From Candidatus Zixiibacteriota bacterium (GTDB lineage Bacteria > Zixibacteria > MSB-5A5 > GN15 > FEB-12), in the NCBI GenBank assembly GCA_024280215.1, contig JAJRQO010000015.1:62001-126000 (forward strand): DNA of 64,000 bases. Reading direction: 5' to 3'. The notes under the pieces are model-generated. The model was not told the origin of the DNA. It worked only from the letters and a program-made list of their open reading frames with translations, and did no database searches. The translations under genes and the position numbers were made by a program. Shown in pieces: positions 1-64,000 of this stretch. The number at the start of each line of letters is the position of its first letter. Positions within the stretch are counted from its first letter, which is position 1.

Positions 1-1
1 A

Positions 2-163
2 GGAGCTGTTGCAACTGATATTTGGAACGGTGTACCTGGAGAGCAAGACTTAAGTGCGATGATGCAACCTACTTCTGTCGCAGAAATTATTTTTACCGCT
101 GTAGCACAACCTACTGGTACTGTTATAGAAGATATTACGATGCGGAATTTGCATGACTTTTAA
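2..163 (+). CDS. Short-chain dehydrogenase/reductase, C-terminal end (5' truncated)
   Basis: The reading frame is open from base 2 to a TAA at 161-163 and gives 53 residues, ending in RNLHDF. The stretch WNGVP, then QPTSVAEIIFTAVAQP, then a short beta strand before the end is the usual C-terminus of classical SDR enzymes, where the last helix is followed by a strand that ends the Rossmann fold. The cofactor site and the Tyr-x-x-x-Lys active site lie outside the window, so the substrate cannot be told. The gene converges on the phenylalanine hydroxylase gene, and the two 3' ends overlap by 29 bases (135-163), leaving no room for a separate terminator. Family call fairly sure, function open. 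Confidence 0.7.
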   Translation, partial: GAVATDIWNGVPGEQDLSAMMQPTSVAEIIFTAVAQPTGTVIEDITMRNLHDF

Positions 164-1970
164 GCGGGTTGTCTGCTAAATTGATTCCATCATCTATTAG
201 TTTTTTCAAGCTTGTATCGCTATTTTTCTTTTCAGTGAGAAAAATTCTAATTTCTTTTTCTAAATCAGATAATAATTTTTCGTCTATGAGAATTTCAAGA
301 AGTTCTACAGCTAATAACCAATCGTAGCCGTGTTCTTTTTGGAGTGTCTGCCATACTTCCTCAAGAACAGTCTGATTCTTATCGCCAGCTCTGTATTCAC
401 GTAATTGTTGATAGAGCTTGTGAAGATTTTTGTCTGCTTCAGAATATTTAACTTTTATAACTCTTGTTTTTGAAATTGCAGTTGGTTGTTCAAAGGCATC
501 TTTGTCAGCGGCACCAGAAGAAACCGATATTATTTTTGAACCAACAGCCATGTCGTAAGTACCCCATGATGGGTCAAACAATGTTTTGTTTTGATAGGTA
601 ACTGTGCAATCTTTGAAAGTTATAAGTATCAGTTTTTTGTTGTGGAATTTTATTGACGTACATGTTCCAGTGACTTGTATACCTGATTCAAAATTGAGAG
701 TCACATCAGAATTAACTTTTATATTTTGATGCGTGAGATCATCATTATTGTAATCTTCAAAATCTTTTTGGCTATCCAAAAGATTTCCAACAGGTGAACT
801 AAATCCATCTTTATGGTATTCAATAGAATGTCCATCAAGTTCTTTATTGTCAACAGCAAGATTTGTTTTACTGCTTGTCTTTATAAAAATTGGTTCATTG
901 GAATCGTTGATGAGCATTTCAGAACATATACCTGAAACTTGCAAGCCCGACGAATAGAGGAGGGTAGCAGTGTTATGAGAATTTATAGCTTGTTCAACAC
1001 CATATTTTCCACCAATGCGAAATGCCATACTATTGGCAAATTGTTCAAGTATTTTTATAAGAGTTTTAAAATTATCGGTTACAAAAAGATGTGGTTGTTT
1101 TGTTGTGATGTCAAAAGGGTAATCCTGAGTTGATAAGTCGTATTTGATTTTTTTTACCTCATCAGACAAGCAGGTTGCAGCTTCACCAATTGATGATAGG
1201 ATACCTGCACCATAAATTTTTGGCTCATCCAAAGTACCTACTAAACCATATTCAACAGTCCACCAATGTAGACGTGACAAACGTGCCATCTCAGAAGGTT
1301 CTCCAAGATTATCTTGCTTGTGTAAAACATCTTTTTCTAGTGTATCTATTTTGTGCTGTGATGCTCCTGGAGTTTCTTTTAGAATAGAAAGTTTTCGAAT
1401 AGCTTCGTATAACTCAAAATCTTTTTTTGATGACATCGCCTTGGCACCTACCTCACCAAATCGTCTGAGATATTCAGCATATTCAGGGTCTGCTATAACT
1501 GGTGCATGTCCAGCAGCTTCATGGATGATGTCTGGGCTTGGAGTATATTCAATATGATTTATCTGTCGCATATCAGCAGCGATTACTAAAACTCGATGTT
1601 GTTGAAATTCCATAAATGCAGCAGGGGGGATAAACCCATCAACAGAAACTGCTCCCCATCCGATTTTTGAAAGGATTTCATTCATCTCTTCAATAGATGG
1701 GATGCCTTCGATTTTTAGACCAGTTTTTTCAAGCCCTTCAAAATAAATCTCGTGTGCATGTTCGATAAGAAACCGATGGTTTTGACGAAGGACATATCGC
1801 CAAACAGAATGGTCTATTGGAGTGTATGCTATATAATTTTGGTCAACGATAAACTGTTTGAGGTGATTGGGAAGTTTTTGTATCGCAGGATTTGTGTTTA
1901 ATTTTTGAAAAAAATCAGAGCCTTCAGAATTGTCGGGTATAGAATCAGATGATGGGTGCTTGCTGGTCAT
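135..1970 (-). CDS. phhA: Aromatic amino acid hydroxylase (phenylalanine 4-monooxygenase), long form
   Basis: A pterin- and iron-dependent hydroxylase expected to turn phenylalanine into tyrosine. The catalytic domain covers roughly the first 340 residues. The iron site is visible as IIHEAAGHAP (two His spaced HExxGH), followed by DPEYAEY with a downstream Glu. About 270 residues follow that belong to no catalytic domain; they contain a repeated pattern (SGLQVSGIC and SGIQVTGTC) and end in a helical segment. Bacterial PhhA is usually under 300 residues, so this is the long form I recall from FCB genomes. I chose the ATG at 1970 because GGAG sits 7 bases upstream; an in-frame ATG at 1991 lacks a ribosome site. 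It is last in the Phe/Tyr operon, 96 bases after aacS, and may also have its own promoter. Tyrosine or tryptophan hydroxylation is possible but less likely in this context. Confidence 0.9.
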   Translation of the reverse strand: MTSKHPSSDSIPDNSEGSDFFQKLNTNPAIQKLPNHLKQFIVDQNYIAYTPIDHSVWRYVLRQNHRFLIEHAHEIYFEGLEKTGLKIEGIPSIEEMNEILSKIGWGAVSVDGFIPPAAFMEFQQHRVLVIAADMRQINHIEYTPSPDIIHEAAGHAPVIADPEYAEYLRRFGEVGAKAMSSKKDFELYEAIRKLSILKETPGASQHKIDTLEKDVLHKQDNLGEPSEMARLSRLHWWTVEYGLVGTLDEPKIYGAGILSSIGEAATCLSDEVKKIKYDLSTQDYPFDITTKQPHLFVTDNFKTLIKILEQFANSMAFRIGGKYGVEQAINSHNTATLLYSSGLQVSGICSEMLINDSNEPIFIKTSSKTNLAVDNKELDGHSIEYHKDGFSSPVGNLLDSQKDFEDYNNDDLTHQNIKVNSDVTLNFESGIQVTGTCTSIKFHNKKLILITFKDCTVTYQNKTLFDPSWGTYDMAVGSKIISVSSGAADKDAFEQPTAISKTRVIKVKYSEADKNLHKLYQQLREYRAGDKNQTVLEEVWQTLQKEHGYDWLLAVELLEILIDEKLLSDLEKEIRIFLTEKKNSDTSLKKLIDDGINLADNPLKSHANSAS

Positions 1971-2025
1971 GGTACTTCTCCAATTAGTCATATGTAATAA
2001 AGCAGAAAATTAATCGATATAGTCT

Positions 2026-2055
2026 AATATACTTCATTCTTGACTGAAAAAGCAA
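2026..2055 (-). promoter_or_regulatory. Possible internal promoter for phenylalanine hydroxylase
   Basis: On the minus strand TTGCTT (2050-2055) and TATATT (2026-2031) are separated by 18 bases in the 96-base gap between aacS and the hydroxylase gene. This is the widest gap of the operon. The match to a sigma70 promoter is moderate and AT-rich gaps give such matches by chance. Confidence 0.3.
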
Positions 2056-2066
2056 TAATTTCTTTG

Positions 2067-4001
2067 TTAAATAAATGCTTCGTACTGCTTTAATGAGTCA
2101 GGATTAGCGAGTGCATCTTTGTTGCTGATTTTTTCACCATGAATAATTTTTGTTACAGCCAGCTCAACTTTTTTTCCGCTTATAGTTCTTGGTATATCAT
2201 TGACTTGATGTATTTCGTGGGGAACATGGCGGGGAGAACGGGTTTCTTTTAGGGTTGATTTGATTTGTGCTATCAACTGAACAGTTAATGAAAGTTTGTT
2301 TGCTAAGAGAACAAATAAAATAATTTTCGTATCATTTTTTACTTTTCGTCCTACTACGATTGAATCTTCAATTTCAGGTAGTGTTTCTAAAGCCGAATAT
2401 ATTTCGGCTGTTCCAATTCGTACACCACCAGAGTTTAGGGTTGCATCGGAACGTCCATGGATGATTGCCCCACCACGTTCATTAATTTCAATGTAGTCAC
2501 CATGTTGCCAAAATGATTCAGAGTATTCAAAATATGCATTTTTATATTTTTGGCCATTATCATCATTCCAAAAATAGATAGGACGTGAGGGGAATGGTGC
2601 CGTGCAAACTAATTCTCCAACTTTGTTAATCTGAGGTTGATTGCTTTCATCGTATGACTCAACTCTCATTCCCAAACCTCGACATTGCAATTCTCCAGAG
2701 TAAACGGGGAGTAATGGGTTGCCAAGTAAGAAACAGGAAATAATATCTGTTCCTCCAGAAATTGATGCCAGTTGGATATCTTCTTTTATCTCCCGATAGA
2801 CATATTCAAAGTTTTGTTCAGAAAGTGGAGCTCCAGTTGAGAGAATAGTTTGAAGAGATTCTAAGTTAAATTTTTCTCTCGGTTTAACTCTGCGGGCTTC
2901 GCATGCTGAGAGAAATTTTGGTGAAGTGCCAAATATATTTATCTTATGAGTTTCGATTGCTTTAAAAAGTGTCGAAAGATTTGGATAAGATGGAGAACCA
3001 TCGTAGAGATAAATTGTAGCACCAACAGCCAGAGATGAAACCAGCCAATTCCACATCATCCATCCGCATGTAGTAAAATAGGTAATGACATCTTTCTCTT
3101 TGAGGTTAGTATGCAGAACTAATTCTTTGAGATGTTGCAGTAATGTGCCACCCGCACCATGGACGATGCACTTAGGTTTACCAGTTGTTCCAGAGGAATA
3201 CATGATGTATAAAGGATGGTCAAATGGAAGCTGTGCGAATTCTATCTTTGATGCTGAACTGTCAATGAAGTCATCATACTTAATAAGTTTTGTGTGGGTG
3301 ATATCTTCTGTTTCTTCGATAGCTTCAATCAATACAATTTTTTCAATCTCTGGAATTGATTCTATGATTTTTGATATGATTTTATTTGATGGGTATTTTT
3401 TTCCATTGTAAGAGTATCCGTTGACAGCAAATAGAACTTTTGGTTTAATCTGTTCAAACCTATCAAGTACACCTTGTGCACCAAAATCGGGTGAACATGA
3501 TGACCATATCGCTCCGATTGAAGATGTCGCAAGCATACCGATAATTGCTTCGGGCGAGTTTGTTATGAATGCGGCGACTCTATCATTTTCTTTGAGTCCT
3601 GCTTTTTTAAGAGCTGAAGCGAGAGCAGCAACTTTTTGATGCAGTTCTTTATAAGAAATCGAAATCGGTTCTATATTCTCTGTTTTAAATATAATTGCAG
3701 TGTTGTCATTGTTAAAACGAAGCAAGTTCTCTGCAAAGTTAAGCCGTGCATTCTGAAACCAGACGGCATCTCTTATTTTATCACCAGTTAAAACTGATGA
3801 GTATTGCTGAGATGATTTCACCTTGGTAAACTCCCAAAGTGATTTCCAAAACAGAGCTGAGTCGTTAATTGATAATTGATAGAGTTCTTGTGCGTTAGCT
3901 AAAGAAAGTTGATAGTTTACATTGAGAAATTCAATATATTTTTGAATATTTGAATTTTTAATGCGTTCATAAGATGGTGTCCATAGAAGTTTGCGTGCCA
4001 C
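2067..4001 (-). CDS. aacS: Acetoacetate--CoA ligase (acetoacetyl-CoA synthetase)
   Basis: An adenylate-forming ligase of 644 residues that activates acetoacetate with ATP and CoA to acetoacetyl-CoA, which thiolase can then split. The AMP-binding P-loop is YSSGTTGKPK near residue 270, followed by the CGWMMWN motif typical of acetoacetyl-CoA and acetyl-CoA synthetases. Late in the protein come HGRSD and the lysine loop in RTISGKKVE. The length fits acetoacetyl-CoA synthetases (about 650), and the N-terminus (WTPSYERIKNSNIQKY) resembles that family rather than acetyl-CoA synthetase. The start is a GTG whose G is the last base of the upstream TAG stop, so translation is probably coupled to the flavin-reductase-like gene. 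In this operon it rescues the acetoacetate released by fumarylacetoacetase. Confidence 0.93.
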   Translation of the reverse strand: MARKLLWTPSYERIKNSNIQKYIEFLNVNYQLSLANAQELYQLSINDSALFWKSLWEFTKVKSSQQYSSVLTGDKIRDAVWFQNARLNFAENLLRFNNDNTAIIFKTENIEPISISYKELHQKVAALASALKKAGLKENDRVAAFITNSPEAIIGMLATSSIGAIWSSCSPDFGAQGVLDRFEQIKPKVLFAVNGYSYNGKKYPSNKIISKIIESIPEIEKIVLIEAIEETEDITHTKLIKYDDFIDSSASKIEFAQLPFDHPLYIMYSSGTTGKPKCIVHGAGGTLLQHLKELVLHTNLKEKDVITYFTTCGWMMWNWLVSSLAVGATIYLYDGSPSYPNLSTLFKAIETHKINIFGTSPKFLSACEARRVKPREKFNLESLQTILSTGAPLSEQNFEYVYREIKEDIQLASISGGTDIISCFLLGNPLLPVYSGELQCRGLGMRVESYDESNQPQINKVGELVCTAPFPSRPIYFWNDDNGQKYKNAYFEYSESFWQHGDYIEINERGGAIIHGRSDATLNSGGVRIGTAEIYSALETLPEIEDSIVVGRKVKNDTKIILFVLLANKLSLTVQLIAQIKSTLKETRSPRHVPHEIHQVNDIPRTISGKKVELAVTKIIHGEKISNKDALANPDSLKQYEAFI

Positions 4002-4990
4002 TATGCGGTCTTATACTCTAATGAAAGAAGGGCATGTATCGCAAAAACAACATCATTTTGTTCAAGAGCGTTTCGAGCAGCAATCTCAATTATTCGTAGA
4101 CTGTTCTTTTTATCAGAACTGACTAATGAAAGACCAGCTGAGTAGACAACATGATAATCTGTGTTGTTGATGATATTTGCTATGTCGGTTTCTGTAAAAT
4201 CTGTTTGACTGTAAGAGTTTATAAAATTATGAACCTCTTCTTGTGTTGGAAGGGCTTCTATATTTCCAAGCTGTCCCAAATTGTTACCAGTAAGAATTTC
4301 TGAATGTTTGATATGTTCAGGAAGATTGTCTATGCCAATACCTTTGGTTGCGATAGGTTTTTCAATTTCAAATATCGATTGTTCAAATGCTTTGGTGTAA
4401 TAATTGGCAGAATTTCGTCCGACTAATTGAATTAGGTTTGGTTCAATTGTGCCATCTTGCAAAATAGATTCATCAAAATGAATTTTCACAACTTCACAAA
4501 TGACTAAATTGCCTGAACCATTTTTTTCGCCTAATGCGATAATCTGTTGCACTTTACACTCCATTTGAAAAGGCGACTCGGCGACTCGTTTAGGTTGCAC
4601 TATCTCTGAGTCAATTGGAGTCAACCCGCTTTTGACAAATTCGTCAATGCCAGAATCGTATTCCGTTGATGCTAAACTTACCTGTTGCACAATATCAAAT
4701 GAAACCGCTTGGACAACACATTCTTTAATTTTCTGTAAATTGTTCAGCGTATCTTTTGTACTGCCATCTCGCCCCCGACGAGCAGGGGAAAAAACAACAA
4801 TTGGAGGGTTGGCACCAAAAGCGTTATAAAATGAAAATGGCGAAAGGTTGTTGACACCATTTTCAGAAATTGTAGAGACAAGTGCTATCGGTCGGGGAGA
4901 GACTCCACCCAAGAGAAGTTTGTGGACTTCTTGGAGTGATGCTTTTTTTGGGTCGACTGTTACAAATGTTTTTTTATCGTCAGACTTCAA
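4001..4990 (-). CDS. Flavin reductase-like FMN-binding split-barrel protein
   Basis: A 329-residue soluble protein. The first 210 residues match the flavin reductase-like split barrel (SPRPIALVSTI, then NLSPFSFYNAFGANPP, then FSPARR), the fold that binds FMN. A further 120 residues of helical sequence follow. Start is TTG at 4990, 5 bases after the fumarylacetoacetase stop, with AGG overlapping that stop. The 3' end shares one base with aacS. It is locked into the aromatic degradation operon, so it probably acts on this pathway. From memory, relatives sit beside hmgA/hpd genes in Flavobacteriia. Its reaction is unknown: it could supply reduced flavin to a monooxygenase, or stand in for the missing maleylacetoacetate isomerase, but nothing in the sequence proves either. 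Confidence 0.8.
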   Translation of the reverse strand: MKSDDKKTFVTVDPKKASLQEVHKLLLGGVSPRPIALVSTISENGVNNLSPFSFYNAFGANPPIVVFSPARRGRDGSTKDTLNNLQKIKECVVQAVSFDIVQQVSLASTEYDSGIDEFVKSGLTPIDSEIVQPKRVAESPFQMECKVQQIIALGEKNGSGNLVICEVVKIHFDESILQDGTIEPNLIQLVGRNSANYYTKAFEQSIFEIEKPIATKGIGIDNLPEHIKHSEILTGNNLGQLGNIEALPTQEEVHNFINSYSQTDFTETDIANIINNTDYHVVYSAGLSLVSSDKKNSLRIIEIAARNALEQNDVVFAIHALLSLEYKTA

Positions 4991-4995
4991 AAGAA

Positions 4996-6009
4996 CTATA
5001 CCTGTTTTTTCTTGGCTAAAATAGAATTGTTTTCTTTTGATTTAACCATTTTGTTAGAAAGTTTTCCTAAGCCATCAATAGTCATTTCAATCATGTCACC
5101 ATCCTGTAGCCAGATTGGTGTATGCTCTTCGCCTTTTGCTTTTGCTTCAAGTGTCCAAGTTCCATTTAACTCAAGATAACAACCAGTACCAACAGTGCCT
5201 GAACCAATGACATCTCCTGGGTAAATGTCAGTACCGTATGATGCCCGTTCTAAAATTTCAGCAAACGTCCAGTTCATATCCTTCATGTTACCCTCTGAAA
5301 TCTGTTTGCCATTGTGGAATGCTTTCATTGACAAATTATATTTGTTTCCAAACTTAGTTTCAGTTTTGTATTGTTCAAGTTCATCGGGAGTAACCATCCA
5401 AGGTCCGATAACAGTTGCGAAATCTTTTCCTTTGGCAGGACCTAAGTTTAGTTTCATTTCTTCCATTTGAAGAACACGGGCAGAGAGGTCGTTCATGATT
5501 GTATACCCCGCAATATATTTGTCGGCATCTTTTGATGAAATATTTTTACCACGTTTTCCAACAACGATTGCTACTTCAAGTTCAAAATCAAGTTTGTGCA
5601 TATGGTCATCTTCAACTAATATTTCACCTTCACCATAAATTGCATTATGATTGGTGAAATAAAATATAGGATATTGGTCAAATTCTGGAATCATGTCAAC
5701 ACCACGATTACGGCGTGCGGTGGCAACATGTTGACGAAATGCATAGGCGTCACGACAAGATGGAGGGTTCGGAATCGGTGCAAGCATCATGATTTTGTCA
5801 GGGGTAATAGCAGTTGTGCCTGCTTTGATTGCATCTTCAACTTTGCGGGCAGCATCCATACCAGCTTCTTCATGCCAAAGCAACTCAAGCATACTGTTTG
5901 GTATCTCTTGGTTGATAGCTTTGGCGTTTTCAACTAAATCATATATTTTGTCGTTTATAAATAAGCCAACTCGAACTTCTTGTTCTTTTAAAAATGAAAC
6001 AAATTTCAT
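4996..6009 (-). CDS. Fumarylacetoacetate hydrolase family protein (fumarylacetoacetase)
   Basis: A 337-residue hydrolase expected to split fumarylacetoacetate into fumarate and acetoacetate, the last C-C cleavage of tyrosine breakdown. The metal-binding core of the FAH family is visible: FYFTNHNAI near residue 120, then LDFELEVAIVVGK with the paired Glu ligands, then MNDLSAR with the Asp ligand. Later comes GDVIGSGTVGTG, the strand pair of the mixed beta-roll. It is shorter than animal FAH (about 420 residues) and fits the bacterial FAH form. An AAAGGA ribosome site lies 9 bases before the ATG. The gene sits between the aminotransferase and the flavin-reductase-like gene with gaps of 13 and 5 bases. 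Because no isomerase is present, it may also accept maleylacetoacetate; that is inference. Confidence 0.9.
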   Translation of the reverse strand: MKFVSFLKEQEVRVGLFINDKIYDLVENAKAINQEIPNSMLELLWHEEAGMDAARKVEDAIKAGTTAITPDKIMMLAPIPNPPSCRDAYAFRQHVATARRNRGVDMIPEFDQYPIFYFTNHNAIYGEGEILVEDDHMHKLDFELEVAIVVGKRGKNISSKDADKYIAGYTIMNDLSARVLQMEEMKLNLGPAKGKDFATVIGPWMVTPDELEQYKTETKFGNKYNLSMKAFHNGKQISEGNMKDMNWTFAEILERASYGTDIYPGDVIGSGTVGTGCYLELNGTWTLEAKAKGEEHTPIWLQDGDMIEMTIDGLGKLSNKMVKSKENNSILAKKKQV

Positions 6010-6022
6010 TGATATATTCCTT

Positions 6023-7147
6023 TTATGATTCTACTTTTTCTTTGTGATTGTCTTGTAATGCGTTGTACACTTTATTCATTATCTCTAAAGCAAATTGAGT
6101 TTCTTCAATCGTACCCGAATTTATTCGAACGCCATTTAAAATTCCAAATGTATTTACATGTCTCAAAATCAATCCATGGTTCATACAATTTTCAGTAAAC
6201 TCCTTGGCAAAAATTTCAGATGGCATAAGGGATAAAATAAAATTTGCTGATGTTGGTACTTGTTCAATCCCAATCTTTTCTAAACCATCTTTAAGCATAA
6301 GAAGTGATGCTTTGTTGAGTTCTTTTGTCTTTGTCAAGAACTCGTCATCATCAAGTGCTGCAATCGCCCCATGCTGTGCTAAGAGATTTGGTTCAAAGGG
6401 AAGTTTTACTTTGTAAAGTGATTCAATAACTTCATCAGGACCAACGGCAAAACCTACCCGCAGTCCACCGAGACCATACGCCTTTGAAAGTGTACGAGTC
6501 ACAACCATATTGTCGTAATCATAACGAACACCATTTGGATAATTTGGGTTATCGTCCGCATAGGTTGTATATGCTTCATCCAAAATAACCATGATATGGT
6601 TCGGGACTTTCGCCATGAATGCTTCGAACTCCTCTTTTTCAAACATTGTTCCCGTTGGATTGTTTGGATTGGCAAGATAAATCATAACAGTTTTTTCTGT
6701 GATAGCATTATAAATTGCATCAAGGTCAAATGTATATTCTTTGAGAGGAACGGTAATGAGTTTCCTTCCGTATTTTCGAATTGAAACATATATACCAATG
6801 AAGGTTCCGTCTGAAGTTAATATTTCATCCGACTCGGTTGTAAATGCATTAACGATGTATGCAAGTAATGAATCGGTGCCATGTCCACATATAACATGGT
6901 TCGGTTGTATGTTGTACTTGTTGGCAATAGCCATGACCAAATCATGCGAAAGAGGGTCGGTGTAGCGGTTCAGACCGTTGACAGCTTGTAGAATTGCTTC
7001 AACAGCTTTTGGTGATGGACCCAATGGATTTTCATTGGAAGCAAGTTTTACAATCTTCGTTAAGTTTTGCTCCCGAGCAAGTTCGGAAATCGGCTTGCCA
7101 GCTTTGTACTGTTTTAAGTTTTTAACAAACTGTGGTATTTTTATCAT
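6023..7147 (-). CDS. HisC-like class I/II aminotransferase, probably aromatic amino acid transaminase
   Basis: A pyridoxal-phosphate aminotransferase of 374 residues, by sequence in the histidinol-phosphate aminotransferase group: LASNENPLGPSP at the N-terminus, NPNNPTGT, the LDEAYTTYAD strand and the PLP lysine in TRTLSKAYGLGGLRVG near residue 222. HisC-type enzymes often accept tyrosine and phenylalanine. It is flanked by hmgA (17 bases) and fumarylacetoacetase (13 bases), and no other histidine gene is near, so I infer it makes 4-hydroxyphenylpyruvate from tyrosine for the Hpd enzyme of the same operon. A dual role in histidine synthesis cannot be excluded from this window. Confidence 0.88.
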   Translation of the reverse strand: MIKIPQFVKNLKQYKAGKPISELAREQNLTKIVKLASNENPLGPSPKAVEAILQAVNGLNRYTDPLSHDLVMAIANKYNIQPNHVICGHGTDSLLAYIVNAFTTESDEILTSDGTFIGIYVSIRKYGRKLITVPLKEYTFDLDAIYNAITEKTVMIYLANPNNPTGTMFEKEEFEAFMAKVPNHIMVILDEAYTTYADDNPNYPNGVRYDYDNMVVTRTLSKAYGLGGLRVGFAVGPDEVIESLYKVKLPFEPNLLAQHGAIAALDDDEFLTKTKELNKASLLMLKDGLEKIGIEQVPTSANFILSLMPSEIFAKEFTENCMNHGLILRHVNTFGILNGVRINSGTIEETQFALEIMNKVYNALQDNHKEKVES

Positions 7148-7164
7148 CTTTAACTTTCAATAAT

Positions 7165-8325
7165 TTATTCTAACCAAGATTGAGCGTAATCTTTATCAAT
7201 CGTTTCTTTAACATTCGTTGTCGGTGCAAGCGGAGTATATGTGTCAATCATAACCGCCCATTCATTCGTCTCTTTAGCTCCTACAGAGTCTTCAGTACGG
7301 CCAGGTTGAGGACCATGTGGAAGACCTCCAGGATGAAGGGTAAATGAACCCTCTTGGATTCCTTTGCGAGACATAAAGTCACCTTCAACATAATAGAGAA
7401 CTTCATCAGAATCAATGTTAGAATGAAAATATGGTGCAGGAATCGCTGAATCATGGAAATCATATAAGCGAGGGACAAAATTACAAATAATAAATCCACC
7501 TGTAACAAAGGCAAGATGTATAGGTGGTGGAAGATGAATCCTTCCTACTTTTGGATGGTAATCTTTGATGTTAAAAGCAAACGGATATAAATAGCCATCC
7601 CATCCGACAACACCAAATGGATGGTTCGGGACGATATGTTCGAAGTATCTCTCTTTTGCTTTGACAATAATTCTAAATTCACCAATATCAATAATTGGCT
7701 CGGTATAGGTCGGTGGTCGGAAATCACGCTCACAATATGGGGCATGTTCTTCCATTTGACCGTACGCATTTTTATAATGGTTTGGGATTTCGTAGGAAGT
7801 ATCGGATTCAATTATGAGAAGTATATTGTTGTCAAAATTATCAAATTTCATCTGGTAGGTTGTCGCCCGTGGAATAATCAATTGGTCGCCTTCGGTGAAT
7901 TTGATAGCACCGAAATGACTGAACAAAGTACCGCTTCCATGATGGATGAAAATATATTCGGCACCTAAGGCGTTGCGATAGAAATCGTCACTGTCTTTCG
8001 TAACATGTGCTGTTGTAATTTTACAGCTTGGATTTACAAAATATTCATCACGGCTGTCGATGAAATTACCACCTGACTTTTTATTACCAGAAAAACAATG
8101 GTAATACAAAACTGGAGCTTCTGCCCAATCAGTTTTTTTGTGCATCGCAATTTCTTTGACTGTTTTAACGGCTGTAGGTAAATGATGATGATAGACATTT
8201 GAATAAACCCCAGAGAAACCTTTAGATGAAATAAGTTCTTCACGATAAAGCGATTTTCCGTCAGGTTTATAAAATGTGGTATGTTTGACCCGTGGGAATT
8301 CACCCAATTTATGATAGAAAGGCAT
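7165..8325 (-). CDS. hmgA: Homogentisate 1,2-dioxygenase
   Basis: A non-heme iron dioxygenase of 386 residues that opens the ring of homogentisate to give maleylacetoacetate. The cupin-like iron site is present near the C-terminus: PYFHSNIDSDEVLYYVEGDF supplies the His and Glu ligands, and LHPGGLPHGPQPG supplies the last His. The opening YHKLGEFPRVKHTTF is also typical of the family. It is shorter than human HGD (445 residues) but within the range of bacterial homologs. AAAGGAG lies 8 bases before the ATG. It follows hpd by 27 bases, so product and substrate of consecutive steps are co-transcribed. Confidence 0.95.
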   Translation of the reverse strand: MPFYHKLGEFPRVKHTTFYKPDGKSLYREELISSKGFSGVYSNVYHHHLPTAVKTVKEIAMHKKTDWAEAPVLYYHCFSGNKKSGGNFIDSRDEYFVNPSCKITTAHVTKDSDDFYRNALGAEYIFIHHGSGTLFSHFGAIKFTEGDQLIIPRATTYQMKFDNFDNNILLIIESDTSYEIPNHYKNAYGQMEEHAPYCERDFRPPTYTEPIIDIGEFRIIVKAKERYFEHIVPNHPFGVVGWDGYLYPFAFNIKDYHPKVGRIHLPPPIHLAFVTGGFIICNFVPRLYDFHDSAIPAPYFHSNIDSDEVLYYVEGDFMSRKGIQEGSFTLHPGGLPHGPQPGRTEDSVGAKETNEWAVMIDTYTPLAPTTNVKETIDKDYAQSWLE

Positions 8326-8352
8326 AGTAGCTCCTTTATCTTTTAATTTTTA

Positions 8353-9492
8353 TTAACATGGAGGCATCAACTCTTCTGCAGTTTTGTCTAAGTTGCCTCG
8401 TAACTTTTGATCAAGTTCAATTGATTCAAATAACGATTGGAAATTTCCTTTTCCAAATCCTTTGGCACCATCAACACGTTGGATAAATTCAAAGAAAAAT
8501 GTCGGACGGTCTCCAATTGGTTTTGTGAATAATTGTAGGAGGTATCCCTCGGACTCTTTGTCACAAAGAATGTTCTCTTTTTCTAAATCATCGATGTTCT
8601 CTTTGATGTTTAAATCATCCCGACTGCGAAGTGCATCGTAGTAGGTTGAAGGGATTTCTAAAAACTCAACTCCGTTTTTACGTAGTGCTGCGATAGTTTT
8701 GACAATATGTCTTGTCTGAATCGCAATATGTTGTACGCCTGATCCATAATACTGTTCAATATATTCTTCAATTTGGGATTTTTTTAGACCAGCGTGTGGT
8801 TCATTGATTGGATTTTTAATTTTAAAATCTGCAGAGCGAACAACTTTAGAAAGAAGGGCGGAGTATTTTGTCCCAATATCTCCCGCTTTGAAATCAATAA
8901 AAGTTTCAAAGTTCATCGTTTTGTTGAAATAAGATGCCCAGATATTCATTTCATTTTCACGGACATTACCGACAATATGGTCGACTCCAACCAAACCAGT
9001 ATCTTCACATTCGATATTAACTTTTTGACGTGGTTCGCAAAAACCAGGTTTGAAAATATGCTTGTAATTGTCACGGTTGACATAGACCATCTCAGTGTCA
9101 TCGTACAAACGAATGGCTGCTTCTTCGACATAGCCGTTGTGGTCTTCAAGTTTGTGAGGACGTTCGACCATGATGGCACCATTTTTTGTCGCGTAGTTAA
9201 ATGCTTTTTCTACATCATCAACTTCAACCGACCATCTTTTGACACCATCACCATGAAGATTTACAAAGCTTGAAATCTCGAAAGTGCTTGGTTGAACTGC
9301 TGATGTTATGACAAATTTTAAGTTATCTTTTGTAAGATAATAGGAAATACGGTCACGTATTCCAGTTTCTGGACCAGCATATCCTGTGATTTGCATGCCG
9401 AGTGCTTTGGCGTACCAATAGGCGACCATCTTGGCTGAACCGACATAGAATTCTATAAAATTATATCCTCTAATTCCAAGGACATCTGACAT
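8353..9492 (-). CDS. hpd: 4-hydroxyphenylpyruvate dioxygenase
   Basis: A 379-residue Fe(II) enzyme that converts 4-hydroxyphenylpyruvate to homogentisate. Two vicinal-oxygen-chelate modules are seen. The iron ligands are the His of GLVGVDHIVGNV (about 173), the His of GVQHIAIQT (about 252) and the Glu in TFFFEFIQR (about 336). The tail FGKGNFQSLFESIELDQ is the C-terminal helix that closes the active site and is diagnostic for HPPD rather than hydroxymandelate synthase. Start ATG has AGGAG 7 bases upstream. It is the first gene of the seven-gene operon and carries the main promoter region. Confidence 0.96.
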   Translation of the reverse strand: MSDVLGIRGYNFIEFYVGSAKMVAYWYAKALGMQITGYAGPETGIRDRISYYLTKDNLKFVITSAVQPSTFEISSFVNLHGDGVKRWSVEVDDVEKAFNYATKNGAIMVERPHKLEDHNGYVEEAAIRLYDDTEMVYVNRDNYKHIFKPGFCEPRQKVNIECEDTGLVGVDHIVGNVRENEMNIWASYFNKTMNFETFIDFKAGDIGTKYSALLSKVVRSADFKIKNPINEPHAGLKKSQIEEYIEQYYGSGVQHIAIQTRHIVKTIAALRKNGVEFLEIPSTYYDALRSRDDLNIKENIDDLEKENILCDKESEGYLLQLFTKPIGDRPTFFFEFIQRVDGAKGFGKGNFQSLFESIELDQKLRGNLDKTAEELMPPC

Positions 9493-9803
9493 AATAATCT
9501 CCTGTTATGACAAGGTTGTGAAACCTATTCTTTTTTAATGACTGTACACGTATGTAGTCTAAAATTATATAATATATACGTCATAACCGCAACTGATTTG
9601 TGAGTTATTTTAGATTACATGGTGCGATTTTATCTATGAATAGGTTTTTACACGTGAGTGAAATTAGTGATTATTTCTATGAAGGTCAAATTTGTCGTAT
9701 TTAATCGAAAAAATAAGAAGAAAAAATTGACTGAATGACGAAACGTGTAACTTGTAACGATACCGATATATATAGTTTTCGTTATATTATTATAATAATT
9801 CTT
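9493..9803 (-). promoter_or_regulatory. Regulatory region of the hpd operon
   Basis: A 311-base gap with no gene. On the minus strand a good sigma70-type promoter is visible: TTGCGG (9587-9592), 17 bases, TATAAT (9564-9569), with start of transcription expected near 9557. Around it lie repeated short elements: TACACGT at 9545-9551, at 9649-9655 and, inverted, at 9743-9749. A perfect 10-base inverted pair, AAACCTATTC (9521-9530) and GAATAGGTTT (9638-9647), flanks the promoter. Such pairs could be operators, but no regulator gene is present nearby. I see no terminator hairpin for the region and no RNA gene. Confidence 0.55.
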
Positions 9804-10526
9804 TTATTCGTCTGCAGGATGACAACATTCGACTTTTTGTTCACCAGCTTGATCGATAACAATTTGAGGACTTAAATAAGGAATTCCAAGTGATAAACCT
9901 CTGAGTATTATGAGCAATGCAATAATTACCCCGCCAATAGGGATAAGTTTGTTGAAGGTCTTTTTTACTCTTCCAGTAATCAAACCTGTCGCAAATGAGA
10001 GGACTAATAATAACGGGAGAGTGCCGAGTCCAAATAATGCCATATATAACGATCCTGTTATCATCGAACCAGTTGAAGCGGCACCTGCTAAGGCGATGTA
10101 AACAAAGCCACACGGTAAAAATCCGTTTAAGACACCAATTAAAAAGAGAGATGCAATCGATGAATCTTTAAAGAGAATACCCCAATACTGTTTAATTTTT
10201 GTGGAAAATTTTGTAAATACTTTAAATGGGAATAGCTTGGCAAAAATTCCTGTTGGGATGAGTACCATGATTAAAATGAGAACTCCCATCGAAACCGATA
10301 AAACATTTTGGTACCCTGCTAAAGAGAATTGTTCGCCAATAGAACCAATAACAAATCCCATTGCGGCATAGGTAACAACTCTGCCAAGATTATAAACTAA
10401 TCGACTCAAAAAATATTTAAACTTTGAAGTCTTAGCGACTGGTAATGCTAACACGATAGGTCCGCACATTCCAATACAATGAAATGAACCTAAAAGACCG
10501 AATAAAAATGCTGACCATACTTCCAT
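9804..10526 (-). CDS. TauE/SafE (DsbD_2)-like membrane protein of the cbb3 oxidase operon
   Basis: A 240-residue integral membrane protein with about six hydrophobic segments. Conserved cysteines appear in HCIGMCGP near residue 17 and in GFLPCGFVY near residue 135, the pattern of the DsbD_2/SafE-like family often labelled sulfite exporter. This family commonly closes ccoNOPQ-ccoGHIS operons, where a role in copper or thiol handling during oxidase assembly is suspected rather than sulfite export. The extra tail ends in VECCHPADE, a possible metal ligand set on the membrane-exposed end. It starts 12 bases after ccoH and has no clear ribosome site of its own. Confidence 0.85.
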   Translation of the reverse strand: MEVWSAFLFGLLGSFHCIGMCGPIVLALPVAKTSKFKYFLSRLVYNLGRVVTYAAMGFVIGSIGEQFSLAGYQNVLSVSMGVLILIMVLIPTGIFAKLFPFKVFTKFSTKIKQYWGILFKDSSIASLFLIGVLNGFLPCGFVYIALAGAASTGSMITGSLYMALFGLGTLPLLLVLSFATGLITGRVKKTFNKLIPIGGVIIALLIILRGLSLGIPYLSPQIVIDQAGEQKVECCHPADE

Positions 10527-10538
10527 AATTTTCTAATC

Positions 10539-11003
10539 TCAGATAGTGAGATTTTCCTCTTGATAATATGAAACCTGAGATGATTTCCAACTCAGTTTCA
10601 TAATCCAAAGACCTTTAATAAACCGTGTTGTTGGAAGAACCATTGTAGATTTCTCGTTTAATCTAATTTCAAGCACCTGATCAACCCTATTGTCAGAAGG
10701 TCTGAAAAAATGTGCTTGGCCCGTTATCCCGATTCTTGCCAATGAATCAGGAAATGCTATAGTTAATAAATTTTCATCATGATTTATATGAATCGATGGT
10801 TTTATATCAAGATTTCCCGTGTTTTTCATCATATCAATTCTTTCTTGATACGCCAAAGATTTTTGGTAGTAATTATCTTCAACCATGATATAATTTTGCG
10901 TTGTTGAAAAAATGACAAACGACAAAATAAACACAACGAATCCTCCATATAAAAATGCTATTCCCCAACCCCATTTTGATTTTTTAGGATTATCTTTAGT
11001 CAT
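10539..11003 (-). CDS. ccoH: FixH/CcoH family cbb3 oxidase assembly protein
   Basis: A 154-residue protein with one membrane helix near residues 14-34 (WGIAFLYGGFVVFILSFVIF), followed by VEDNYYQKSLAYQERID, which is the conserved FixH signature just outside the membrane. The remainder is a beta-rich periplasmic domain ending with a short LTI tail. CcoH helps assemble or stabilise the cbb3 oxidase. Its ATG lies two bases beyond the ccoG stop triplet region (TAACATG), so the two are translationally coupled. Order and spacing match the usual ccoG-ccoH arrangement. Confidence 0.88.
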   Translation of the reverse strand: MTKDNPKKSKWGWGIAFLYGGFVVFILSFVIFSTTQNYIMVEDNYYQKSLAYQERIDMMKNTGNLDIKPSIHINHDENLLTIAFPDSLARIGITGQAHFFRPSDNRVDQVLEIRLNEKSTMVLPTTRFIKGLWIMKLSWKSSQVSYYQEENLTI

Positions 11004-11004
11004 G

Positions 11005-12393
11005 TTAACGGGGTCCCATAAAGTTAGTGGTTACTTCTTCCAGTACAATACCATTAGAAAGTACTTCAATTATTATCGCATTGTTATGGCTGTACAATTC
11101 TTCTTTTGAAATTTCGATAAAAAAGACCGTTTCAAAACGACCATCCTGTGGAACGATTGCGCTGTTACCTACTAAGATGATTTTACCTTCTTTATGTTTC
11201 AAGCGTAATTCTATAGGCATATCTTCAAACGTTTTATTGACAACCGAAAGGTTGTAAAGGTTTCGTATCTCACCAGTTTTAGTCTCTTCAAATAAAGTCC
11301 CAGAGGTTCTGAGAATTGTCGCCTCAACATCTGAACGTGTTGCAAGCAAAATTGTCATTAAAACTAATAGGAAAGTCAAGCCGATTGTATATCCAAGAAT
11401 TCTACCTGTAAATTTAAACTTTCCACCTTTTTCAATAATGTTACCCGATGAGTAACGAATCAACCCTTGTGGAAGTTTAACTCTATCCATAACAGAATTA
11501 CAGGCGTCGATACATGCGGTACAGTTCACACATTCAAGTTGGGTGCCATTTCGTATATCAATTCCTGTCGGACAAACTTTGACACAAGCTGAGCAATCGA
11601 TACAATGTCCGCGGTTTGAGAAATCTTGATTTCGACTGACGATGCCACGTTTTTCACCACGTTTGTGGTCATAAGCAACGATGATGGAATTATTGTCAAG
11701 TAGGACTGATTGAAGTCGACCATACGGACATACAACCGTGCATGCTTGCTCCCTGAACCAAGCAAAAACGCCATAGAAAATAAGTGAGAATAAAAACATA
11801 AATCCCAGTCCAACCGTATGCATCGAAGGTGGGTCTGTGATTATTTTCACTAACTCATCTAAACCAACTATATATGCCAGTAATAAATTACCAATTAAAA
11901 AAGATAAGGCGAAGAAGATTGTATGTTTTAAACCTTTTTTGAAAATCTTTGATATTGTCCATGGAGCATGTGCGAGTCGTTTTTGAGCCGATGCGGTTCC
12001 TTCTATAAGGTATTCAATTTTACGAAAGACCATCTCCAGAAAAATAGTTTGTGGGCATGCCCAACCACAAAAGAGTCGACCAAAGACTGCCGTGAATAAA
12101 ACAATAAAGACAACAAGAGTGAGGGTAGCTAAAACAAAGAGATGGAAATCCTGAGGCCAAAATGCAATTCCCATTATTATGAACTTGCGTTCCATAATAT
12201 TGAGAAGCATAGCAGGGTGTCCGTCGATTTTTATAAATGGTAAACCAAATAGAACTATAAGTAGTAACCATGAGACATAGGTGCGGGCGGAATATAATTT
12301 TCCTTTTGGTTTAGTTGGATAAATCCACAACCGCCGACCATCTTTGTCGGCAGTTGCGATTGAATCTCTAAAACTATTTTTTTCGTCACTCAT
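11005..12393 (-). CDS. ccoG: Cytochrome c oxidase accessory protein CcoG (FixG)
   Basis: A 462-residue membrane protein with five or so transmembrane helices and two ferredoxin-type 4Fe-4S sites: CIDCSACVKVCP and CVNCTACIDACN near residues 270-310. Two further membrane-proximal motifs, CGWACPQT and CTVVCPYGRL, match the RdxA/FixG/CcoG family. A C-terminal Ig-like domain follows the last helix. CcoG is thought to reduce copper for the CuB centre of cbb3 oxidase. The gene lies 15 bases after ccoP with no strong ribosome site, suggesting read-through translation within the operon. Confidence 0.93.
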   Translation of the reverse strand: MSDEKNSFRDSIATADKDGRRLWIYPTKPKGKLYSARTYVSWLLLIVLFGLPFIKIDGHPAMLLNIMERKFIIMGIAFWPQDFHLFVLATLTLVVFIVLFTAVFGRLFCGWACPQTIFLEMVFRKIEYLIEGTASAQKRLAHAPWTISKIFKKGLKHTIFFALSFLIGNLLLAYIVGLDELVKIITDPPSMHTVGLGFMFLFSLIFYGVFAWFREQACTVVCPYGRLQSVLLDNNSIIVAYDHKRGEKRGIVSRNQDFSNRGHCIDCSACVKVCPTGIDIRNGTQLECVNCTACIDACNSVMDRVKLPQGLIRYSSGNIIEKGGKFKFTGRILGYTIGLTFLLVLMTILLATRSDVEATILRTSGTLFEETKTGEIRNLYNLSVVNKTFEDMPIELRLKHKEGKIILVGNSAIVPQDGRFETVFFIEISKEELYSHNNAIIIEVLSNGIVLEEVTTNFMGPR

Positions 12394-12408
12394 ATAAGTA
12401 TCAACAAC

Positions 12409-13080
12409 TTATTCTTCAACAAGTTCCCCTTGAGGAGCTTTCTGATTTGGAGGATTGGTTCCTTTGAGTGTTTGTACAAAACTTGCAACTTTAATTATTT
12501 CTTCCGGCTTCAAAAATGCTCGCCAAGAAATCATCCCTTTAGCAGGGTAGCCATATTTAACACTTTTTACAACATTAGTAAACGTGTTTCCATGGATCCA
12601 ATAGTTATCAGTTAAGTTCGGTCCAATTCCACCTTCACCCGCAGCACCATGGCATTGAAGACAGTTTCTGGTAAACAAAGCCTTACCAGCAGTTAAGTCA
12701 GCTATTTCAGTTAGGGCAACATATTGTACTGTGTCAGATTCAGCGGTCTCCTCAATATATGCAACCTGTCCAGCACCCATCAAAATCATGCGAGGAGTGA
12801 TATCACCCTTAGGCGTATAGAATGGTGAGTGATAGCTATCGAGGATTCCAAGTGTTTTACTATCAGCTTCTGAGACTCGAACATAATTCGGGTTCATTTC
12901 CTGTTTATATTCATCAGTCTGCAAGTAACCGATAGAAAAGACATGGTAGAAGAGCATATATAAAACAGCCCATGCGATTGTTACATAAAATAACCATAAC
13001 CACCAAGTAGGGAGATCATTGTCTAACTCTTTTATCCCATCATAATCATGGTCTAATAGTTTATCATTTTCTTCAGACAT
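12409..13080 (-). CDS. ccoP: cbb3 oxidase subunit CcoP, mono-heme form
   Basis: A membrane-anchored c-type cytochrome that passes electrons to the oxidase core. Residues near 22-45 (LPTWWLWLFYVTIAWAVLY) form the anchor found in CcoP proteins. A single heme site, CLQCH, sits near residue 141, with a Met in AKGMISW as likely axial ligand. Proteobacterial CcoP has two heme sites and about 300 residues, so this is the short one-heme form, also found in other FCB bacteria. I chose the ATG at 13080, which has GGAG 9 bases upstream and overlaps the ccoQ stop by 8 bases; the ATG at 13095 has no ribosome site. Confidence 0.92.
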   Translation of the reverse strand: MSEENDKLLDHDYDGIKELDNDLPTWWLWLFYVTIAWAVLYMLFYHVFSIGYLQTDEYKQEMNPNYVRVSEADSKTLGILDSYHSPFYTPKGDITPRMILMGAGQVAYIEETAESDTVQYVALTEIADLTAGKALFTRNCLQCHGAAGEGGIGPNLTDNYWIHGNTFTNVVKSVKYGYPAKGMISWRAFLKPEEIIKVASFVQTLKGTNPPNQKAPQGELVEE

Positions 13081-13261
13081 CAATTGAATCTCCATCGGTC
13101 ATATCGTTATCAAGTGGTATTCTTTCCATTTCGGTGATAACTTCTTTGTCTAAGCTAAAAGCCCATATACAGACTATCGTAAATATGACAAAAAATATTA
13201 TCAATGAAATTATTGGAAAAACCTCTATGCCAGCCAAAGACTGTAATGTTTGTTTTATCAT
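13073..13261 (-). CDS. ccoQ: CcoQ-like small subunit of cbb3 oxidase
   Basis: A 62-residue protein with one membrane helix (residues about 13-35, FPIISLIIFFVIFTIVCIWAF) followed by an acidic cytoplasmic tail. Size, topology and position between ccoNO and ccoP identify it as CcoQ/FixQ, the small stabilising subunit of cbb3 oxidase; sequence alone would not. Its start follows the ccoNO stop by 13 bases with AGGAG in between, and its end overlaps ccoP by 8 bases. Confidence 0.82.
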   Translation of the reverse strand: MIKQTLQSLAGIEVFPIISLIIFFVIFTIVCIWAFSLDKEVITEMERIPLDNDMTDGDSIDV

Positions 13262-13274
13262 ATCAGATTAGCTC

Positions 13275-15398
13275 CTAATTTCCGGCTTGAGGTTTAACTT
13301 TAATATCTGTACCCATTCGTTGCAAGTACGCTATCAAGGCAATAATCTCTTTATCGCCAGTTACAGAAATTTTTGATTCTTTTAATGTTGCAACAATTTT
13401 CTCTGCTTGAATGACCATATCTTCAATAGCTTTTTGATCGTAATTTTTTGGATATGGAACCCCGAGTGTCATCATCGCTCTGATTTTCACAGGTATCATA
13501 TTTACGTCATAAGCATCTTCAGCAAGCCATGGGTATCGTGGCATTATAGAGCCAGGTGACATTTTTTCAGGTAAGAGCATATGATCATAATGCCATGCAT
13601 CTGGGTATTTTCCACCAATACGAGCCAAATCTGGACCAGTACGTTTAGAACCCCATTGGAATGGATGGTCATAGACAAACTCACCAGCTTTAGAGTACTC
13701 ACCATAACGTTCAGTTTCAGAACGGAAAGGTCTAATCATTTGTGAGTGACAGTTATAACAACCCTCACGAATATAGATATCCCGTCCTTCAAGTTCAAGT
13801 GGTGTGTACGGCTTGACCGATTCAATTGTTGGAATATTTGACTTAATCATAAATGTCGGAATCATCTCAATTGCACCACCGATGAAAACAGCTACAAATG
13901 TCCAAAGTAAAAACTGCATAGGTTTTCTTTCGAGCCATCTATGTGTTGTTTCTTTCGGTCCACTGTATTCTTTTGGCAATGCAGGAGCTTCTGCTTTTTC
14001 ATTGGCAAGCAAAGTACCCATTTTCATAGTCTTAATCAGATTGTAAAACATGAGGCAAATACCAGTGAAGAAGAAAAGTCCACCAACCGCACGGATTATA
14101 TACATCGGAATAATTTGTGTCACAGTCTGAAGGAAGTTCGGGTATGCTAAGAAACCTTCAGGAGTGAATTCTTTCCACATCAAACTTTGTGTGATACCTG
14201 CAAAATACATCGGGATAGTCCAAATAAGTATACCTAAAAAGCCTAACCAAAAATGTGTGTTAGCAAGTTTTTTGGAAAAAAGTTCGGTGTTATAAATTTT
14301 CGGTATCAACCAATAGAGAACAGAGAATGTCAAAAAGCCGTTCCAACCCAAAGCACCAACGTGCACATGAGCAACTGTCCAGTCAGTAAAATGGGAGAGA
14401 GCGTTGATACTTTTGACTGAAAGCATCGGACCTTCAAAGGTTGCCATACCATAGGCAGTCACAGCGACTACCATAAACTTCAATACAGCATCATCACGTA
14501 CTCGATCCCATGCACCACGAAGAGTCAGCAGTCCATTGAGCATACCACCCCATGATGGAGCGATGAGCATTATCGAGAAGACAGTACCGACCGATTGTGC
14601 CCAGTCTGGAAGTGATGAGTATAAAAGATGATGAGGTCCTGCCCAGATATATAAAAAGATTAGTGACCAGAAATGAATAATCGAAAGTCTATATGAGAAA
14701 ACTGGACGATTAGCAGCTTTTGGAAGATAGTAATACATCAATCCGAGATATGGGGTTGTTAAGAAAAACGCCACCGCATTGTGTCCATACCACCACTGTA
14801 CTAAAGCATCCTGTACACCAGCATAGACTGGATAACTTTTCATAAATGAAACAGGAAGTTCAATTGAATTGACAACATGTAAAAGTGTAATAGTTATAAA
14901 TGTCGCGATATAAAACCAAATCGCTACATACATATGTCGTTCACGTCTTTTTATAATTGTACCAAACAATTGAATACCAAAAATAATCCAGACAACCGCA
15001 ATAGCGATGTCAATCGGCCATTCAAGTTCAGCGTATTCTTTACCCGATGTGAAACCCATCGGAAGGGTTATGGCGGCGGAAACAATAATAAGCTGCCATC
15101 CCCAAAAATGAATTTTACTCAAAAGGTCTGAATACATTCTTGCTTTACAGAGTCTTTGTAGGGAATAATAAATTCCCATAAAAATACCATTACCAACAAA
15201 TGCAAATATTACCGCATTGGTATGTAGCGGGCGTAACCTGCCAAATGATAAGTAAGAAATGCCTAAATTTAATTCAGGCCAAAATAGCTGAGTCGCGATT
15301 ATTAAACCGACCAGCATTCCGACAATGCCCCAGACTGTTGTAGCCCAAGCAAAGTTCCTTACAATTTTGTTGTCATAATGAAACGTTTCAAGATTCAT
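13275..15398 (-). CDS. ccoNO: Fused cbb3 oxidase subunits I and II (CcoN-CcoO)
   Basis: One 707-residue polypeptide joins the heme-copper catalytic subunit CcoN (residues about 1-470, twelve membrane helices, with HTNAVIF and the WWYGHNAVAFF His cluster) to the mono-heme cytochrome CcoO (from about 490, anchor helix then GCYNCHSQM heme site near 548). The fusion is common in the FCB group, whereas Proteobacteria encode two genes. The complex reduces oxygen to water with high affinity and pumps protons. The ATG at 15398 is preferred because GGAGAG lies 7 bases before it; the ATG at 15413 has no such site. It follows ccoS by 24 bases. Confidence 0.94.
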   Translation of the reverse strand: MNLETFHYDNKIVRNFAWATTVWGIVGMLVGLIIATQLFWPELNLGISYLSFGRLRPLHTNAVIFAFVGNGIFMGIYYSLQRLCKARMYSDLLSKIHFWGWQLIIVSAAITLPMGFTSGKEYAELEWPIDIAIAVVWIIFGIQLFGTIIKRRERHMYVAIWFYIATFITITLLHVVNSIELPVSFMKSYPVYAGVQDALVQWWYGHNAVAFFLTTPYLGLMYYYLPKAANRPVFSYRLSIIHFWSLIFLYIWAGPHHLLYSSLPDWAQSVGTVFSIMLIAPSWGGMLNGLLTLRGAWDRVRDDAVLKFMVVAVTAYGMATFEGPMLSVKSINALSHFTDWTVAHVHVGALGWNGFLTFSVLYWLIPKIYNTELFSKKLANTHFWLGFLGILIWTIPMYFAGITQSLMWKEFTPEGFLAYPNFLQTVTQIIPMYIIRAVGGLFFFTGICLMFYNLIKTMKMGTLLANEKAEAPALPKEYSGPKETTHRWLERKPMQFLLWTFVAVFIGGAIEMIPTFMIKSNIPTIESVKPYTPLELEGRDIYIREGCYNCHSQMIRPFRSETERYGEYSKAGEFVYDHPFQWGSKRTGPDLARIGGKYPDAWHYDHMLLPEKMSPGSIMPRYPWLAEDAYDVNMIPVKIRAMMTLGVPYPKNYDQKAIEDMVIQAEKIVATLKESKISVTGDKEIIALIAYLQRMGTDIKVKPQAGN

Positions 15399-15422
15399 TA
15401 AATAACTCTCCATCCTATCATA

Positions 15423-15587
15423 TTATTTTTTATTTTCTTTTTCATCTTTTATATCATCAAAAAGCATTCGGACTGCTGGGGTATAGGTATCATCAAACTG
15501 TCCTTTTTTATTCGCCCATAAAAATGCAATTAAAAAAGAGAGAGAAATGAGTAATGAAAAACCTATTAATACAAACAAAACCGACAT
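15423..15587 (-). CDS. ccoS: cbb3 oxidase maturation protein CcoS
   Basis: A 54-residue protein starting MSVLFVLIGFSLLISL. One membrane helix (about residues 3-23) is followed by the FLWANKKGQFDD segment that defines the CcoS/FixS family, and then a short charged tail. CcoS is needed for putting heme and copper cofactors into the cbb3 oxidase. It begins 7 bases after the ccoI stop, with AAGGA within the end of ccoI acting as ribosome site, and ends 24 bases before ccoNO. Confidence 0.9.
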   Translation of the reverse strand: MSVLFVLIGFSLLISLSFLIAFLWANKKGQFDDTYTPAVRMLFDDIKDEKENKK

Positions 15588-15594
15588 ACTTTTT

Positions 15595-18006
15595 TTATAT
15601 CCTTAATCTTCTCGCAACTATGTTTGTTGTGATAATAGCAAAGCCAACAACTGTCAACGAACTAATCGGCATAAGCACTGCAGCAAATAGTGGAGACAAT
15701 AATCCCATAATTGCAAAGCCTAAACCGACTACATTATAAAGTATTGAAATAATAAAACTAACTAAAATTATAGAAATAGCACTATTTGAAAACTTTATAA
15801 ATCGAGACATTTCGGCAAATTTTTCACCTGCTAAGATACCATCAGATGCTGGTGAAAATGAACTCATGCTTTCTGTAACGGCTATACCAATATCTGACTG
15901 CTTTAATGCCCCCGCATCATTTAGCCCATCACCAAACATCAGTACACACTCACCAGATTCTTGTAAGTTCTTAACATGTAAAAGCTTGTCTTTTGGAGTC
16001 GCTGAGAAATGGTACGAAGTTGCTTCAGGGAACAGTGTATGTAATTTTGAAAGTTCACTATCGTTATCGCCTGAGAGAATTGACAGTTTATACTTTTTTC
16101 CTAAATCAAAGGCTAAATTTTCTAAATTATCTCGGTATTGTACTGCGATTTTAAAATAACCGTAATACTTATGACCAATAGAAATATGAACCTGTGACTG
16201 CATTATTTTTGATTCATCATTCTGTGAATCATGACCGCAAAAACGTGACGAGCCAATTTTGATTTCTCTGTTATTTATAATTCCAGAAATTCCTTTGCCA
16301 GCAGTCTCATCAAATTTATCTACCGAAAATATCTGGTGATGCTCCAAATGTTTGTTGAGCTTGACGCTTAATGGATGAGTCGAATGACGCACCAATGAAT
16401 GAATCAGTGCTTTTTCATCGTTAGTCAATGCATCTCCGATATATTCGATTGAAGATGTTTTAGCTTTTGTGAGAGTACCCGTTTTGTCAAAAAGAATATG
16501 GGTGACCGATGCTAATTTTTCAATCGTGGCACTCTCTTTGAAAAACAGCTTATTCCGTCCTAAAATTCGCTGTGTTGCCCCAAGTGTAATTGGTGTCGAA
16601 AGGGCTAATGCACATGGACAGGCGATAATCAAAACTGATGTTCCGACAAATATTGCTTTTGATGGGTCGATAAACATCCAAACAAGTGCTGCTCCAAATG
16701 CGATAGAGACAACAGCGAAGGTAAAGTATTTGCTAAAGCGATTTGCCATATTACTGAGTGACTTTTCAGATGGGGGGGTGAAGTTGGCATCATTCCATAA
16801 TTGGGTGATATAGCTTTGGGATACATTTTTAAGAACTTCCAACTTGATAATTCCGCCAATCTGTTTACCTCCCGCATAAATTTTGTCATTGACTGATTTT
16901 TCTATTGGGTCAGATTCACCTGTGACAAATGAATAGTCGATAGATGCGTGCGAACTGAGAAGTCTTGCATCAGCGGGAATAAGTTCGTTGTTGCGAACCA
17001 AAATTCTGTCGCCCTGTTTTAAATCTGTTATTGGAACAATCTCTTCAGATTCTTTTATCAATTTTATTATCGAAATTGGGAAGTATGATTTGTAATCAGA
17101 ATCGAATGATAGAGAGTCGTATGTCTTTTCCTGAAAAAGTTTACCAATAAGCAGGAAAAAAACTAAACCAGTAAATGAATCAAAATAACCCACACCAGTT
17201 GACGTTGTTACTTCATACATTGAACGCATGAAGAGCATCAGTATCCCAAGTGAAATCGGTACATCCATATTGATAACTTTTTGCTTTAATCCAAAATATG
17301 CTGATTTAAAATAAACCGAAGCCGAGAAGAAAAATACTGGTATCGCTAACAAAACATTTAAGTAGCCAAAGAATTGTACAAAATTATCAGATAACGAACC
17401 GTCAGAACTCAGATACTCAGGGAAACTAAAGAGCATAATATTGGCAAAACAAAAACCTGCAACGGCAATACGAACAATCAACGATGAACCTTTTTTTGAT
17501 TTTACTTTGATTTCGTAATCATCTAAAGAAATCTGCGGTTCATAACCAATCGATGTAAGCAGTTCAATTAAATCTCTGAGAGAGAGTTTCTCATGCTCAA
17601 ATGTTATCGAGACTTCTTTTTTGAGAAAATGAACTCGTGATGAAAGTATGCCACTATGTAGTTTTTGTAAATGTTCTAAAAGCCAGATACAAGATGAGCA
17701 ATGGATTTGAGGGATAACAAGAGTGAGCTTGCTCACTTTCTCATCGGAAAAATCTAAAAGTTTCTCTTTGATTTTGTCATTATCTAAATAAGCAAAATGG
17801 TTGTCGTAGAGTTTGTCAGAAACTTTGATTCCTGGTTTGTCCTCGATTTTATAATATGAACCAAGATTGTTCTCATTGAGAAGCTCATAAACAAACTTGC
17901 ACCCATTGCAACAGAAATAGATTTCGTCAATTGCGATAGATCTGTTTGGACAATCTTCGCCACAATGCACACATATAATTTTATTTGTCGTTTTTGTTGC
18001 CGACAT
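15595..18006 (-). CDS. ccoI: Copper-translocating P1B-type ATPase CcoI
   Basis: An 803-residue P-type ATPase that moves copper across the inner membrane for assembly of the cbb3 oxidase. N-terminal Cys-rich zone CVHCGEDCP and CCNGC (FixI-type metal-binding domain), then an HMA-like domain with HCSSCIW. Eight membrane helices are interrupted by the CPCALALSTP metal site (about 464), the DKTGTLT phosphorylation site (about 505) and GDGLNDAGAL (about 692). I start it at the ATG at 18006, where MSATKTT directly precedes the Cys-rich zone and GGAG stands 10 bases upstream. A longer frame to 18117 would run into the predicted promoter. First gene of the cco operon. Confidence 0.92.
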   Translation of the reverse strand: MSATKTTNKIICVHCGEDCPNRSIAIDEIYFCCNGCKFVYELLNENNLGSYYKIEDKPGIKVSDKLYDNHFAYLDNDKIKEKLLDFSDEKVSKLTLVIPQIHCSSCIWLLEHLQKLHSGILSSRVHFLKKEVSITFEHEKLSLRDLIELLTSIGYEPQISLDDYEIKVKSKKGSSLIVRIAVAGFCFANIMLFSFPEYLSSDGSLSDNFVQFFGYLNVLLAIPVFFFSASVYFKSAYFGLKQKVINMDVPISLGILMLFMRSMYEVTTSTGVGYFDSFTGLVFFLLIGKLFQEKTYDSLSFDSDYKSYFPISIIKLIKESEEIVPITDLKQGDRILVRNNELIPADARLLSSHASIDYSFVTGESDPIEKSVNDKIYAGGKQIGGIIKLEVLKNVSQSYITQLWNDANFTPPSEKSLSNMANRFSKYFTFAVVSIAFGAALVWMFIDPSKAIFVGTSVLIIACPCALALSTPITLGATQRILGRNKLFFKESATIEKLASVTHILFDKTGTLTKAKTSSIEYIGDALTNDEKALIHSLVRHSTHPLSVKLNKHLEHHQIFSVDKFDETAGKGISGIINNREIKIGSSRFCGHDSQNDESKIMQSQVHISIGHKYYGYFKIAVQYRDNLENLAFDLGKKYKLSILSGDNDSELSKLHTLFPEATSYHFSATPKDKLLHVKNLQESGECVLMFGDGLNDAGALKQSDIGIAVTESMSSFSPASDGILAGEKFAEMSRFIKFSNSAISIILVSFIISILYNVVGLGFAIMGLLSPLFAAVLMPISSLTVVGFAIITTNIVARRLRI

Positions 18007-18088
18007 CAAAACCAAACTCCATACATAACAATTACTTTCGAGGGGTAAAGTATACTTAAAGCATCCTTGTAGCCCATGAATTTTTTTA

Positions 18089-18117
18089 AATATATTATAT
18101 GATTGCCAATAGTGCAA
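18089..18117 (-). promoter_or_regulatory. Promoter of the cco operon
   Basis: On the minus strand TTGCAC (18112-18117), a 17-base spacer and TATATT (18089-18094) form a sigma70-type promoter about 85 bases before the ccoI ATG. A Rex-like palindrome lies just upstream of the -35 box, which supports this as the regulated promoter. Confidence 0.55.
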
Positions 18118-18124
18118 GAGATGT

Positions 18125-18142
18125 TTGTGGATTATTTCACAA
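18125..18142. promoter_or_regulatory. Rex-like operator (redox-sensing repressor site)
   Basis: The 18-base palindrome TTGTGGATTATTTCACAA differs from the Rex consensus TTGTGAAnnnnTTCACAA at one base. Rex senses the NADH/NAD ratio and typically controls respiratory and fermentative genes. The site lies in the intergenic region between divergent ccoI and the aromatic decarboxylase gene, 8 bases upstream of the predicted ccoI -35 box, and about 120 bases before the start codon of either gene. A second imperfect inverted repeat (TGAC, 7 bases, GTCA at 18146-18160) is adjacent. No rex gene is in the window. Confidence 0.6.
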
Positions 18143-18226
18143 AGTTGACTTGTTTTGTCATATATTCATATCACGTACTCTTTGCTTTTGAGTGAGGATT
18201 ATTATAAAATTGAAAAATCATAAATC

Positions 18227-18255
18227 TTGACTAAAAAGTAAAGATTCTATATACT
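18227..18255 (+). promoter_or_regulatory. Promoter for a leaderless transcript of the aromatic decarboxylase gene
   Basis: TTGACT (18227-18232), a 17-base spacer and TATACT (18250-18255) are followed after only 5 bases by the ATG at 18261. Transcription is therefore expected to begin at or next to the A of the start codon. No Shine-Dalgarno sequence precedes the ATG, which agrees. Confidence 0.6.
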
Positions 18256-18260
18256 TTTCT

Positions 18261-19679
18261 ATGGATAATAAAAACTTTCGTAAACATGCCCACGAACTTG
18301 TCGACTGGATGGCTGACTATTTAGAAAATGTCGAATCATACCCTGTCAAATCACAAGTTGCTCCCAAAGAAATTCTGAACCAACTTCCTGATTCAGCACC
18401 ACAACAATCAGAAGATTTCAAAACGATATTTGAAGATTTCCAAGATATAATTATGCCTGGTATCACTCATTGGCAACATCCTTCATTTTTTGCATATTTT
18501 CCTGCCAATACCTCGCCACCATCTATATTAGGGGAAATGCTTACTGCTACTTTGGCGTCCCAATGTATGGTCTGGCAAACATCGCCAGCCGCAGCTGAAC
18601 TCGAAGAACAGGTCATGAGCTGGCTCAAACAGATGCTTTCGCTTCCGCAAAATTGGTCGGGAGTTATTCAGGATACCGCTTCTACAGCAACTCTTGCCGC
18701 ACTTTTATCTGCACGTGAAAAAATATCAGATTATACCATTAATAAACATGGTTTCACTAAGCAAAAATTCAGAATCTATTGTTCATCGGAAACCCATTCG
18801 TCGATTGACAAAGCGGTCAAAATTGCTGGAATCGGCTCTGATAATCTTGTCAAAATCGATGTCGACTCGTCATTTGCACTTATCCCTGAACAACTCGCAA
18901 AAGCTATCACCGATGACATCGCATCTGGTTACACACCATTATGCGTTATCGCAACATTAGGGACAACATCTACTACCGCAATCGACCCGCTTGATGCGAT
19001 TGGTGAAATTTGTCAGAATCATAATCTTTGGCTCCATGTTGACGCTGCTTTTGCTGGTTCGGCACTTGTTTTAGATGAGATGAAATGGATGATAGATGGA
19101 ATCGAGAAGGCAGATTCTTTTGTGTTTAATCCTCATAAATGGATGATGACCAATTTTGACTGTTCTGCATATTTTGTCAAAGATGAAGAAGCCTTGGTAA
19201 AAACATTTGAAATTATGCCAGAGTATCTTAAAACAAACGAAGATGATACCGTCAAAAATTATCGTGATTGGGGAATTCCTCTCGGTCGTCGGTTCCGTGC
19301 CTTAAAACTTTGGTTTGTCATTCGTTCCTATGGTATAGAGGGGATACAATCGAAAATCCGTCATCATATCAAACTTGCCACTGATTTGGAAGCACAAATT
19401 CAAGCAGATCCACAGTTTGAATTACTTGCTCCTCGTTCGCTCAACTTGCTTTGTTTTCGTTTTCTTCCAAAGAGAAACATGTCTACCGATGAATTGAATA
19501 AGCTCAACCAAGAGATATTAGAGTCGTTAAATGCGAGCGGAAAACTGTTTATAACGCATACAAAACTACACGGTAATTATGTCTTACGTATGCAAATTGG
19601 ACAAACAGAAGTAAACAAGTCGCATGTTGATTCCGCATGGCATTTGATTCAAAAAACAGCCGCTTCATTACATTCGTAA
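18261..19679 (+). CDS. Pyridoxal-dependent aromatic L-amino acid decarboxylase (group II)
   Basis: A 472-residue cytosolic PLP enzyme. The substrate-pocket stretch WQHPSFFAYFPANTS, the aromatic segment near MVWQTSPAAAELE, the VDAAFAGSA strand and the PLP lysine in FNPHKWMMTNFDCS (about residue 293) place it with aromatic L-amino acid (Tyr/Trp/Phe/DOPA) decarboxylases rather than glutamate decarboxylases. Products would be tyramine, tryptamine or phenethylamine. Length matches the family (470-490). It stands divergent to the cco operon, sharing the intergenic region with the Rex-like site, and is read from a leaderless promoter. Exact substrate cannot be told. It competes for the same amino acids as the catabolic operon at 135-9492. 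Confidence 0.9.
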   Translation: MDNKNFRKHAHELVDWMADYLENVESYPVKSQVAPKEILNQLPDSAPQQSEDFKTIFEDFQDIIMPGITHWQHPSFFAYFPANTSPPSILGEMLTATLASQCMVWQTSPAAAELEEQVMSWLKQMLSLPQNWSGVIQDTASTATLAALLSAREKISDYTINKHGFTKQKFRIYCSSETHSSIDKAVKIAGIGSDNLVKIDVDSSFALIPEQLAKAITDDIASGYTPLCVIATLGTTSTTAIDPLDAIGEICQNHNLWLHVDAAFAGSALVLDEMKWMIDGIEKADSFVFNPHKWMMTNFDCSAYFVKDEEALVKTFEIMPEYLKTNEDDTVKNYRDWGIPLGRRFRALKLWFVIRSYGIEGIQSKIRHHIKLATDLEAQIQADPQFELLAPRSLNLLCFRFLPKRNMSTDELNKLNQEILESLNASGKLFITHTKLHGNYVLRMQIGQTEVNKSHVDSAWHLIQKTAASLHS

Positions 19680-19702
19680 TAAAATTCATATCTAAGAATA
19701 AC

Positions 19703-19730
19703 TTGATAATCATCTCGAAACGACTATCTT
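19703..19730 (+). promoter_or_regulatory. Promoter for a leaderless transcript of the membrane peptidase gene
   Basis: TTGATA (19703-19708), 16 bases and TATCTT (19725-19730) are followed after 5 bases by the ATG at 19736. The same geometry is seen before several other genes in this window that lack a ribosome site. Confidence 0.5.
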
Positions 19731-19735
19731 CTGTT

Positions 19736-20716
19736 ATGCGAATAAATAAAATGTTTATTTATGTTATAACTATGTGTGTTTTTCTCTTACCGAGCTTTTT
19801 GTATAGTCAAAAAATCGAGATTGAACCAGTAGAGAAAGAATATTTCACCTATTATTTTGATAGTCCAAGATATATCGACTCTGCAGATTCTGTTCTTGTA
19901 ATAACTCGTAAAAAGATGATAGAACTCTTACAAGATTCATTGTCGTACAAACCATCTGTTTATCTTTTAGGAAACCTCTCACAGTTTAATTCTCTCATTG
20001 ATGGAAAATTTCCCGATTGGGGTATAGGTGTTGCTCTCCCGCACAAAAAAATGATTGTTATTAAATCCCCTGACAAGTTTAATCTCAATAAATCACTTGA
20101 ACAATTATTAGCCCATGAATATGCCCATCTTGCTGTCTCCCATAAAGCATTTATCGCAAATCCTCCTCGTTGGCTCAATGAAGGAGTTGCGATGTATGTC
20201 TCTATGGAATGGAGTTGGTCTGACAATATAGCGATGGGACAAGCGGCAGTCTTTGGACAACTTATTCGTTTGGAAGAAATCGAAAAGGTCAATCGTTTTA
20301 ATGAAAGTAAAGCACAGGTTGCCTATGCCGAATCATATATGGCGGTCAGATTTTTACTAAAATATTATGGTAAAAATGCAGTATCAATCTTTTTACAACA
20401 GATAAATAAAAACAGGTCTATCGAAGAAGCTATCTATGTCACCACAGGTGCTACGATGGCAGAATTTGAAGCGGATTTTGAAAAATCATTACATAAACAA
20501 TTTAATTTTGCGAGTTTATTTATGGACACAATTTTTTTCTGGATTGCTTTAGCAGGAGTAGTTGTATATGCTTTCTTCATGCAATATAAAAAGAGAAGAG
20601 AGTATTACAAAAAATGGGAAGAGGAAGAAAAACTGCATTCAACTGACTTTGATTATGGCGATGCGGATAATCCTGAACAAATTGAAGATGATGACGACGA
20701 GGCATGGCGAGCATAA
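19736..20716 (+). CDS. Membrane-anchored zinc metallopeptidase, peptidase MA-like
   Basis: A 326-residue exported protein. The start at 19736 gives a clean signal sequence (MRINKMFIYVITMCVFLLPSF); an upstream ATG at 19637 would only add a shadow of the decarboxylase gene. The zinc motif LLAHEYAHLAV (HExxH) near residue 124 is followed by PRWLNEGVAMYVS, where the Glu in LNEG is the third ligand. This is the gluzincin-like pattern of peptidase MA/DUF-type families. Near the C-terminus one membrane helix (about 264-284) precedes a charged cytoplasmic tail rich in Lys, then Asp and Glu. The end overlaps the next gene by 13 bases. Target unknown; the neighbouring lipid acyltransferase suggests an envelope role. 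Confidence 0.75.
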   Translation: MRINKMFIYVITMCVFLLPSFLYSQKIEIEPVEKEYFTYYFDSPRYIDSADSVLVITRKKMIELLQDSLSYKPSVYLLGNLSQFNSLIDGKFPDWGIGVALPHKKMIVIKSPDKFNLNKSLEQLLAHEYAHLAVSHKAFIANPPRWLNEGVAMYVSMEWSWSDNIAMGQAAVFGQLIRLEEIEKVNRFNESKAQVAYAESYMAVRFLLKYYGKNAVSIFLQQINKNRSIEEAIYVTTGATMAEFEADFEKSLHKQFNFASLFMDTIFFWIALAGVVVYAFFMQYKKRREYYKKWEEEEKLHSTDFDYGDADNPEQIEDDDDEAWRA

Positions 20717-21588
20717 AACATCATATTGAATATCTTGCCACCAAATTTGGATTTGGGCTGGTCAATTGTATGTCACCAAAAATGGCTGATTCGTTTGGTA
20801 GATTTCTTGGACGACTCTTTAGTAGAGTCCTGCCTAAAAGAAAACAAATTGCCTTAGACAATCTTCGTATAGCATTTAAAGATTCCAAAACCGATGCGGA
20901 GTACGAAGCGATTGCGATTAAATCATTTGAAAATATTGGACAGACATTTATTGACATGGCTCGTTTCAACAAGATTTCATTGTCAAAACTAAAAGAAGAT
21001 GTCACCTGTTCTGATTTGTCGCCTCTTGAAAAAGCACAAAACGAAAAAAAAGGGGGTATTATTGCTACTGCTCATTTTGGTCATTGGGAGATGGCGGGTG
21101 GATGGGTGCATGCGGTCGGTTTCCCTCTTGACATCGTTGTCAAGATACAAAGTAACCGATTAGTCGACGAACTTATCGCACAGCTCAGACAAAATTTGAA
21201 ATTTGGTCAAATACAGATGAAAATTTCAACATTACGTGAGATAATGACCTCGCTAAAAAATAATCGATTCGTCGTCCTTGCAGCTGACCAACATGACCCA
21301 TCAGAAAGTTTGATACTTGAATTCTTTGGAAAAAAAGCATCGGTCGCTAAAGGTCCTGCTGTTTTTGCCAAAAAACAAAATTGTCCGATTATACCTGCGG
21401 TGATGCGGAGAGTCGGATTTGAAGAGTATGAAGTACACATCGCAGATGGCATCTACCCATCTGACACCCTTGATGAACAAGCAGATATTGAACGTATGAC
21501 CAAAGAGTATCTCGCATTCTTGGAATGCATTATAACTAAATATCCTGACCAATGGATGTGGACGCATCGGAGATGGAAATTAAAATAA
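20704..21588 (+). CDS. Lysophospholipid/lipid A acyltransferase family protein (LpxL/HtrB-like)
   Basis: A 294-residue membrane-associated acyltransferase. The catalytic H-x4-E motif appears in TAHFGHWEMAGG near residue 124. The block RFVVLAADQHDP and later FFGKKASVAKGPAVFAKK follow the order seen in LpxL/HtrB proteins, and the end, QWMWTHRRWK, is the typical C-terminus of that family. It would transfer a fatty acyl chain to lipid A or a related lipid, which implies a diderm envelope. Its start overlaps the peptidase gene by 13 bases, so it is coupled to it. The acceptor cannot be told from sequence. Confidence 0.88.
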   Translation: MASIKHHIEYLATKFGFGLVNCMSPKMADSFGRFLGRLFSRVLPKRKQIALDNLRIAFKDSKTDAEYEAIAIKSFENIGQTFIDMARFNKISLSKLKEDVTCSDLSPLEKAQNEKKGGIIATAHFGHWEMAGGWVHAVGFPLDIVVKIQSNRLVDELIAQLRQNLKFGQIQMKISTLREIMTSLKNNRFVVLAADQHDPSESLILEFFGKKASVAKGPAVFAKKQNCPIIPAVMRRVGFEEYEVHIADGIYPSDTLDEQADIERMTKEYLAFLECIITKYPDQWMWTHRRWKLK

Positions 21589-21671
21589 AATATAGAGCAA
21601 CTTTTGAGTCAATATACAGTATTATATGTAATGTATAATTGATAGGTTTTGTTAAGAGGAAGGTTTTAATT

Positions 21672-22934
21672 TTGAAAAAATCGTATTATCTTGTCATTGT
21701 GTTGGCTATAGTCTTTTTATTATACTATGGCGTAAATGCAATTTTTAGTCCATCATTTGAAATTCCAGTTACACAAGTTTCAAGCGGAGAATTTATCATC
21801 TCGCTTGATGAAAATGGTTCAATTGATGCCAAACGTTCAATGACGATATCATCTCCTCGTGTACGGGGACTGCAAATCACATGGCTTGCTCCCGAGGGAA
21901 TCATTATAGAAGAAGGTGCTCCAGTTATTAAGTTTGATGCTTCACAACAGATGACAGACTTGTCTGATAATCAGTCTAATCTGAAAATTAATAGAAACTC
22001 TCTCTCTCGAGCCAAAAAAGAATACACTATTCAAGAAAAACAACTCAAGCTTGACTTGGAAAAAGCAAAACGTAATTACGACGAAAAAAAATATGATGCC
22101 CCACGCATTGGCGAAGAAGCCAAAATGGAGTACGAACTTGCCGAGCTCAATTTTGCTGCACGTCTGGAGCAATTGAAAGCTGATGTTGATAAAGCAGAAG
22201 TCGAAGTTGACCGTTCTGAAGAAAAAGTGAAAAAAGCCCAGCGTGAACTTGAACAAATGACTATTAAAGCTCCAATTCCAGGTTTAGTCGTCTATCTCGA
22301 AATCTGGAAAGGTGGTACGATGAGCAAAGTGCAAGAAGGTGACTCACCATGGCCAGGACAAGGATTGATAAATATTCCAGATTTGTCAGAAATGATAGTC
22401 AAAACAACCGTTTCAGAAGTTGACGCAAGCAAAGTTGACACAACACAGGAAGTAATTATCACACTTGATGCTTTCCCTGATAAAATTTACAATGGTATAA
22501 TTACAAAAAAATCTACTCTTGCTCGAAGAAAAGAATCAGGCTCAAAAATTAATGTCTTTGATATTGATGTTGCTATCTCTGATAATGATGGAGAACTCAA
22601 ACCTGGTATGTCTGCATCTGCTAAAATTATTATTGACCGTCGCAATGATGTCATCTCGGTTCCATTTGAAGCGGTCTTTGAACGTGATGGAGAAACGGTT
22701 GTCTATCTCAAAAACAAAAAGAAACAAGTTATCACAGTCGGTACAAAAAATTCAATGTCTATTGAAGTGTTAGATGGTCTTTCGGGTGGTGAAGAAATTT
22801 GTCTCTTAGATCCAACCTTAGATGAACAAGGTCTACCTGGCGACAAAGCATCCGAACCTGAGATAAACAAAGATAAGAATAAATCAAAAAGATCATCAGG
22901 TCAAAAAAGTCGACGCGGGGGTAAAGGTAGATAA
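21672..22934 (+). CDS. HlyD/MacA-type periplasmic adaptor subunit of an efflux system
   Basis: A 420-residue membrane fusion protein. One N-terminal helix (MKKSYYLVIVLAIVFLLYYG) anchors it. The lipoyl-like half motifs flank a coiled coil of about 110 residues (about 80-205, rich in Lys and Glu), then the beta-barrel domain follows, and the tail is strongly basic (KNKSKRSSGQKSRRGG). I start it at the TTG at 21672, which has AGGAAGG 8 bases upstream; an in-frame TTG at 21639 has none. The gene ends in TAATG, sharing one base with the permease gene, and TolC follows, so the three form one tripartite exporter. Confidence 0.88.
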   Translation: MKKSYYLVIVLAIVFLLYYGVNAIFSPSFEIPVTQVSSGEFIISLDENGSIDAKRSMTISSPRVRGLQITWLAPEGIIIEEGAPVIKFDASQQMTDLSDNQSNLKINRNSLSRAKKEYTIQEKQLKLDLEKAKRNYDEKKYDAPRIGEEAKMEYELAELNFAARLEQLKADVDKAEVEVDRSEEKVKKAQRELEQMTIKAPIPGLVVYLEIWKGGTMSKVQEGDSPWPGQGLINIPDLSEMIVKTTVSEVDASKVDTTQEVIITLDAFPDKIYNGIITKKSTLARRKESGSKINVFDIDVAISDNDGELKPGMSASAKIIIDRRNDVISVPFEAVFERDGETVVYLKNKKKQVITVGTKNSMSIEVLDGLSGGEEICLLDPTLDEQGLPGDKASEPEINKDKNKSKRSSGQKSRRGGKGR

Positions 22935-24235
22935 TGTTTGATAAACAAACTCTTGCTATCTCAATTGACGCACTTCTTTCTCATAAACTTCGAACCTTAC
23001 TGACTATGCTTGGCGTGATTTTTGGCGTTGGAGCGGTGATTGCTATGCTTTCAATCGGAGAAGGGGCCAAACAGGAAGCTCTCGAACAAATCTCGATCCT
23101 TGGAATCAACAACATTATAGTACAGGCTAAAATACCCGATGCGAGCTTGAGCTCAGATATGGGACTTGCTAAATCACCTGGTTTGTCGATTGCTGATGGA
23201 GAAAATATTTTACAATTTAATTCGCTATTTAAAAATATTGTCCCGCAACGGTTCGAAGCGGTTTCTTCAGTCTATTATGGTTCAGAAGAAGTCAATGCCA
23301 GAGTCGTGGCAACGACTCCAGATTATGTCTTCTCATCCTCCGTAGAGGTTGAAAAAGGTCGCTTTATAACTAATTCTGATTTAGAAACTTATTCACAAGT
23401 ATGTGTTTTAGGAGCAAAAGCAAAACGAGCCCTCTTCGCATTCTCAAATCCAATAGGTAAATCTATCAAAATAGGTGATGTTAGCTTTACCGTTATAGGA
23501 ATCATGGCGGACAAATACATTGGAAGAGGGAAAGTCGAAGGTTTTGAACTCAAAAATTTGAATGAAGATATCTATATTCCATATACAACAGCCACAAAAA
23601 AAATAGAACGTACGACATTAAATAACTCAAATTCTGGTCGAATGTGGTTCAATTCTTCAAAAGCGGATAATTCAAAATTTAATGTTCCTGAAGTCGATCA
23701 ATTGACAATAACAGTTACAGATTTAAAATATGTGCAACCAGCTACAAAATTGATTGAGTCCATCCTCAGTAGACGACATCACAATGTTGATGACTATAAT
23801 ATTGTAGTACCAGAATCATTGCTCAGGCAATCTCAAAAAACCCAACAGATTTTTAATATCGTAATGGGGGCTATTGCGGGGATTTCGCTGTTAGTTGGTG
23901 GTATCGGTATTATGAATATCATGCTTGCGACTGTCCTTGAACGTACCAAAGAAATTGGCATTCGTAGAGCTGTTGGAGCAACTCGGGTTCATATTATGAG
24001 ACAGTTTCTATTAGAGGCAGTAGCTATATGTCTGACAGGTTGTTTTGTCGGAATCATTATAGGACTGACTCTTGCAAAAATTATTTCATACTATGCCGAT
24101 TGGCCAACGATAGTTTCTATCTATTCCATCGTGTTGTCTGTAGGTGTATCTACTGCTGTAGGCGTTGGTTTTGGATTGTATCCTGCCAACAAAGCTGCTA
24201 AACTAAATGTTATCGACTCGCTCCGTTATGAATAA
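22934..24235 (+). CDS. MacB-type ABC transporter permease (no ATPase domain)
   Basis: A 433-residue inner-membrane permease. It begins with the MacB/FtsX core helix (SHKLRTLLTMLGVIFGVGAVIAM), carries a large periplasmic domain (about residues 45-300), and ends with three helices containing GGIGIMNIMLATVLERTKEIGIRRAVGA, the classic MacB permease signature. Unlike E. coli MacB there is no fused nucleotide-binding domain. No separate ATP-binding gene is found in the operon or anywhere in the window. It is translationally coupled to the adaptor gene (TAATG) and followed by TolC after 22 bases. Confidence 0.9.
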   Translation: MFDKQTLAISIDALLSHKLRTLLTMLGVIFGVGAVIAMLSIGEGAKQEALEQISILGINNIIVQAKIPDASLSSDMGLAKSPGLSIADGENILQFNSLFKNIVPQRFEAVSSVYYGSEEVNARVVATTPDYVFSSSVEVEKGRFITNSDLETYSQVCVLGAKAKRALFAFSNPIGKSIKIGDVSFTVIGIMADKYIGRGKVEGFELKNLNEDIYIPYTTATKKIERTTLNNSNSGRMWFNSSKADNSKFNVPEVDQLTITVTDLKYVQPATKLIESILSRRHHNVDDYNIVVPESLLRQSQKTQQIFNIVMGAIAGISLLVGGIGIMNIMLATVLERTKEIGIRRAVGATRVHIMRQFLLEAVAICLTGCFVGIIIGLTLAKIISYYADWPTIVSIYSIVLSVGVSTAVGVGFGLYPANKAAKLNVIDSLRYE

Positions 24236-24257
24236 GTTAAATTGAGGTATCAATTAC

Positions 24258-25733
24258 ATGAAACATCTAAAAATTATTTTAACAATAGCACTTCTCTTTT
24301 CGCAATCATCTTTTGCTACTGAACTTTCATTGTCAGATGCACTCGAAATGGCGTTAGGTAAATCAAATAGGGGATATATAATTGAAGGAGACTTAGAAGT
24401 CGCTCAGCAACTGTATCAAGCAGAACGAATAAATTTCTATGTCCCTGAAATTTCGGTCAATGGACAACTACCTGTCTATTCTGTTTCTGAAAGTTTTGAT
24501 AATATCTTCGGACAGCCAGATAAAACATTAAACCGTCGAACAAGGTTTGATTTTGATGCCGATATTACACTCAAACAATCACTGATTACAGGTGGTGAAT
24601 TTACATTGCAAAGTAAACTCTTTAATAGAGATTCGAAGTACCCTCAAATTGAAACTATACGAGACGATTCAGGGAAAATTATCAACGAGTTTATTTTTGA
24701 AGAAAACCAAATTGACAAACAAGGACAGTTCGATTTTAAACTTACACAACCGATTTTGAAACCATCACAACCAAAGTATGATCTGAAAAATAAAAAAGAT
24801 GATTTAAAAATTGCGGAATTAGTTAAAATAGAAGAGGTATCAAAGTTGAAAATTGAAATTGTCGAGGCTTATTTTGGCATTTTACAAACAACTTTACAAT
24901 ATGATATAGAACAATTCAAAACTGAGTCAGCGAAGATTCAAAAAATTATAGATTCATCAAAATTTGAAGATAAGCTTTTGTCCGAAGAACAGTGGCTCAC
25001 ATCAGAATCAAAATTATTAGATGCCGAGCTTGAAGTCTTTGATAAAGAAAATGAAAAATTAGGTAAAAAAAGAGAACTTGCACTTCTTCTGGATTTGGAT
25101 TTCGATGAAGAAATCAAAACTGTCATACCAAAAGTTATTGGTAAAATATCATCAGCACAAAAAAAAATCTATATCAACAATTGGGAAAATTCGGTGCAAC
25201 TCTTAAAGTCTAAGTATGACTATAACAAATCAAAAAGGGCTGCTGATTTTACAACTTCATCGAATGGATTAACAGGTACATTAGAGGCGAATTATTCACT
25301 TGTCAGAGGTGATACTAAACTTCTTGATACGACCAATATAATCAATACAAATAGTTGGGGAGTGTCTGTTAATTTTACTCTTCCTATTTGGGATGGAGGT
25401 TCAAGTTCTGCTGAAAATAAAGCAGCAAAACTTTCAGCTCAAAAATCTAAAATAGCTTTTGAGAGAGTCAAAAAATCTGTGAAAGCTCAAATTATAACCC
25501 TTTTAAATAAAATCAATATTAGTTCTCAAAAACTGTCCGTTTTAGAAAAACAGATTGAACTTGCCAAAAATAAATTAAATATAGCAAAATTTAGACATGA
25601 GGATGGACAAATTTCTACTTTGGAATTATTAGAAAGTAAGATATATTATCTTGAGGTGCAGGATAAATTACTTTTAGAACTAAAAGAGAATTACAAATCA
25701 AAGTTTGAACTGGAAGGTACATTCGTAAGCTAA
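24258..25733 (+). CDS. TolC family outer membrane efflux protein
   Basis: A 491-residue outer-membrane channel component. A signal peptide (MKHLKIILTIALLFSQSSFA) precedes LSLSDALEMAL, the usual TolC opening. Two long alpha-helical hairpins (about residues 180-290 and 380-480) rich in Lys, Glu and Leu match the periplasmic tunnel, and NTNSWGVSVNFTLPIWDGG is the characteristic strand between repeats. It completes the exporter with the adaptor and permease just upstream. A GAGG ribosome site stands about 10 bases before the ATG. The last base of its TAA is the first of the next gene. Confidence 0.88.
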   Translation: MKHLKIILTIALLFSQSSFATELSLSDALEMALGKSNRGYIIEGDLEVAQQLYQAERINFYVPEISVNGQLPVYSVSESFDNIFGQPDKTLNRRTRFDFDADITLKQSLITGGEFTLQSKLFNRDSKYPQIETIRDDSGKIINEFIFEENQIDKQGQFDFKLTQPILKPSQPKYDLKNKKDDLKIAELVKIEEVSKLKIEIVEAYFGILQTTLQYDIEQFKTESAKIQKIIDSSKFEDKLLSEEQWLTSESKLLDAELEVFDKENEKLGKKRELALLLDLDFDEEIKTVIPKVIGKISSAQKKIYINNWENSVQLLKSKYDYNKSKRAADFTTSSNGLTGTLEANYSLVRGDTKLLDTTNIINTNSWGVSVNFTLPIWDGGSSSAENKAAKLSAQKSKIAFERVKKSVKAQIITLLNKINISSQKLSVLEKQIELAKNKLNIAKFRHEDGQISTLELLESKIYYLEVQDKLLLELKENYKSKFELEGTFVS

Positions 25734-26767
25734 TGTCGCAAAAAATAATAATTAGAACTCCTAACCATTTGGGTGATTGTCTTATGGCATTGCCTATGGT
25801 AAGTGAAGCAAAAGAAGCGTATCCAGCAGCACATTTGACTGTTTTAACACCTGAAAATTTAGCTGATTTATATAAATACAATCCTGCGATTGATGAAATA
25901 ATTACTATTCCATCAAAATATCTTCATGGATTAGTTGCGATTACAAAAATCAAAGAAATCTTAAAAAATCAGAAGTATGATGTTGGTTATATTTTGCCAC
26001 CGTCATTTGGTTCAGCGGCAGGCTTTAAGTTAGCTGGAGTGAAAGAGCGTATTGGCTATATTACCGATGGGAGGCGGTTACTGTTGACAAAACCACTACC
26101 GCTACCAATGCCACTTAATTCAATACATCGTTCGGAGCTTTATTATAATCTTCTTCGTAGAGGAGCAGGACAAGCTCTTGAATATGTAAAACCAAAATTA
26201 TTTCTCAATGATTCAGATATGCAAGCAGCAGCTACCTTACTTGAAAACTATGATCTTCCACGAAAATACGACTTTATAACCTTATCGTTTCGAGCTGTTG
26301 CAGAGTCAAGACGCTGGGGCAAAGAAAATTATATTAACCTTATAAAAAAAATTATCTCTGAAATTCAATTAAAAGTTGTTTTAGTCGGTACTGATGATGA
26401 TAAAAATATGGGCGATGAAATAGTCTCAGCTTGTGGAGTAGATGAAGTTAAAAATTTAGCGGGAGTGACATCGATTCGAGAAGTTGCTGCTGTGATATCG
26501 CTTGCTAAGCTTTATGTCGGAAACGACTCAGGACCCGCACACATTGCCGCTGCTGTTGGCGTTCCAATTGTTGTTTTGTCTGGTGCCGATGACCCTAAAT
26601 CGACCTCGCCGATGGCATCTGACAAAGTTCTTTTATATCAAAATGACTTAGAATGCATTAGCTGTGTGAAAAACAATTGTCCAATCAAAGGAGATGGCTT
26701 TATGAAGTGTATGACTGAAATTTCAGTAGATAGAGTATTTCAAGCCATTCAACTATTGCTCCCATAA
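25733..26767 (+). CDS. Glycosyltransferase family 9 protein (ADP-heptose:LPS heptosyltransferase-like)
   Basis: A 344-residue GT-B enzyme. The N-terminal block IIIRTPNHLGDCLMALPMV is the family 9 acceptor-domain signature (usually xxNxGDxLxxLP). The nucleotide-sugar domain shows VGNDSGPAHIAAAVGVPIVVLSGADDP near residue 262, equivalent to the WaaF/WaaC active site, and ends with a Cys-containing segment CISCVKNNCPIKGDGFMKCM, a feature of WaaF. It would add a heptose-like sugar to the lipopolysaccharide core. The start overlaps the tolC stop (TAATG). With the LpxL-like gene upstream it supports an LPS-bearing outer membrane. Confidence 0.88.
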   Translation: MSQKIIIRTPNHLGDCLMALPMVSEAKEAYPAAHLTVLTPENLADLYKYNPAIDEIITIPSKYLHGLVAITKIKEILKNQKYDVGYILPPSFGSAAGFKLAGVKERIGYITDGRRLLLTKPLPLPMPLNSIHRSELYYNLLRRGAGQALEYVKPKLFLNDSDMQAAATLLENYDLPRKYDFITLSFRAVAESRRWGKENYINLIKKIISEIQLKVVLVGTDDDKNMGDEIVSACGVDEVKNLAGVTSIREVAAVISLAKLYVGNDSGPAHIAAAVGVPIVVLSGADDPKSTSPMASDKVLLYQNDLECISCVKNNCPIKGDGFMKCMTEISVDRVFQAIQLLLP

Positions 26768-26860
26768 CGTTTTACGAATAAGTTTCGTTTTGCCTGTTTT
26801 AAAGGTCAAATAGTTTCGTTCTTTTACTAAAACGCACAATCTGCGATAAGTAGATGTTTC

Positions 26861-26888
26861 TTGACAAAGTGTTATAATATTGTACCTT
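26861..26888 (+). promoter_or_regulatory. Candidate promoter upstream of the small exported protein
   Basis: TTGACA (26861-26866) is followed after 16 bases by TACCTT (26883-26888), about 105 bases before the start at 26995. A perfect TATAAT at 26873-26878 lies in the spacer but is too close to this -35 box. The 227-base gap after the glycosyltransferase gene otherwise shows only a very short open frame (26904-26966). Confidence 0.35.
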
Positions 26889-26994
26889 AGGGGAAAGCAA
26901 ATAATGCGTCAAGAATTACATTCTTTAGTTGTTTCGATGTTTTACAATAAATATAAAAGTAAATAATATTATTAACTCATAGGAGAGAATGCCA

Positions 26995-27363
26995 ATGAAA
27001 CGCTCAATTTTATTCAGTTTAGTCTTTGTCTTTGCTGTTTCAGCATGTTTTTTCTCTTCGGCTGTTTTAGCGGGTGAAGGGAACGATAGTAGGGGTCCTG
27101 GTTCTAACGGGATTGATCCTTGGGATGTTGATGTAGTAGTGAATGATACTACTGATGGTACTACATTTTCATCGTCTCGTGTAAACGACTCAAGATTTCA
27201 AGACTCATTTATCTTTTCTACTTTTTCACTTTCATCCAGTTTTGTATTGTGGATTTTTGAAGACGAACTTATTTCTATTCAAAAAAGACAGACCGAAGTG
27301 ATTCATCAAACAAGTAATAATTTTCGAGGTAGTCGTTATCGCACGAATAAACTAACGGATTAA
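26995..27363 (+). CDS. Small exported protein of unknown function
   Basis: I do not recognise this 122-residue protein. The ATG at 26995 has AGGAG 9 bases upstream, better than the ATG at 26989. A Sec signal peptide is clear (MKRSILFSLVFVFAVSACFF, likely cut after SSAVLA), so it is periplasmic or secreted. The mature part begins with a small, Gly/Asp-rich segment (GEGNDSRGPGSNGIDPWD), then a Ser/Thr stretch, a hydrophobic stretch (about residues 70-90) that might be a membrane helix, and a basic Asn/Arg-rich end. The sigma54 activator gene follows after 27 bases, so the two may be co-transcribed. It could be a sensed or secreted partner of that regulator; nothing proves it. Confidence 0.6.
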   Translation: MKRSILFSLVFVFAVSACFFSSAVLAGEGNDSRGPGSNGIDPWDVDVVVNDTTDGTTFSSSRVNDSRFQDSFIFSTFSLSSSFVLWIFEDELISIQKRQTEVIHQTSNNFRGSRYRTNKLTD

Positions 27364-27390
27364 TTAAACACTAAAAATGTAGAAATACTT

Positions 27391-30327
27391 ATGAATCTTT
27401 CCTCGCCAAACATTATATTTGATGATAAGTTGTTAGCTGTAGAAGAATACTTCCGTCAAAGAAAATATAAAACTGCCACTGAAGAGTTTGAGAAATTAGA
27501 ACTCGCTTCGTTTCAAGAGAAAGAGTATGAACTTGGTTTATATTACTCTTTGGCCGCTGATGCAGAATATTTTAAAAGTAATTACAAGAATTCAATCCAA
27601 AATGGGCTAAAGGGAGTCAAACTCCTTGCTGACTATCCTCTTAACAGACGTTTCGGGAAAATCCAACTCATCCTTTCTAAGGCATATAATGCTGTTGGTG
27701 ACTTAAAAAATGCTGAAATGAGAGCCAGGGATGCTTTGGCATCTTACCGAAGATGTGGTGATGAAGTCGGTCAAGCTGATTCATTAAACCATATTGCTGG
27801 TGTTGCATTCGTAAGATGTAATTATGATGATGTTATTGAATGTCTCGAAGAAGGTTTAACTCTTGTTCGAAACAATCCAAGAAAAGTTGCTCAGCTCCGT
27901 GGGAACCTTGCACGGACACGTCTTTTTACAGGTCAATGGAAAATTGCTGAAGAAGAAACATTAGAGGTCTTAGAATATAACTTAGCCAATAATGATGAAA
28001 CTCCTCTTGCTATGAATAAACTCAGTTTAGCTAAATTACAAATGCGACTGAGAAAATTTCACCTCGCTTCAAAAACATTGGACTCGGCATTAGAAATTAT
28101 CTATAGACTTGATTTGAAACGTGAAAAAGTTATTTATTTGGAATATGCTGGTGAGTTAGCTTTTGCCAAAGGAGATAATTTTAAAGCAAAATCTCTCTTT
28201 GCAAAAGCATATCAACAAGGTATGCTTATAGCTCCTGATTCTGACATGGTATCGCAGACTGTTCGTCGTCTTGCTGAGGTTGAACTCGCATTAGATAATA
28301 TCGACGATGCGATGAAATATGCTCAGAAAGCACTTGAAACTTCACTTTCCATTGGTGAAAAAGATGAAGTAGGTCATTCCAAAAAAGTTATTGCTCAGAT
28401 TTTTTCTACACAAGGTGAACATGATGATGCTATGGAATATATTGTACAGGCGATTGATTTAATTCGTGAAGTTGGCGATCCTTTTGAGCTTGCTCGAGCA
28501 TTACTTGTTTTCATTGATATTAAGATAAAAGCACGTTCTGAAAAATCTGATAAAATTAAGCTGATTCTTGAAGAAGTTTCTAAAATTTTTCAAAAACTTA
28601 ATCTCTCTTTTTGGATGGCTGAGACTGAATTTAAAGCGGGACAATTTTATTGCCAGCATGGAAATTTAGCTCAAGGGTTCAAATCGCTTTCAAAAGCTGA
28701 AAAAATTTATACTGAGTTAGATGATACTGTTAAAAATAGAGCCGTAGCTAAATTTTTAAAATCATTATCTGATCAAGCAGTTGCGTTTTCTGTCTCTCAG
28801 GAAAATGAATTTAAAATATTTGGCAACCTGATTACACCATCTGAAATTTCAAATATTAAAACAAGCCAAATGGATCAAATTTTACAAGTGCTACTCAACC
28901 GTTCTGGTGGTGATAGAGCTTTGGTCTATACTCCCGACTTTGACGAATCTCCAATTTCAACTTCGTTTCCAATGTCAAAAAATCAAATGACAAAGTTTGC
29001 TTCAAAATTTGAGAACCTACTCGGTGAAGAAATTTCAAAATCAAAACCTTCTATTATCTTAGATTGTCGCCGTGATCCATTTATTAACGGTCTGTTTGTT
29101 GACTCCGCTGAAGTTGTCTCAAGCATGATTGTGGTACCGTTTAAGATGAGTGATGGGCAGGTGAGCTATCTCTATATTGACAAAATTAGTCGAAATAATA
29201 CTTTGAACCCATTTAGTCAGGATGAACTCAACTTTGCGGTTGGATTCTCTGATATTATTACTTTCAAATGGGCTGAAATTCAAAAACAAAAACTTATTGA
29301 AGACAATCTAAGACTTAAAGATCAATTGCGTCAAAAAGCTGCTTTCCCGAATATTATTACAAAAAACAGTTCAATGCTTGAAATGCTTGCACAAGTTAGG
29401 CAAGTACTGGATTCTAATATTTCACTTTCTATTGAGGGCGAAACTGGTTCAGGAAAAGATGTCTTAGCTCAGGCAATTCATTATAATTGTAACCGTCGAG
29501 ACAAACGTTTTATCTCAGTCAACTGTGCCGCTCTTCCTGAAACTCTTTTAGAATCAGAACTCTTTGGTTATCGCCGTGGTGCTTTTACAGGTGCTGATAG
29601 AGATAAGTGTGGCCTATTTGAAGAAGCCGATGGTGGCACATTTTTCCTTGATGAAATTGGTGATATGCCACTTACCATACAAGCAAAGGTTCTTCGGATA
29701 TTAGAAGAAAAAGAAATTGTACGGTTAGGGGAAACGACGCCTCGTAAAGTTGATGTGCGAATTATTTCAGCTACGAATAGAGACTTAAAAGAGTTGATGA
29801 GCGAAAAGCTGTTTAGGCAGGACTTGTACTATCGTCTCTCAGCTTTAACTTTTAAATTACCACCATTAAGAGATCGCAAGGATGATATTCCTCTTTTGGT
29901 TAATCATTTCTTAAAAGACTCCAATAAGACTATTTCCGTAACTGCGCTAAAATATTTGGTTGATTATGAATGGCCAGGAAATATTCGTGAGTTGGAAAAT
30001 GAAATTAAAAAATTAATACTCTTAACTGGTGATGATGTCGAAATTAGCCCTGCTTTGATTTCTAATTCAATCAATAAAAACATGACTGAAATTCCAAAGC
30101 AATACCAAAGTATAAATGAAATTTCGGAGCAAATTGACTTTAATGCTGACTTTGGGCTTTATGACTATTTGGAACAGCATGAAAGAGTTTTTATACAAAA
30201 GGCTCTCGAAGAGAAAAAGGGTGTAAAAAAACATGCTGCTGACTTGTTAAATATCCCTGAGTCAACCTTGAGACTTAAAATCAAACAATACAATATTGAT
30301 TTGACACAAATTAAAAAGAAAAAATAA
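27391..30327 (+). CDS. Sigma54-dependent transcriptional activator with TPR and GAF-like sensory domains
   Basis: A 978-residue cytoplasmic enhancer-binding protein. The first 470 residues are a long run of TPR-like helices, an unusual sensor for this class. Residues about 490-640 look like a GAF domain. The AAA+ domain (about 660-895) holds the Walker A motif GETGSGKD, the sigma54-contacting loop GAFTGAD (about 730) and Walker B GGTFFLDEIGD. A Fis-type helix-turn-helix ends the protein (KKHAADLLNIPESTLRLKI, about 945-965). It has no receiver domain, so a phosphorelay is unlikely; the TPRs may bind a protein or peptide. Only 27 bases separate it from the small exported protein. A strong sigma54 promoter at 40477-40492 is a possible target. 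Confidence 0.9.
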   Translation: MNLSSPNIIFDDKLLAVEEYFRQRKYKTATEEFEKLELASFQEKEYELGLYYSLAADAEYFKSNYKNSIQNGLKGVKLLADYPLNRRFGKIQLILSKAYNAVGDLKNAEMRARDALASYRRCGDEVGQADSLNHIAGVAFVRCNYDDVIECLEEGLTLVRNNPRKVAQLRGNLARTRLFTGQWKIAEEETLEVLEYNLANNDETPLAMNKLSLAKLQMRLRKFHLASKTLDSALEIIYRLDLKREKVIYLEYAGELAFAKGDNFKAKSLFAKAYQQGMLIAPDSDMVSQTVRRLAEVELALDNIDDAMKYAQKALETSLSIGEKDEVGHSKKVIAQIFSTQGEHDDAMEYIVQAIDLIREVGDPFELARALLVFIDIKIKARSEKSDKIKLILEEVSKIFQKLNLSFWMAETEFKAGQFYCQHGNLAQGFKSLSKAEKIYTELDDTVKNRAVAKFLKSLSDQAVAFSVSQENEFKIFGNLITPSEISNIKTSQMDQILQVLLNRSGGDRALVYTPDFDESPISTSFPMSKNQMTKFASKFENLLGEEISKSKPSIILDCRRDPFINGLFVDSAEVVSSMIVVPFKMSDGQVSYLYIDKISRNNTLNPFSQDELNFAVGFSDIITFKWAEIQKQKLIEDNLRLKDQLRQKAAFPNIITKNSSMLEMLAQVRQVLDSNISLSIEGETGSGKDVLAQAIHYNCNRRDKRFISVNCAALPETLLESELFGYRRGAFTGADRDKCGLFEEADGGTFFLDEIGDMPLTIQAKVLRILEEKEIVRLGETTPRKVDVRIISATNRDLKELMSEKLFRQDLYYRLSALTFKLPPLRDRKDDIPLLVNHFLKDSNKTISVTALKYLVDYEWPGNIRELENEIKKLILLTGDDVEISPALISNSINKNMTEIPKQYQSINEISEQIDFNADFGLYDYLEQHERVFIQKALEEKKGVKKHAADLLNIPESTLRLKIKQYNIDLTQIKKKK

Positions 30328-30347
30328 CTACCTACGTTATATATATT

Positions 30348-30376
30348 AAGGAGATGCATGTGTATCTCCTTTTTTT
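30348..30376 (+). terminator. Rho-independent terminator after the sigma54 activator gene
   Basis: An 8-base-pair stem AAGGAGAT/ATCTCCTT with an 8-base loop is followed by a run of T. The stem contains an AGGAG that could be mistaken for a ribosome site for an ATG at 30354. Confidence 0.8.
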
Positions 30377-30399
30377 ATTGCAAAATTTATATATGCTAC

Positions 30400-30428
30400 T
30401 TGAAAATGCTTTTAAAAACCCTTATTGT
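30400..30428 (+). promoter_or_regulatory. Promoter for a leaderless transcript of the LipM-like gene
   Basis: TTGAAA (30400-30405), 17 bases and TATTGT (30423-30428) are followed after 6 bases by the ATG at 30435, so transcription should start on the A of the start codon. No Shine-Dalgarno sequence is present. It lies directly after the terminator of the upstream gene. Confidence 0.5.
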
Positions 30429-30434
30429 TTCACA

Positions 30435-31238
30435 ATGAAATTACTCACTTTCAATCATTTTAATGCAAACCCATTTTTTAATATGGCTTTTGATGAATGG
30501 ATGTTTCAAAAAGTTCTTGGGGCAAATTCGTTAATCATGCTCCGTCTCTATAGCTGGTCTGAGGGAACGATTACTTTTGGATTTAATCAACAACAAGAAA
30601 AAGCATTTGTTCAATCTCAGCTTGGTAATACGCCTGTAATCAGACGTGTAACAGGGGGAAGAGGACTCTTTCATGATGAGTCAGAATTAACCTACTCAAT
30701 AGCGATAAGTGCCGATCTCATTAAAAATAAAATAATAAGCGAATCTATTTCGGTCGCATCGGAAGAGATAGCAAAAATTCTCATTTTGTTCTTAAAAGAA
30801 CTTCGTATTACATCAGATTATGTCAGACAATCAGCTAAAATTGAAAAAGATAAAAACTACTTTCACCAAGCTCCTTGTTTTGATTCTTTTTCAAAAAATG
30901 AAATCATTGCAAATGAAAAGAAAATAATTGCTTCGGCTCAAAGACGAATTTCTGGCTCTCTTTTACAACATGGCTCAATTAAGATTAAAGGTCTTGAACA
31001 GCACAAAGCATTGCCGCTTGACGAAAGTAACCCCATGACAGAAAATAAGATAAGTAGAATTACCGCTAAAGAATTTCAAAGGTATAAACCACTGTTTTTT
31101 AAAAAGTTTGAGGAGTACTTCTCAGTTGTTCAAAGTCTTGGAATTCTCTCAGCTTCTGAAAAAGAAGAGCTTAAAAGTCGAGAAAAAATGGTTTTAAAAA
31201 AATCGATAGAAAAAAGAGATTTTATTAAACAGAGTTAG
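30435..31238 (+). CDS. Lipoate/octanoate--protein ligase family protein, LipM-like
   Basis: A 267-residue member of the biotin/lipoate ligase fold. The start at 30435 gives the conserved opening (MKLLTFNHFNANPFFNMAFDEW), and the promoter geometry supports it. The motif RVTGGRGLFHDESELTYS is the substrate-binding Gly-rich loop. APCFDSFSKNEI, then KKIIASAQRR, then LLQHGSIKI follow LipM octanoyltransferases: the Cys of PCF would be the acyl-carrying nucleophile and the Lys of KKI the conserved lysine. It would load octanoate or lipoate onto GcvH or E2 subunits. No LplA accessory domain is attached. It stands alone between a terminator and an independent promoter. LplA-type ligase is the alternative. 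Confidence 0.8.
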   Translation: MKLLTFNHFNANPFFNMAFDEWMFQKVLGANSLIMLRLYSWSEGTITFGFNQQQEKAFVQSQLGNTPVIRRVTGGRGLFHDESELTYSIAISADLIKNKIISESISVASEEIAKILILFLKELRITSDYVRQSAKIEKDKNYFHQAPCFDSFSKNEIIANEKKIIASAQRRISGSLLQHGSIKIKGLEQHKALPLDESNPMTENKISRITAKEFQRYKPLFFKKFEEYFSVVQSLGILSASEKEELKSREKMVLKKSIEKRDFIKQS

Positions 31239-31292
31239 GGCTGATTAAGTCTATTAGATAGTAAAACTGGTCACATCCAAGCAAAAAATCGC

Positions 31293-31322
31293 TTGACATT
31301 ACTGGCGAATCTTGGGTATCTT
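31293..31322 (+). promoter_or_regulatory. Promoter of the TonB receptor operon
   Basis: TTGACA (31293-31298) and TATCTT (31317-31322) with an 18-base spacer lie about 190 bases before the receptor ATG, which would leave a long 5' untranslated region. The 271-base gap after the LipM-like gene shows no other gene. Confidence 0.45.
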
Positions 31323-31509
31323 CAGCTTTTGTAAGTTAAAAAAATGATAGGAGAATTTCATTAGGTAAGTAGTTAAATAGAATGAAGTTGTATGAAAAAC
31401 TCAATTTTTATACGGTTAGAAATTTCAAGACTATCTAACACAGGCATAATGTGAAAATATTAGAATGCGAAAAAAAATAAGTTGTGATACATATCCAGGA
31501 GGAAGTGTT

Positions 31510-34500
31510 ATGTTTAAAAGTGGAAAGCGGTGCTTGTTGTCGTTTCTCATCCTGGCAGGTTGTCTTGCCATTTTACCTCTTCATCTCTTTGCTGCATCAA
31601 CTGGTCAAGTAAAAGGCGTATTAACTGACGATAAAACTGGAGAAGCGATTTTTGGTGCTTCTGTTTTAGTGGTTGGGAAAAATACTGGTGCTAATTCTGA
31701 TTTTGATGGTAAATTTCTTATCAAACGTTTGGATCCAGGTACTTATACATTACGCATAAGTCATCTTGAGTACAATACGGTTGAGATTCAAGATGTTATT
31801 ATCAATTCTGATATTACTAGTGAACAAAATCTCAAAATGAGTAAAAAAGTTTCAGAGTTAGACAAAACTATTGTCGTAACTGGTGAAATTGATAGACTTG
31901 GTCTTACTGAAGTTGGTAATCAGGTAATTATGGGACGTGAGGAAATTGAAACTGCTCCTGTAACTACTGTTGATGAACTTCTTACTGCGGTCTCTGGTGT
32001 TGTTACAAACAATGCTGGTGAAGTTTTTATTCGTGGTGGTCGTGCATTTGAAGTTGGTTACATTGTTGATGGTGTTCCTATGGGTGACCCTCTTGGTGGT
32101 TTAGGTCAGTCTGGTGCGAACTTGTCGCTTGTTTCTGGTTCTATTCAAGAATTTACTGTTATTAAAGATGGTTTTGATCCTGAGTATGGTAACGCACTTT
32201 CTGGTATTGTGAAGATTAAAACTCAGACAGGTTCTAAAGATGTTACCCGTTTGAATATGCAGTATATTACTGATGATTTTGGTAATGATGACTTAAATAA
32301 ATATTCAATTAATATGGATTATGTTAGATTCAAACTTTCTGGTCCTGACCCAATTTTCAAAAATAAAATTTTACCAGCATTAGGTATCAACGCTTTGGAA
32401 GATAAAGAGCTGACATATTTCTTCTACGCTGAAATGGATAAAAATGATGGTGATTATCAATATGATCGTTTTGATTCCGATATTACTGCTCGTGAATTCA
32501 GCTCATTTAATGTTTTAGGCTTTGATGTTCCGAATAGAAAATATAACAACTACTATTGGATGGGTAATATTAAATTCCGTCCTGTTCAAAGTATGTCTGT
32601 AATCGTTTCATATAAAAATTCTCAGACTCGCCAAACTTTATTTGCTTGGGACTATAGATATTCTGCTCAGACAGCTCCGATTCATGTGAACAAATGGAGT
32701 ACATTCTCTTTTGAAGTTTCTCAACAGGTTAGTCCAAATATGAATTATGAATTTATAGGTTCTTATTCTGAAAATGGTACAACCCAAAAACCTGGTGATC
32801 CAAATAATCCTGAACAAGGCTTAAATCCTGATCAATTCAATTTTGACTATGAATGGGAAAGATATGACGATAGAAATGGTAATGGCGTCTATGACGCTCC
32901 TGAACCTGTGATTAACCTTTTCCCTGATACAACTGATTATGGTACGAACTTTACTGGTGCTGCTTATACTTTAGGTGAGTTTAACTTTGAACAAAATACC
33001 CAAGGTGCTACGGCAGAATTTTCTGACTTTAGATTTAATGATAATGGTATTCTTGATAATTTAGAGGGTGAACCATATATCGATTTAAACGGTAATGGGG
33101 TTTGGGATCAAGGCGATTATCTCCACGACAAAAATGGAAATGGTGTCTTAGATGCTAATTTAGAATCTCATATAAATAAAAGAACTCCTGAACCTTATAC
33201 TGACGGTGATTCAGTTATTGGTGAACCATTTACTGATTTAAATGGTAACAATGTATATGATCCAGGTACTGATATCTTTATCAAATCTGTTGGTCCTGAT
33301 AATGATGATTTAAATCATGATGGTCTTCACAATGGTCCTTTGTCGCCTTGGCAAGAAGGTATTCCATACTTAGATAGAAATGGTAACGGTTTATTTGATG
33401 CTCCAAACCTCAAGTATGATATTGGTGAACCATTTGAAGATGTAAATGGTAATGGTGTTTGGGATGGTGGCGGATCTCGTTCATTCTATGACCCAAATAC
33501 TTTTAGTGAAACTTCTATCTGGCATAACAGAAAAGTTGAAACTATGCGTGGTGAGTTAAAAGTTTTCTGGCAATTAGGTAACCATGAATTAAAAGTTGGT
33601 GCTGCATTGCAAAAAGAAGATTTATTGTTCCAAGAAATTGAAAAACCTTATCTACAATATACTGGTCGACCTGATGGTGGACCATACCCTGATCGTGGTG
33701 CTTTTAGAGATATGTTCTCGTACGACCCATGGGGTGGACAAGTTTACTTCCGTGACAAACTTGAATATGGTTCAATGATTGCCTCTTTAGGTTTCCGTTG
33801 GGATTTCTTTATTCAAGATAAAAATGACTTAGTAGAAGTTGCTCGAAACGATGATTTAGGTTCTGGTATTATCTTAGGTGATAGACAGAAATTCTCTCCT
33901 CGTATCGGTTTCTCATATCCGATTTCTGATAAAGCAAAAGTTCATTTTAACTATGGACATTTCTTCCAAAGACCTGCTTTAACGTATGTGTATCAGAGAA
34001 ATACTGCTTCAGCAAGTTTAAATACAGTTATTGGTAACTATAACTTAGATTATATGAAAACTATTCAGTACTCATTTGGTGTGAAATATGCTATGAGTGA
34101 AAACTACTCACTTGATCTTTCTGGTTACTTTAAGGATGAGTTTGATAAAATCAATCAGAAGTCCGTTCGTGTTGGTGGTTTGTTCCGTCAGCAATATCAA
34201 AACTCTGATTATGGTCGTGGACGTGGATTTGAAATTACTTTAGATAAACGTGGTGGCGGTTATGTAAATGGCTTAGTAAGTTATTCGTATGCCTTCGCTT
34301 TTGGTAAAGCATCTCAAACAAATGCTGCCTATCTGACTGACTTTGAAAACTCTCGTGACCCTCTTGATGAAGCTCCTCTTGATAATGATGTAAGACACAG
34401 TTTGAAAACATCAATACAAGTATTTATTCCAAATACTGTAAAACCAAAACTCTTTGGTTTACCTATTCCAAATGGTTGGTCTATGAATGTTCAAATGTTC

Positions 34501-34845
34501 TTTGAAAGTGGCAGACCATTTACTCCAGGAAGAGACTATCCTGATGTTAATGCTGACTTGGGTGAGAATATTCAAAGAAACTCTTTAAGAAAACCTGCTA
34601 TTTTAAACTTTGATGTTCGTTTCTCAAAAGACTTTAAAATCGTTGGTTTAGATAACAAATTTATTGTACAAATAGAAAATATATTCGATAATATTAATAT
34701 AAATTCTGTATATCCAAACACAGGCCGACCTGATACTGAAGCAAGTTTAAGTGGTGTTATTCATGGTGGTACAGCGTTCGATAACAATCCAAGTAACTAT
34801 GATTATGGTCGCCAAATTAGATTGGGAATCGAAGTCAACTTATAA
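31510..34845 (+). CDS. TonB-dependent receptor with CarboxypepD-reg domain and EF-hand-like insertion
   Basis: A 1111-residue outer-membrane receptor. The ATG at 31510 has AGGAGGA 7 bases upstream and opens a signal peptide (about 1-30). Residues about 33-110 form a carboxypeptidase-regulatory-like domain (GQVKGVLTDDKTGEAIFGASV), then the plug (VTTVDELLTAVSGV, IRGGRAFEVGYIVDGVPM), then the beta-barrel. Within the barrel part, bases about 32860-33480 encode at least six DxNGNGxxD-type loops (DRNGNGVYD, DLNGNGVWD, DKNGNGVLD, DRNGNGLFD, DVNGNGVWD) that look able to bind calcium. Substrate unknown. PorV-like and lipoprotein genes follow closely, suggesting a surface uptake or secretion unit. Confidence 0.88.
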   Translation: MFKSGKRCLLSFLILAGCLAILPLHLFAASTGQVKGVLTDDKTGEAIFGASVLVVGKNTGANSDFDGKFLIKRLDPGTYTLRISHLEYNTVEIQDVIINSDITSEQNLKMSKKVSELDKTIVVTGEIDRLGLTEVGNQVIMGREEIETAPVTTVDELLTAVSGVVTNNAGEVFIRGGRAFEVGYIVDGVPMGDPLGGLGQSGANLSLVSGSIQEFTVIKDGFDPEYGNALSGIVKIKTQTGSKDVTRLNMQYITDDFGNDDLNKYSINMDYVRFKLSGPDPIFKNKILPALGINALEDKELTYFFYAEMDKNDGDYQYDRFDSDITAREFSSFNVLGFDVPNRKYNNYYWMGNIKFRPVQSMSVIVSYKNSQTRQTLFAWDYRYSAQTAPIHVNKWSTFSFEVSQQVSPNMNYEFIGSYSENGTTQKPGDPNNPEQGLNPDQFNFDYEWERYDDRNGNGVYDAPEPVINLFPDTTDYGTNFTGAAYTLGEFNFEQNTQGATAEFSDFRFNDNGILDNLEGEPYIDLNGNGVWDQGDYLHDKNGNGVLDANLESHINKRTPEPYTDGDSVIGEPFTDLNGNNVYDPGTDIFIKSVGPDNDDLNHDGLHNGPLSPWQEGIPYLDRNGNGLFDAPNLKYDIGEPFEDVNGNGVWDGGGSRSFYDPNTFSETSIWHNRKVETMRGELKVFWQLGNHELKVGAALQKEDLLFQEIEKPYLQYTGRPDGGPYPDRGAFRDMFSYDPWGGQVYFRDKLEYGSMIASLGFRWDFFIQDKNDLVEVARNDDLGSGIILGDRQKFSPRIGFSYPISDKAKVHFNYGHFFQRPALTYVYQRNTASASLNTVIGNYNLDYMKTIQYSFGVKYAMSENYSLDLSGYFKDEFDKINQKSVRVGGLFRQQYQNSDYGRGRGFEITLDKRGGGYVNGLVSYSYAFAFGKASQTNAAYLTDFENSRDPLDEAPLDNDVRHSLKTSIQVFIPNTVKPKLFGLPIPNGWSMNVQMFFESGRPFTPGRDYPDVNADLGENIQRNSLRKPAILNFDVRFSKDFKIVGLDNKFIVQIENIFDNININSVYPNTGRPDTEASLSGVIHGGTAFDNNPSNYDYGRQIRLGIEVNL

Positions 34846-34880
34846 TGAAGAAAAATATTTGTAAAAATAAAGAGGATATT

Positions 34881-35870
34881 ATGTCTTTAGCAAAAAATAC
34901 AAAACAAGGCAGCTTTACACTGAAACGTGTACTGACTTTAAGCCTTGCCGTATTATTGACATGCGGAGCAATATTATTGCCTTCCAATGTTAATGCTCAG
35001 GCTAAAGTTGGTACTACCGGTGCTCAATTCTTAGAGTTAGGGGTTTCAGCTCGTGCTATGGGTATGGCAGAAGCGTTTACAGCTGCTGCTGATGATATCT
35101 CTGCTGTGTATTATAATCCAGCAGGTCTTGTAAATCTATATGGTTATGAAGTCGCATTTACACAAATCCAAATGCCGTCAGATATAAGCTATTCTTTTGT
35201 TGGCTTCGGGATGCCACTTGAATCTGTTGGTGGGGTCTTAGGTGTAGGATTTTATGGCTTACGTTCTGGCGATATGATCGAAAGAACATATGAAAGAGGA
35301 ACTATTGAGGGTACAGGAAGAACTTTTTCTTGGGACGACTATGCGGCATCTATAAGTTATGGTAGATACCTCACTGATCGCTTTTCTGTTGGTATCTCTG
35401 TGAAATTTATTGGTCAGAACTCGCTTGACTATTCTGCTTCTGGATGGGCTGCTGATGTTGGTACTAACTATGATACTGGTTTCAGAGGTTTTAAAATTGC
35501 GATGTCAATTTCTAACTTTGGTCCTGATATGACATTTATCAGTAATTCTTTCCCGCTTCCTATTAACTTTAAGTTTGGTGGAACTATCAATGTTGTCGAA
35601 GCTGAAAATCACATTCTTGCTTTTGCGGCTGAAGGATCTCATCCTTCTGATAACTTAGAAAAATATAATGCTGGTATGGAATATACTTTCAAAGAACGTT
35701 TTTCTCTTAGAGGCGGAAGTCGCTTTAACTATGATGAAGATGGCTTTACGGCTGGTGGTGGTGTACGTGTACCATTTGGTGAAGAAGGCGAAATTCGATT
35801 TGACTATGCATTCCAGGATTTTGGAGTGTTAACAGAAGTTCACCGTTTTACAATGTCCTTGGCATTTTAG
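34881..35870 (+). CDS. PorV/PorQ family outer membrane protein
   Basis: A 329-residue beta-barrel protein. A basic N-terminus and signal peptide (about residues 1-39, ending NVNAQA) precede GTTGAQFLELGVSARAMGMAEAFTAAADDISAVYYNPAGL; the block SARAMGMAEA and YYNPAGL is the signature of PorV/UPF0164 proteins. PorV carries cargo of the type IX secretion system to the attachment complex in Bacteroidota; related proteins with other roles exist in neighbouring phyla. The ATG at 34881 has GAGG 5 bases upstream. An in-frame ATG at 34845 shares a base with the receptor stop and might be used through coupling. T9SS-like sorting domains on the proteases at 40531 and 43498 fit such a role. Confidence 0.82.
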   Translation: MSLAKNTKQGSFTLKRVLTLSLAVLLTCGAILLPSNVNAQAKVGTTGAQFLELGVSARAMGMAEAFTAAADDISAVYYNPAGLVNLYGYEVAFTQIQMPSDISYSFVGFGMPLESVGGVLGVGFYGLRSGDMIERTYERGTIEGTGRTFSWDDYAASISYGRYLTDRFSVGISVKFIGQNSLDYSASGWAADVGTNYDTGFRGFKIAMSISNFGPDMTFISNSFPLPINFKFGGTINVVEAENHILAFAAEGSHPSDNLEKYNAGMEYTFKERFSLRGGSRFNYDEDGFTAGGGVRVPFGEEGEIRFDYAFQDFGVLTEVHRFTMSLAF

Positions 35871-35889
35871 AGAAAGACTGGTAAGGTAG

Positions 35890-38052
35890 ATGAATAAATA
35901 TATTATGAAAAATAAAACTAAAATTTTGACTATGTTGTTTGCAACATTGATTGTTCTTGTCTCAATGTTTATGCTCTCTGGCTGTTCTGATACAGTTTCT
36001 GGAGATGTTAATGCGAACATTGCACCGATTGTTCAATTTGTAAATATCCCACCTGAAGGTCAATTGTTCTCAAGAAATCCTGAAGTTCATTGGATTGGTA
36101 CTGATCCTGATGGGTTGATTGATTATTATCGTTATCATATTATTGATAGTGTGACTGTTGAGGCTGGTGGTGGTCTTGAAATGTACAAAGATTCTCTTAC
36201 GGATGATCAATGGATTCAAATTGATTTAAATCAAACAGAATCTGATCCGCATACCACTAATACATTACCATTATTGGCTGATACATTAGACCCTGTCGCA
36301 AATCCAATTGCTCAGTATATCTTTATTCAAGCGTTTGATTTAGAAGGTAAGGGGTCGCTTATTGCTTCTCGTTTATTTAGTCGCAATGATAACCCACCTG
36401 AGACATTTATCTTTGACATTGGTAATGATACCCCATTCGTAAACTCTGTGTTCGAGGGTGGTATTGTAACTGGTGCAAGATTTAAATGGTGGGGTGAAGA
36501 TAGAAAAGATTATGATGATATAGGACTGACACCTCCTCCTTTTGACTACGAGTGGAAAATCTTTGGTCCATTTACAAAAGATACAATTGATATAATTAAT
36601 AATACTTTAGTTGAAGATGTCTTTGTGACCGCTGATGCCATAATTTTACATCTCGGTGATACGTTGTGGACTTGTGAAACTATCCAAGTCGATACAGTTA
36701 TTGGTGGTGACTCTACTACGATACCTGTTGAAAATTGTACTGGAGTCGAGTTCGATGCAACATTCTTCTCAGACTCAGGAAGTACTCCATTCTATACAAA
36801 AAGTAGAATCTTAAATATTGATACTACTTTAGTAACGGATAAATTTATTGTTGCTTCCTTTAATGGTATTGACGAATGGGTTCAAAACGAATCCGATACA
36901 ATCTATAACTTGTATCGTAATTTTCCTTCTGATACAACCTTAGAGATGAACTTTATCTTTTGGACTCGTTCAAGAGATGATGCCTTAGTAAAAGATTTAA
37001 CACCTGAATTTGTTACATTCCCAATCATCAATCCAAAATATGAACGGGATATTGCAGTACTTGATTTTACTCCGTCTAATGGTATTCAATATGCCAATGT
37101 GGATTCATCAAAAGCATTTTGGTATAATATCATTCATAACTGGGCTGATTCGACAGGAAGAACAATTATTTTTGACACTTCTGAATTTGCTCCTGGAGTT
37201 GGTTTATCAAAAACAGGCATTGACTATGTAAACCCTGGTAGATATGGTGTAGGTCAAATACCACTTAGTATTTTATTGAAGCATAAAGTACTTATTCTTA
37301 ATAGTGAATCGTATAGAAGTTCTGGTTTCACTTCTACAAATAGAATTTTATATCCAGAGATATTGTCCGCTATGGATGCTGGAATTAATGCTTGGGCTGT
37401 TTGGAGAAACCCACTTTCTTCAGTTTTTTCAAAAGACTATCAAGATAGGCTTGAAGTTCCTACTACATATACTCGATATCTTGGTGTAGATTTAATGACA
37501 TATACTGGTTGGTGGGCAAATGGGCTATTTGAAGGTATTCGAAATGAAGACTTTATTGGGACCTATTCAATAGATGAAAGCCAATGGCCAAATCTTGATA
37601 TTGATACAACTCTTTTGCATACAAGACTTAAATGGGGATTAACAAACTTTCTTCCTGAATGGAATGATTCCCTTGCTGCCTTACCTGAAGTAAACTGGGC
37701 TGCCAGAAGTTTCGGAACAGAAGTTATGTATCTTTATAAATCAAAATACGGTAACAATAATCCGTTTCGCTTCCAGTTTGAAGGTTCTCCTGTTGGACAT
37801 AAATTCCAGTCTAACTTGTTTAGATCTGTTCATTTTAACTTTACATTACTTACAATGAATGCTCAACAAGCACAGGAAATCTCTAACAATGTCTTAGATT
37901 GGTTGTATAATCCAGCTTTAAGCGGTACTGTTATGAGAGAAGATCGGTATGATGATGCTGTCTTTAAGATTTCTATCGAAGAGGCTCGCCAAAATTATGG
38001 TGAACGTTTGATAGAGCAAGCTGAATTAAGAAAAGAACAAAGCAGTAATTAA
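35890..38052 (+). CDS. Large surface/periplasmic lipoprotein of unknown function
   Basis: A 720-residue predicted lipoprotein: signal sequence followed by the lipobox MLSGCSD, with Cys near residue 32. The next 90 residues (PPEGQLFSRNPEVHWIGTDPDGLIDYYRYHI) resemble an Ig/fibronectin-like fold. Most of the rest is Asp- and Thr-rich beta sequence, and the last 250 residues look like a separate alpha/beta domain (AVLDFTPSNG, HKVLILNSESYRSSG). I do not recognise a family. It lies 19 bases after the PorV-like gene with a weak AAGG site and ends before a strong terminator, so it is the last gene of the receptor operon. A substrate-binding partner of the receptor is a reasonable guess only. Confidence 0.7.
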   Translation: MNKYIMKNKTKILTMLFATLIVLVSMFMLSGCSDTVSGDVNANIAPIVQFVNIPPEGQLFSRNPEVHWIGTDPDGLIDYYRYHIIDSVTVEAGGGLEMYKDSLTDDQWIQIDLNQTESDPHTTNTLPLLADTLDPVANPIAQYIFIQAFDLEGKGSLIASRLFSRNDNPPETFIFDIGNDTPFVNSVFEGGIVTGARFKWWGEDRKDYDDIGLTPPPFDYEWKIFGPFTKDTIDIINNTLVEDVFVTADAIILHLGDTLWTCETIQVDTVIGGDSTTIPVENCTGVEFDATFFSDSGSTPFYTKSRILNIDTTLVTDKFIVASFNGIDEWVQNESDTIYNLYRNFPSDTTLEMNFIFWTRSRDDALVKDLTPEFVTFPIINPKYERDIAVLDFTPSNGIQYANVDSSKAFWYNIIHNWADSTGRTIIFDTSEFAPGVGLSKTGIDYVNPGRYGVGQIPLSILLKHKVLILNSESYRSSGFTSTNRILYPEILSAMDAGINAWAVWRNPLSSVFSKDYQDRLEVPTTYTRYLGVDLMTYTGWWANGLFEGIRNEDFIGTYSIDESQWPNLDIDTTLLHTRLKWGLTNFLPEWNDSLAALPEVNWAARSFGTEVMYLYKSKYGNNNPFRFQFEGSPVGHKFQSNLFRSVHFNFTLLTMNAQQAQEISNNVLDWLYNPALSGTVMREDRYDDAVFKISIEEARQNYGERLIEQAELRKEQSSN

Positions 38053-38075
38053 CTTACTGTTCTCATATATTATTG

Positions 38076-38108
38076 AAAAGGATTGAACATTTGTTCAATC
38101 CTTTTTTT
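38076..38108. terminator. Terminator between convergent lipoprotein and glycosyltransferase genes
   Basis: A 13-base-pair perfect stem (AAAAGGATTGAAC and its complement) with a 4-base loop ATTT is followed by T residues on the plus strand. The 3' end of the minus-strand gene lies in its tail. The minus strand also has four T after the stem, so it may work in both directions. Confidence 0.85.
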
Positions 38109-40266
38109 ATTGTTGTAGAATGTTTTCTATTTGTTGTAAGTTCTTATGATGAGGGAATTTCTCTAAAGCGATTTTTAAAACCTGTAGACCATTTTCTTTT
38201 TGGTTGGTAGAAAAATACCCACTTACTAAATTTAGATACGCATCAGCCAGAGAGGAATCAATTGCGATTGAACTATTGCTGTATCTGATTGCATCATTAA
38301 ACTTACCTGTGATTCCACTGATATATCCTAAATGATAATAAGAAAGTGCTCTCTGCTTATTCCACAAAATTGTTGTATTAGGCGAGAGATGCATAAACGA
38401 TGCATCGTCAGTCTCGATCGCTGGTGGGGTAGACTCCACCGCATCATGCAAAATTGAAATTGCCAACGAGTTCTGAATCGATGGGTCGTTATATATAGAT
38501 GTTGCCAGATCATTTAAAATATAAATATTATCACCAGTTCGTTTTCTTATATCTATAATCTGTTTTTGAATTTCAAATATAGAATGATTGAGATGAAAAA
38601 TTATCCGTCCCAAAAGTTGATTCGCAATAACTTTGTACGGTTCAAGTTCAAGGGATTTGTTTATTTGAACCAAAGCTGAATCATACATTCCTAAATTGTA
38701 ATAAATTGACGCCGCATTGGTAAAGCCTTTTGATTGCAGAGGGTGTAACATCTTTTCTCTATTGATATAATGCAATGCCGAATCAGTCTGACCTAATTTT
38801 AGATATGTCGCCCCAATGTTAAGATTACCCTCTGGCATATCAGGCTCACATGCGTTTGCTTTTTTAAACAATGCTAAGGCTTGTTTTTGTTCTCCCATTG
38901 CTGAATAATAAAGACCTTGTGATGTATATAAAAGTGATGCCGAACCTTGAGGGATTGTGACAACAGGGTAGTATGAGAAAAGTCCAAATAAAATAGTAAC
39001 GCCTAATATAATGGATGCATGTTTACGGTTTTTTTTGAATAAAACTCTGAGAGCCAATAATGTATGAGCAGATAAAATCAGATACAATGGAATAAGCGGG
39101 AGTCTGAAGCGACTGCTAAAAAAGAAGAGAGAAGTTAACAGTATATATAATATTATAATACTTCCAATAAAGAGTGCCTGCTTATTTTCTCGCCTTGTTA
39201 AAAGAAGCGAAGTAATACTCAAGCAAAATAAAATCCCAAATGACAAATAGTTATATTTTAGCACTGTTATTTTATTGAAAAATTGTTTTAAATACCGATT
39301 GTTAGAAATCTTCCTATTGGAAATATTATGATACAGCTTTTCAGTATATAACTGCAAAAAACGTGAAGGGTTTTCTTGAATCCATTGGAATGCTTTTACT
39401 GCCCAAAATGATGAAATCTCAATTGCTGATAATTTACGGTGGGATTCTTTTTCGGCAATATAGGAAATCTGTTTTATATGCCAATTGTATCCCAATGGTG
39501 CAGGCAGAACTGCCGAGAGTCCATCAGCGGCATCATTATTTCCCACATATAAATTTATTCCTCCCTGTGAAGCAATCAGTACAGCATCACCTGCGACAAC
39601 AATATTCCGAATAAAAACAGGAGCAATACAAAGAGTTAGACCAAGAGTAAAAAGAAGCACTTGTTTCAGTTTATATCTTTTCAAAACAAAAATAATTACC
39701 AGACAAAAAAGTGCTATTACTAATGCGGTCGGTCGTGTGATGGAGGCGAGGGAAAAAAAGAATCCAGAATAAAACAGTATTTTTGAAGAGTCCTCTTTCC
39801 ACCATTTTATATAGAAATAAATCGCTAATTGAAAGAGCAACATAAACAGAGAATCAAGCAATAACTCTGATTCAAAATAATAAATAATAGGGAAAATCGC
39901 ATGAAGAGTTCCAGCTATAAGTCCAGTATGTTTGTTATAGACATATTTTCCAATCAGATATGTTATATAAATAGATAAAAGACCAGGGAGAACTCCAAAA
40001 AGCCGTACCGCCCACAAAGAGACCCCGAACAATTTGTAAACTGCAGCCAAATAATAGATATAAAATGGTGCTCTAAAGTATGTTGTATCTCCCAAAAGAT
40101 TACCATCGGCAATTGTCAAAGCCCAATAATGATGGAAATTGTTATCTACTGTTAGTTGAGTCCATTCGGGTAATTGTGAGTACTCCCAAATATAGACCAA
40201 ACGTAAACAAAGTCCTAAAAGTAGAATAAGATAGATTGGTAAATGTTCTTTAATATGGCTTTTCAT
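38107..40266 (-). CDS. GT39-like membrane glycosyltransferase with C-terminal TPR repeats
   Basis: A 719-residue protein. The first 430 residues hold about 10-12 membrane helices. After the first helix an Asp-rich/His loop (VDNNFHHYWALTIADG) and YFRAPFYIYYLAAVYKLFG match the GT-C fold of the ArnT/PMT family, which moves a sugar from a polyprenyl phosphate to protein or lipid outside the membrane. Residues about 440-719 form TPR-like helices (LYTSQGLYYSAMGEQKQALALF, EGNLNIGATYLKLG), presumably periplasmic. The fusion of GT39-like and TPR parts is seen in FCB genomes and may glycosylate secreted proteins. It stands alone on the minus strand between plus-strand secretion genes. Acceptor unknown. 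Confidence 0.8.
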   Translation of the reverse strand: MKSHIKEHLPIYLILLLGLCLRLVYIWEYSQLPEWTQLTVDNNFHHYWALTIADGNLLGDTTYFRAPFYIYYLAAVYKLFGVSLWAVRLFGVLPGLLSIYITYLIGKYVYNKHTGLIAGTLHAIFPIIYYFESELLLDSLFMLLFQLAIYFYIKWWKEDSSKILFYSGFFFSLASITRPTALVIALFCLVIIFVLKRYKLKQVLLFTLGLTLCIAPVFIRNIVVAGDAVLIASQGGINLYVGNNDAADGLSAVLPAPLGYNWHIKQISYIAEKESHRKLSAIEISSFWAVKAFQWIQENPSRFLQLYTEKLYHNISNRKISNNRYLKQFFNKITVLKYNYLSFGILFCLSITSLLLTRRENKQALFIGSIIILYILLTSLFFFSSRFRLPLIPLYLILSAHTLLALRVLFKKNRKHASIILGVTILFGLFSYYPVVTIPQGSASLLYTSQGLYYSAMGEQKQALALFKKANACEPDMPEGNLNIGATYLKLGQTDSALHYINREKMLHPLQSKGFTNAASIYYNLGMYDSALVQINKSLELEPYKVIANQLLGRIIFHLNHSIFEIQKQIIDIRKRTGDNIYILNDLATSIYNDPSIQNSLAISILHDAVESTPPAIETDDASFMHLSPNTTILWNKQRALSYYHLGYISGITGKFNDAIRYSNSSIAIDSSLADAYLNLVSGYFSTNQKENGLQVLKIALEKFPHHKNLQQIENILQQ

Positions 40267-40476
40267 CTTTTAAAGATATGAAAATTATTGCCTCTTTGCT
40301 TATAATATTTTGCATCCATTTTTACCCTCCTAAATGAAGATTGTGCTAAGTTTTGCATTGTTGTGAAAATTATTTCGACAAATCAAATAAGGTCTGCTAA
40401 CCAATTTGCCTTAGTAATTCCCACTCTAACAAAGAGATACGTTTAACGTCTGAATGATTGGTTTACTGCTTCGGAT

Positions 40477-40492
40477 TGGCATGTCCCTTGCA
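40477..40492 (+). promoter_or_regulatory. Sigma54 (RpoN) promoter of the secreted protease operon
   Basis: TGGCATGTCCCTTGCA matches the sigma54 consensus TGGCACGnnnnTTGCA at every defined base but one, with GG and GC exactly 10 bases apart. Transcription would start near 40503, leaving a short leader that holds the AGGAG ribosome site of the S8 protease gene. A weaker sigma70-like reading (TTGCAA 40488-40493, TTATAA 40510-40515) overlaps it. Confidence 0.75.
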
Positions 40493-40530
40493 AAAGAGTA
40501 ATACGGACTTTATAAATTTTAGGAGAATCA

Positions 40531-43419
40531 ATGAGCTATTCTACTATTAAATCGATATTTCAAACTGTTCTATTATTACTTCTACTTACTTCAGTTGCCT
40601 CAGCCTCGGTTTTATCACCTCGGTTATCCGTGGCAAACGATTCTGACTCGCTTATAACGGTTGTTGTCTTTCTTGATACATACGAACAATCTTCTAAGCT
40701 ACAACTTATGGCACCAGCAAACAGAAGTTATAACCGTGCTGAAAATATCAAAAATGTAATCTCAAAACTAACTTCATATAGAGCGGACAATCAATTAAAT
40801 ATTGAATCTTATCTGAATCAAAATTCTAAAGAAAAAATTATCAAACATTGGATTGTACCTGCCTATACTGCTCAGCTTACTTTGACAGAAATTAAAATAT
40901 TGTCAGAATTACAAGGGGTAAAATCTATTATTGAAAATGCACAGCTTAACTTTGAAGCACCTATCAAAAATGTGCCTGCACCTCTATCAACTTCTATCGC
41001 AATATCAAATGAGCTTTCTCTTATGAATATTCCTGCTCTATGGAATAAAGGTCTTAAAGGAAAAGGCTCTTTAATTTGTTCGTTCGATACAGGTGTTGAT
41101 GGAACCCATCCTGCTCTTGCTTCTAAATGGAGAGGAAACCATACTGCTCTTTCTGCTTCATGGTTTTCAAAGGTTGCTCCTGAATCATTACCACAAGATG
41201 CGACTGGGCATGGTACCCATACAATGGGGGTTATGGTTGGTTCTATGGATGCTGATTCATTTGGTGTAGCTCCTGAAGCAGAATGGATTACCGCTGGTGT
41301 TATTGACCAAGGTCGTAGTTTAAGTATGACCTTAAGTGATATTATCGAGGCGTTCCAATGGTCATTAAATCCTGATGGTGATGTTAGTACAACTGATGAT
41401 GTTCCTGATGTTATTTTAAATAGCTGGGGGATTCCAAAAGGACTTTTCTTCCCATGTGATGATACTTTTTGGGGTGTCATTGACAATGTTGAAGCGGCAG
41501 GAATCGTTACTATATTTGCTGCTGGTAATGAAGGCCCTGAACCGATGTCAATTCGTTCACCTGCCGACAGAGCAACAACACCACTTAACTCTTTTTCTGT
41601 CGGGGCAGTGAATATAAATAAAGAAGTTGCTGACTTTTCAAGTCGGGGTCCTTCATCATGTGACCCAACGCAAATCAAACCTGAAGTTGTCGCCCCTGGT
41701 GTCAATATCCGTTCTTCCACAAAAGGTGGTGGGTTTGCTTATATGTCTGGTACTTCAATGGCGGCTCCATATATTGCTGGTTCGGTTGCTTTAATTCGTC
41801 AGTACAATGAAAACGCAACTGTTGAGCAAATTAAAAATGCATTTATCCAAGCAGCGATTGACTTAGGTGAAGCGAACGAAGATAATTCATACGGTCACGG
41901 CTTTGTCGATTTACAATCAATTTTACAATATATCCCGCTTCCTCTAAATCCATTATATGAAATTACATCATATAATTTTTCTAATCCGTACATTCTTCCA
42001 GGTGAATCATTTGAGCTTTTCTTAACTTTACAAAATTCTTTTGCAAATGTTGAAACTGCCATTGTACAAATAAAATCAGCAGATACCAATCTGACTATCC
42101 AGTCTAACTCTGAGACTTTCTTCTTTGGTGTTGATGGTACAATCGCACAAAATGCTAACGCTTACCAGATGACTCTCGATTCATCACTTGCCCATGGAGC
42201 AATTGTCGATCTTCAAGTTCTTATTAGCTCTACAAACACAACAGCAATCGACACCGTAGCACTTTCACTTACTGTTGGTGTACCATCGCAGGGTACAGTT
42301 GCGACTCATCAAAATTCTAAACTCAATCTTTCAGTCTCTGACTTTGGTTCATTCGGATTTGCTCCGGGTTCACTGTATAACCTCTCAAGTGATGGTTTTA
42401 GATTTAATAACTCACCAAATCTTCTCTATGAAACAGGTCTTGTCATCGGTCGTTCAGCACTTCAAATGTCAACTTCTATCCGTGATGAAAACGGCTCATT
42501 CAAAAAGTCCGATTTTAATCCGATTGTTTCACTTAGTGGCTCATCACTTTCTGCCTCTGGTGAAGAAAGTCGTACTGCTGTGTTTGATGACAGTAAATCA
42601 ACCACAGCAATTCCTATTGAAGTTCATCAGGAAACTATCCACTCAAATATTAGTGGGGAAGAGGGACTACTTATTGTTAAATACCGATTGGAAAATAGTT
42701 CAATCCAAACTATTTCAAACTTATACTTTGGTGCCTTACATGATTTCGATTTATCACAATCAGATAAGCTCCAATTTGATAACTCTCTTTCTTTGGTCTA
42801 TCAAACTGATGATAACGGTATCTATGTTGGTGTCGTAGCTCTTAAAAATATCGACTCGTTCAGAATGTTTGAAAACTCAAATGGTAAAATCGGTTTTACA
42901 AATAATGAACTGTTTATAACTCTTACCGAACAACAAAACAATATTGATAACTCTGTTGTAGGTGATATGATGTTTTTCACCTCCTCAGCACTTTTCTCAC
43001 TCGCTCCCAATCAATCATTTGAAATAGCTTATGCTTATGTTTGTGGCAACTCAATCAATGAATTGTATGACAACGCTGTTTTGGCTCAACAAAAATTTGA
43101 TATTACAACTGGTATTGATGACAATAATGTGAATCTTCCAAAACAGTTTGAGCTTCTTCAAAATTATCCGAACCCTTTTAACCCGACCACGACAATCCAG
43201 TTTAATCTCGCATCATCTTCTGATATCAAACTTGAAATTTACAATGTCTTAGGACAAAAGGTTAAAACCCTCGTTAATCGCAATCTTCCTGCTGGGTCGC
43301 ATGAATACCAATGGGATGCGACCGACAATGCAAATAGTTCTGTCGCAAGTGGGATTTATTTCTACAAATTAAGCTCTGACACGCAGTTTGAAACGCAAAA
43401 AATGACACTTTTAAAATAA
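40531..43419 (+). CDS. Secreted subtilisin-like (S8) serine protease with C-terminal sorting domain
   Basis: A 962-residue secreted protease. Signal peptide at about 1-25, then a propeptide to about 165. The catalytic domain shows the triad Asp in FDTGVDGTHP (about 186), His in GHGTHTMGV (about 228), the oxyanion Asn in FAAGNEG, and Ser in GTSMAAPYIAGS (about 409). After beta-rich domains it ends with a type-IX-like sorting domain: NYPNPFNPTTTIQF, NVLGQKVKTL, WDATD and ASGIYFYKL. AGGAG lies 7 bases before the ATG, and a near-consensus sigma54 promoter is 39 bases upstream. The M6 protease gene follows after 78 bases without a terminator, so both are probably one unit for extracellular protein degradation. 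Confidence 0.92.
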   Translation: MSYSTIKSIFQTVLLLLLLTSVASASVLSPRLSVANDSDSLITVVVFLDTYEQSSKLQLMAPANRSYNRAENIKNVISKLTSYRADNQLNIESYLNQNSKEKIIKHWIVPAYTAQLTLTEIKILSELQGVKSIIENAQLNFEAPIKNVPAPLSTSIAISNELSLMNIPALWNKGLKGKGSLICSFDTGVDGTHPALASKWRGNHTALSASWFSKVAPESLPQDATGHGTHTMGVMVGSMDADSFGVAPEAEWITAGVIDQGRSLSMTLSDIIEAFQWSLNPDGDVSTTDDVPDVILNSWGIPKGLFFPCDDTFWGVIDNVEAAGIVTIFAAGNEGPEPMSIRSPADRATTPLNSFSVGAVNINKEVADFSSRGPSSCDPTQIKPEVVAPGVNIRSSTKGGGFAYMSGTSMAAPYIAGSVALIRQYNENATVEQIKNAFIQAAIDLGEANEDNSYGHGFVDLQSILQYIPLPLNPLYEITSYNFSNPYILPGESFELFLTLQNSFANVETAIVQIKSADTNLTIQSNSETFFFGVDGTIAQNANAYQMTLDSSLAHGAIVDLQVLISSTNTTAIDTVALSLTVGVPSQGTVATHQNSKLNLSVSDFGSFGFAPGSLYNLSSDGFRFNNSPNLLYETGLVIGRSALQMSTSIRDENGSFKKSDFNPIVSLSGSSLSASGEESRTAVFDDSKSTTAIPIEVHQETIHSNISGEEGLLIVKYRLENSSIQTISNLYFGALHDFDLSQSDKLQFDNSLSLVYQTDDNGIYVGVVALKNIDSFRMFENSNGKIGFTNNELFITLTEQQNNIDNSVVGDMMFFTSSALFSLAPNQSFEIAYAYVCGNSINELYDNAVLAQQKFDITTGIDDNNVNLPKQFELLQNYPNPFNPTTTIQFNLASSSDIKLEIYNVLGQKVKTLVNRNLPAGSHEYQWDATDNANSSVASGIYFYKLSSDTQFETQKMTLLK

Positions 43420-43497
43420 GACTTTACAATGACTGGAACAGTCTACAAATTAGAATGTTTAAAGAGAATATAACTAAGATAAACAAAGGCATAGATA

Positions 43498-46242
43498 ATG
43501 TTAGAAATTAAAAAATTGACAAAGAGCTTACTTTTACTTCTGCTTACATTGAGTTTTTCGGCTCAAATTGTATTTGCCGTCGCCCCATCTGAGGAGGTCG
43601 TCGCTAAATGGAAACAAGATGGCGTATATGAACAACGCATGGAAATTTTACATGACTTCCACAAACGTGGTGGTTGTTCTCCCGTTGAGCATGCTCAACT
43701 TAAAAAAAATAACTTCTTAGCCTCTGGTGTTAATGTTGTTGATACTATTCGGGTTTTAGTCTTGATGGTTGATTTCTCTGACCATCCTATGGATGCAGGT
43801 CTGAATGGAACCAAGCTTGATTTTGATTCTATCCTCTTTTCTGAAAATTTCCATAACCCAACTGGTTCTATGACTGACTATTATCTTGAAAACTCCTATG
43901 GAAATTTCTATATCCAAGGTGAAATCTTTGGCACATATCGTATGCCACAAACATACGCATACTATACCAATGGTGAGAGTGGACTTGGTAGCTATCCTCA
44001 AAATGCTCAAACTATGGTCAATGATGCTGTTTCTATGGCTGATAGTGCAGTTGATTTTTCAAGATATGATTTTAATAATGACAATATCTGTGATGGGGTT
44101 ATTCTGATTCACTCAGGACCAGGTGCTGAATTAACTGGTTCTGGTGATGATATTTGGTCTCACAAATGGAATCTCGCGAATCACCGAATTTTAGATGGTG
44201 TTGATGTGTACAACTATAATATGAACCCTGAAGAATATGGCTTTGGTGCGGGTGCCGAACTTTCTCCGATTGGTGTTTTCTGTCATGAATACGGTCACTT
44301 TTTAGGCTTACCTGATTTATACGATACAAACCCACTTAATACAAACTCTGAAGGTCTCGGAAGATGGTCTCTCATGGCTTCTGGAAACTACAACGGCGAC
44401 TCCAAAGTACCTGCTCATTTTGACCCATGGTCTAAAAGTGAACTTGGATTCATAAATCTTATTGATGTCACTGATAATCTTTATAATCAGGAAATCCCTC
44501 AAATCGAAACATCACCTGTCGCATATAAACTTTATAACGCCTCTGGTTCTACAACTGAATATTTTATTGTTGAAAATAGACAAAGAGTCGGTTTTGATTT
44601 GTTTCTCCCAAGTGAAGGAATGTTAATTTATCATATAGATGATACAAAGTCTACAAACACTAACTTTTTAAACTATAAAGTTGCATTAGAGCAAGCTGAT
44701 GGACTCGATCAATTAGCTTTTGCTGGTTCCAATGGTGATGCAGGAGACCCTTTCCCTGGAGCATCAACTAATCGAAATTTTTCACACTATGATTTCCCGA
44801 ATTCTGATTACTATAATGGCTTTGAATCACAATTGTCCGTATGGAATATTACAGCTTCTGACTCACTCATGTATGCTGATCTTGATGTCACCTATTCAAG
44901 ACCGAAAATTGAACCTATTGGAGTGAACCCATTTGTTATGTCCGATGCTGACGGTGACGGTTATTTAGAAGCAGGCGAGACTATCACATTCAATTTCTCT
45001 ATTATAAATAGAATGAGACCAACAGAAAATGTACATGCTACTTTATCAAGTAACAATTCAGGCTTACAATTTACCCAAAATAATGTTACTATTTTAGGTA
45101 CTTTTAATGCTGCCCTTTTTGATAATCCATCTAACCCGATTGAGTTTATTGTCCCTGATACCCTGACTCCTCATATTGACTCATTTTTCTTAACGATAGT
45201 CACGGACTCTTTGGACGCTTCTAACCAACCTATCGCAGGAAGTGCAACGCACACAGAAGTTCTCGGTTTTGAAGTGACGCTTGGGAGACCAAATATCGTC
45301 ATTGTTGATGGTGACCGAGGTGCTGCCTTAGAACAGGAACTAAACAACGCTCTCTATGAAAAAAGAGTCCCTGCTGATATTTGGGACATTAACAACTCAG
45401 GTACACCTACTTTAGCTGACTTAACAGCTTACGACATGGTTCTCTGGCATACTGGTGATTCTGTTGGTGCTGGTCAAGCGATTACCGTTGCTGATATTTC
45501 GATTATGAAACAATTGATGGACAATGGTAAGCATGTCATGCTTTCGACGTTGACTGGTGTCGATGACATTTGGGCATTAGACTCTCTGTTTTTGATTAAC
45601 TATTTCCACGCTCGTAAAGATGTTGGTATAAAGTGGCCAATTTTAACTGGAGTTAGCGGTAACCCTGTTGGAGATGGGCTTGAGGTCGTTCCTGTTTTAA
45701 CAAAATTTTATACTACACCTACATTAGCACCAGCTGGTTCAGGATTACCATCTTTTACAGCCAATTCTCAAGTTGTAGGTGTAACATATGAAGGTACTTA
45801 TAAATCAGCTCTCTTTTCTTTTGCGGTAGAATATATCGATGATAATAGATCTTCTCAAAACACTAAAGCCGACCTCATCGCATCCGTTGTTGATTTCTTT
45901 GGTGGTGTTTCAACCGATATCTATGATGGCAATCCGTTTGCTCAAATTCCAAGTTCGTTTGTCTTAAACCAAAACTATCCGAACCCATTTAACCCATCAA
46001 CTACTATTCAATATACGATTAGACCAACAAAAGAACTTGGTGCGATTACTACACTTGAAGTCTTCAACATGTTGGGGCAGAGGGTGGTAACATTGGTCGA
46101 TAAAGCCCAAATTCCTGGTAATTACGCAGTTCAATGGGACGGAACCAACGCTGCCAATCAAGAAGTTGCCTCTGGAATCTACTTCTACCGTCTTGCTCGG
46201 GGAAGTGAAGTTGTATCCAAAAAAATGAATCTACTGAAATAA
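43498..46242 (+). CDS. Secreted M6 family metalloprotease (immune inhibitor A-like) with C-terminal sorting domain
   Basis: A 914-residue secreted zinc protease. Signal peptide about 1-27 (LLLLLLTLSFSAQIVFA). The M6 domain starts near residue 80 (VLVLMVDFSDHPM) and holds the zinc motif CHEYGHFLGLPDLYD at about 261-275 followed by the Met-turn region GRWSLMASGN, typical of immune inhibitor A-like enzymes. A middle section includes VMSDADGDGYLEAGE, a calcium-loop-like stretch, and CARDB-like beta domains. The end repeats the sorting domain of the S8 neighbour: NYPNPFNPSTTIQY and ASGIYFYRL. AAAGG lies about 8 bases before the ATG. A strong terminator follows. Function: digestion of extracellular protein. 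Confidence 0.9.
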   Translation: MLEIKKLTKSLLLLLLTLSFSAQIVFAVAPSEEVVAKWKQDGVYEQRMEILHDFHKRGGCSPVEHAQLKKNNFLASGVNVVDTIRVLVLMVDFSDHPMDAGLNGTKLDFDSILFSENFHNPTGSMTDYYLENSYGNFYIQGEIFGTYRMPQTYAYYTNGESGLGSYPQNAQTMVNDAVSMADSAVDFSRYDFNNDNICDGVILIHSGPGAELTGSGDDIWSHKWNLANHRILDGVDVYNYNMNPEEYGFGAGAELSPIGVFCHEYGHFLGLPDLYDTNPLNTNSEGLGRWSLMASGNYNGDSKVPAHFDPWSKSELGFINLIDVTDNLYNQEIPQIETSPVAYKLYNASGSTTEYFIVENRQRVGFDLFLPSEGMLIYHIDDTKSTNTNFLNYKVALEQADGLDQLAFAGSNGDAGDPFPGASTNRNFSHYDFPNSDYYNGFESQLSVWNITASDSLMYADLDVTYSRPKIEPIGVNPFVMSDADGDGYLEAGETITFNFSIINRMRPTENVHATLSSNNSGLQFTQNNVTILGTFNAALFDNPSNPIEFIVPDTLTPHIDSFFLTIVTDSLDASNQPIAGSATHTEVLGFEVTLGRPNIVIVDGDRGAALEQELNNALYEKRVPADIWDINNSGTPTLADLTAYDMVLWHTGDSVGAGQAITVADISIMKQLMDNGKHVMLSTLTGVDDIWALDSLFLINYFHARKDVGIKWPILTGVSGNPVGDGLEVVPVLTKFYTTPTLAPAGSGLPSFTANSQVVGVTYEGTYKSALFSFAVEYIDDNRSSQNTKADLIASVVDFFGGVSTDIYDGNPFAQIPSSFVLNQNYPNPFNPSTTIQYTIRPTKELGAITTLEVFNMLGQRVVTLVDKAQIPGNYAVQWDGTNAANQEVASGIYFYRLARGSEVVSKKMNLLK

Positions 46243-46268
46243 TTATAAAGTCCATTTATATTATTTCT

Positions 46269-46298
46269 ATAGCCGCTCTTCCCAAGGGCGGCTATTTT
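46269..46298 (+). terminator. Rho-independent terminator after the protease operon
   Basis: An 8-base-pair GC-rich stem ATAGCCGC/GCGGCTAT encloses an 11-base loop and is followed by TTT and an AT-rich run. It lies 27 bases after the M6 protease stop. Confidence 0.85.
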
Positions 46299-46356
46299 AT
46301 TATCTACCAACAAGTTAAATCTAATCAAAAAAAGTCGTGCTTGTGCTAATTTTCAC

Positions 46357-46384
46357 TTGACTTTTTGTCGATATATAGTATAAT
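46357..46384 (+). promoter_or_regulatory. Promoter of the fur-feo operon
   Basis: TTGACT (46357-46362), 16 bases and a perfect TATAAT (46379-46384). The palindromic Fur-type box begins three bases after the -10 box, so it covers the expected start of transcription. Confidence 0.75.
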
Positions 46385-46387
46385 TGA

Positions 46388-46408
46388 AAATGAAAGTCGA
46401 TTTCATTT
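46388..46408. promoter_or_regulatory. Fur-family operator
   Basis: A perfect 8-5-8 inverted repeat, AAATGAAA-GTCGA-TTTCATTT, lies directly downstream of the -10 box of the promoter that reads a Fur-family regulator and feoAB. Size, AT-rich arms with a central short spacer, and position fit a Fur-type operator, so binding would block transcription and give autoregulation with iron control. The exact Fur subtype (iron, zinc or peroxide) cannot be told from the site, but feoAB argues for iron. Confidence 0.65.
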
Positions 46409-46424
46409 AGGCGAAAAGGACAAA

Positions 46425-46868
46425 ATGAAAGAATTTTTACGTACAAAAGGTTTCAAAATGACTCCACAGAGAGAGCTCATCTTCCGCTCATTTTTTGAGT
46501 TGGGCGAGCATGTTTCTGTTGATGAGTTGTATGATAAAGTGCGTGATCTTGACCAATCTATTGGCTATTCGACTGTTTGGCGTAATTTAAAGCTCATCTG
46601 CAAAGTTGGCTTAGCAGAAGAGGTTAACCTTGGTGATGGTATCACTCGATATGACCGTGTTACCAAAGTTCCTCATGGACATCTCTTTTGTCTTTCATGT
46701 AAAAAATTAGAAGAATTTCCAGTTGAACAACTGGTTGGTATCTTAGCACAAACTGCTGGTGACCGTGATTTTTCTCCAGAGCATTTTAAAATCGAAATTC
46801 ATGGGCTTTGTAATGATTGTCAAAACAAAGCAATAGATGAAAACAACAATGGAGCCGATGATGAGTAA
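46425..46868 (+). CDS. Fur family transcriptional regulator
   Basis: A 147-residue winged-helix metal-dependent repressor. The DNA-binding part shows MTPQRELIFRSFFEL and the recognition helix SIGYSTVWRNLKLICKVG, the Fur signature. The metal-binding part has HGHLFCLSCKKLEEFP, giving one CxxC, and CNDCQNK near the end, giving a second CxxC, so a structural zinc site is complete. I chose the ATG at 46425, which follows AAGGA and keeps the Fur box and promoter outside the gene; a frame open from 46365 would include them. The end overlaps the cytochrome lipoprotein gene by 8 bases. Iron sensing is likely because of feoAB. Confidence 0.88.
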   Translation: MKEFLRTKGFKMTPQRELIFRSFFELGEHVSVDELYDKVRDLDQSIGYSTVWRNLKLICKVGLAEEVNLGDGITRYDRVTKVPHGHLFCLSCKKLEEFPVEQLVGILAQTAGDRDFSPEHFKIEIHGLCNDCQNKAIDENNNGADDE

Positions 46869-47124
46869 TCTCATGCCACTTATTATTCTTATAGCACTCA
46901 TGCTTGTTGCATGCTCAGAGTCTGTTCAACTAAATGCTCAACAAAAACAGGGTAAGAAAATATTTGAATCGCTTTGTGATAAGTGTCATAATCTTATACC
47001 TCCTTCAAATCATACTGATGCCGAGTGGGCAAAGGCTGTTAATTTGTATGGTACGAAATTGAAATTACAGCAATCTGAAAAGAATGCCGTAATTGATTAC
47101 CTTTCACTTGTAAATGATAAATAA
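46861..47124 (+). CDS. Small c-type cytochrome lipoprotein in the feo operon
   Basis: An 87-residue predicted lipoprotein: signal MSNLMPLIILIALMLVACSES with lipobox VAC. The mature part has one covalent heme site, CDKCH, near residue 41, followed by NLIPPSNHTDAEW. No Met occurs after the heme site, so the sixth ligand may be His (that of NHTD) or absent. The ATG at 46861 has GGAG 6 bases upstream and overlaps fur by 8 bases; feoA follows after 17 bases. Placed between Fur and FeoAB it may donate or accept electrons in iron reduction at the envelope; that is inference, as cytochromes are not standard Feo components. Confidence 0.8.
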   Translation: MSNLMPLIILIALMLVACSESVQLNAQQKQGKKIFESLCDKCHNLIPPSNHTDAEWAKAVNLYGTKLKLQQSEKNAVIDYLSLVNDK

Positions 47125-47141
47125 AAATAAAGGCAACATCG

Positions 47142-47372
47142 ATGACACATTTAAATAAACTACAACCAGGTCAAAAAGGTAAAATCATCGGCTTCACAGA
47201 TGATAACAGAATTTCTCGAAGACTTTTAGAGCTTGGTGTTGTACCAGGTCGTGATATCGAACATGTTCGCAACGCACCACTCAACGATCCGATGGAAATT
47301 CAGGTAGGTCCCTGTTGTCTCTCATTGAGGCATGCCGAGGCGTCAATAGTTACAATTGAACTTGATGAATAA
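47142..47372 (+). CDS. feoA: FeoA, ferrous iron transport SH3-like protein
   Basis: A 76-residue cytoplasmic protein with the SH3-like FeoA fold: LQPGQKGKIIGF at the start, RRLLELGVVPGRDIEHV in the middle and DPMEIQVGPCCLSLRHAEASIVTIE at the end. FeoA binds and modulates the FeoB transporter. It is 11 bases upstream of feoB and in the same operon as the Fur-family regulator. Confidence 0.93.
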   Translation: MTHLNKLQPGQKGKIIGFTDDNRISRRLLELGVVPGRDIEHVRNAPLNDPMEIQVGPCCLSLRHAEASIVTIELDE

Positions 47373-47383
47373 CTCCTGTAACC

Positions 47384-49798
47384 ATGGCTCAAAACATCGC
47401 TCCTAAGGATTCCGCCCCAAGCGTCATTGCTCTTTGCGGTAATCCCAATTGTGGCAAGACTACAATCTTCAATCATATTACTGGTCTCAATCAACATGTA
47501 GGCAACTATCCGGGTGTCACCGTCGAACGTATTATTGGACAGTTTTCAATCGTTCACGATAAATCTAAAAAATATTCTCTTATTGATATCCCAGGCACTT
47601 ACTCGTTAGCTGCCTTTACACCAGATGAATATATTGCTGCCTCGTCACTCTTTGGTGAAGTTAAAGGGGATAAAGCTCCTGATGTTATTATTGCCGTTTT
47701 AGATGCAACCAATTTAGAACGAAGCTTCTATCTCTTATTACAAATCCTTCAGACCAATCTTCCTGTTGTTGTTGCCGTCAATATGATTGACATTGCTCTC
47801 AAGAGAGGGATTAATGTAGACTGTTACAAATTATCGCAAGCACTTGGCGGACTTCCTGTCATTCCTGTTGTGGGTAACAAAGGGGATGGGGTCAATCTCT
47901 TAAAAGAAAAAGCTGTTGAATTATTACACGAACCCAAAAGAGTGCCTGAAAAAATTTATTGTGATGCGACTGAAAAACTTTTAGACCTACTCAAAGAGAA
48001 CTTTGGTGACAAAACTCGTTCAAGAGCTCACTATGCTCGTATCATTTTTGATGAAGATGGCGTAGCAGAAAAACGATTTGTCACAGATGTTGGTGATAGT
48101 GCTTCAAAAATTTTACAAGAGGGAAGAGAACTGGTTTTAAAAAATTGTGGCTATCTTTCCCAAGCGGAAACATCTGCCTTAACAAAAAAATCAGAATCAA
48201 TTTATGTACTTGCTGTTACGAAAGATGAAAAGACCAGTCGGACTAAAACCGAAAAAATTGATAAAGTTCTACTACACCCTATAATTGGTCCAATATTTTT
48301 GTTTCTGATGATGTATTTTGTCTTTCAATCGATTTTTAGTTGGGCTGAACCAATCATGAATATTATCGATGGTATGTTTGCGATTCTTGCTGGGGCAGTC
48401 GATGCCAATATGGTCGACGGACCGCTTCGGTCACTCATTACCGATGGTATTATTGGGGGTGTAGGTTCAGTATTGATTTTTATACCTCAGATTGTGATTC
48501 TCTTTTTGTTTATTGCCCTCTTAGAAGATTCTGGTTATATGCCTCGAGCAGCATTTTTAGTCGACCGTATGTTTAGATGGTGTGGTCTCTCGGGTAAATC
48601 ATTTATTCCGATGCTCTCATCATTCGCTTGTGCCGTCCCAGGAATCATGGCGACTCGTACAATCGAAGATAAAAAATTACGTTTCATGACTATTCTTGTT
48701 GCTCCTCTCATGACCTGTTCGGCTCGGCTTCCTGTTTATGCTATTATGATTTCGGCATTCCTCCCATACAAGTCGTACTATGGAATTGTAAATTTACAAG
48801 GCTTAACACTGACACTTTTATACTTACTCGGTATTGTCGTTGCCGTGATTGTTTCATTCATATTAAAGAAGACATTTTTCAAAACTGAAATCGGAACCTT
48901 TTTGATGGAGTTACCATCATATAAAATTCCGACCGTAAAATCTGTTTTTATTCGAGTTTTTAATCGTGCCAAACATTTTATTATTCGTGCGGGTACGGTG
49001 ATTATGGCAATTACCATTATTGTGTGGGCTCTCAGTTACTATCCGCATATTGAGAGTTCTGTCGATACGACTCAAAAACAAGAACGTATTGAACTCTCTA
49101 TCGAAATGAATAAAAAATCTACTGTTGCTGATATTGATGAACTTGCTAATGGCTATGATTTTATTCAAAGAGTAAAAGTAAATCAGCTAATGAAAACGAT
49201 TGATAAATTTAGCTCAGTGAAAAATTTAGATTCTATGATTGTCAAAATCCATGGTCTCAATCTTGATTATACAGATGTCATCAATAGGTATTCCAAATAC
49301 AAACGGTTTGAGCTTTCGGCACTTAATAAGATTAACAACCTTGCCAATGAAGCTGCAGGTTATCAGATTCGTAATTCATACTTAGGCAAGATGGGAAAAA
49401 CAGTCGAGCCACTTTTTAAGCCACTTGGATGGGACTGGAAAATCACCATGTCGGTGCTGGCGTCATTTCCTGCACGTGAAGTTATTATCGCTGTCTTAGG
49501 AACTATTTATAATCTTGGTTCTGATGTCGATGAAGAGTCGTCATCACTTGTCGACAAGATGCGTCAGGCAAAATGGGAAGATGGAGACAAAGTTGGACAG
49601 CCTGTCTTTACCGTCGCCGTCGCAGTTTCTATTATGGTCTTTTTCGCTCTCTGTTGTCAATGCGGTGCAACCCTTGTTACGATTAAACAGGAAACTGGTA
49701 CATGGGCATATCCTGCCTTTGTCTTTACCTATATGACGGTCTTAGCATATATTGGTGCTTTTGTTAGTTATCAACTCTTATCAGGGATTGGTTTATAA
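47384..49798 (+). CDS. feoB: Ferrous iron transporter FeoB
   Basis: An 804-residue inner-membrane Fe(II) transporter with an N-terminal G domain: GNPNCGKTTIFN (G1), the conserved GNYPGVTVE switch, DIPGTYSL (G3) and NMID (G4). The membrane part begins near residue 300 and shows both gate-like repeats, with the Cys-containing FACAVPGIMATRTI and APLMTCSARLPVY. Between residues about 555 and 660 there is a long soluble insertion (Lys/Glu/Asn-rich) before PLGWDWKITMSVLASFPAREV, making it some 100 residues longer than E. coli-type cores in that region. The end shares one base with the Cys-rich partner gene (TAATG). Confidence 0.95.
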   Translation: MAQNIAPKDSAPSVIALCGNPNCGKTTIFNHITGLNQHVGNYPGVTVERIIGQFSIVHDKSKKYSLIDIPGTYSLAAFTPDEYIAASSLFGEVKGDKAPDVIIAVLDATNLERSFYLLLQILQTNLPVVVAVNMIDIALKRGINVDCYKLSQALGGLPVIPVVGNKGDGVNLLKEKAVELLHEPKRVPEKIYCDATEKLLDLLKENFGDKTRSRAHYARIIFDEDGVAEKRFVTDVGDSASKILQEGRELVLKNCGYLSQAETSALTKKSESIYVLAVTKDEKTSRTKTEKIDKVLLHPIIGPIFLFLMMYFVFQSIFSWAEPIMNIIDGMFAILAGAVDANMVDGPLRSLITDGIIGGVGSVLIFIPQIVILFLFIALLEDSGYMPRAAFLVDRMFRWCGLSGKSFIPMLSSFACAVPGIMATRTIEDKKLRFMTILVAPLMTCSARLPVYAIMISAFLPYKSYYGIVNLQGLTLTLLYLLGIVVAVIVSFILKKTFFKTEIGTFLMELPSYKIPTVKSVFIRVFNRAKHFIIRAGTVIMAITIIVWALSYYPHIESSVDTTQKQERIELSIEMNKKSTVADIDELANGYDFIQRVKVNQLMKTIDKFSSVKNLDSMIVKIHGLNLDYTDVINRYSKYKRFELSALNKINNLANEAAGYQIRNSYLGKMGKTVEPLFKPLGWDWKITMSVLASFPAREVIIAVLGTIYNLGSDVDEESSSLVDKMRQAKWEDGDKVGQPVFTVAVAVSIMVFFALCCQCGATLVTIKQETGTWAYPAFVFTYMTVLAYIGAFVSYQLLSGIGL

Positions 49799-49950
49799 TG
49801 TCTACAGAACTACAAAATATGATTATTATTGCAATTTGTTTTTTGGCTGTTGCCTATCTTGTCTTTCATCTTTTAAAAAAGAAAAAAGAAAAATCTGCTT
49901 GTTGCAATTGTCCAGCAATGAAAATAACTCAGCAAAAAAAAGATAAATAA
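49798..49950 (+). CDS. FeoB-associated Cys-rich small membrane protein
   Basis: A 50-residue protein: one membrane helix (MIIIAICFLAVAYLVFHLL, about 8-26) followed by a Lys-rich stretch and a Cys cluster, CCNCPAMK. This is the pattern of FeoB-associated Cys-rich membrane proteins, found next to feoB in many bacteria. Its ATG overlaps the feoB stop by one base, so expression is tied to feoB. Last gene of the operon. The role is unproven; it may bind iron or help assemble FeoB. Confidence 0.85.
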   Translation: MSTELQNMIIIAICFLAVAYLVFHLLKKKKEKSACCNCPAMKITQQKKDK

Positions 49951-49984
49951 AAAAACGAACATATCTTAATTTCTGCGGAATCTG

Positions 49985-50013
49985 TTGACTGTTAACTGAT
50001 TTGAAACTATACT
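49985..50013 (+). promoter_or_regulatory. Promoter for a leaderless transcript starting at ecfT
   Basis: TTGACT (49985-49990), 17 bases and TATACT (50008-50013) are followed after 6 bases by the ATG at 50020, so transcription is expected at the start codon. The sequences match those before the aromatic decarboxylase gene (same hexamers and spacer). No Shine-Dalgarno site is present. This promoter would drive the ten-gene operon to 56903. Confidence 0.65.
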
Positions 50014-50019
50014 CTTACT

Positions 50020-50823
50020 ATGTTTCAACAAGCAACCGTTATGATTGGACAGTACCGTCCATTAGTCTCATTTATGCACTCTCTTGATGCAAGAGCAAAA
50101 GTGTTGCCAATACTTCTTGTCTTGATTTTACTACTCTTAACAAACTCGTGGCTCTTTTCAATTTCGATGCTCATTCTTATCGCATGTTCGCTTTATTTTG
50201 CTGGAGTTGATAAAAAGATTTGCCAAGAAAATCTCAAACCAATTTTGTATTTTATACTTTTCACCGCTGGCTACCATCTGCTTTTTTCTGGAAAAGAGAC
50301 CGAACCACTTTTTAGGCTCTTCAGCTTTTCACTCTACAAAGGAGCAATCATCTCGGCGGGATATTATTCCTTGCGATTGGTGCTGTTTTTGTCGACCGCC
50401 TTTTTAATTACCCTGACCTGTTCACCATCGCAACTTTCAGAAGCAATCACAAAGTTGTTACGACCACTCAAAATAGTTAAATTTCCTTTATCGGATTTTT
50501 CGCTTCTCCTGTTTATCTCACTTCGGTTCATTCCGATTTTATATGATGAGTACCAAACGGTAAAAAATGCTCAACAAATGAGAGGTGTGAAATACACTGG
50601 TTCGTTCATAAAAAAAATACTCAACCTAAAATCTCTCTTGATTCCGCTTTTGCTCTCAGCAATTCGTCGAGCCGACGAGCTTGCCGATGCTTTACAAGCA
50701 AGAGGATATGACTCAAACAAAGAGCGAACATTTTTCACAACCGATTCTTTTTCTTATAGAGATACCAGTTTTTTGATTCTGTCTCTGGTAACAATTTCAC
50801 TTCTGTTTTACTGGGTAGGATAA
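50020..50823 (+). CDS. ecfT: Energy-coupling factor transporter transmembrane protein EcfT
   Basis: A 267-residue inner-membrane protein with about five helices, the scaffold (T component) of ECF vitamin or metal transporters. The opening IGQYRPLVSFMHSLDARAKVL and the coupling-helix motif ADALQARGYD near residue 228 (the family has A-R-G in this place) are diagnostic. The ATG at 50020 agrees with the leaderless promoter, although an ATG at 50041 also exists. No EcfA ATPase or S component is in the window. The ecfT-truA order copies the tail of the ecfA1-ecfA2-ecfT-truA cluster of Firmicutes, so ATPases may have moved elsewhere. The gene ends one base before truA. Confidence 0.88.
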   Translation: MFQQATVMIGQYRPLVSFMHSLDARAKVLPILLVLILLLLTNSWLFSISMLILIACSLYFAGVDKKICQENLKPILYFILFTAGYHLLFSGKETEPLFRLFSFSLYKGAIISAGYYSLRLVLFLSTAFLITLTCSPSQLSEAITKLLRPLKIVKFPLSDFSLLLFISLRFIPILYDEYQTVKNAQQMRGVKYTGSFIKKILNLKSLLIPLLLSAIRRADELADALQARGYDSNKERTFFTTDSFSYRDTSFLILSLVTISLLFYWVG

Positions 50824-50824
50824 T

Positions 50825-51580
50825 ATGAGCAGAAAAAATATAAAACTAATTGTCGAATATGATGGCACCAATTATTCTGGATGGCAGTCTCAAATCAATG
50901 CCACCACCGTACAAGATAAAATTCAAGATGCTCTTTTTAAAACGACAGGACAACAAGTCAATCTCTTAGCAGCAGGGCGAACCGATGCGGGAGTTCATGC
51001 CCACGGGCAGACCGCAAATTTTCAAATCGACCACACCATCGAACCTCAGCAATACAAAAATGCTCTCAATGCATATCTTCCAAAAGATATTCGTATCAAG
51101 TCAGCCTCAGAAGTTGACCTTGAATTTCATTCTCGATTTGATGCTCTCTCAAAAGTCTACCGCTATATAATCGGGTTCGAACAGTCAGCCCTTTATTACC
51201 AACAGAGATGGGAGATGTCAGAAAAATTAGATTTTGACATTTTGCACAATTCAGCCGAAATCGTTATTGGCGAACATGATTTTGCTCCATTTTGCGTGAT
51301 CACATCCCGCAAAGAAAACAACTTGTGCACCATCTATTCTGCCAGCTGGAAAATCGATAAAAACAGAGCTATTTTTGAAATAAAAGGTAACCGCTTCCTA
51401 CACAGCATGATTCGTTCTATGGTTGGAGCGATGGTTGATTTAGCCGTGATTAAAAAGGATAATAGCAAGCATAACTTGACTTTAGAATCGTTTAGAGATA
51501 TTATAGAAAGCTCTACTGATTATAGAATTATAAGCTGTGCACCGGCACATGGATTGTACCTTGTTTCGGTCGAATATTAA
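50825..51580 (+). CDS. truA: tRNA pseudouridine(38-40) synthase TruA
   Basis: A 251-residue enzyme that makes pseudouridine at tRNA positions 38-40 in the anticodon arm. [13 protein letters not shown] opens the protein and the catalytic Asp lies in [14 protein letters not shown] (about residue 54). Later motifs DFAPFC and [18 protein letters not shown] match the family, as does the length. The start follows ecfT by one base, so it is co-translated. Confidence 0.96.
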
Positions 51581-51591
51581 AGGAATATAGA

Positions 51592-52236
51592 ATGAAATTT
51601 TTTATTGATACCGCTAATTTAGAAGAAATCAAAACAGCTGCATCGCTCGGTGTTTTAGATGGTGTCACCACTAACCCATCTCTCGCTGCACGTGAAACTG
51701 CCCCGTATAAAGAAATTTTGACAGAGATTTGTAAAGTGGTAAAAGGACCTGTATCTGCCGAAGTCATCGCTACTGATTTTGATGGTATGATGAAAGAAGC
51801 CGAAGAGCTTATGAAAATTGGTGACAATATCGTCGTCAAAATTCCAACAATTTTAGAAGGTCTTAAAGCAATAAAAGCACTTTCAACTCAAGGTATCATG
51901 ACTAACGCAACATTAGTCTTCTCGCCAATGCAGGCACTTCTTGTTGCCAAAGCTGGTGCGACTTATGTCTCACCATTTATCGGACGTTTAGATGACATCT
52001 CTCACAACGGTATGGAACTAATTGACTCAATCTGCACAATCTACAACAACTACACTTTTTCAACCGAAGTCTTAGTCGCTTCTGTCAGACACCCTATGCA
52101 CGTTGTAGATGCTGCACTTATTGGTGCCGATGTTGTCACTATGCCACTCAAGGTTATTTCACAACTTATCAAGCATCCACTAACAGACTCAGGACTCGAA
52201 GGCTTCTTAGCTGATTACAAAAAGGCAAATAAATAA
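51592..52236 (+). CDS. tal: Transaldolase (TalC/FSA family)
   Basis: A 214-residue TIM-barrel aldolase of the short transaldolase type. The Schiff-base lysine is in NIVVKIP (about residue 83). The active site carries Glu in GPVSAEVIA and Phe in [11 protein letters not shown]; fructose-6-phosphate aldolase of E. coli has Gln and Tyr at these positions. So a true transaldolase moving a dihydroxyacetone unit between pentose-phosphate sugars is more likely. AAAGGA lies 7 bases before the ATG. It sits 11 bases after truA. Confidence 0.92.
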
Positions 52237-52237
52237 A

Positions 52238-53530
52238 ATGATCGAAAGATATACACTTAAAGAGATGGGGCATATTTGGTCTGACCAAAGTAAATACCAA
52301 TGCTGGTTAGAAGTAGAAGTCGCCGCTGCCAAAGCTATGGCGGAAGCCAAAATGATTCCGATGAAATCGTATAAAGTCATCGCCAAAAAAGCAAACTTTG
52401 ATGTTGACCGTATCAACGAAATTGAAGCAGAAATTAACCATGATGTCATCGCATTCTTAACTGCAGTTGCCGAATACATTGGCGAAGATGCCAAGTATAT
52501 GCACTATGGAATGACATCATCGGATATGCTCGACACCGCTCTTTCTCTACAAATGAAAAAAGCGGCAGCAATCATCGACAAAAAAGTTATTCTTGCTCTT
52601 AAAGAAATTAAAAAATTAGCTCTTAAATATAAAATGACTCCATGTATCGGACGCTCCCACGGTGTCTTTGCGGAACCAACAACAGTCGGTCTCAAATTTG
52701 CCATCTGGTACACCGAACTAACTCGAGCTAAAGAACGCTTCGATGCTGCCACCAAATCAATTTCTGTCGGTATGATTTCTGGTGCGGTTGGTAACTTTGC
52801 CAACTTAGACCCTAAAATTGAAAAAGCTGTTTGCAAAGAACTCGGTTTAAAAGTCGCCGAAGTATCTACGCAAGTTATCCAGCGTGACCGTCACGCTGCC
52901 TTCATTAATGCAATCGCCCTCATGGGTTCTTCACTTGAAAAATTTGCTACTGAAGTAAGGCATCTCCAGCGTACTGAAGTAAATGAAATGATGGAAGGGT
53001 TCTCCAAAAAGCAAAAAGGCTCCTCAGCCATGCCACACAAGAAAAACCCAATCACCGCCGAACGTATTACTGGTATTGCTCGTCTGGTTCGTGGGTATGC
53101 AGTTTCGGCTATGGAAAATATCGCTCTCTGGCATGAACGGGATATCGCTCACTCATCGGTCGAACGGATTATAATTCCTGACTCATGTATCATAATCGAT
53201 TATGGTCTCCAAAAATTTATTGAACTGCTCAAAGGCTTGCAAGTCAACGAAAAACGGATGCTTGAAAATATATACTTTGAGGGTGGAGTTGTTTTCTCTC
53301 AACGCTTCTTACTGAAACTAACAACAAAAGTTGAAACAAGAGATATTGCTTACCGTTTGGTTCAGAAAAATGCAATGGATGCTCATGCGGGCAAAGGTCC
53401 TTTCAGGGAACTCCTGAAAGCAGACGAAGAAGTTTTGAAATATCTAACTAAAAAAGAAATCGACAACTGTTTTGATATTGCTTATTACACCAAAAACGTT
53501 CCGAAAATTTTCAAGAGGGTTTTTAAATAA
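52238..53530 (+). CDS. purB: Adenylosuccinate lyase
   Basis: A 430-residue lyase of the fumarase/aspartase superfamily used twice in purine and AMP synthesis. The signature GSSAMPHKKNPI is at about residue 262, carrying the catalytic Ser loop, and the opening MIERYTLKEMGHIWSDQSKYQCW plus GMTSSDMLDTA (second catalytic motif) and TCIGRSHG-like segment CIGRSHGVFAEPTT (His base) are all as expected. It starts one base after the transaldolase gene and its last base is shared with psd. purS and purQ in the same operon add purine context. Confidence 0.97.
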   Translation: MIERYTLKEMGHIWSDQSKYQCWLEVEVAAAKAMAEAKMIPMKSYKVIAKKANFDVDRINEIEAEINHDVIAFLTAVAEYIGEDAKYMHYGMTSSDMLDTALSLQMKKAAAIIDKKVILALKEIKKLALKYKMTPCIGRSHGVFAEPTTVGLKFAIWYTELTRAKERFDAATKSISVGMISGAVGNFANLDPKIEKAVCKELGLKVAEVSTQVIQRDRHAAFINAIALMGSSLEKFATEVRHLQRTEVNEMMEGFSKKQKGSSAMPHKKNPITAERITGIARLVRGYAVSAMENIALWHERDIAHSSVERIIIPDSCIIIDYGLQKFIELLKGLQVNEKRMLENIYFEGGVVFSQRFLLKLTTKVETRDIAYRLVQKNAMDAHAGKGPFRELLKADEEVLKYLTKKEIDNCFDIAYYTKNVPKIFKRVFK

Positions 53531-54216
53531 TGATAGCCAAAGAGGGATACATATTTATTTTTCTATCACTACTTCTAATGGTCGTATTTTACACCGCTCA
53601 TTTGGCGTTTGAGAGTACAACCTTATATGTTATCTCGGTTATCTTTGCATTTTTAACTTTATTTATAATGTACTTTTTTCGTGACCCGAAGCGTACTTTT
53701 GAACATACCGATGGCGTCTTAGTTTCACCTGCCGATGGTAAAGTACTCTATGTGAAAAATATCGGTCATCACGAATTTATCGGTGGTGACACTATCAAGA
53801 TTGCGATTTTCCTCAACGTCTTTGATGTACATATCAACCGTATTCCATCAGATGGTACGATTGAATATGTCAAATACAACCCAGGTAAATTTCATGTTGC
53901 CTCAGTTGACAAAGCATCGGAATTCAACGAACAGACCGAAATCGGCATGACTACTAAAACTGGTCAGAAAATTATCTTCAAACAGATTGCTGGACTTATC
54001 GCCCGTCGCATTGTCTGCAAAATAAAAGAAAACGACAATGTCAAAGCAGGCGAGAGGTTTGGACTTATTCGATTTGGATCACGGACAGAACTTTTTGTCC
54101 CAGCTGATTCAGTCATAAATATTAAAGCTGGTGATCGGGTTGTCGGAAGCGAAACAATTATAGGACTACTCTCGTCTAAAGAAGTGAAGAATAAAACTGA
54201 GGATAAAACAGCATAG
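53530..54216 (+). CDS. psd: Phosphatidylserine decarboxylase proenzyme, short (archaeal-type) form
   Basis: A 228-residue membrane-associated enzyme that decarboxylates phosphatidylserine to phosphatidylethanolamine. Two N-terminal helices (about 8-50) anchor it. VSPADGKVLYVKN and FLNVFDVHINRIPSDG match the family. The self-cleavage site that generates the pyruvoyl group is the Gly-Ser in IRFGSRTELFVP (about residue 180). Short proenzymes of this size cluster with pssA, as here: pssA follows directly with no gap, so the two consecutive steps of phospholipid synthesis are coupled. One base overlap with purB. Confidence 0.95.
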   Translation: MIAKEGYIFIFLSLLLMVVFYTAHLAFESTTLYVISVIFAFLTLFIMYFFRDPKRTFEHTDGVLVSPADGKVLYVKNIGHHEFIGGDTIKIAIFLNVFDVHINRIPSDGTIEYVKYNPGKFHVASVDKASEFNEQTEIGMTTKTGQKIIFKQIAGLIARRIVCKIKENDNVKAGERFGLIRFGSRTELFVPADSVINIKAGDRVVGSETIIGLLSSKEVKNKTEDKTA

Positions 54217-54942
54217 ATGATTAATCGTTCTGTCATACCAGGTACCTTTACCATGGGCAACATCGTCTGTGGTTTCTTAGCCATTCTATCAGCCTTTAAT
54301 GGCGATATCGTAGACGCCTGTTGGCTGATTATTCTGGCGGGTTTCTTAGATGCACTCGATGGAAAAATCGCCCGTATCAGCGGAGGCACTTCTCAATTTG
54401 GTGTGGAGCTTGACTCATTGGCTGATTTCCTCTCATTTGGTGTTGCTCCAGCTGTTTTGGTGCATACGATAATTCTAAACGATCTTGGTAAGCTCGGATG
54501 GATTATTTCAATCGTTTATATTATGGCGGCCTCATATCGATTAGCTCGATATAATATTTTTGCTGATATTGATGAGAAAAAGGACTTTTTAGGCCTGCCT
54601 GTTCCGATGGCGGCACTTCCATTAGTTGCCTATATCATATTTTCCTATCATATCTGGGGAAGTTTGGAGTATAGCCAGATTTTAATCAGTATGATTGTTG
54701 TTTTTGCCTTTTTAATGGTCTCACAAGTCAAATACGACGCATTTCCTGATAAATTTGATACTCCACAGGCAAAAAGAAAATTAGCTTTGTTAGTTCTTTC
54801 AGCAATAATAATTATAATAAAACCAAGACTTTTATTGTTTCCGTTTTTTGCTTTATATATATTATATGGTATGGCACAGCAGATATATGTTTTGCTGAGT
54901 GCAGGAGTTGGTAAAGTGACCAACAAACAAAATGAACTTTGA
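54217..54942 (+). CDS. pssA: CDP-diacylglycerol--serine O-phosphatidyltransferase
   Basis: A 241-residue integral membrane enzyme making phosphatidylserine. The CDP-alcohol phosphotransferase motif (DG-x2-AR-x8-G-x3-D-x3-D) is seen in LDGKIARISGGTSQFGVELD followed by SLADFLSFG (about residues 48-75). Around seven hydrophobic segments follow. Adjacent to psd, which uses its product. The start directly abuts the psd stop. Confidence 0.95.
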   Translation: MINRSVIPGTFTMGNIVCGFLAILSAFNGDIVDACWLIILAGFLDALDGKIARISGGTSQFGVELDSLADFLSFGVAPAVLVHTIILNDLGKLGWIISIVYIMAASYRLARYNIFADIDEKKDFLGLPVPMAALPLVAYIIFSYHIWGSLEYSQILISMIVVFAFLMVSQVKYDAFPDKFDTPQAKRKLALLVLSAIIIIIKPRLLLFPFFALYILYGMAQQIYVLLSAGVGKVTNKQNEL

Positions 54943-54961
54943 AGTTCTGATAGAAGGATAG

Positions 54962-55207
54962 ATGATGAGCAGTAAAAAAACAGTTTTTGTAAGACTCAAA
55001 GAAGGTGTCTTAGACCCACAGGGTGTAACTATACATAAATCACTCAAACAGATGGGATATGACGACTTTGTCTCTGTGAAATCAGGAAAGTTTTTTGAAC
55101 TTGAAATAAAAGCTGATGCCGATAATATCGACCAAATGGTGAATGAAGTTTCTGAGAAATTGCTTAGCAATCCAGTTATTGAAAACTTTACCGTGGAGAA
55201 AAACTAA
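54962..55207 (+). CDS. purS: Phosphoribosylformylglycinamidine synthase subunit PurS
   Basis: An 81-residue protein, the small subunit that bridges PurQ and PurL in purine synthesis. [25 protein letters not shown] is the family signature, and [17 protein letters not shown] is the usual C-terminus. Two ATG triplets in tandem (54962 and 54965) follow AAGGA; either may serve. Its TAA overlaps the purQ ATG by one base. purL is not in the window. Confidence 0.95.
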
Positions 55208-55914
55208 TGAAGTTTGGAGTCGTAACTTTTCCAGGTTCCAATTGTGACTATGATGCTTATGCCGCTGTTCGCCACGTTGTTGGTGAAGAGGTCGAGTTTC
55301 TTTGGCACAAATCTAACGACCTCTTAGGTTCCGATGTTATTATTTTACCTGGAGGATTTACTTATGGTGACTATTTACGCTCAGGTGCTATTGCCAAATT
55401 TTCTCCTATTATGGAATCTGTTATTAAATTTGCCAATAGTGGTGGAAAAGTTATCGGAATCTGTAATGGCTTTCAAGTCCTCACTGAGTCAGGACTTTTA
55501 CCTGGTGCCTTAATTCGAAATGAACATCTTCGCTTTAGCTGTAAATATGTGCATCTCAAAGTCAGTAATAATCAAACGGTTTATACATCTGCTTGTAAAC
55601 AAGGTGACGTTCTCAAAATCCCGATCGCTCATGGTGAAGGAAACTATTACAACTTTGATGGTGATATTAAAACCCTTGAAGACAACAACCAGATAATTTT
55701 TAGATATTGTGATGAAAATGGTGATGTCAATGAACAAAGTAACCCGAATGGGTCTATAAATAATATCGCAGGAATTTCAAATAAAGAAGGAAATGTTTTA
55801 GGTATGATGCCACATCCCGAACGAGCTGTCGAAAAAATCTTAGGCTCAACTGATGGATTAAAACTTTTTGAATCTCTGCAAATGGCATTCTCAAAAACTT
55901 CGATAGGCGGATAG
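55207..55914 (+). CDS. purQ: Phosphoribosylformylglycinamidine synthase subunit PurQ
   Basis: A 235-residue class I glutamine amidotransferase that supplies ammonia to PurL. The opening [16 protein letters not shown], the nucleophile Cys in [15 protein letters not shown] (about residue 86) and the His-Glu pair in [11 protein letters not shown] (about 200) complete the catalytic triad. Coupled to purS by a one-base overlap. Length is as expected. Confidence 0.97.
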
Positions 55915-55915
55915 C

Positions 55916-56182
55916 TTGAAAAGAAGAGAAACTACATTTATTATTGTCGCTCTTATTTTAGGGGCGGTCTTAGGTGGACTTTGTGGTGATATCGTTGGAA
56001 CTTTTTTACCTGATGGTGCCGCAAAAACTGTCTTTACAAAATCTATTCCAATAGGTTTTGATGCTGTAAAAATTGATTTATATACTATTGCGTTTACTAT
56101 TGGCTTAAAATTAAAAATAAATTTTATGTCGATGCTTGTCGTTTTATTAGTTATCATTTATTTTAGATGGTGGTATTTATAA
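55916..56182 (+). CDS. DUF4321 family small membrane protein
   Basis: An 88-residue protein with two membrane helices (about 8-28 and 66-84). The pattern FIIVALILGAVLGGLCGDIVG, then DLYTIAFTIGLKLKINFMSML, matches DUF4321, a family of unknown function found in Firmicutes and FCB bacteria. Start is TTG at 55916, one base after the purQ stop, with AGG about 8 bases upstream. tatA follows after 27 bases. Confidence 0.75.
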   Translation: MKRRETTFIIVALILGAVLGGLCGDIVGTFLPDGAAKTVFTKSIPIGFDAVKIDLYTIAFTIGLKLKINFMSMLVVLLVIIYFRWWYL

Positions 56183-56209
56183 TGGTTTACTCACACCAGG
56201 AGGTGTAAC

Positions 56210-56419
56210 ATGTTTGGAATGGGTCCACTTGAAATGATCCTCATATTTTTAGCTATCCTTTTACTTTTTGGAGCAAAAAGACTTCCAGAAATCGCAAAAG
56301 GTTTAGGTAAAGGTATTAATGAATTTAAGTCTGCGATGAAAGAGACTACCAATGAACTGAAAGGTTCGATTGACGAAAGTGACAAAAAAGATACAAAAGA
56401 CAACAATGAAAACAAGTAA
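56210..56419 (+). CDS. tatA: Twin-arginine translocase subunit TatA/TatE
   Basis: A 69-residue protein with the TatA layout: a short N-terminal membrane helix ([24 protein letters not shown], with the Gly-Pro and FGAKRLPE hinge), an amphipathic helix ([17 protein letters not shown]) and a charged disordered tail. TatA forms the pore for export of folded proteins. AGGAGGTG stands 5 bases before the ATG, the strongest ribosome site of the operon. No tatC is in the window. Confidence 0.92.
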
Positions 56420-56432
56420 GTTAGATTAAAGT

Positions 56433-56903
56433 ATGAGTGACAATTTTCATAAAGGTAAGACATTTACACTTGAAGATGCTGAGAATATAAGCAAAGTTTT
56501 GCGTGCTGAAAAATTTTCGCAAGAATCTGACCGTTTTCGTATTAAAATCGTCAACAACGACGACAAACGTGCGCTCTCTCTTGAAGTCTTTCCTGAAATA
56601 GCTTTAGGCAAAGATAGAGGAACTCTTATTGTCGTTTACACTGGTAACTCTCATCTACAGTTACACAACTGTACTGGTTTTGTTGTTTCTGAAGAGTTAG
56701 GTGAAGTAACATTTGTTGCTGAAACTTCTGGACGGTTATCTGGGCTTGTCGTTGAACAGGGAGCTTCATGTTCTCTGTATGCTGCTTTAGACCGAGAACT
56801 GATCTCTTCAGACTTTACACAATTAGGGGTCGAAGTTATGCTTTCTGGAGTGGCACTTTCTTTAGCGGAAGATATCCTCTCACAAAAACCAGATCAAGAA
56901 TAG
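56433..56903 (+). CDS. Conserved-looking protein of unknown function at the end of the housekeeping operon
   Basis: I do not recognise this 156-residue soluble protein. It has no signal or membrane segment. The first 60 residues are charged with an alpha/beta look (TFTLEDAENISKVLRAEKF, then FRIKIVNNDDKRALSLEVFP). The middle holds beta strands (GTLIVVYTGNSHLQLHNCTGFVVSEELGEVTFVAET) and the last 50 residues are helical. It starts 13 bases after tatA with no clear ribosome site and appears to be the last gene before a repeat element. Codon use is like its neighbours, so I take it as a real gene. Confidence 0.65.
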   Translation: MSDNFHKGKTFTLEDAENISKVLRAEKFSQESDRFRIKIVNNDDKRALSLEVFPEIALGKDRGTLIVVYTGNSHLQLHNCTGFVVSEELGEVTFVAETSGRLSGLVVEQGASCSLYAALDRELISSDFTQLGVEVMLSGVALSLAEDILSQKPDQE

Positions 56904-56915
56904 TCTTACAAGACC

Positions 56916-56983
56916 CTTCGACTCCGCTCAGGGTGACTTGAAAGACAACAGCTTATCATTTGTCATACTGAGCGGAGTCGAAG
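56916..56983. repeat. GC-rich inverted repeat (REP/MITE-like hairpin)
   Basis: Two perfect 16-base arms, CTTCGACTCCGCTCAG (56916-56931) and its reverse complement (56968-56983), are 36 bases apart; the inner flanks TGAC and GTCA extend the pairing imperfectly. The arms are much richer in GC than the surroundings. No gene is inside. I recall this CTTCGACTCCGCTCAG sequence as a dispersed repeat in various FCB and other genomes. It occurs once here. It may also act as a terminator for the operon ending at 56903. Confidence 0.8.
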
Positions 56984-57129
56984 TATGCACCAAAATAAGG
57001 GGTTCTTCAACAAACCATTTATGGTGAGCTAATTTTGTGATTGACAAATAAAACTAAAAAAAAAATTATTTAAACAAATAAGCGATAAAAAAGTCAATAT
57101 CTTATACAGCTTTGAAAGGAGGTGAAAAA

Positions 57130-57465
57130 ATGAAGCGATTTATATTAGTTCTATCAATTGTAAGTATATTAACAGTTGTTGGTTGTGATAAAGAAGTGGT
57201 TATTTCAGAACCAAGTAGCATTATTGGAGGTGTTGTTGTTGATTCTCTGAGCCAACAATCTCTTGATTCAGTATTATGTACATTGTTAGATACTTTACGT
57301 AGCCCATCTTTTACAACGGATAGTTTAGGTCATTTTAGCTATGGTGCTTTTGGCAATGGTGTAAGAAAAGTTTTTTTTCAGAAACAAGGGTATGATACTA
57401 AATTTTTGGATATTAATTTTACTGATAATCCAACAGATTTAAAAATTGAATTAGTAAAACAATAA
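57130..57465 (+). CDS. Small lipoprotein with carboxypeptidase-regulatory-like domain
   Basis: A 111-residue predicted lipoprotein. The ATG at 57130 follows AGGAGGTG closely and opens the signal MKRFILVLSIVSILTVVGC with lipobox VVGC. The rest (IGGVVVDSLSQQSLDSVLCTLLDTL, then TTDSLGHFSYGAFGNGVRKVFFQKQGYD) is a one-domain beta sandwich of the carboxypeptidase-regulatory-like type also seen at the N-terminus of the TonB receptor. Binding partner unknown. A dockerin-bearing gene remnant follows after 13 bases. Confidence 0.75.
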   Translation: MKRFILVLSIVSILTVVGCDKEVVISEPSSIIGGVVVDSLSQQSLDSVLCTLLDTLRSPSFTTDSLGHFSYGAFGNGVRKVFFQKQGYDTKFLDINFTDNPTDLKIELVKQ

Positions 57466-57478
57466 CATCGGAGGTTTT

Positions 57479-58081
57479 ATGATTAAAAGTTTTTACAAAA
57501 AGATAGGGCTTTCTTTCTATGTCTGCTTATTCAACAAACCTGCACTTAGTAGAATTTAACACCAATAACTACGATTCATTACAAATTCATATCAACCAAA
57601 TAGAACAAAAAGGGATAACGGCACGACATATATTTCCACCTAATACAGTAATCTTTGAAATGTATCAACGAACTGATAAAGTTTTTGCAAATGAAGCAAC
57701 AATATCTCAAACTTATTCATCCGAAATTGTTGGTTTGAACAAACTTATAACTACAAACAAAGTTCATACAGTATTTAAACATATTATTCAATCCAAATTA
57801 GAGCCAAAAAGTAATGAGTCTTTACTGCTCTTAAATAATTGTGAGTTGTATCCAAACAATTTATCAATTATGTCTGTGGTGATATTGATAATAGTGGTGT
57901 TGTTGATGTTGCAGATTTGACTGCTCTTACCGCCTATATGTTCCAAGGAGGTGTAGCTCCTGTACACATGGTATCAGGTGATATTGTTTGTGATGAGCAA
58001 ATCGATATTGGTGATCTTGCAGCTTTGGTTGCTTATATGTTTCAAAATGGTCCAGCAATAGAATGTTGTCATCGTTTGTAG
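57479..58081 (+). pseudogene. Frameshifted gene for a secreted protein with a C-terminal dockerin-like domain
   Basis: An ATG at 57479 with CGGAGG upstream begins a signal-peptide-like start (MIKSFYKKIG) that stops after 26 codons. A second frame (57505-57920) continues with YSTNLHLVEFNTNNYDSLQ, which looks like a secreted protease propeptide, and runs into nonsense near 57865. A third frame (57845-58081) then encodes a clear dockerin-like domain with two loops, CGDIDNSGVVDVADL and VCDEQIDIGDLAAL, each followed by AYMFQ. One shift near 57505-57515 and another near 57842-57870 would join them. About 200 residues is too short for a protease with dockerin, so an internal deletion is likely as well. 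Sequencing errors in a draft genome are the alternative. Confidence 0.7.
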
Positions 58082-58107
58082 AAAACAATTCTCTCACTAT
58101 AAATAAT

Positions 58108-58143
58108 AAAGCCGCTGTGACAGAAGTCAACAACGGCTTTTCT
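58108..58143. terminator. Terminator between convergent dockerin remnant and kinase genes
   Basis: The sequence AAAGCCGCTGTGAC, four loop bases, then an imperfect complement ending CGGCTTT forms a GC-rich stem flanked by A on one side and T on the other, so it can act in both directions. Confidence 0.75.
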
Positions 58144-58161
58144 CTTAATGGATAATAACAT

Positions 58162-60585
58162 TTATCTGGAACTAAATGAATCTACAAAATCAGCTAAATC
58201 ATTTTTCAATTCTGATGCTTTTTGATAACGCTCATCTGGGTCTTTTTGTAATGCACGACCAACAATATGATCAAACAATAGTGGTATTTGTGGGTTTACA
58301 TTAGATGGTTTATCTGGCTCATGGTTCATTACAGAATATATCAACGAAGTAATATTTTCACCTTTAAATGGACGTCTACCAAGAAGAAGCTCATAAATGA
58401 CTACGCCCAGTGAGAACAAATCAGCACGACTATCAACAGATTGACCTTTGAGTTGTTCAGGTGAAATATAGTTTGGTGTACCCATTGCTATACCTGTTTT
58501 AGTCATCGAATTAGAATCAACACGGGCAATACCATAATCCAACAACTTTACATCATAGTCCGTTGTTATCATAATATTGGCTGGTTTAATATCTCTATGG
58601 ACAATTCCTTTTTCATGAGCATACTCTAATGCGTCACAAATCTGAGTAATTATTTTAGAAATGATTTTGAAATTCAGCTTAGCTGTCTTCTTTATCAAAT
58701 CTTCCAGTGTCTTACCTTCAAGATATTCCATTGCGATATATTGTAATTGGTCTTCTGAACCAACATCATAAATAGTAACAATATTAGGATGAGACAATTT
58801 ACCCGCAGCTTGAGCTTCACGGAATAACCGTTCTTTTAATTCTTCCATCTCGTCGATATCATTAACAAAATCTAATCGAATTGTTTTCAGAGCAACTGGA
58901 CGGTTAATAGCTGGATCAACACCTTTATAAACATGCCCCATCGCACCCTTACCAAGAGTTCCTAAAATTTCATAACGCCCTAATTTCTTGAGGTCTGTTG
59001 GTTGAAGCGGAATTTCTTGTGAATCCTGAGAGTCGTTTAAGTTTATATTACCAAACTTTTCAATCTCTTGTTGGTCAGAATCTGAGAATGAATCTCCACC
59101 GATAATTTCAGGCTCTGATGAAATAGCTGATGTTTTTTCCTCGGTGTTATTCATCGAAGTTTCACCTAAGCTGAGTGACTGATGGTCGGTAGCAGAGATA
59201 TCTGCAAGGACCGAAGTCTTTTGATTCTCAGCATCACTTGGACTGTTTTGAATCTCTCGTACTGGTATAGGAGGTTCGGTTAACTGAGATTTTTCTACTT
59301 TAGCTTTAGGTGCTTTTGGCATTTTAGATTTAAGTGGAGATGATTTTTTTGCTTCTCCAGTAAGAAGTTCAGAATCTACAAATGGGGCAGCAATCATAAA
59401 GAGTATAAGCTCTAAAGCGATATATATAGTATCGGGTAAAATTAAAAATGAACTGAATAAGAAATAGTTTAGATTTGCAAGTAATATCAATCCACCAACT
59501 AATATTACAAATCGGTACAATGATGTAACCTGAGGCATAACAAAGGCACACAGTCCGCCAATGACAAAGAGTAGCAATAGATTCATCATGGCATTATCAG
59601 TTTTACTATCAAGAATGTTATTGTTAAGAATATTTTGCATTATAGAAGCTCTGATAAAACTTTTTGATGCTTGTGGTTGTACAGCAGTTTTAAAATACTG
59701 ATTAACTCTTGGGTCATCAACTGTCACTAATACAAGTTTGTTTTTCAAACTGGAAATTTCGATTGTTTCATTAAGTATTTTAAATGCTGAATACTTTTTA
59801 AAATGATTTGATTGAGGAAAACTGATATAAATTTCAGATTTTTTGTTTATAGGAAAAGAGTGTTTTCCATCAATAGTAATCTTTTGCCCCTCGGTTACTT
59901 TTACTTGCTCCATTGGTTTGTTTAAGTATAGAGATGTTGCAGCAAGTGCAAGTGATGGATAATAGTATCCCTCAAAATTCATTACCGTCGAATGATGTCT
60001 AACAATTCGATCATTGTCGGGCATTGTATAATCAAAACCAAGACGAGGTTTTGTCTCTAAAATTTTAGTAGATGGTAGAAATACTTTTCTAACAATTAAA
60101 GAAGAATGTTCATCCATAATACCAAGCGGACTGTCTATGTCGATTGAATTTTTAAATAAATGTTTTGGATTGTTGGTTCTGTTATCACGGTAAGATGTTA
60201 AAGCAATATCATACGGCATAACCAAGTTATCAATCCAACTTAATTGCCCTGCTAAAATATCTGTATAGCCCGCAGAATCCTGATAGTTATTTTCATTTAT
60301 AATAAAATCTAAAGCAATAACTTTTGGTTCTCCCTGAGCAGTTGCAGCAAGTAAGTCAGCTATCTTATCTTGATTCCAAGGCCAGCTACCATACTCATCT
60401 AATGCTGCACCGTCAATAGTTACCATAACAACTTCAGAGCTTATATTCTCAGTTGCCGTGAACGAACTTAAAAAATCATTCATTGAGCGTTGTAAATTAT
60501 CGAGCGGTCCAACTCCATTTAGGGATATTATGACAACAAAAAATGTTATCAATAAAAAGAGTATGTATGATGAGTATTTCTTCAT
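58162..60585 (-). CDS. CHASE2 domain-containing serine/threonine protein kinase
   Basis: An 807-residue transmembrane kinase. N-terminal helix about 7-24, then a periplasmic CHASE2 sensor (SEVVMVTIDGAALDEYGSWPW) to about residue 335, three membrane helices (about 335-400), a disordered linker rich in Ser and Glu, and a Hanks-type kinase from about 538: GKGAMGHVYKG (P-loop), VALKT (ATP lysine), IVHRDIKPANIM (catalytic loop) and LLDYGIARV, where the usual DFG is DYG. GTPNYISPEQL is the activation segment end. The signal and targets are unknown. AAGGAT precedes the ATG. It is last of an operon with FHA and phosphoesterase genes, which suggests phosphothreonine signalling. Confidence 0.92.
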   Translation of the reverse strand: MKKYSSYILFLLITFFVVIISLNGVGPLDNLQRSMNDFLSSFTATENISSEVVMVTIDGAALDEYGSWPWNQDKIADLLAATAQGEPKVIALDFIINENNYQDSAGYTDILAGQLSWIDNLVMPYDIALTSYRDNRTNNPKHLFKNSIDIDSPLGIMDEHSSLIVRKVFLPSTKILETKPRLGFDYTMPDNDRIVRHHSTVMNFEGYYYPSLALAATSLYLNKPMEQVKVTEGQKITIDGKHSFPINKKSEIYISFPQSNHFKKYSAFKILNETIEISSLKNKLVLVTVDDPRVNQYFKTAVQPQASKSFIRASIMQNILNNNILDSKTDNAMMNLLLLFVIGGLCAFVMPQVTSLYRFVILVGGLILLANLNYFLFSSFLILPDTIYIALELILFMIAAPFVDSELLTGEAKKSSPLKSKMPKAPKAKVEKSQLTEPPIPVREIQNSPSDAENQKTSVLADISATDHQSLSLGETSMNNTEEKTSAISSEPEIIGGDSFSDSDQQEIEKFGNINLNDSQDSQEIPLQPTDLKKLGRYEILGTLGKGAMGHVYKGVDPAINRPVALKTIRLDFVNDIDEMEELKERLFREAQAAGKLSHPNIVTIYDVGSEDQLQYIAMEYLEGKTLEDLIKKTAKLNFKIISKIITQICDALEYAHEKGIVHRDIKPANIMITTDYDVKLLDYGIARVDSNSMTKTGIAMGTPNYISPEQLKGQSVDSRADLFSLGVVIYELLLGRRPFKGENITSLIYSVMNHEPDKPSNVNPQIPLLFDHIVGRALQKDPDERYQKASELKNDLADFVDSFSSR

Positions 60586-60598
60586 GCTATCCTTACCT

Positions 60599-61327
60599 TT
60601 ACCGTCCGATTGCTAATCTGTTTATTAACATTTCAGGCATCTTTAATGCTGTCATTTTTTTCTGTACTGCAGTAATATCATACTCAACTCGTCGATATTC
60701 TGCTTCATATTCTGCTGTATCAAAAATCAGATAACATGCCCGATTATCGTTGTCACGTGGTTGTCCGACGGAGCCTACATTTATTATATACCTACTCTCT
60801 TTATCAGGTAAAAAATCATGACCAATCTGACAACGAGGGAGTGCATCTTCCTGTTCTGTGAAGATCTGAGGAAGATGGGTATGACCATTAAAACATATTT
60901 TTTCTTCAAAATGCATGAACCCTTCAATGGCAGCATTTGGAGCAATAATATATTTCCACTCATCAGGTTTAAATGGTGATGCATGAACTAAATAAAATTC
61001 TTCAAAAGAATATGACAATTCAAAGTCTGCAATCGTTGATAATTCATTATCACTTAACTGAGTCTTCGTCCATTCTGATGACTTTTTTGCCGCATCATTA
61101 TAGTGATCGGTAGAAATCAGACCAAGGGCTGCATACTCATGATTACCCATAAGTTTTACATCGCAATATTTTGATACTGCCTCCAAGCAAGGGACAGGGT
61201 CTGTTCCATAGCCGATTACATCCCCTAAGCAAAATATTTTATCTACTTTTTGTGTCTCTATATCTGCTAATACTTGAGTTAAGGCTTCATAGTTAGCATG
61301 GATGTCAGAAATAAGAGCAAATTTCAT
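60599..61327 (-). CDS. Metallophosphoesterase (calcineurin-like)
   Basis: A 242-residue cytoplasmic phosphoesterase. The dimetal motifs are present in order: SDIHANYEAL (D-x-H), CLGDVIGYGTDP (GD), MGNHEYA (GNHE), and FNGHTHLPQIF (GHTH). The family includes YfcE-type phosphodiesterases and bacterial PPP-like phosphatases. Substrate is unknown. In this operon, between an FHA protein (stop and start triplets abut) and a Ser/Thr kinase (13 bases away), removal of phosphate from kinase targets is plausible but not shown. Confidence 0.88.
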   Translation of the reverse strand: MKFALISDIHANYEALTQVLADIETQKVDKIFCLGDVIGYGTDPVPCLEAVSKYCDVKLMGNHEYAALGLISTDHYNDAAKKSSEWTKTQLSDNELSTIADFELSYSFEEFYLVHASPFKPDEWKYIIAPNAAIEGFMHFEEKICFNGHTHLPQIFTEQEDALPRCQIGHDFLPDKESRYIINVGSVGQPRDNDNRACYLIFDTAEYEAEYRRVEYDITAVQKKMTALKMPEMLINRLAIGR

Positions 61328-62023
61328 CTAATGGGTTCCCTCGACAAATTTGAATGAAGATTTTCCTACAGTGATGATATCACCATTTTTTAAATTGCAC
61401 ATCGTTATAGGTTCGCCATTTACTTTAGTTTTATTCTTTTTGCCAAGATTACTTAAAACATAACAATTATTTTCTTTAGAAATCTTTGCTTGAATACCTG
61501 AGAGCCAAAATCCCTTTGTTTTAATATGAACAAACTTGGCTTTTCCAAAAGTTACTACATCTCTATCAATCTTAAATTCAGAAAACTGTGCATTTTCTTC
61601 ACCGATAAGGACTGAACCGCCATATTTCTCGACGATTTGTTTTTCCATTTTATCGTTTTCAAGCAACTTTTTTTGCTTTTTGGTATTTAATACCATTGTA
61701 CCATCAAAATCAGCACCAGTATCTGTTTCCTGACTTGATTGAGTATGGTAGGTTAATGAGTATTTCCCTATTGTGATAATATCATCATCACGTAGGATTT
61801 CTTCATTAATCTTACGATTATTTACAAATGTTCCGTTTAATGATTCATTATCGATAACAATTGCTGCATTATCGTTAAATTCAATCATTGCATGTTTTCG
61901 TGACACCCCGCGATTTTCCAATACGATGTCATTTTCTTTTGTCCGTCCAATAGAAAGTCTTTTTTTCTCCGTGACAATTCGCTCAATGACTTTGTCGTCA
62001 TATTTAACAATTAGTTCCGCCAT
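61328..62023 (-). CDS. Protein with two FHA domains
   Basis: A 231-residue cytoplasmic protein. The first FHA domain (about 20-95) has the complete phosphothreonine-binding set: SIGRTKENDIVL, VSRKHAMIEF and DNESLNGTFVN. A linker with FDGTMVLNTKK holds a threonine that could be phosphorylated by the neighbouring kinase. The second FHA-like domain (about 150-228; VTFGKAKFVHI, LSGIQAKIS, LSNLGKKNKTKVNG) lacks the Arg-Ser-His core and may not bind phosphate. AAGGA lies 7 bases before the ATG. First gene of the FHA-phosphoesterase-kinase operon. Confidence 0.88.
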   Translation of the reverse strand: MAELIVKYDDKVIERIVTEKKRLSIGRTKENDIVLENRGVSRKHAMIEFNDNAAIVIDNESLNGTFVNNRKINEEILRDDDIITIGKYSLTYHTQSSQETDTGADFDGTMVLNTKKQKKLLENDKMEKQIVEKYGGSVLIGEENAQFSEFKIDRDVVTFGKAKFVHIKTKGFWLSGIQAKISKENNCYVLSNLGKKNKTKVNGEPITMCNLKNGDIITVGKSSFKFVEGTH

Positions 62024-62114
62024 CGGGTCATCCTTTCAATATATTTTACTTATTTTTTCCCAGATTTAATCATCTGAACTTGAAATATTTATACCAAATT
62101 CAGTTTGTATTGTC

Positions 62115-62142
62115 TTGTGTATCACAATTACTTAGTTATATT
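62115..62142 (+). promoter_or_regulatory. Promoter for a leaderless transcript of the dus gene, with palindrome over -35
   Basis: A weak -35 (TTGTGT, 62115-62120), 16 bases and TATATT (62137-62142) are followed after 6 bases by the ATG at 62149, as at four other genes here. The palindrome TTGTGTATCACAA (62115-62127) covers the -35 box and could be an operator; its half-sites are too close together for Rex. Confidence 0.4.
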
Positions 62143-62148
62143 GTCGGC

Positions 62149-63165
62149 ATGAAAATAGGAAACTTAATTGTAAAAGATGGAGTATTATTAGCTCCTTTAG
62201 CTGGTGTTTCAAACCGTCCTTTCAGGGTATTATCGATTAAGGCTGGAGCTGCTTTTACCTATACAGAAATGATTTCATCTGAAGGAATTATTCGCAATCA
62301 AGACCGTACAAAGGAAATGATGCACTTTAAGTCAGACGAGCAACCACTTGGTATACAGTTGTTTGGCTCTGACCCAAAAGTAATGGAGCAGGCTGCGGCA
62401 ATTACTGTCAAAGAGTTTAATCCAGACCTAATTGATATCAATTTCGGCTGTCCAGTCAAAAAGGTTGTCAATAAAAATGGTGGTTCTGCGATTTTACGGG
62501 ACTTACAACTTACTGAAGATATCATAAAAGGGACTGTCGCGGGAGCTGGTGATACTCCTGTCACGATTAAAATCCGTACTGGATGGGATGAAGCTCATCC
62601 TGTTTTTGAAAAAGTTGGAGAAATTGCCCAAAAAGCTGGTGCTAAAGCGGTCTCATTACATGCCAGAAGTAGGGCAAAAGGCTTTTCTGGTGAAGCAGAC
62701 TGGAATTCGATTAAACTATTAAAACAAGCCGTTGATATTGCTGTAATCGGTAATGGTGATGTACGAACCCCGCTTGATGTTGTCAAAATGAAAGAAGAAA
62801 CTGGTTGTGACGGTGTCATGATTGGACGGGCAGCGATGGGCAACCCCTTTATTTTTAATCAAATCAACCATTATCTCAAAACAGGTATTCTACTTGAAAA
62901 TCCGACTATTGAAGAAAAAATAGTGATGGCTCGACTACACGCCCAGCTTATGAAAGAGCAATTTGGGGAAGAGAGAGGGGCAAAAATGATGAGACGATTC
63001 CTCGGGAATTATATCAAAGGTTTCCGAGGCGCTACCGAACTCAGACCGCTCCTGTTTGAAGTGAAAACTATTGAAGATATCGACAAAGTATTTGATGATT
63101 ATGTCCATGGTAGACTACCGATTTTAATGCATGAAAAAAATAATTTCGATAATAAAATAAACTAA
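62149..63165 (+). CDS. dus: tRNA dihydrouridine synthase (DusB-like)
   Basis: A 338-residue flavoenzyme that reduces uridine in tRNA. LAPLAGVSNRPFR opens the TIM barrel, the catalytic Cys is in INFGCPVKKVVNKNGGSAIL (about residue 103), and the FMN-binding blocks IKIRTGWD, HARSRAKGFSG and GNGDVRTP, then GCDGVMIGRAAMGNPFIF, follow in order. I start it at the ATG at 62149, where MKIGNLIVKDGVLLAP matches family N-termini; the frame open upstream to 62080 covers the promoter. No ribosome site is seen, fitting leaderless translation. It is divergent from the FHA operon. Confidence 0.93.
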   Translation: MKIGNLIVKDGVLLAPLAGVSNRPFRVLSIKAGAAFTYTEMISSEGIIRNQDRTKEMMHFKSDEQPLGIQLFGSDPKVMEQAAAITVKEFNPDLIDINFGCPVKKVVNKNGGSAILRDLQLTEDIIKGTVAGAGDTPVTIKIRTGWDEAHPVFEKVGEIAQKAGAKAVSLHARSRAKGFSGEADWNSIKLLKQAVDIAVIGNGDVRTPLDVVKMKEETGCDGVMIGRAAMGNPFIFNQINHYLKTGILLENPTIEEKIVMARLHAQLMKEQFGEERGAKMMRRFLGNYIKGFRGATELRPLLFEVKTIEDIDKVFDDYVHGRLPILMHEKNNFDNKIN

Positions 63166-63243
63166 ATCTATTGCGGACATCCAAAACCATATATATATTA
63201 ACACTCAATATGTAATTATGCTTAGATAATATAAGGTTATAGA

Positions 63244-64000
63244 ATGAAAATCTTAAATATTGCTTTACAAAAAGATGGTAAACTTACTGCTTCATCGTAT
63301 GAACTTATCGAAGCTGCCAAATCATTAGGCGGTGAAATCTACACCCTCATTTTAGCTGAAAATGCGTCCGAACTTGCCACAGATTTAGCCTCTCATGGTG
63401 GTGGCAAAGTTATCGCAATTTCCAACCCAGCACTCAAATTTGTCAATGATGATATCTATTGCAAAGTCATAAAAGAGATTGTCGGTAAATATAACCCTGA
63501 TCTTGTTTTAGGTTCAGCATCATTTTACGGTAAATCACTTTTTGGACGCTTAGCTACCCTGTTAGGATCACCTTTAGCATCTGATATTACTAATATTGAA
63601 TCAGATGGTGATTCAGTCAAAGTAACTCGCCCATCTCATGGTGGCTCTGTTATTGCCAAAGTGGGCTCTAATACCTCAACACCATTTTGTGCTACTGTCA
63701 GAATGAAAATTTATGCAGAATCAAAAGATGGTAATGGCGAGGTTGTCGAAGAGACTGTAGACGCCTCAGCATTTGAATCAAAAATGACTGTCAAAGATAT
63801 GAAAGTCGAATCTGCTGGTGCTTTAAACTTAACTGAAGCAGATGTAATTGTTGCGGCTGGTCGTGGTATCAAAGGTGCCGAAAACCTTCCTATGATTAAT
63901 GACCTTGCTGAATCTCTTGGGGGTGCTGTCGGTGCCTCTCGTGCGATTGTTGATGCTGGTTGGATCGCATATTCGCATCAAGTTGGACAAACGGGTAAAA
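63244..64000 (+). CDS. etfA: Electron transfer flavoprotein subunit alpha (3' end beyond window)
   Basis: An open frame of 252 codons runs off the window end. It starts MKILNIALQKDGKLTASSYEL with AAGG 7 bases upstream. The N-terminal adenine-nucleotide-like domain (VLGSASFYGKSLFGRLA) is followed by the FAD-binding domain: IVAAGRGIKGAENLPMINDLAESLGGAVGASRAIVDAGW, the hallmark of EtfA, then HQVGQTGK just before the cut. ETF carries electrons from acyl-CoA and other flavin dehydrogenases to the quinone pool. etfB is not seen upstream, so it probably lies beyond the window or elsewhere. Confidence 0.93.
   Translation, partial: MKILNIALQKDGKLTASSYELIEAAKSLGGEIYTLILAENASELATDLASHGGGKVIAISNPALKFVNDDIYCKVIKEIVGKYNPDLVLGSASFYGKSLFGRLATLLGSPLASDITNIESDGDSVKVTRPSHGGSVIAKVGSNTSTPFCATVRMKIYAESKDGNGEVVEETVDASAFESKMTVKDMKVESAGALNLTEADVIVAAGRGIKGAENLPMINDLAESLGGAVGASRAIVDAGWIAYSHQVGQTGK

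Follow-up and report, generated by a model that had tools for sequence, protein, structure and literature searches.

Predicted sigma54 control of an operon for two secreted proteases in Candidatus Zixiibacteriota

The genes for an S8 (subtilisin-type) protease and an M6 metalloprotease form a single operon in a Candidatus Zixiibacteriota bacterium, and control of this operon by sigma54 is strongly supported, since both its promoter and an enhancer-like palindrome further upstream are conserved. These features were identified by computation in a window of 64,000 nucleotides (contig JAJRQO010000015.1, positions 62,001 to 126,000), together with rpoN, enhancer-binding protein (EBP) genes and SprA in the genome from which the window comes (G000, 3.03 Mb). 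On sequence grounds, we consider it very probable that the S8-M6 operon carries a sigma54 promoter plus an enhancer.

The S8-M6 operon and its -24/-12 element

All features of the protease locus lie on the forward strand of the window:

40299..40316, + strand: distal enhancer-like element CTTATAATATTTTGCATC, the window's version of ccTGTAAAAnttTGCA (EM motif in 29 orthologues; conserved block)
40344..40367, + strand: second enhancer-like element TGCTAAGTTTTGCATTGTTGTGAA, three half-sites with a 10-bp period (one-mismatch matches to YGCAN6TGCR)
40476..40492, + strand: predicted sigma54 -24/-12 promoter TTGGCATGTCCCTTGCA, with transcription expected to start near 40503
40531..43419, + strand: S8 (subtilisin-type) protease with signal peptide and T9SS type A sorting domain
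43498..46242, + strand: M6 metalloprotease with HEYGHFLGLPD motif and T9SS type A sorting domain
46269..46295, + strand: intrinsic terminator closing the S8-M6 operon (12 pairs, 6 of them GC, T-rich tail)

The identities of both proteases were confirmed by Pfam and NCBIfam, and the triad residues D186, H227 and S409 of the S8 protease are invariant in 20 orthologues. Both proteins score above the cut-off of TIGR04183 (T9SS type A sorting domain), both have a signal peptide as judged by eye, and the genome encodes a SprA-type T9SS translocon (TIGR04189, 559.5 bits summed against a cut-off of 200). S8 and M6 thus combine the characters of T9SS cargo, namely a signal peptide and a type A sorting domain in a genome with SprA/Sov. 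The M6 gene begins after a gap of 78 nt in which a terminator was sought and none found; a strong one, a 12-bp stem followed by a T-run, lies 3' of M6. This agrees with the initial annotation, according to which M6 follows S8 without a terminator. Moreover, the adjacency of the two genes is conserved across the order. In another genome of the same genus (G002, C48:167362-170249), the S8 gene is spread over two frames with a stop, indicating that it is broken or misassembled there.

A near-perfect -24/-12 element had been noticed ahead of the S8 gene, and this description holds: TTGGCATGTCCCTTGCA differs by one base from the consensus TTGGCACN5TTGCA, its GG (-24) and GC (-12) are 12 nt apart, which is the sigma54 spacing, and it is conserved among relatives. 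The element starts 55 nt before the S8 ATG (40531), leaving 38 nt between its end and the ATG, and AGGAG is found just 5' of this start codon. Using an approximate PWM, it is the top-scoring -24/-12 site of the window (20.8 of 23.2 bits), followed by an intragenic runner-up (16.3 bits); among the one-mismatch matches in the window, it alone sits just 5' of a gene in the correct orientation. We infer that the predicted promoter at 40476-40492 is active. In the leader between promoter and start codon (40505-40530), a block GGACTTTATA-AATTTTAGGAG is conserved in the genus and appears similar by eye in other S8 orthologues.

As for the genomic background, rpoN, on whose presence the proposal depends, occurs in one intact copy (C12:54410, RpoN box ARRTVTKYRE). 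The sigma54 activation domain was matched 19 times, about 17 of the matches being strong, which corresponds to ~17 EBPs. Genome-wide, the -24/-12 motif was counted 54 times versus 11 for the reversed pattern (about five-fold), and exact GGCAYN5TTGCW 31 times versus 5 for the reversed control.

Conservation of the promoter and of the upstream palindrome

Of the 53 S8 orthologues of the order for which upstream DNA was available, 48 carry the exact pattern GGCAY-N5-TTGC ~50 nt 5' of the start codon. Four more carry one change, giving 52 of 53, and G044 alone has no site. For G023, from the window's family, the S8 protein and its site match the public record QNAF01000003.1 (Candidatus Zixiibacteriota bacterium B22_G1) without a difference over the compared part, in agreement with the assignment of the window to this phylum. 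The first comparison covered 29 orthologues, all of which share GG, CA and TTGC; the controls on this set gave 1/29 for the reversed pattern and 2/29 for the opposite strand. Elsewhere in the class, the exact pattern precedes 10 of the 20 best S8 matches, and four others have GGCAG at the right place (14/20). Most S8 orthologues read CGGCA rather than TGGCA at -24, a point that we counted against the sigma54 reading. The pattern was not found 5' of M6 (0/26), and it is exact in one of 20 S8 paralogues. The paralogues are not a fully clean negative control, since four in-order members from families f2 and f4 carry the sigma54-like GGCAY-N5-TCGC with a changed -12, in addition to the one with an exact site; none of these five promoters has the palindromic dyad described below, the distal one included (0/5).

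This palindrome, YGCA-N6-TGCR, is a predicted enhancer. Its proximal copies mostly start 24-47 nt before the -24 element, stepped near one helical turn (24/25, 35, 45), and its distal copies ~120-205 nt before it. Between -70 and 0, we counted 21 N6 copies versus 0.2 in shuffles, other spacings occurring 0-1 times; between -260 and -70, there were 11 N6 and 7 N5 copies versus 0.3 and 0.2 in shuffles, and beyond -260 the counts were at background level. The exact dyad is missing in 23 of 52 order-level S8 orthologues, and the distal dyad is present in 13 of the 14 class-level S8 promoters. When dyad and promoter were searched as one pattern in 61 genomes, 28 matches were obtained, 20 of them at S8, and the control gave 0. 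These upstream activator-type sites, present in relatives, are degenerate in the window, where no exact YGCAN6TGCR was found at the S8 promoter, and the sites in the window's own genus are weaker than in other relatives. The elements at 40299-40316 and 40344-40367 lie within blocks conserved in three species of the genus. We take the palindromes to be the activator's sites. Given that promoter and enhancer are kept class-wide, a dedicated signal probably switches on extracellular protein digestion.

Well-placed sigma54 sites in G000, with the ATG 44-79 nt downstream, were also found before flgB-like, PII-type and polysaccharide export (SLBB type) genes, and before genes for PEP-CTERM proteins, a PorV-family protein and several exported proteins; the gene was called flgB-like from its sequence, since the Pfam match to the rod domain is below cut-off. 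As the initial annotation had raised the question of whether other sorting-domain proteins carry such promoters, the genome was scanned, which yielded three further T9SS-sorted cases in G000. One site (C42:40188) precedes a 351 aa protein with fibronectin type III, another (C35:42538) a 909 aa protein whose ATG is 51 nt downstream, and the last (C17:14584) a tightly packed operon of genes for a 686-aa protein, a 439-aa (PorV-like) protein and an M6 protease. This three-gene operon (C17:14300-20600) thus ends in another T9SS-sorted M6 protease, and a similar arrangement seems present in G003 (contig C9). In many family genomes, small PEP-CTERM proteins have the sigma54 element GGCAYANCCTTTGCW but lack the TGCA dyad (eight loci), and therefore likely depend on a different activator. 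In G000, G042 and G050, the gene for a conserved ~206 aa protein of unknown family is likewise preceded by a sigma54 site, 58 nt from the ATG.

A candidate activator and the proposed mechanism

An EBP gene had been noted at 27391, upstream of the proteases, and the reading frame 27391-30327 does encode an EBP. Its locus comprises:

26833..26845, + strand: dyad CGCACAATCTGCG, 5' of the operon formed by the small gene and the EBP gene
26861..26888, + strand: putative sigma70-type promoter TTGACA-N16-TACCTT of this operon (TTGACA conserved between the dyads; -10 assigned by eye)
26896..26908, + strand: second dyad AGCAAATAATGCG, close to where transcription of the operon is expected to begin (nGCA-N5-TGCG conserved, alignment by eye)
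26989..27363, + strand: small exported protein of 124 aa with a signal peptide followed by a PWD motif, encoded directly 5' of the EBP gene
27391..30327, + strand: candidate activator with TPR superhelix (1-468), GAF-like domain (~485-632), AAA+ domain with GAFTGA, and Fis-type HTH

The EBP has 978 aa. Walker A and B and the GAFTGA loop are present in its AAA+ domain, and the C-terminal Fis-type HTH (PF02954) is near-invariant among orthologues; the AlphaFold model is good for the TPR, fair for the GAF-like and poor for the AAA+ part. Orthologues occur in nearly all of the 61 genomes. In 22 of them (20 of the family and two of f3), the gene shares the strand of S8 and is found 10-17 kb upstream of it, and it is unlinked to S8-M6 in G030 (same family) and in families f2 and f4, where the promoter is kept. 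The small exported protein precedes the EBP gene in 39 of 41 loci, P, W and D each being found in 37 of the 39. It also shows a hydrophobic C-terminal stretch.

Upstream of the small gene, CGCA-N5-TGCG is conserved in 25 of the 27 genomes of the family and in 14 of 14 from three other families. Dyads of this type flanking the TTGACA promoter suggest autoregulation or another regulator. We also considered these dyads (GGCGCAN5TGCG) as a sigma54 promoter and rejected this reading: the GG-GC spacing fits, but GG is not conserved. In the window's own genome, CGCAN5TGCG occurs at 16 places versus 7 in the control, an only two-fold difference, and most of the other copies lie in genes or have no ORF of at least 100 aa nearby.

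The 27391 protein is the best candidate for the activator of S8-M6, because it is conserved, linked to the proteases in 22 genomes and preceded by related half-sites, and because YGCAN5-6TGCR was not found 5' of the gene at eleven other EBP loci examined. Since the dyad spacing differs between the two loci and the linkage is broken in places, we give this TPR-GAF EBP an even chance of being the activator. Thus, from the earlier proposal that a TPR-type activator switches on the proteases, sigma54 control emerges strongly supported, and the identity of the activator only plausible.

In the mechanism that we propose, a sigma54 activator would occupy the YGCA-N6-TGCR sites ~25-45 and ~120-205 bp upstream of -24 and, on a signal, open the polymerase; sigma54-RNA polymerase would then start near 40503, from the promoter at 40476-40492, and transcribe S8 and M6 as far as the terminator (46295). 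The products would leave the cell via Sec and the type IX system and degrade extracellular protein. The sensing side may, speculatively, consist of the TPR domain of 27391 and the co-encoded small exported protein, whose mature N-terminus is predicted around GE(H/N)PWDxD. A Gram-negative peptide-TPR analogue with sigma54 output, in which the TPR of the EBP would sense this protein or a fragment of it directly or indirectly, the EBP would then activate S8-M6 and the dyads at its own promoter would serve autoregulation, is a long shot.

The sigma54 reading could fail at the promoter itself, if the -24/-12 match were due to chance or were not a promoter and transcription of the operon began at a conventional sigma70-type promoter. 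One match in one genome could indeed arise by chance, and sigma70-like matches are present in the AT-rich region upstream of S8. The class-wide, position-specific conservation of the element and the dyads at fixed spacing make this extremely improbable; moreover, the sequence TATAAT (40301-40306) is part of the conserved distal element, and a sister species has TGTAAA at this position. It is also unlikely, to a lesser degree, that the protein bound at the dyads is not the EBP but some other factor, a conventional activator or repressor. The centre of the proximal dyad, ~28 bp upstream of the -24 element, is nearer than a usual enhancer and would suit a factor that represses or bends DNA, but the distal dyads, more widely conserved in the class, stand at a classical enhancer distance (120-205 bp), and LuxO, a sigma54 EBP, uses the related site TTGCAWWWTGCAA (PMC10162802).

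The choice of activator is a closer matter. With ~17 EBPs in the genome, there is a little less than an even chance that the promoter is sigma54-dependent and answers to another of them, 27391 regulating something else. This would fit f2, f4 and G030, where the promoter persists far from the 27391 orthologue, as well as the 1 bp difference between N5 at the EBP promoter and mostly N6 at the protease promoter. On the other hand, the EBP and protease dyads share the same half-sites, the distal protease enhancer contains N5 copies as well, and the distribution, linkage and eleven-locus comparison described above favour 27391.

Significance and relation to known systems

Our results predict a class-wide, specific regulatory circuit for an uncultured phylum, made of promoter, enhancer and candidate activator, in which protein digestion by exported enzymes would not be constitutive but would be switched on by a signal in an all-or-none manner. 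On the basis of the enhancer sequence and the small exported partner, both the activator and its signal can be tested directly in a heterologous host. In the limited literature covered, we found neither published work joining Zixibacteria and sigma-54 nor an earlier report of such a sigma54-S8-M6 circuit.

Sigma54 has been proposed as the controller of the bacterial exterior (Francke et al. 2011, PMC3162934). The S8-M6 operon agrees with the theme of that survey in its -24/-12 element, expected EBP dependence and cell-surface targets, as do the sites at flgB-like, PII, SLBB polysaccharide export, PEP-CTERM and PorV-like genes. It differs in being an exported protease operon of an uncultured clade, whereas the theme as set out there covers polysaccharide, flagella, LPS, lipoproteins and wall precursors, without listing secreted proteases. 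In a 2025 survey of sigma54 regulons, the protease passages concern intracellular proteases (PMC12316311). The view that sigma54 control of extracellular proteases is uncommon fits the protease passages of these two surveys, which do not mention secreted S8/M6, within this limited literature.

In Porphyromonas gingivalis, T9SS is regulated by PorXY-SigP (PMC7712824). Both cases involve regulation touching T9SS export of proteases; there, an ECF sigma factor acts on the machinery, whereas here sigma54 would act on cargo genes and one PorV-family gene. The Vibrio qrr1 promoter, controlled by LuxO/SypG, is also a sigma54 promoter with two upstream palindromes and TGCA half-sites (PMC10162802), but its half-sites are separated by N3 (TTGCAWWWTGCAA), its EBPs are response regulators and its target is a small RNA.

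Finally, the locus may be compared with the RRNPP/RRNPPA regulators of Bacillota, such as PlcR and NprR (PMC11343458). No RRNPP structure was among the best 50 matches to the 27391 protein, which has neither the XRE-type HTH nor the Rap architecture of that family and is instead an AAA+ sigma54 activator with Fis-type HTH and GAF. What the two have in common is a TPR regulator, an adjacent exported small protein, whose role as a propeptide is putative here, and secreted proteases among the targets, which in our case are proposed ones.
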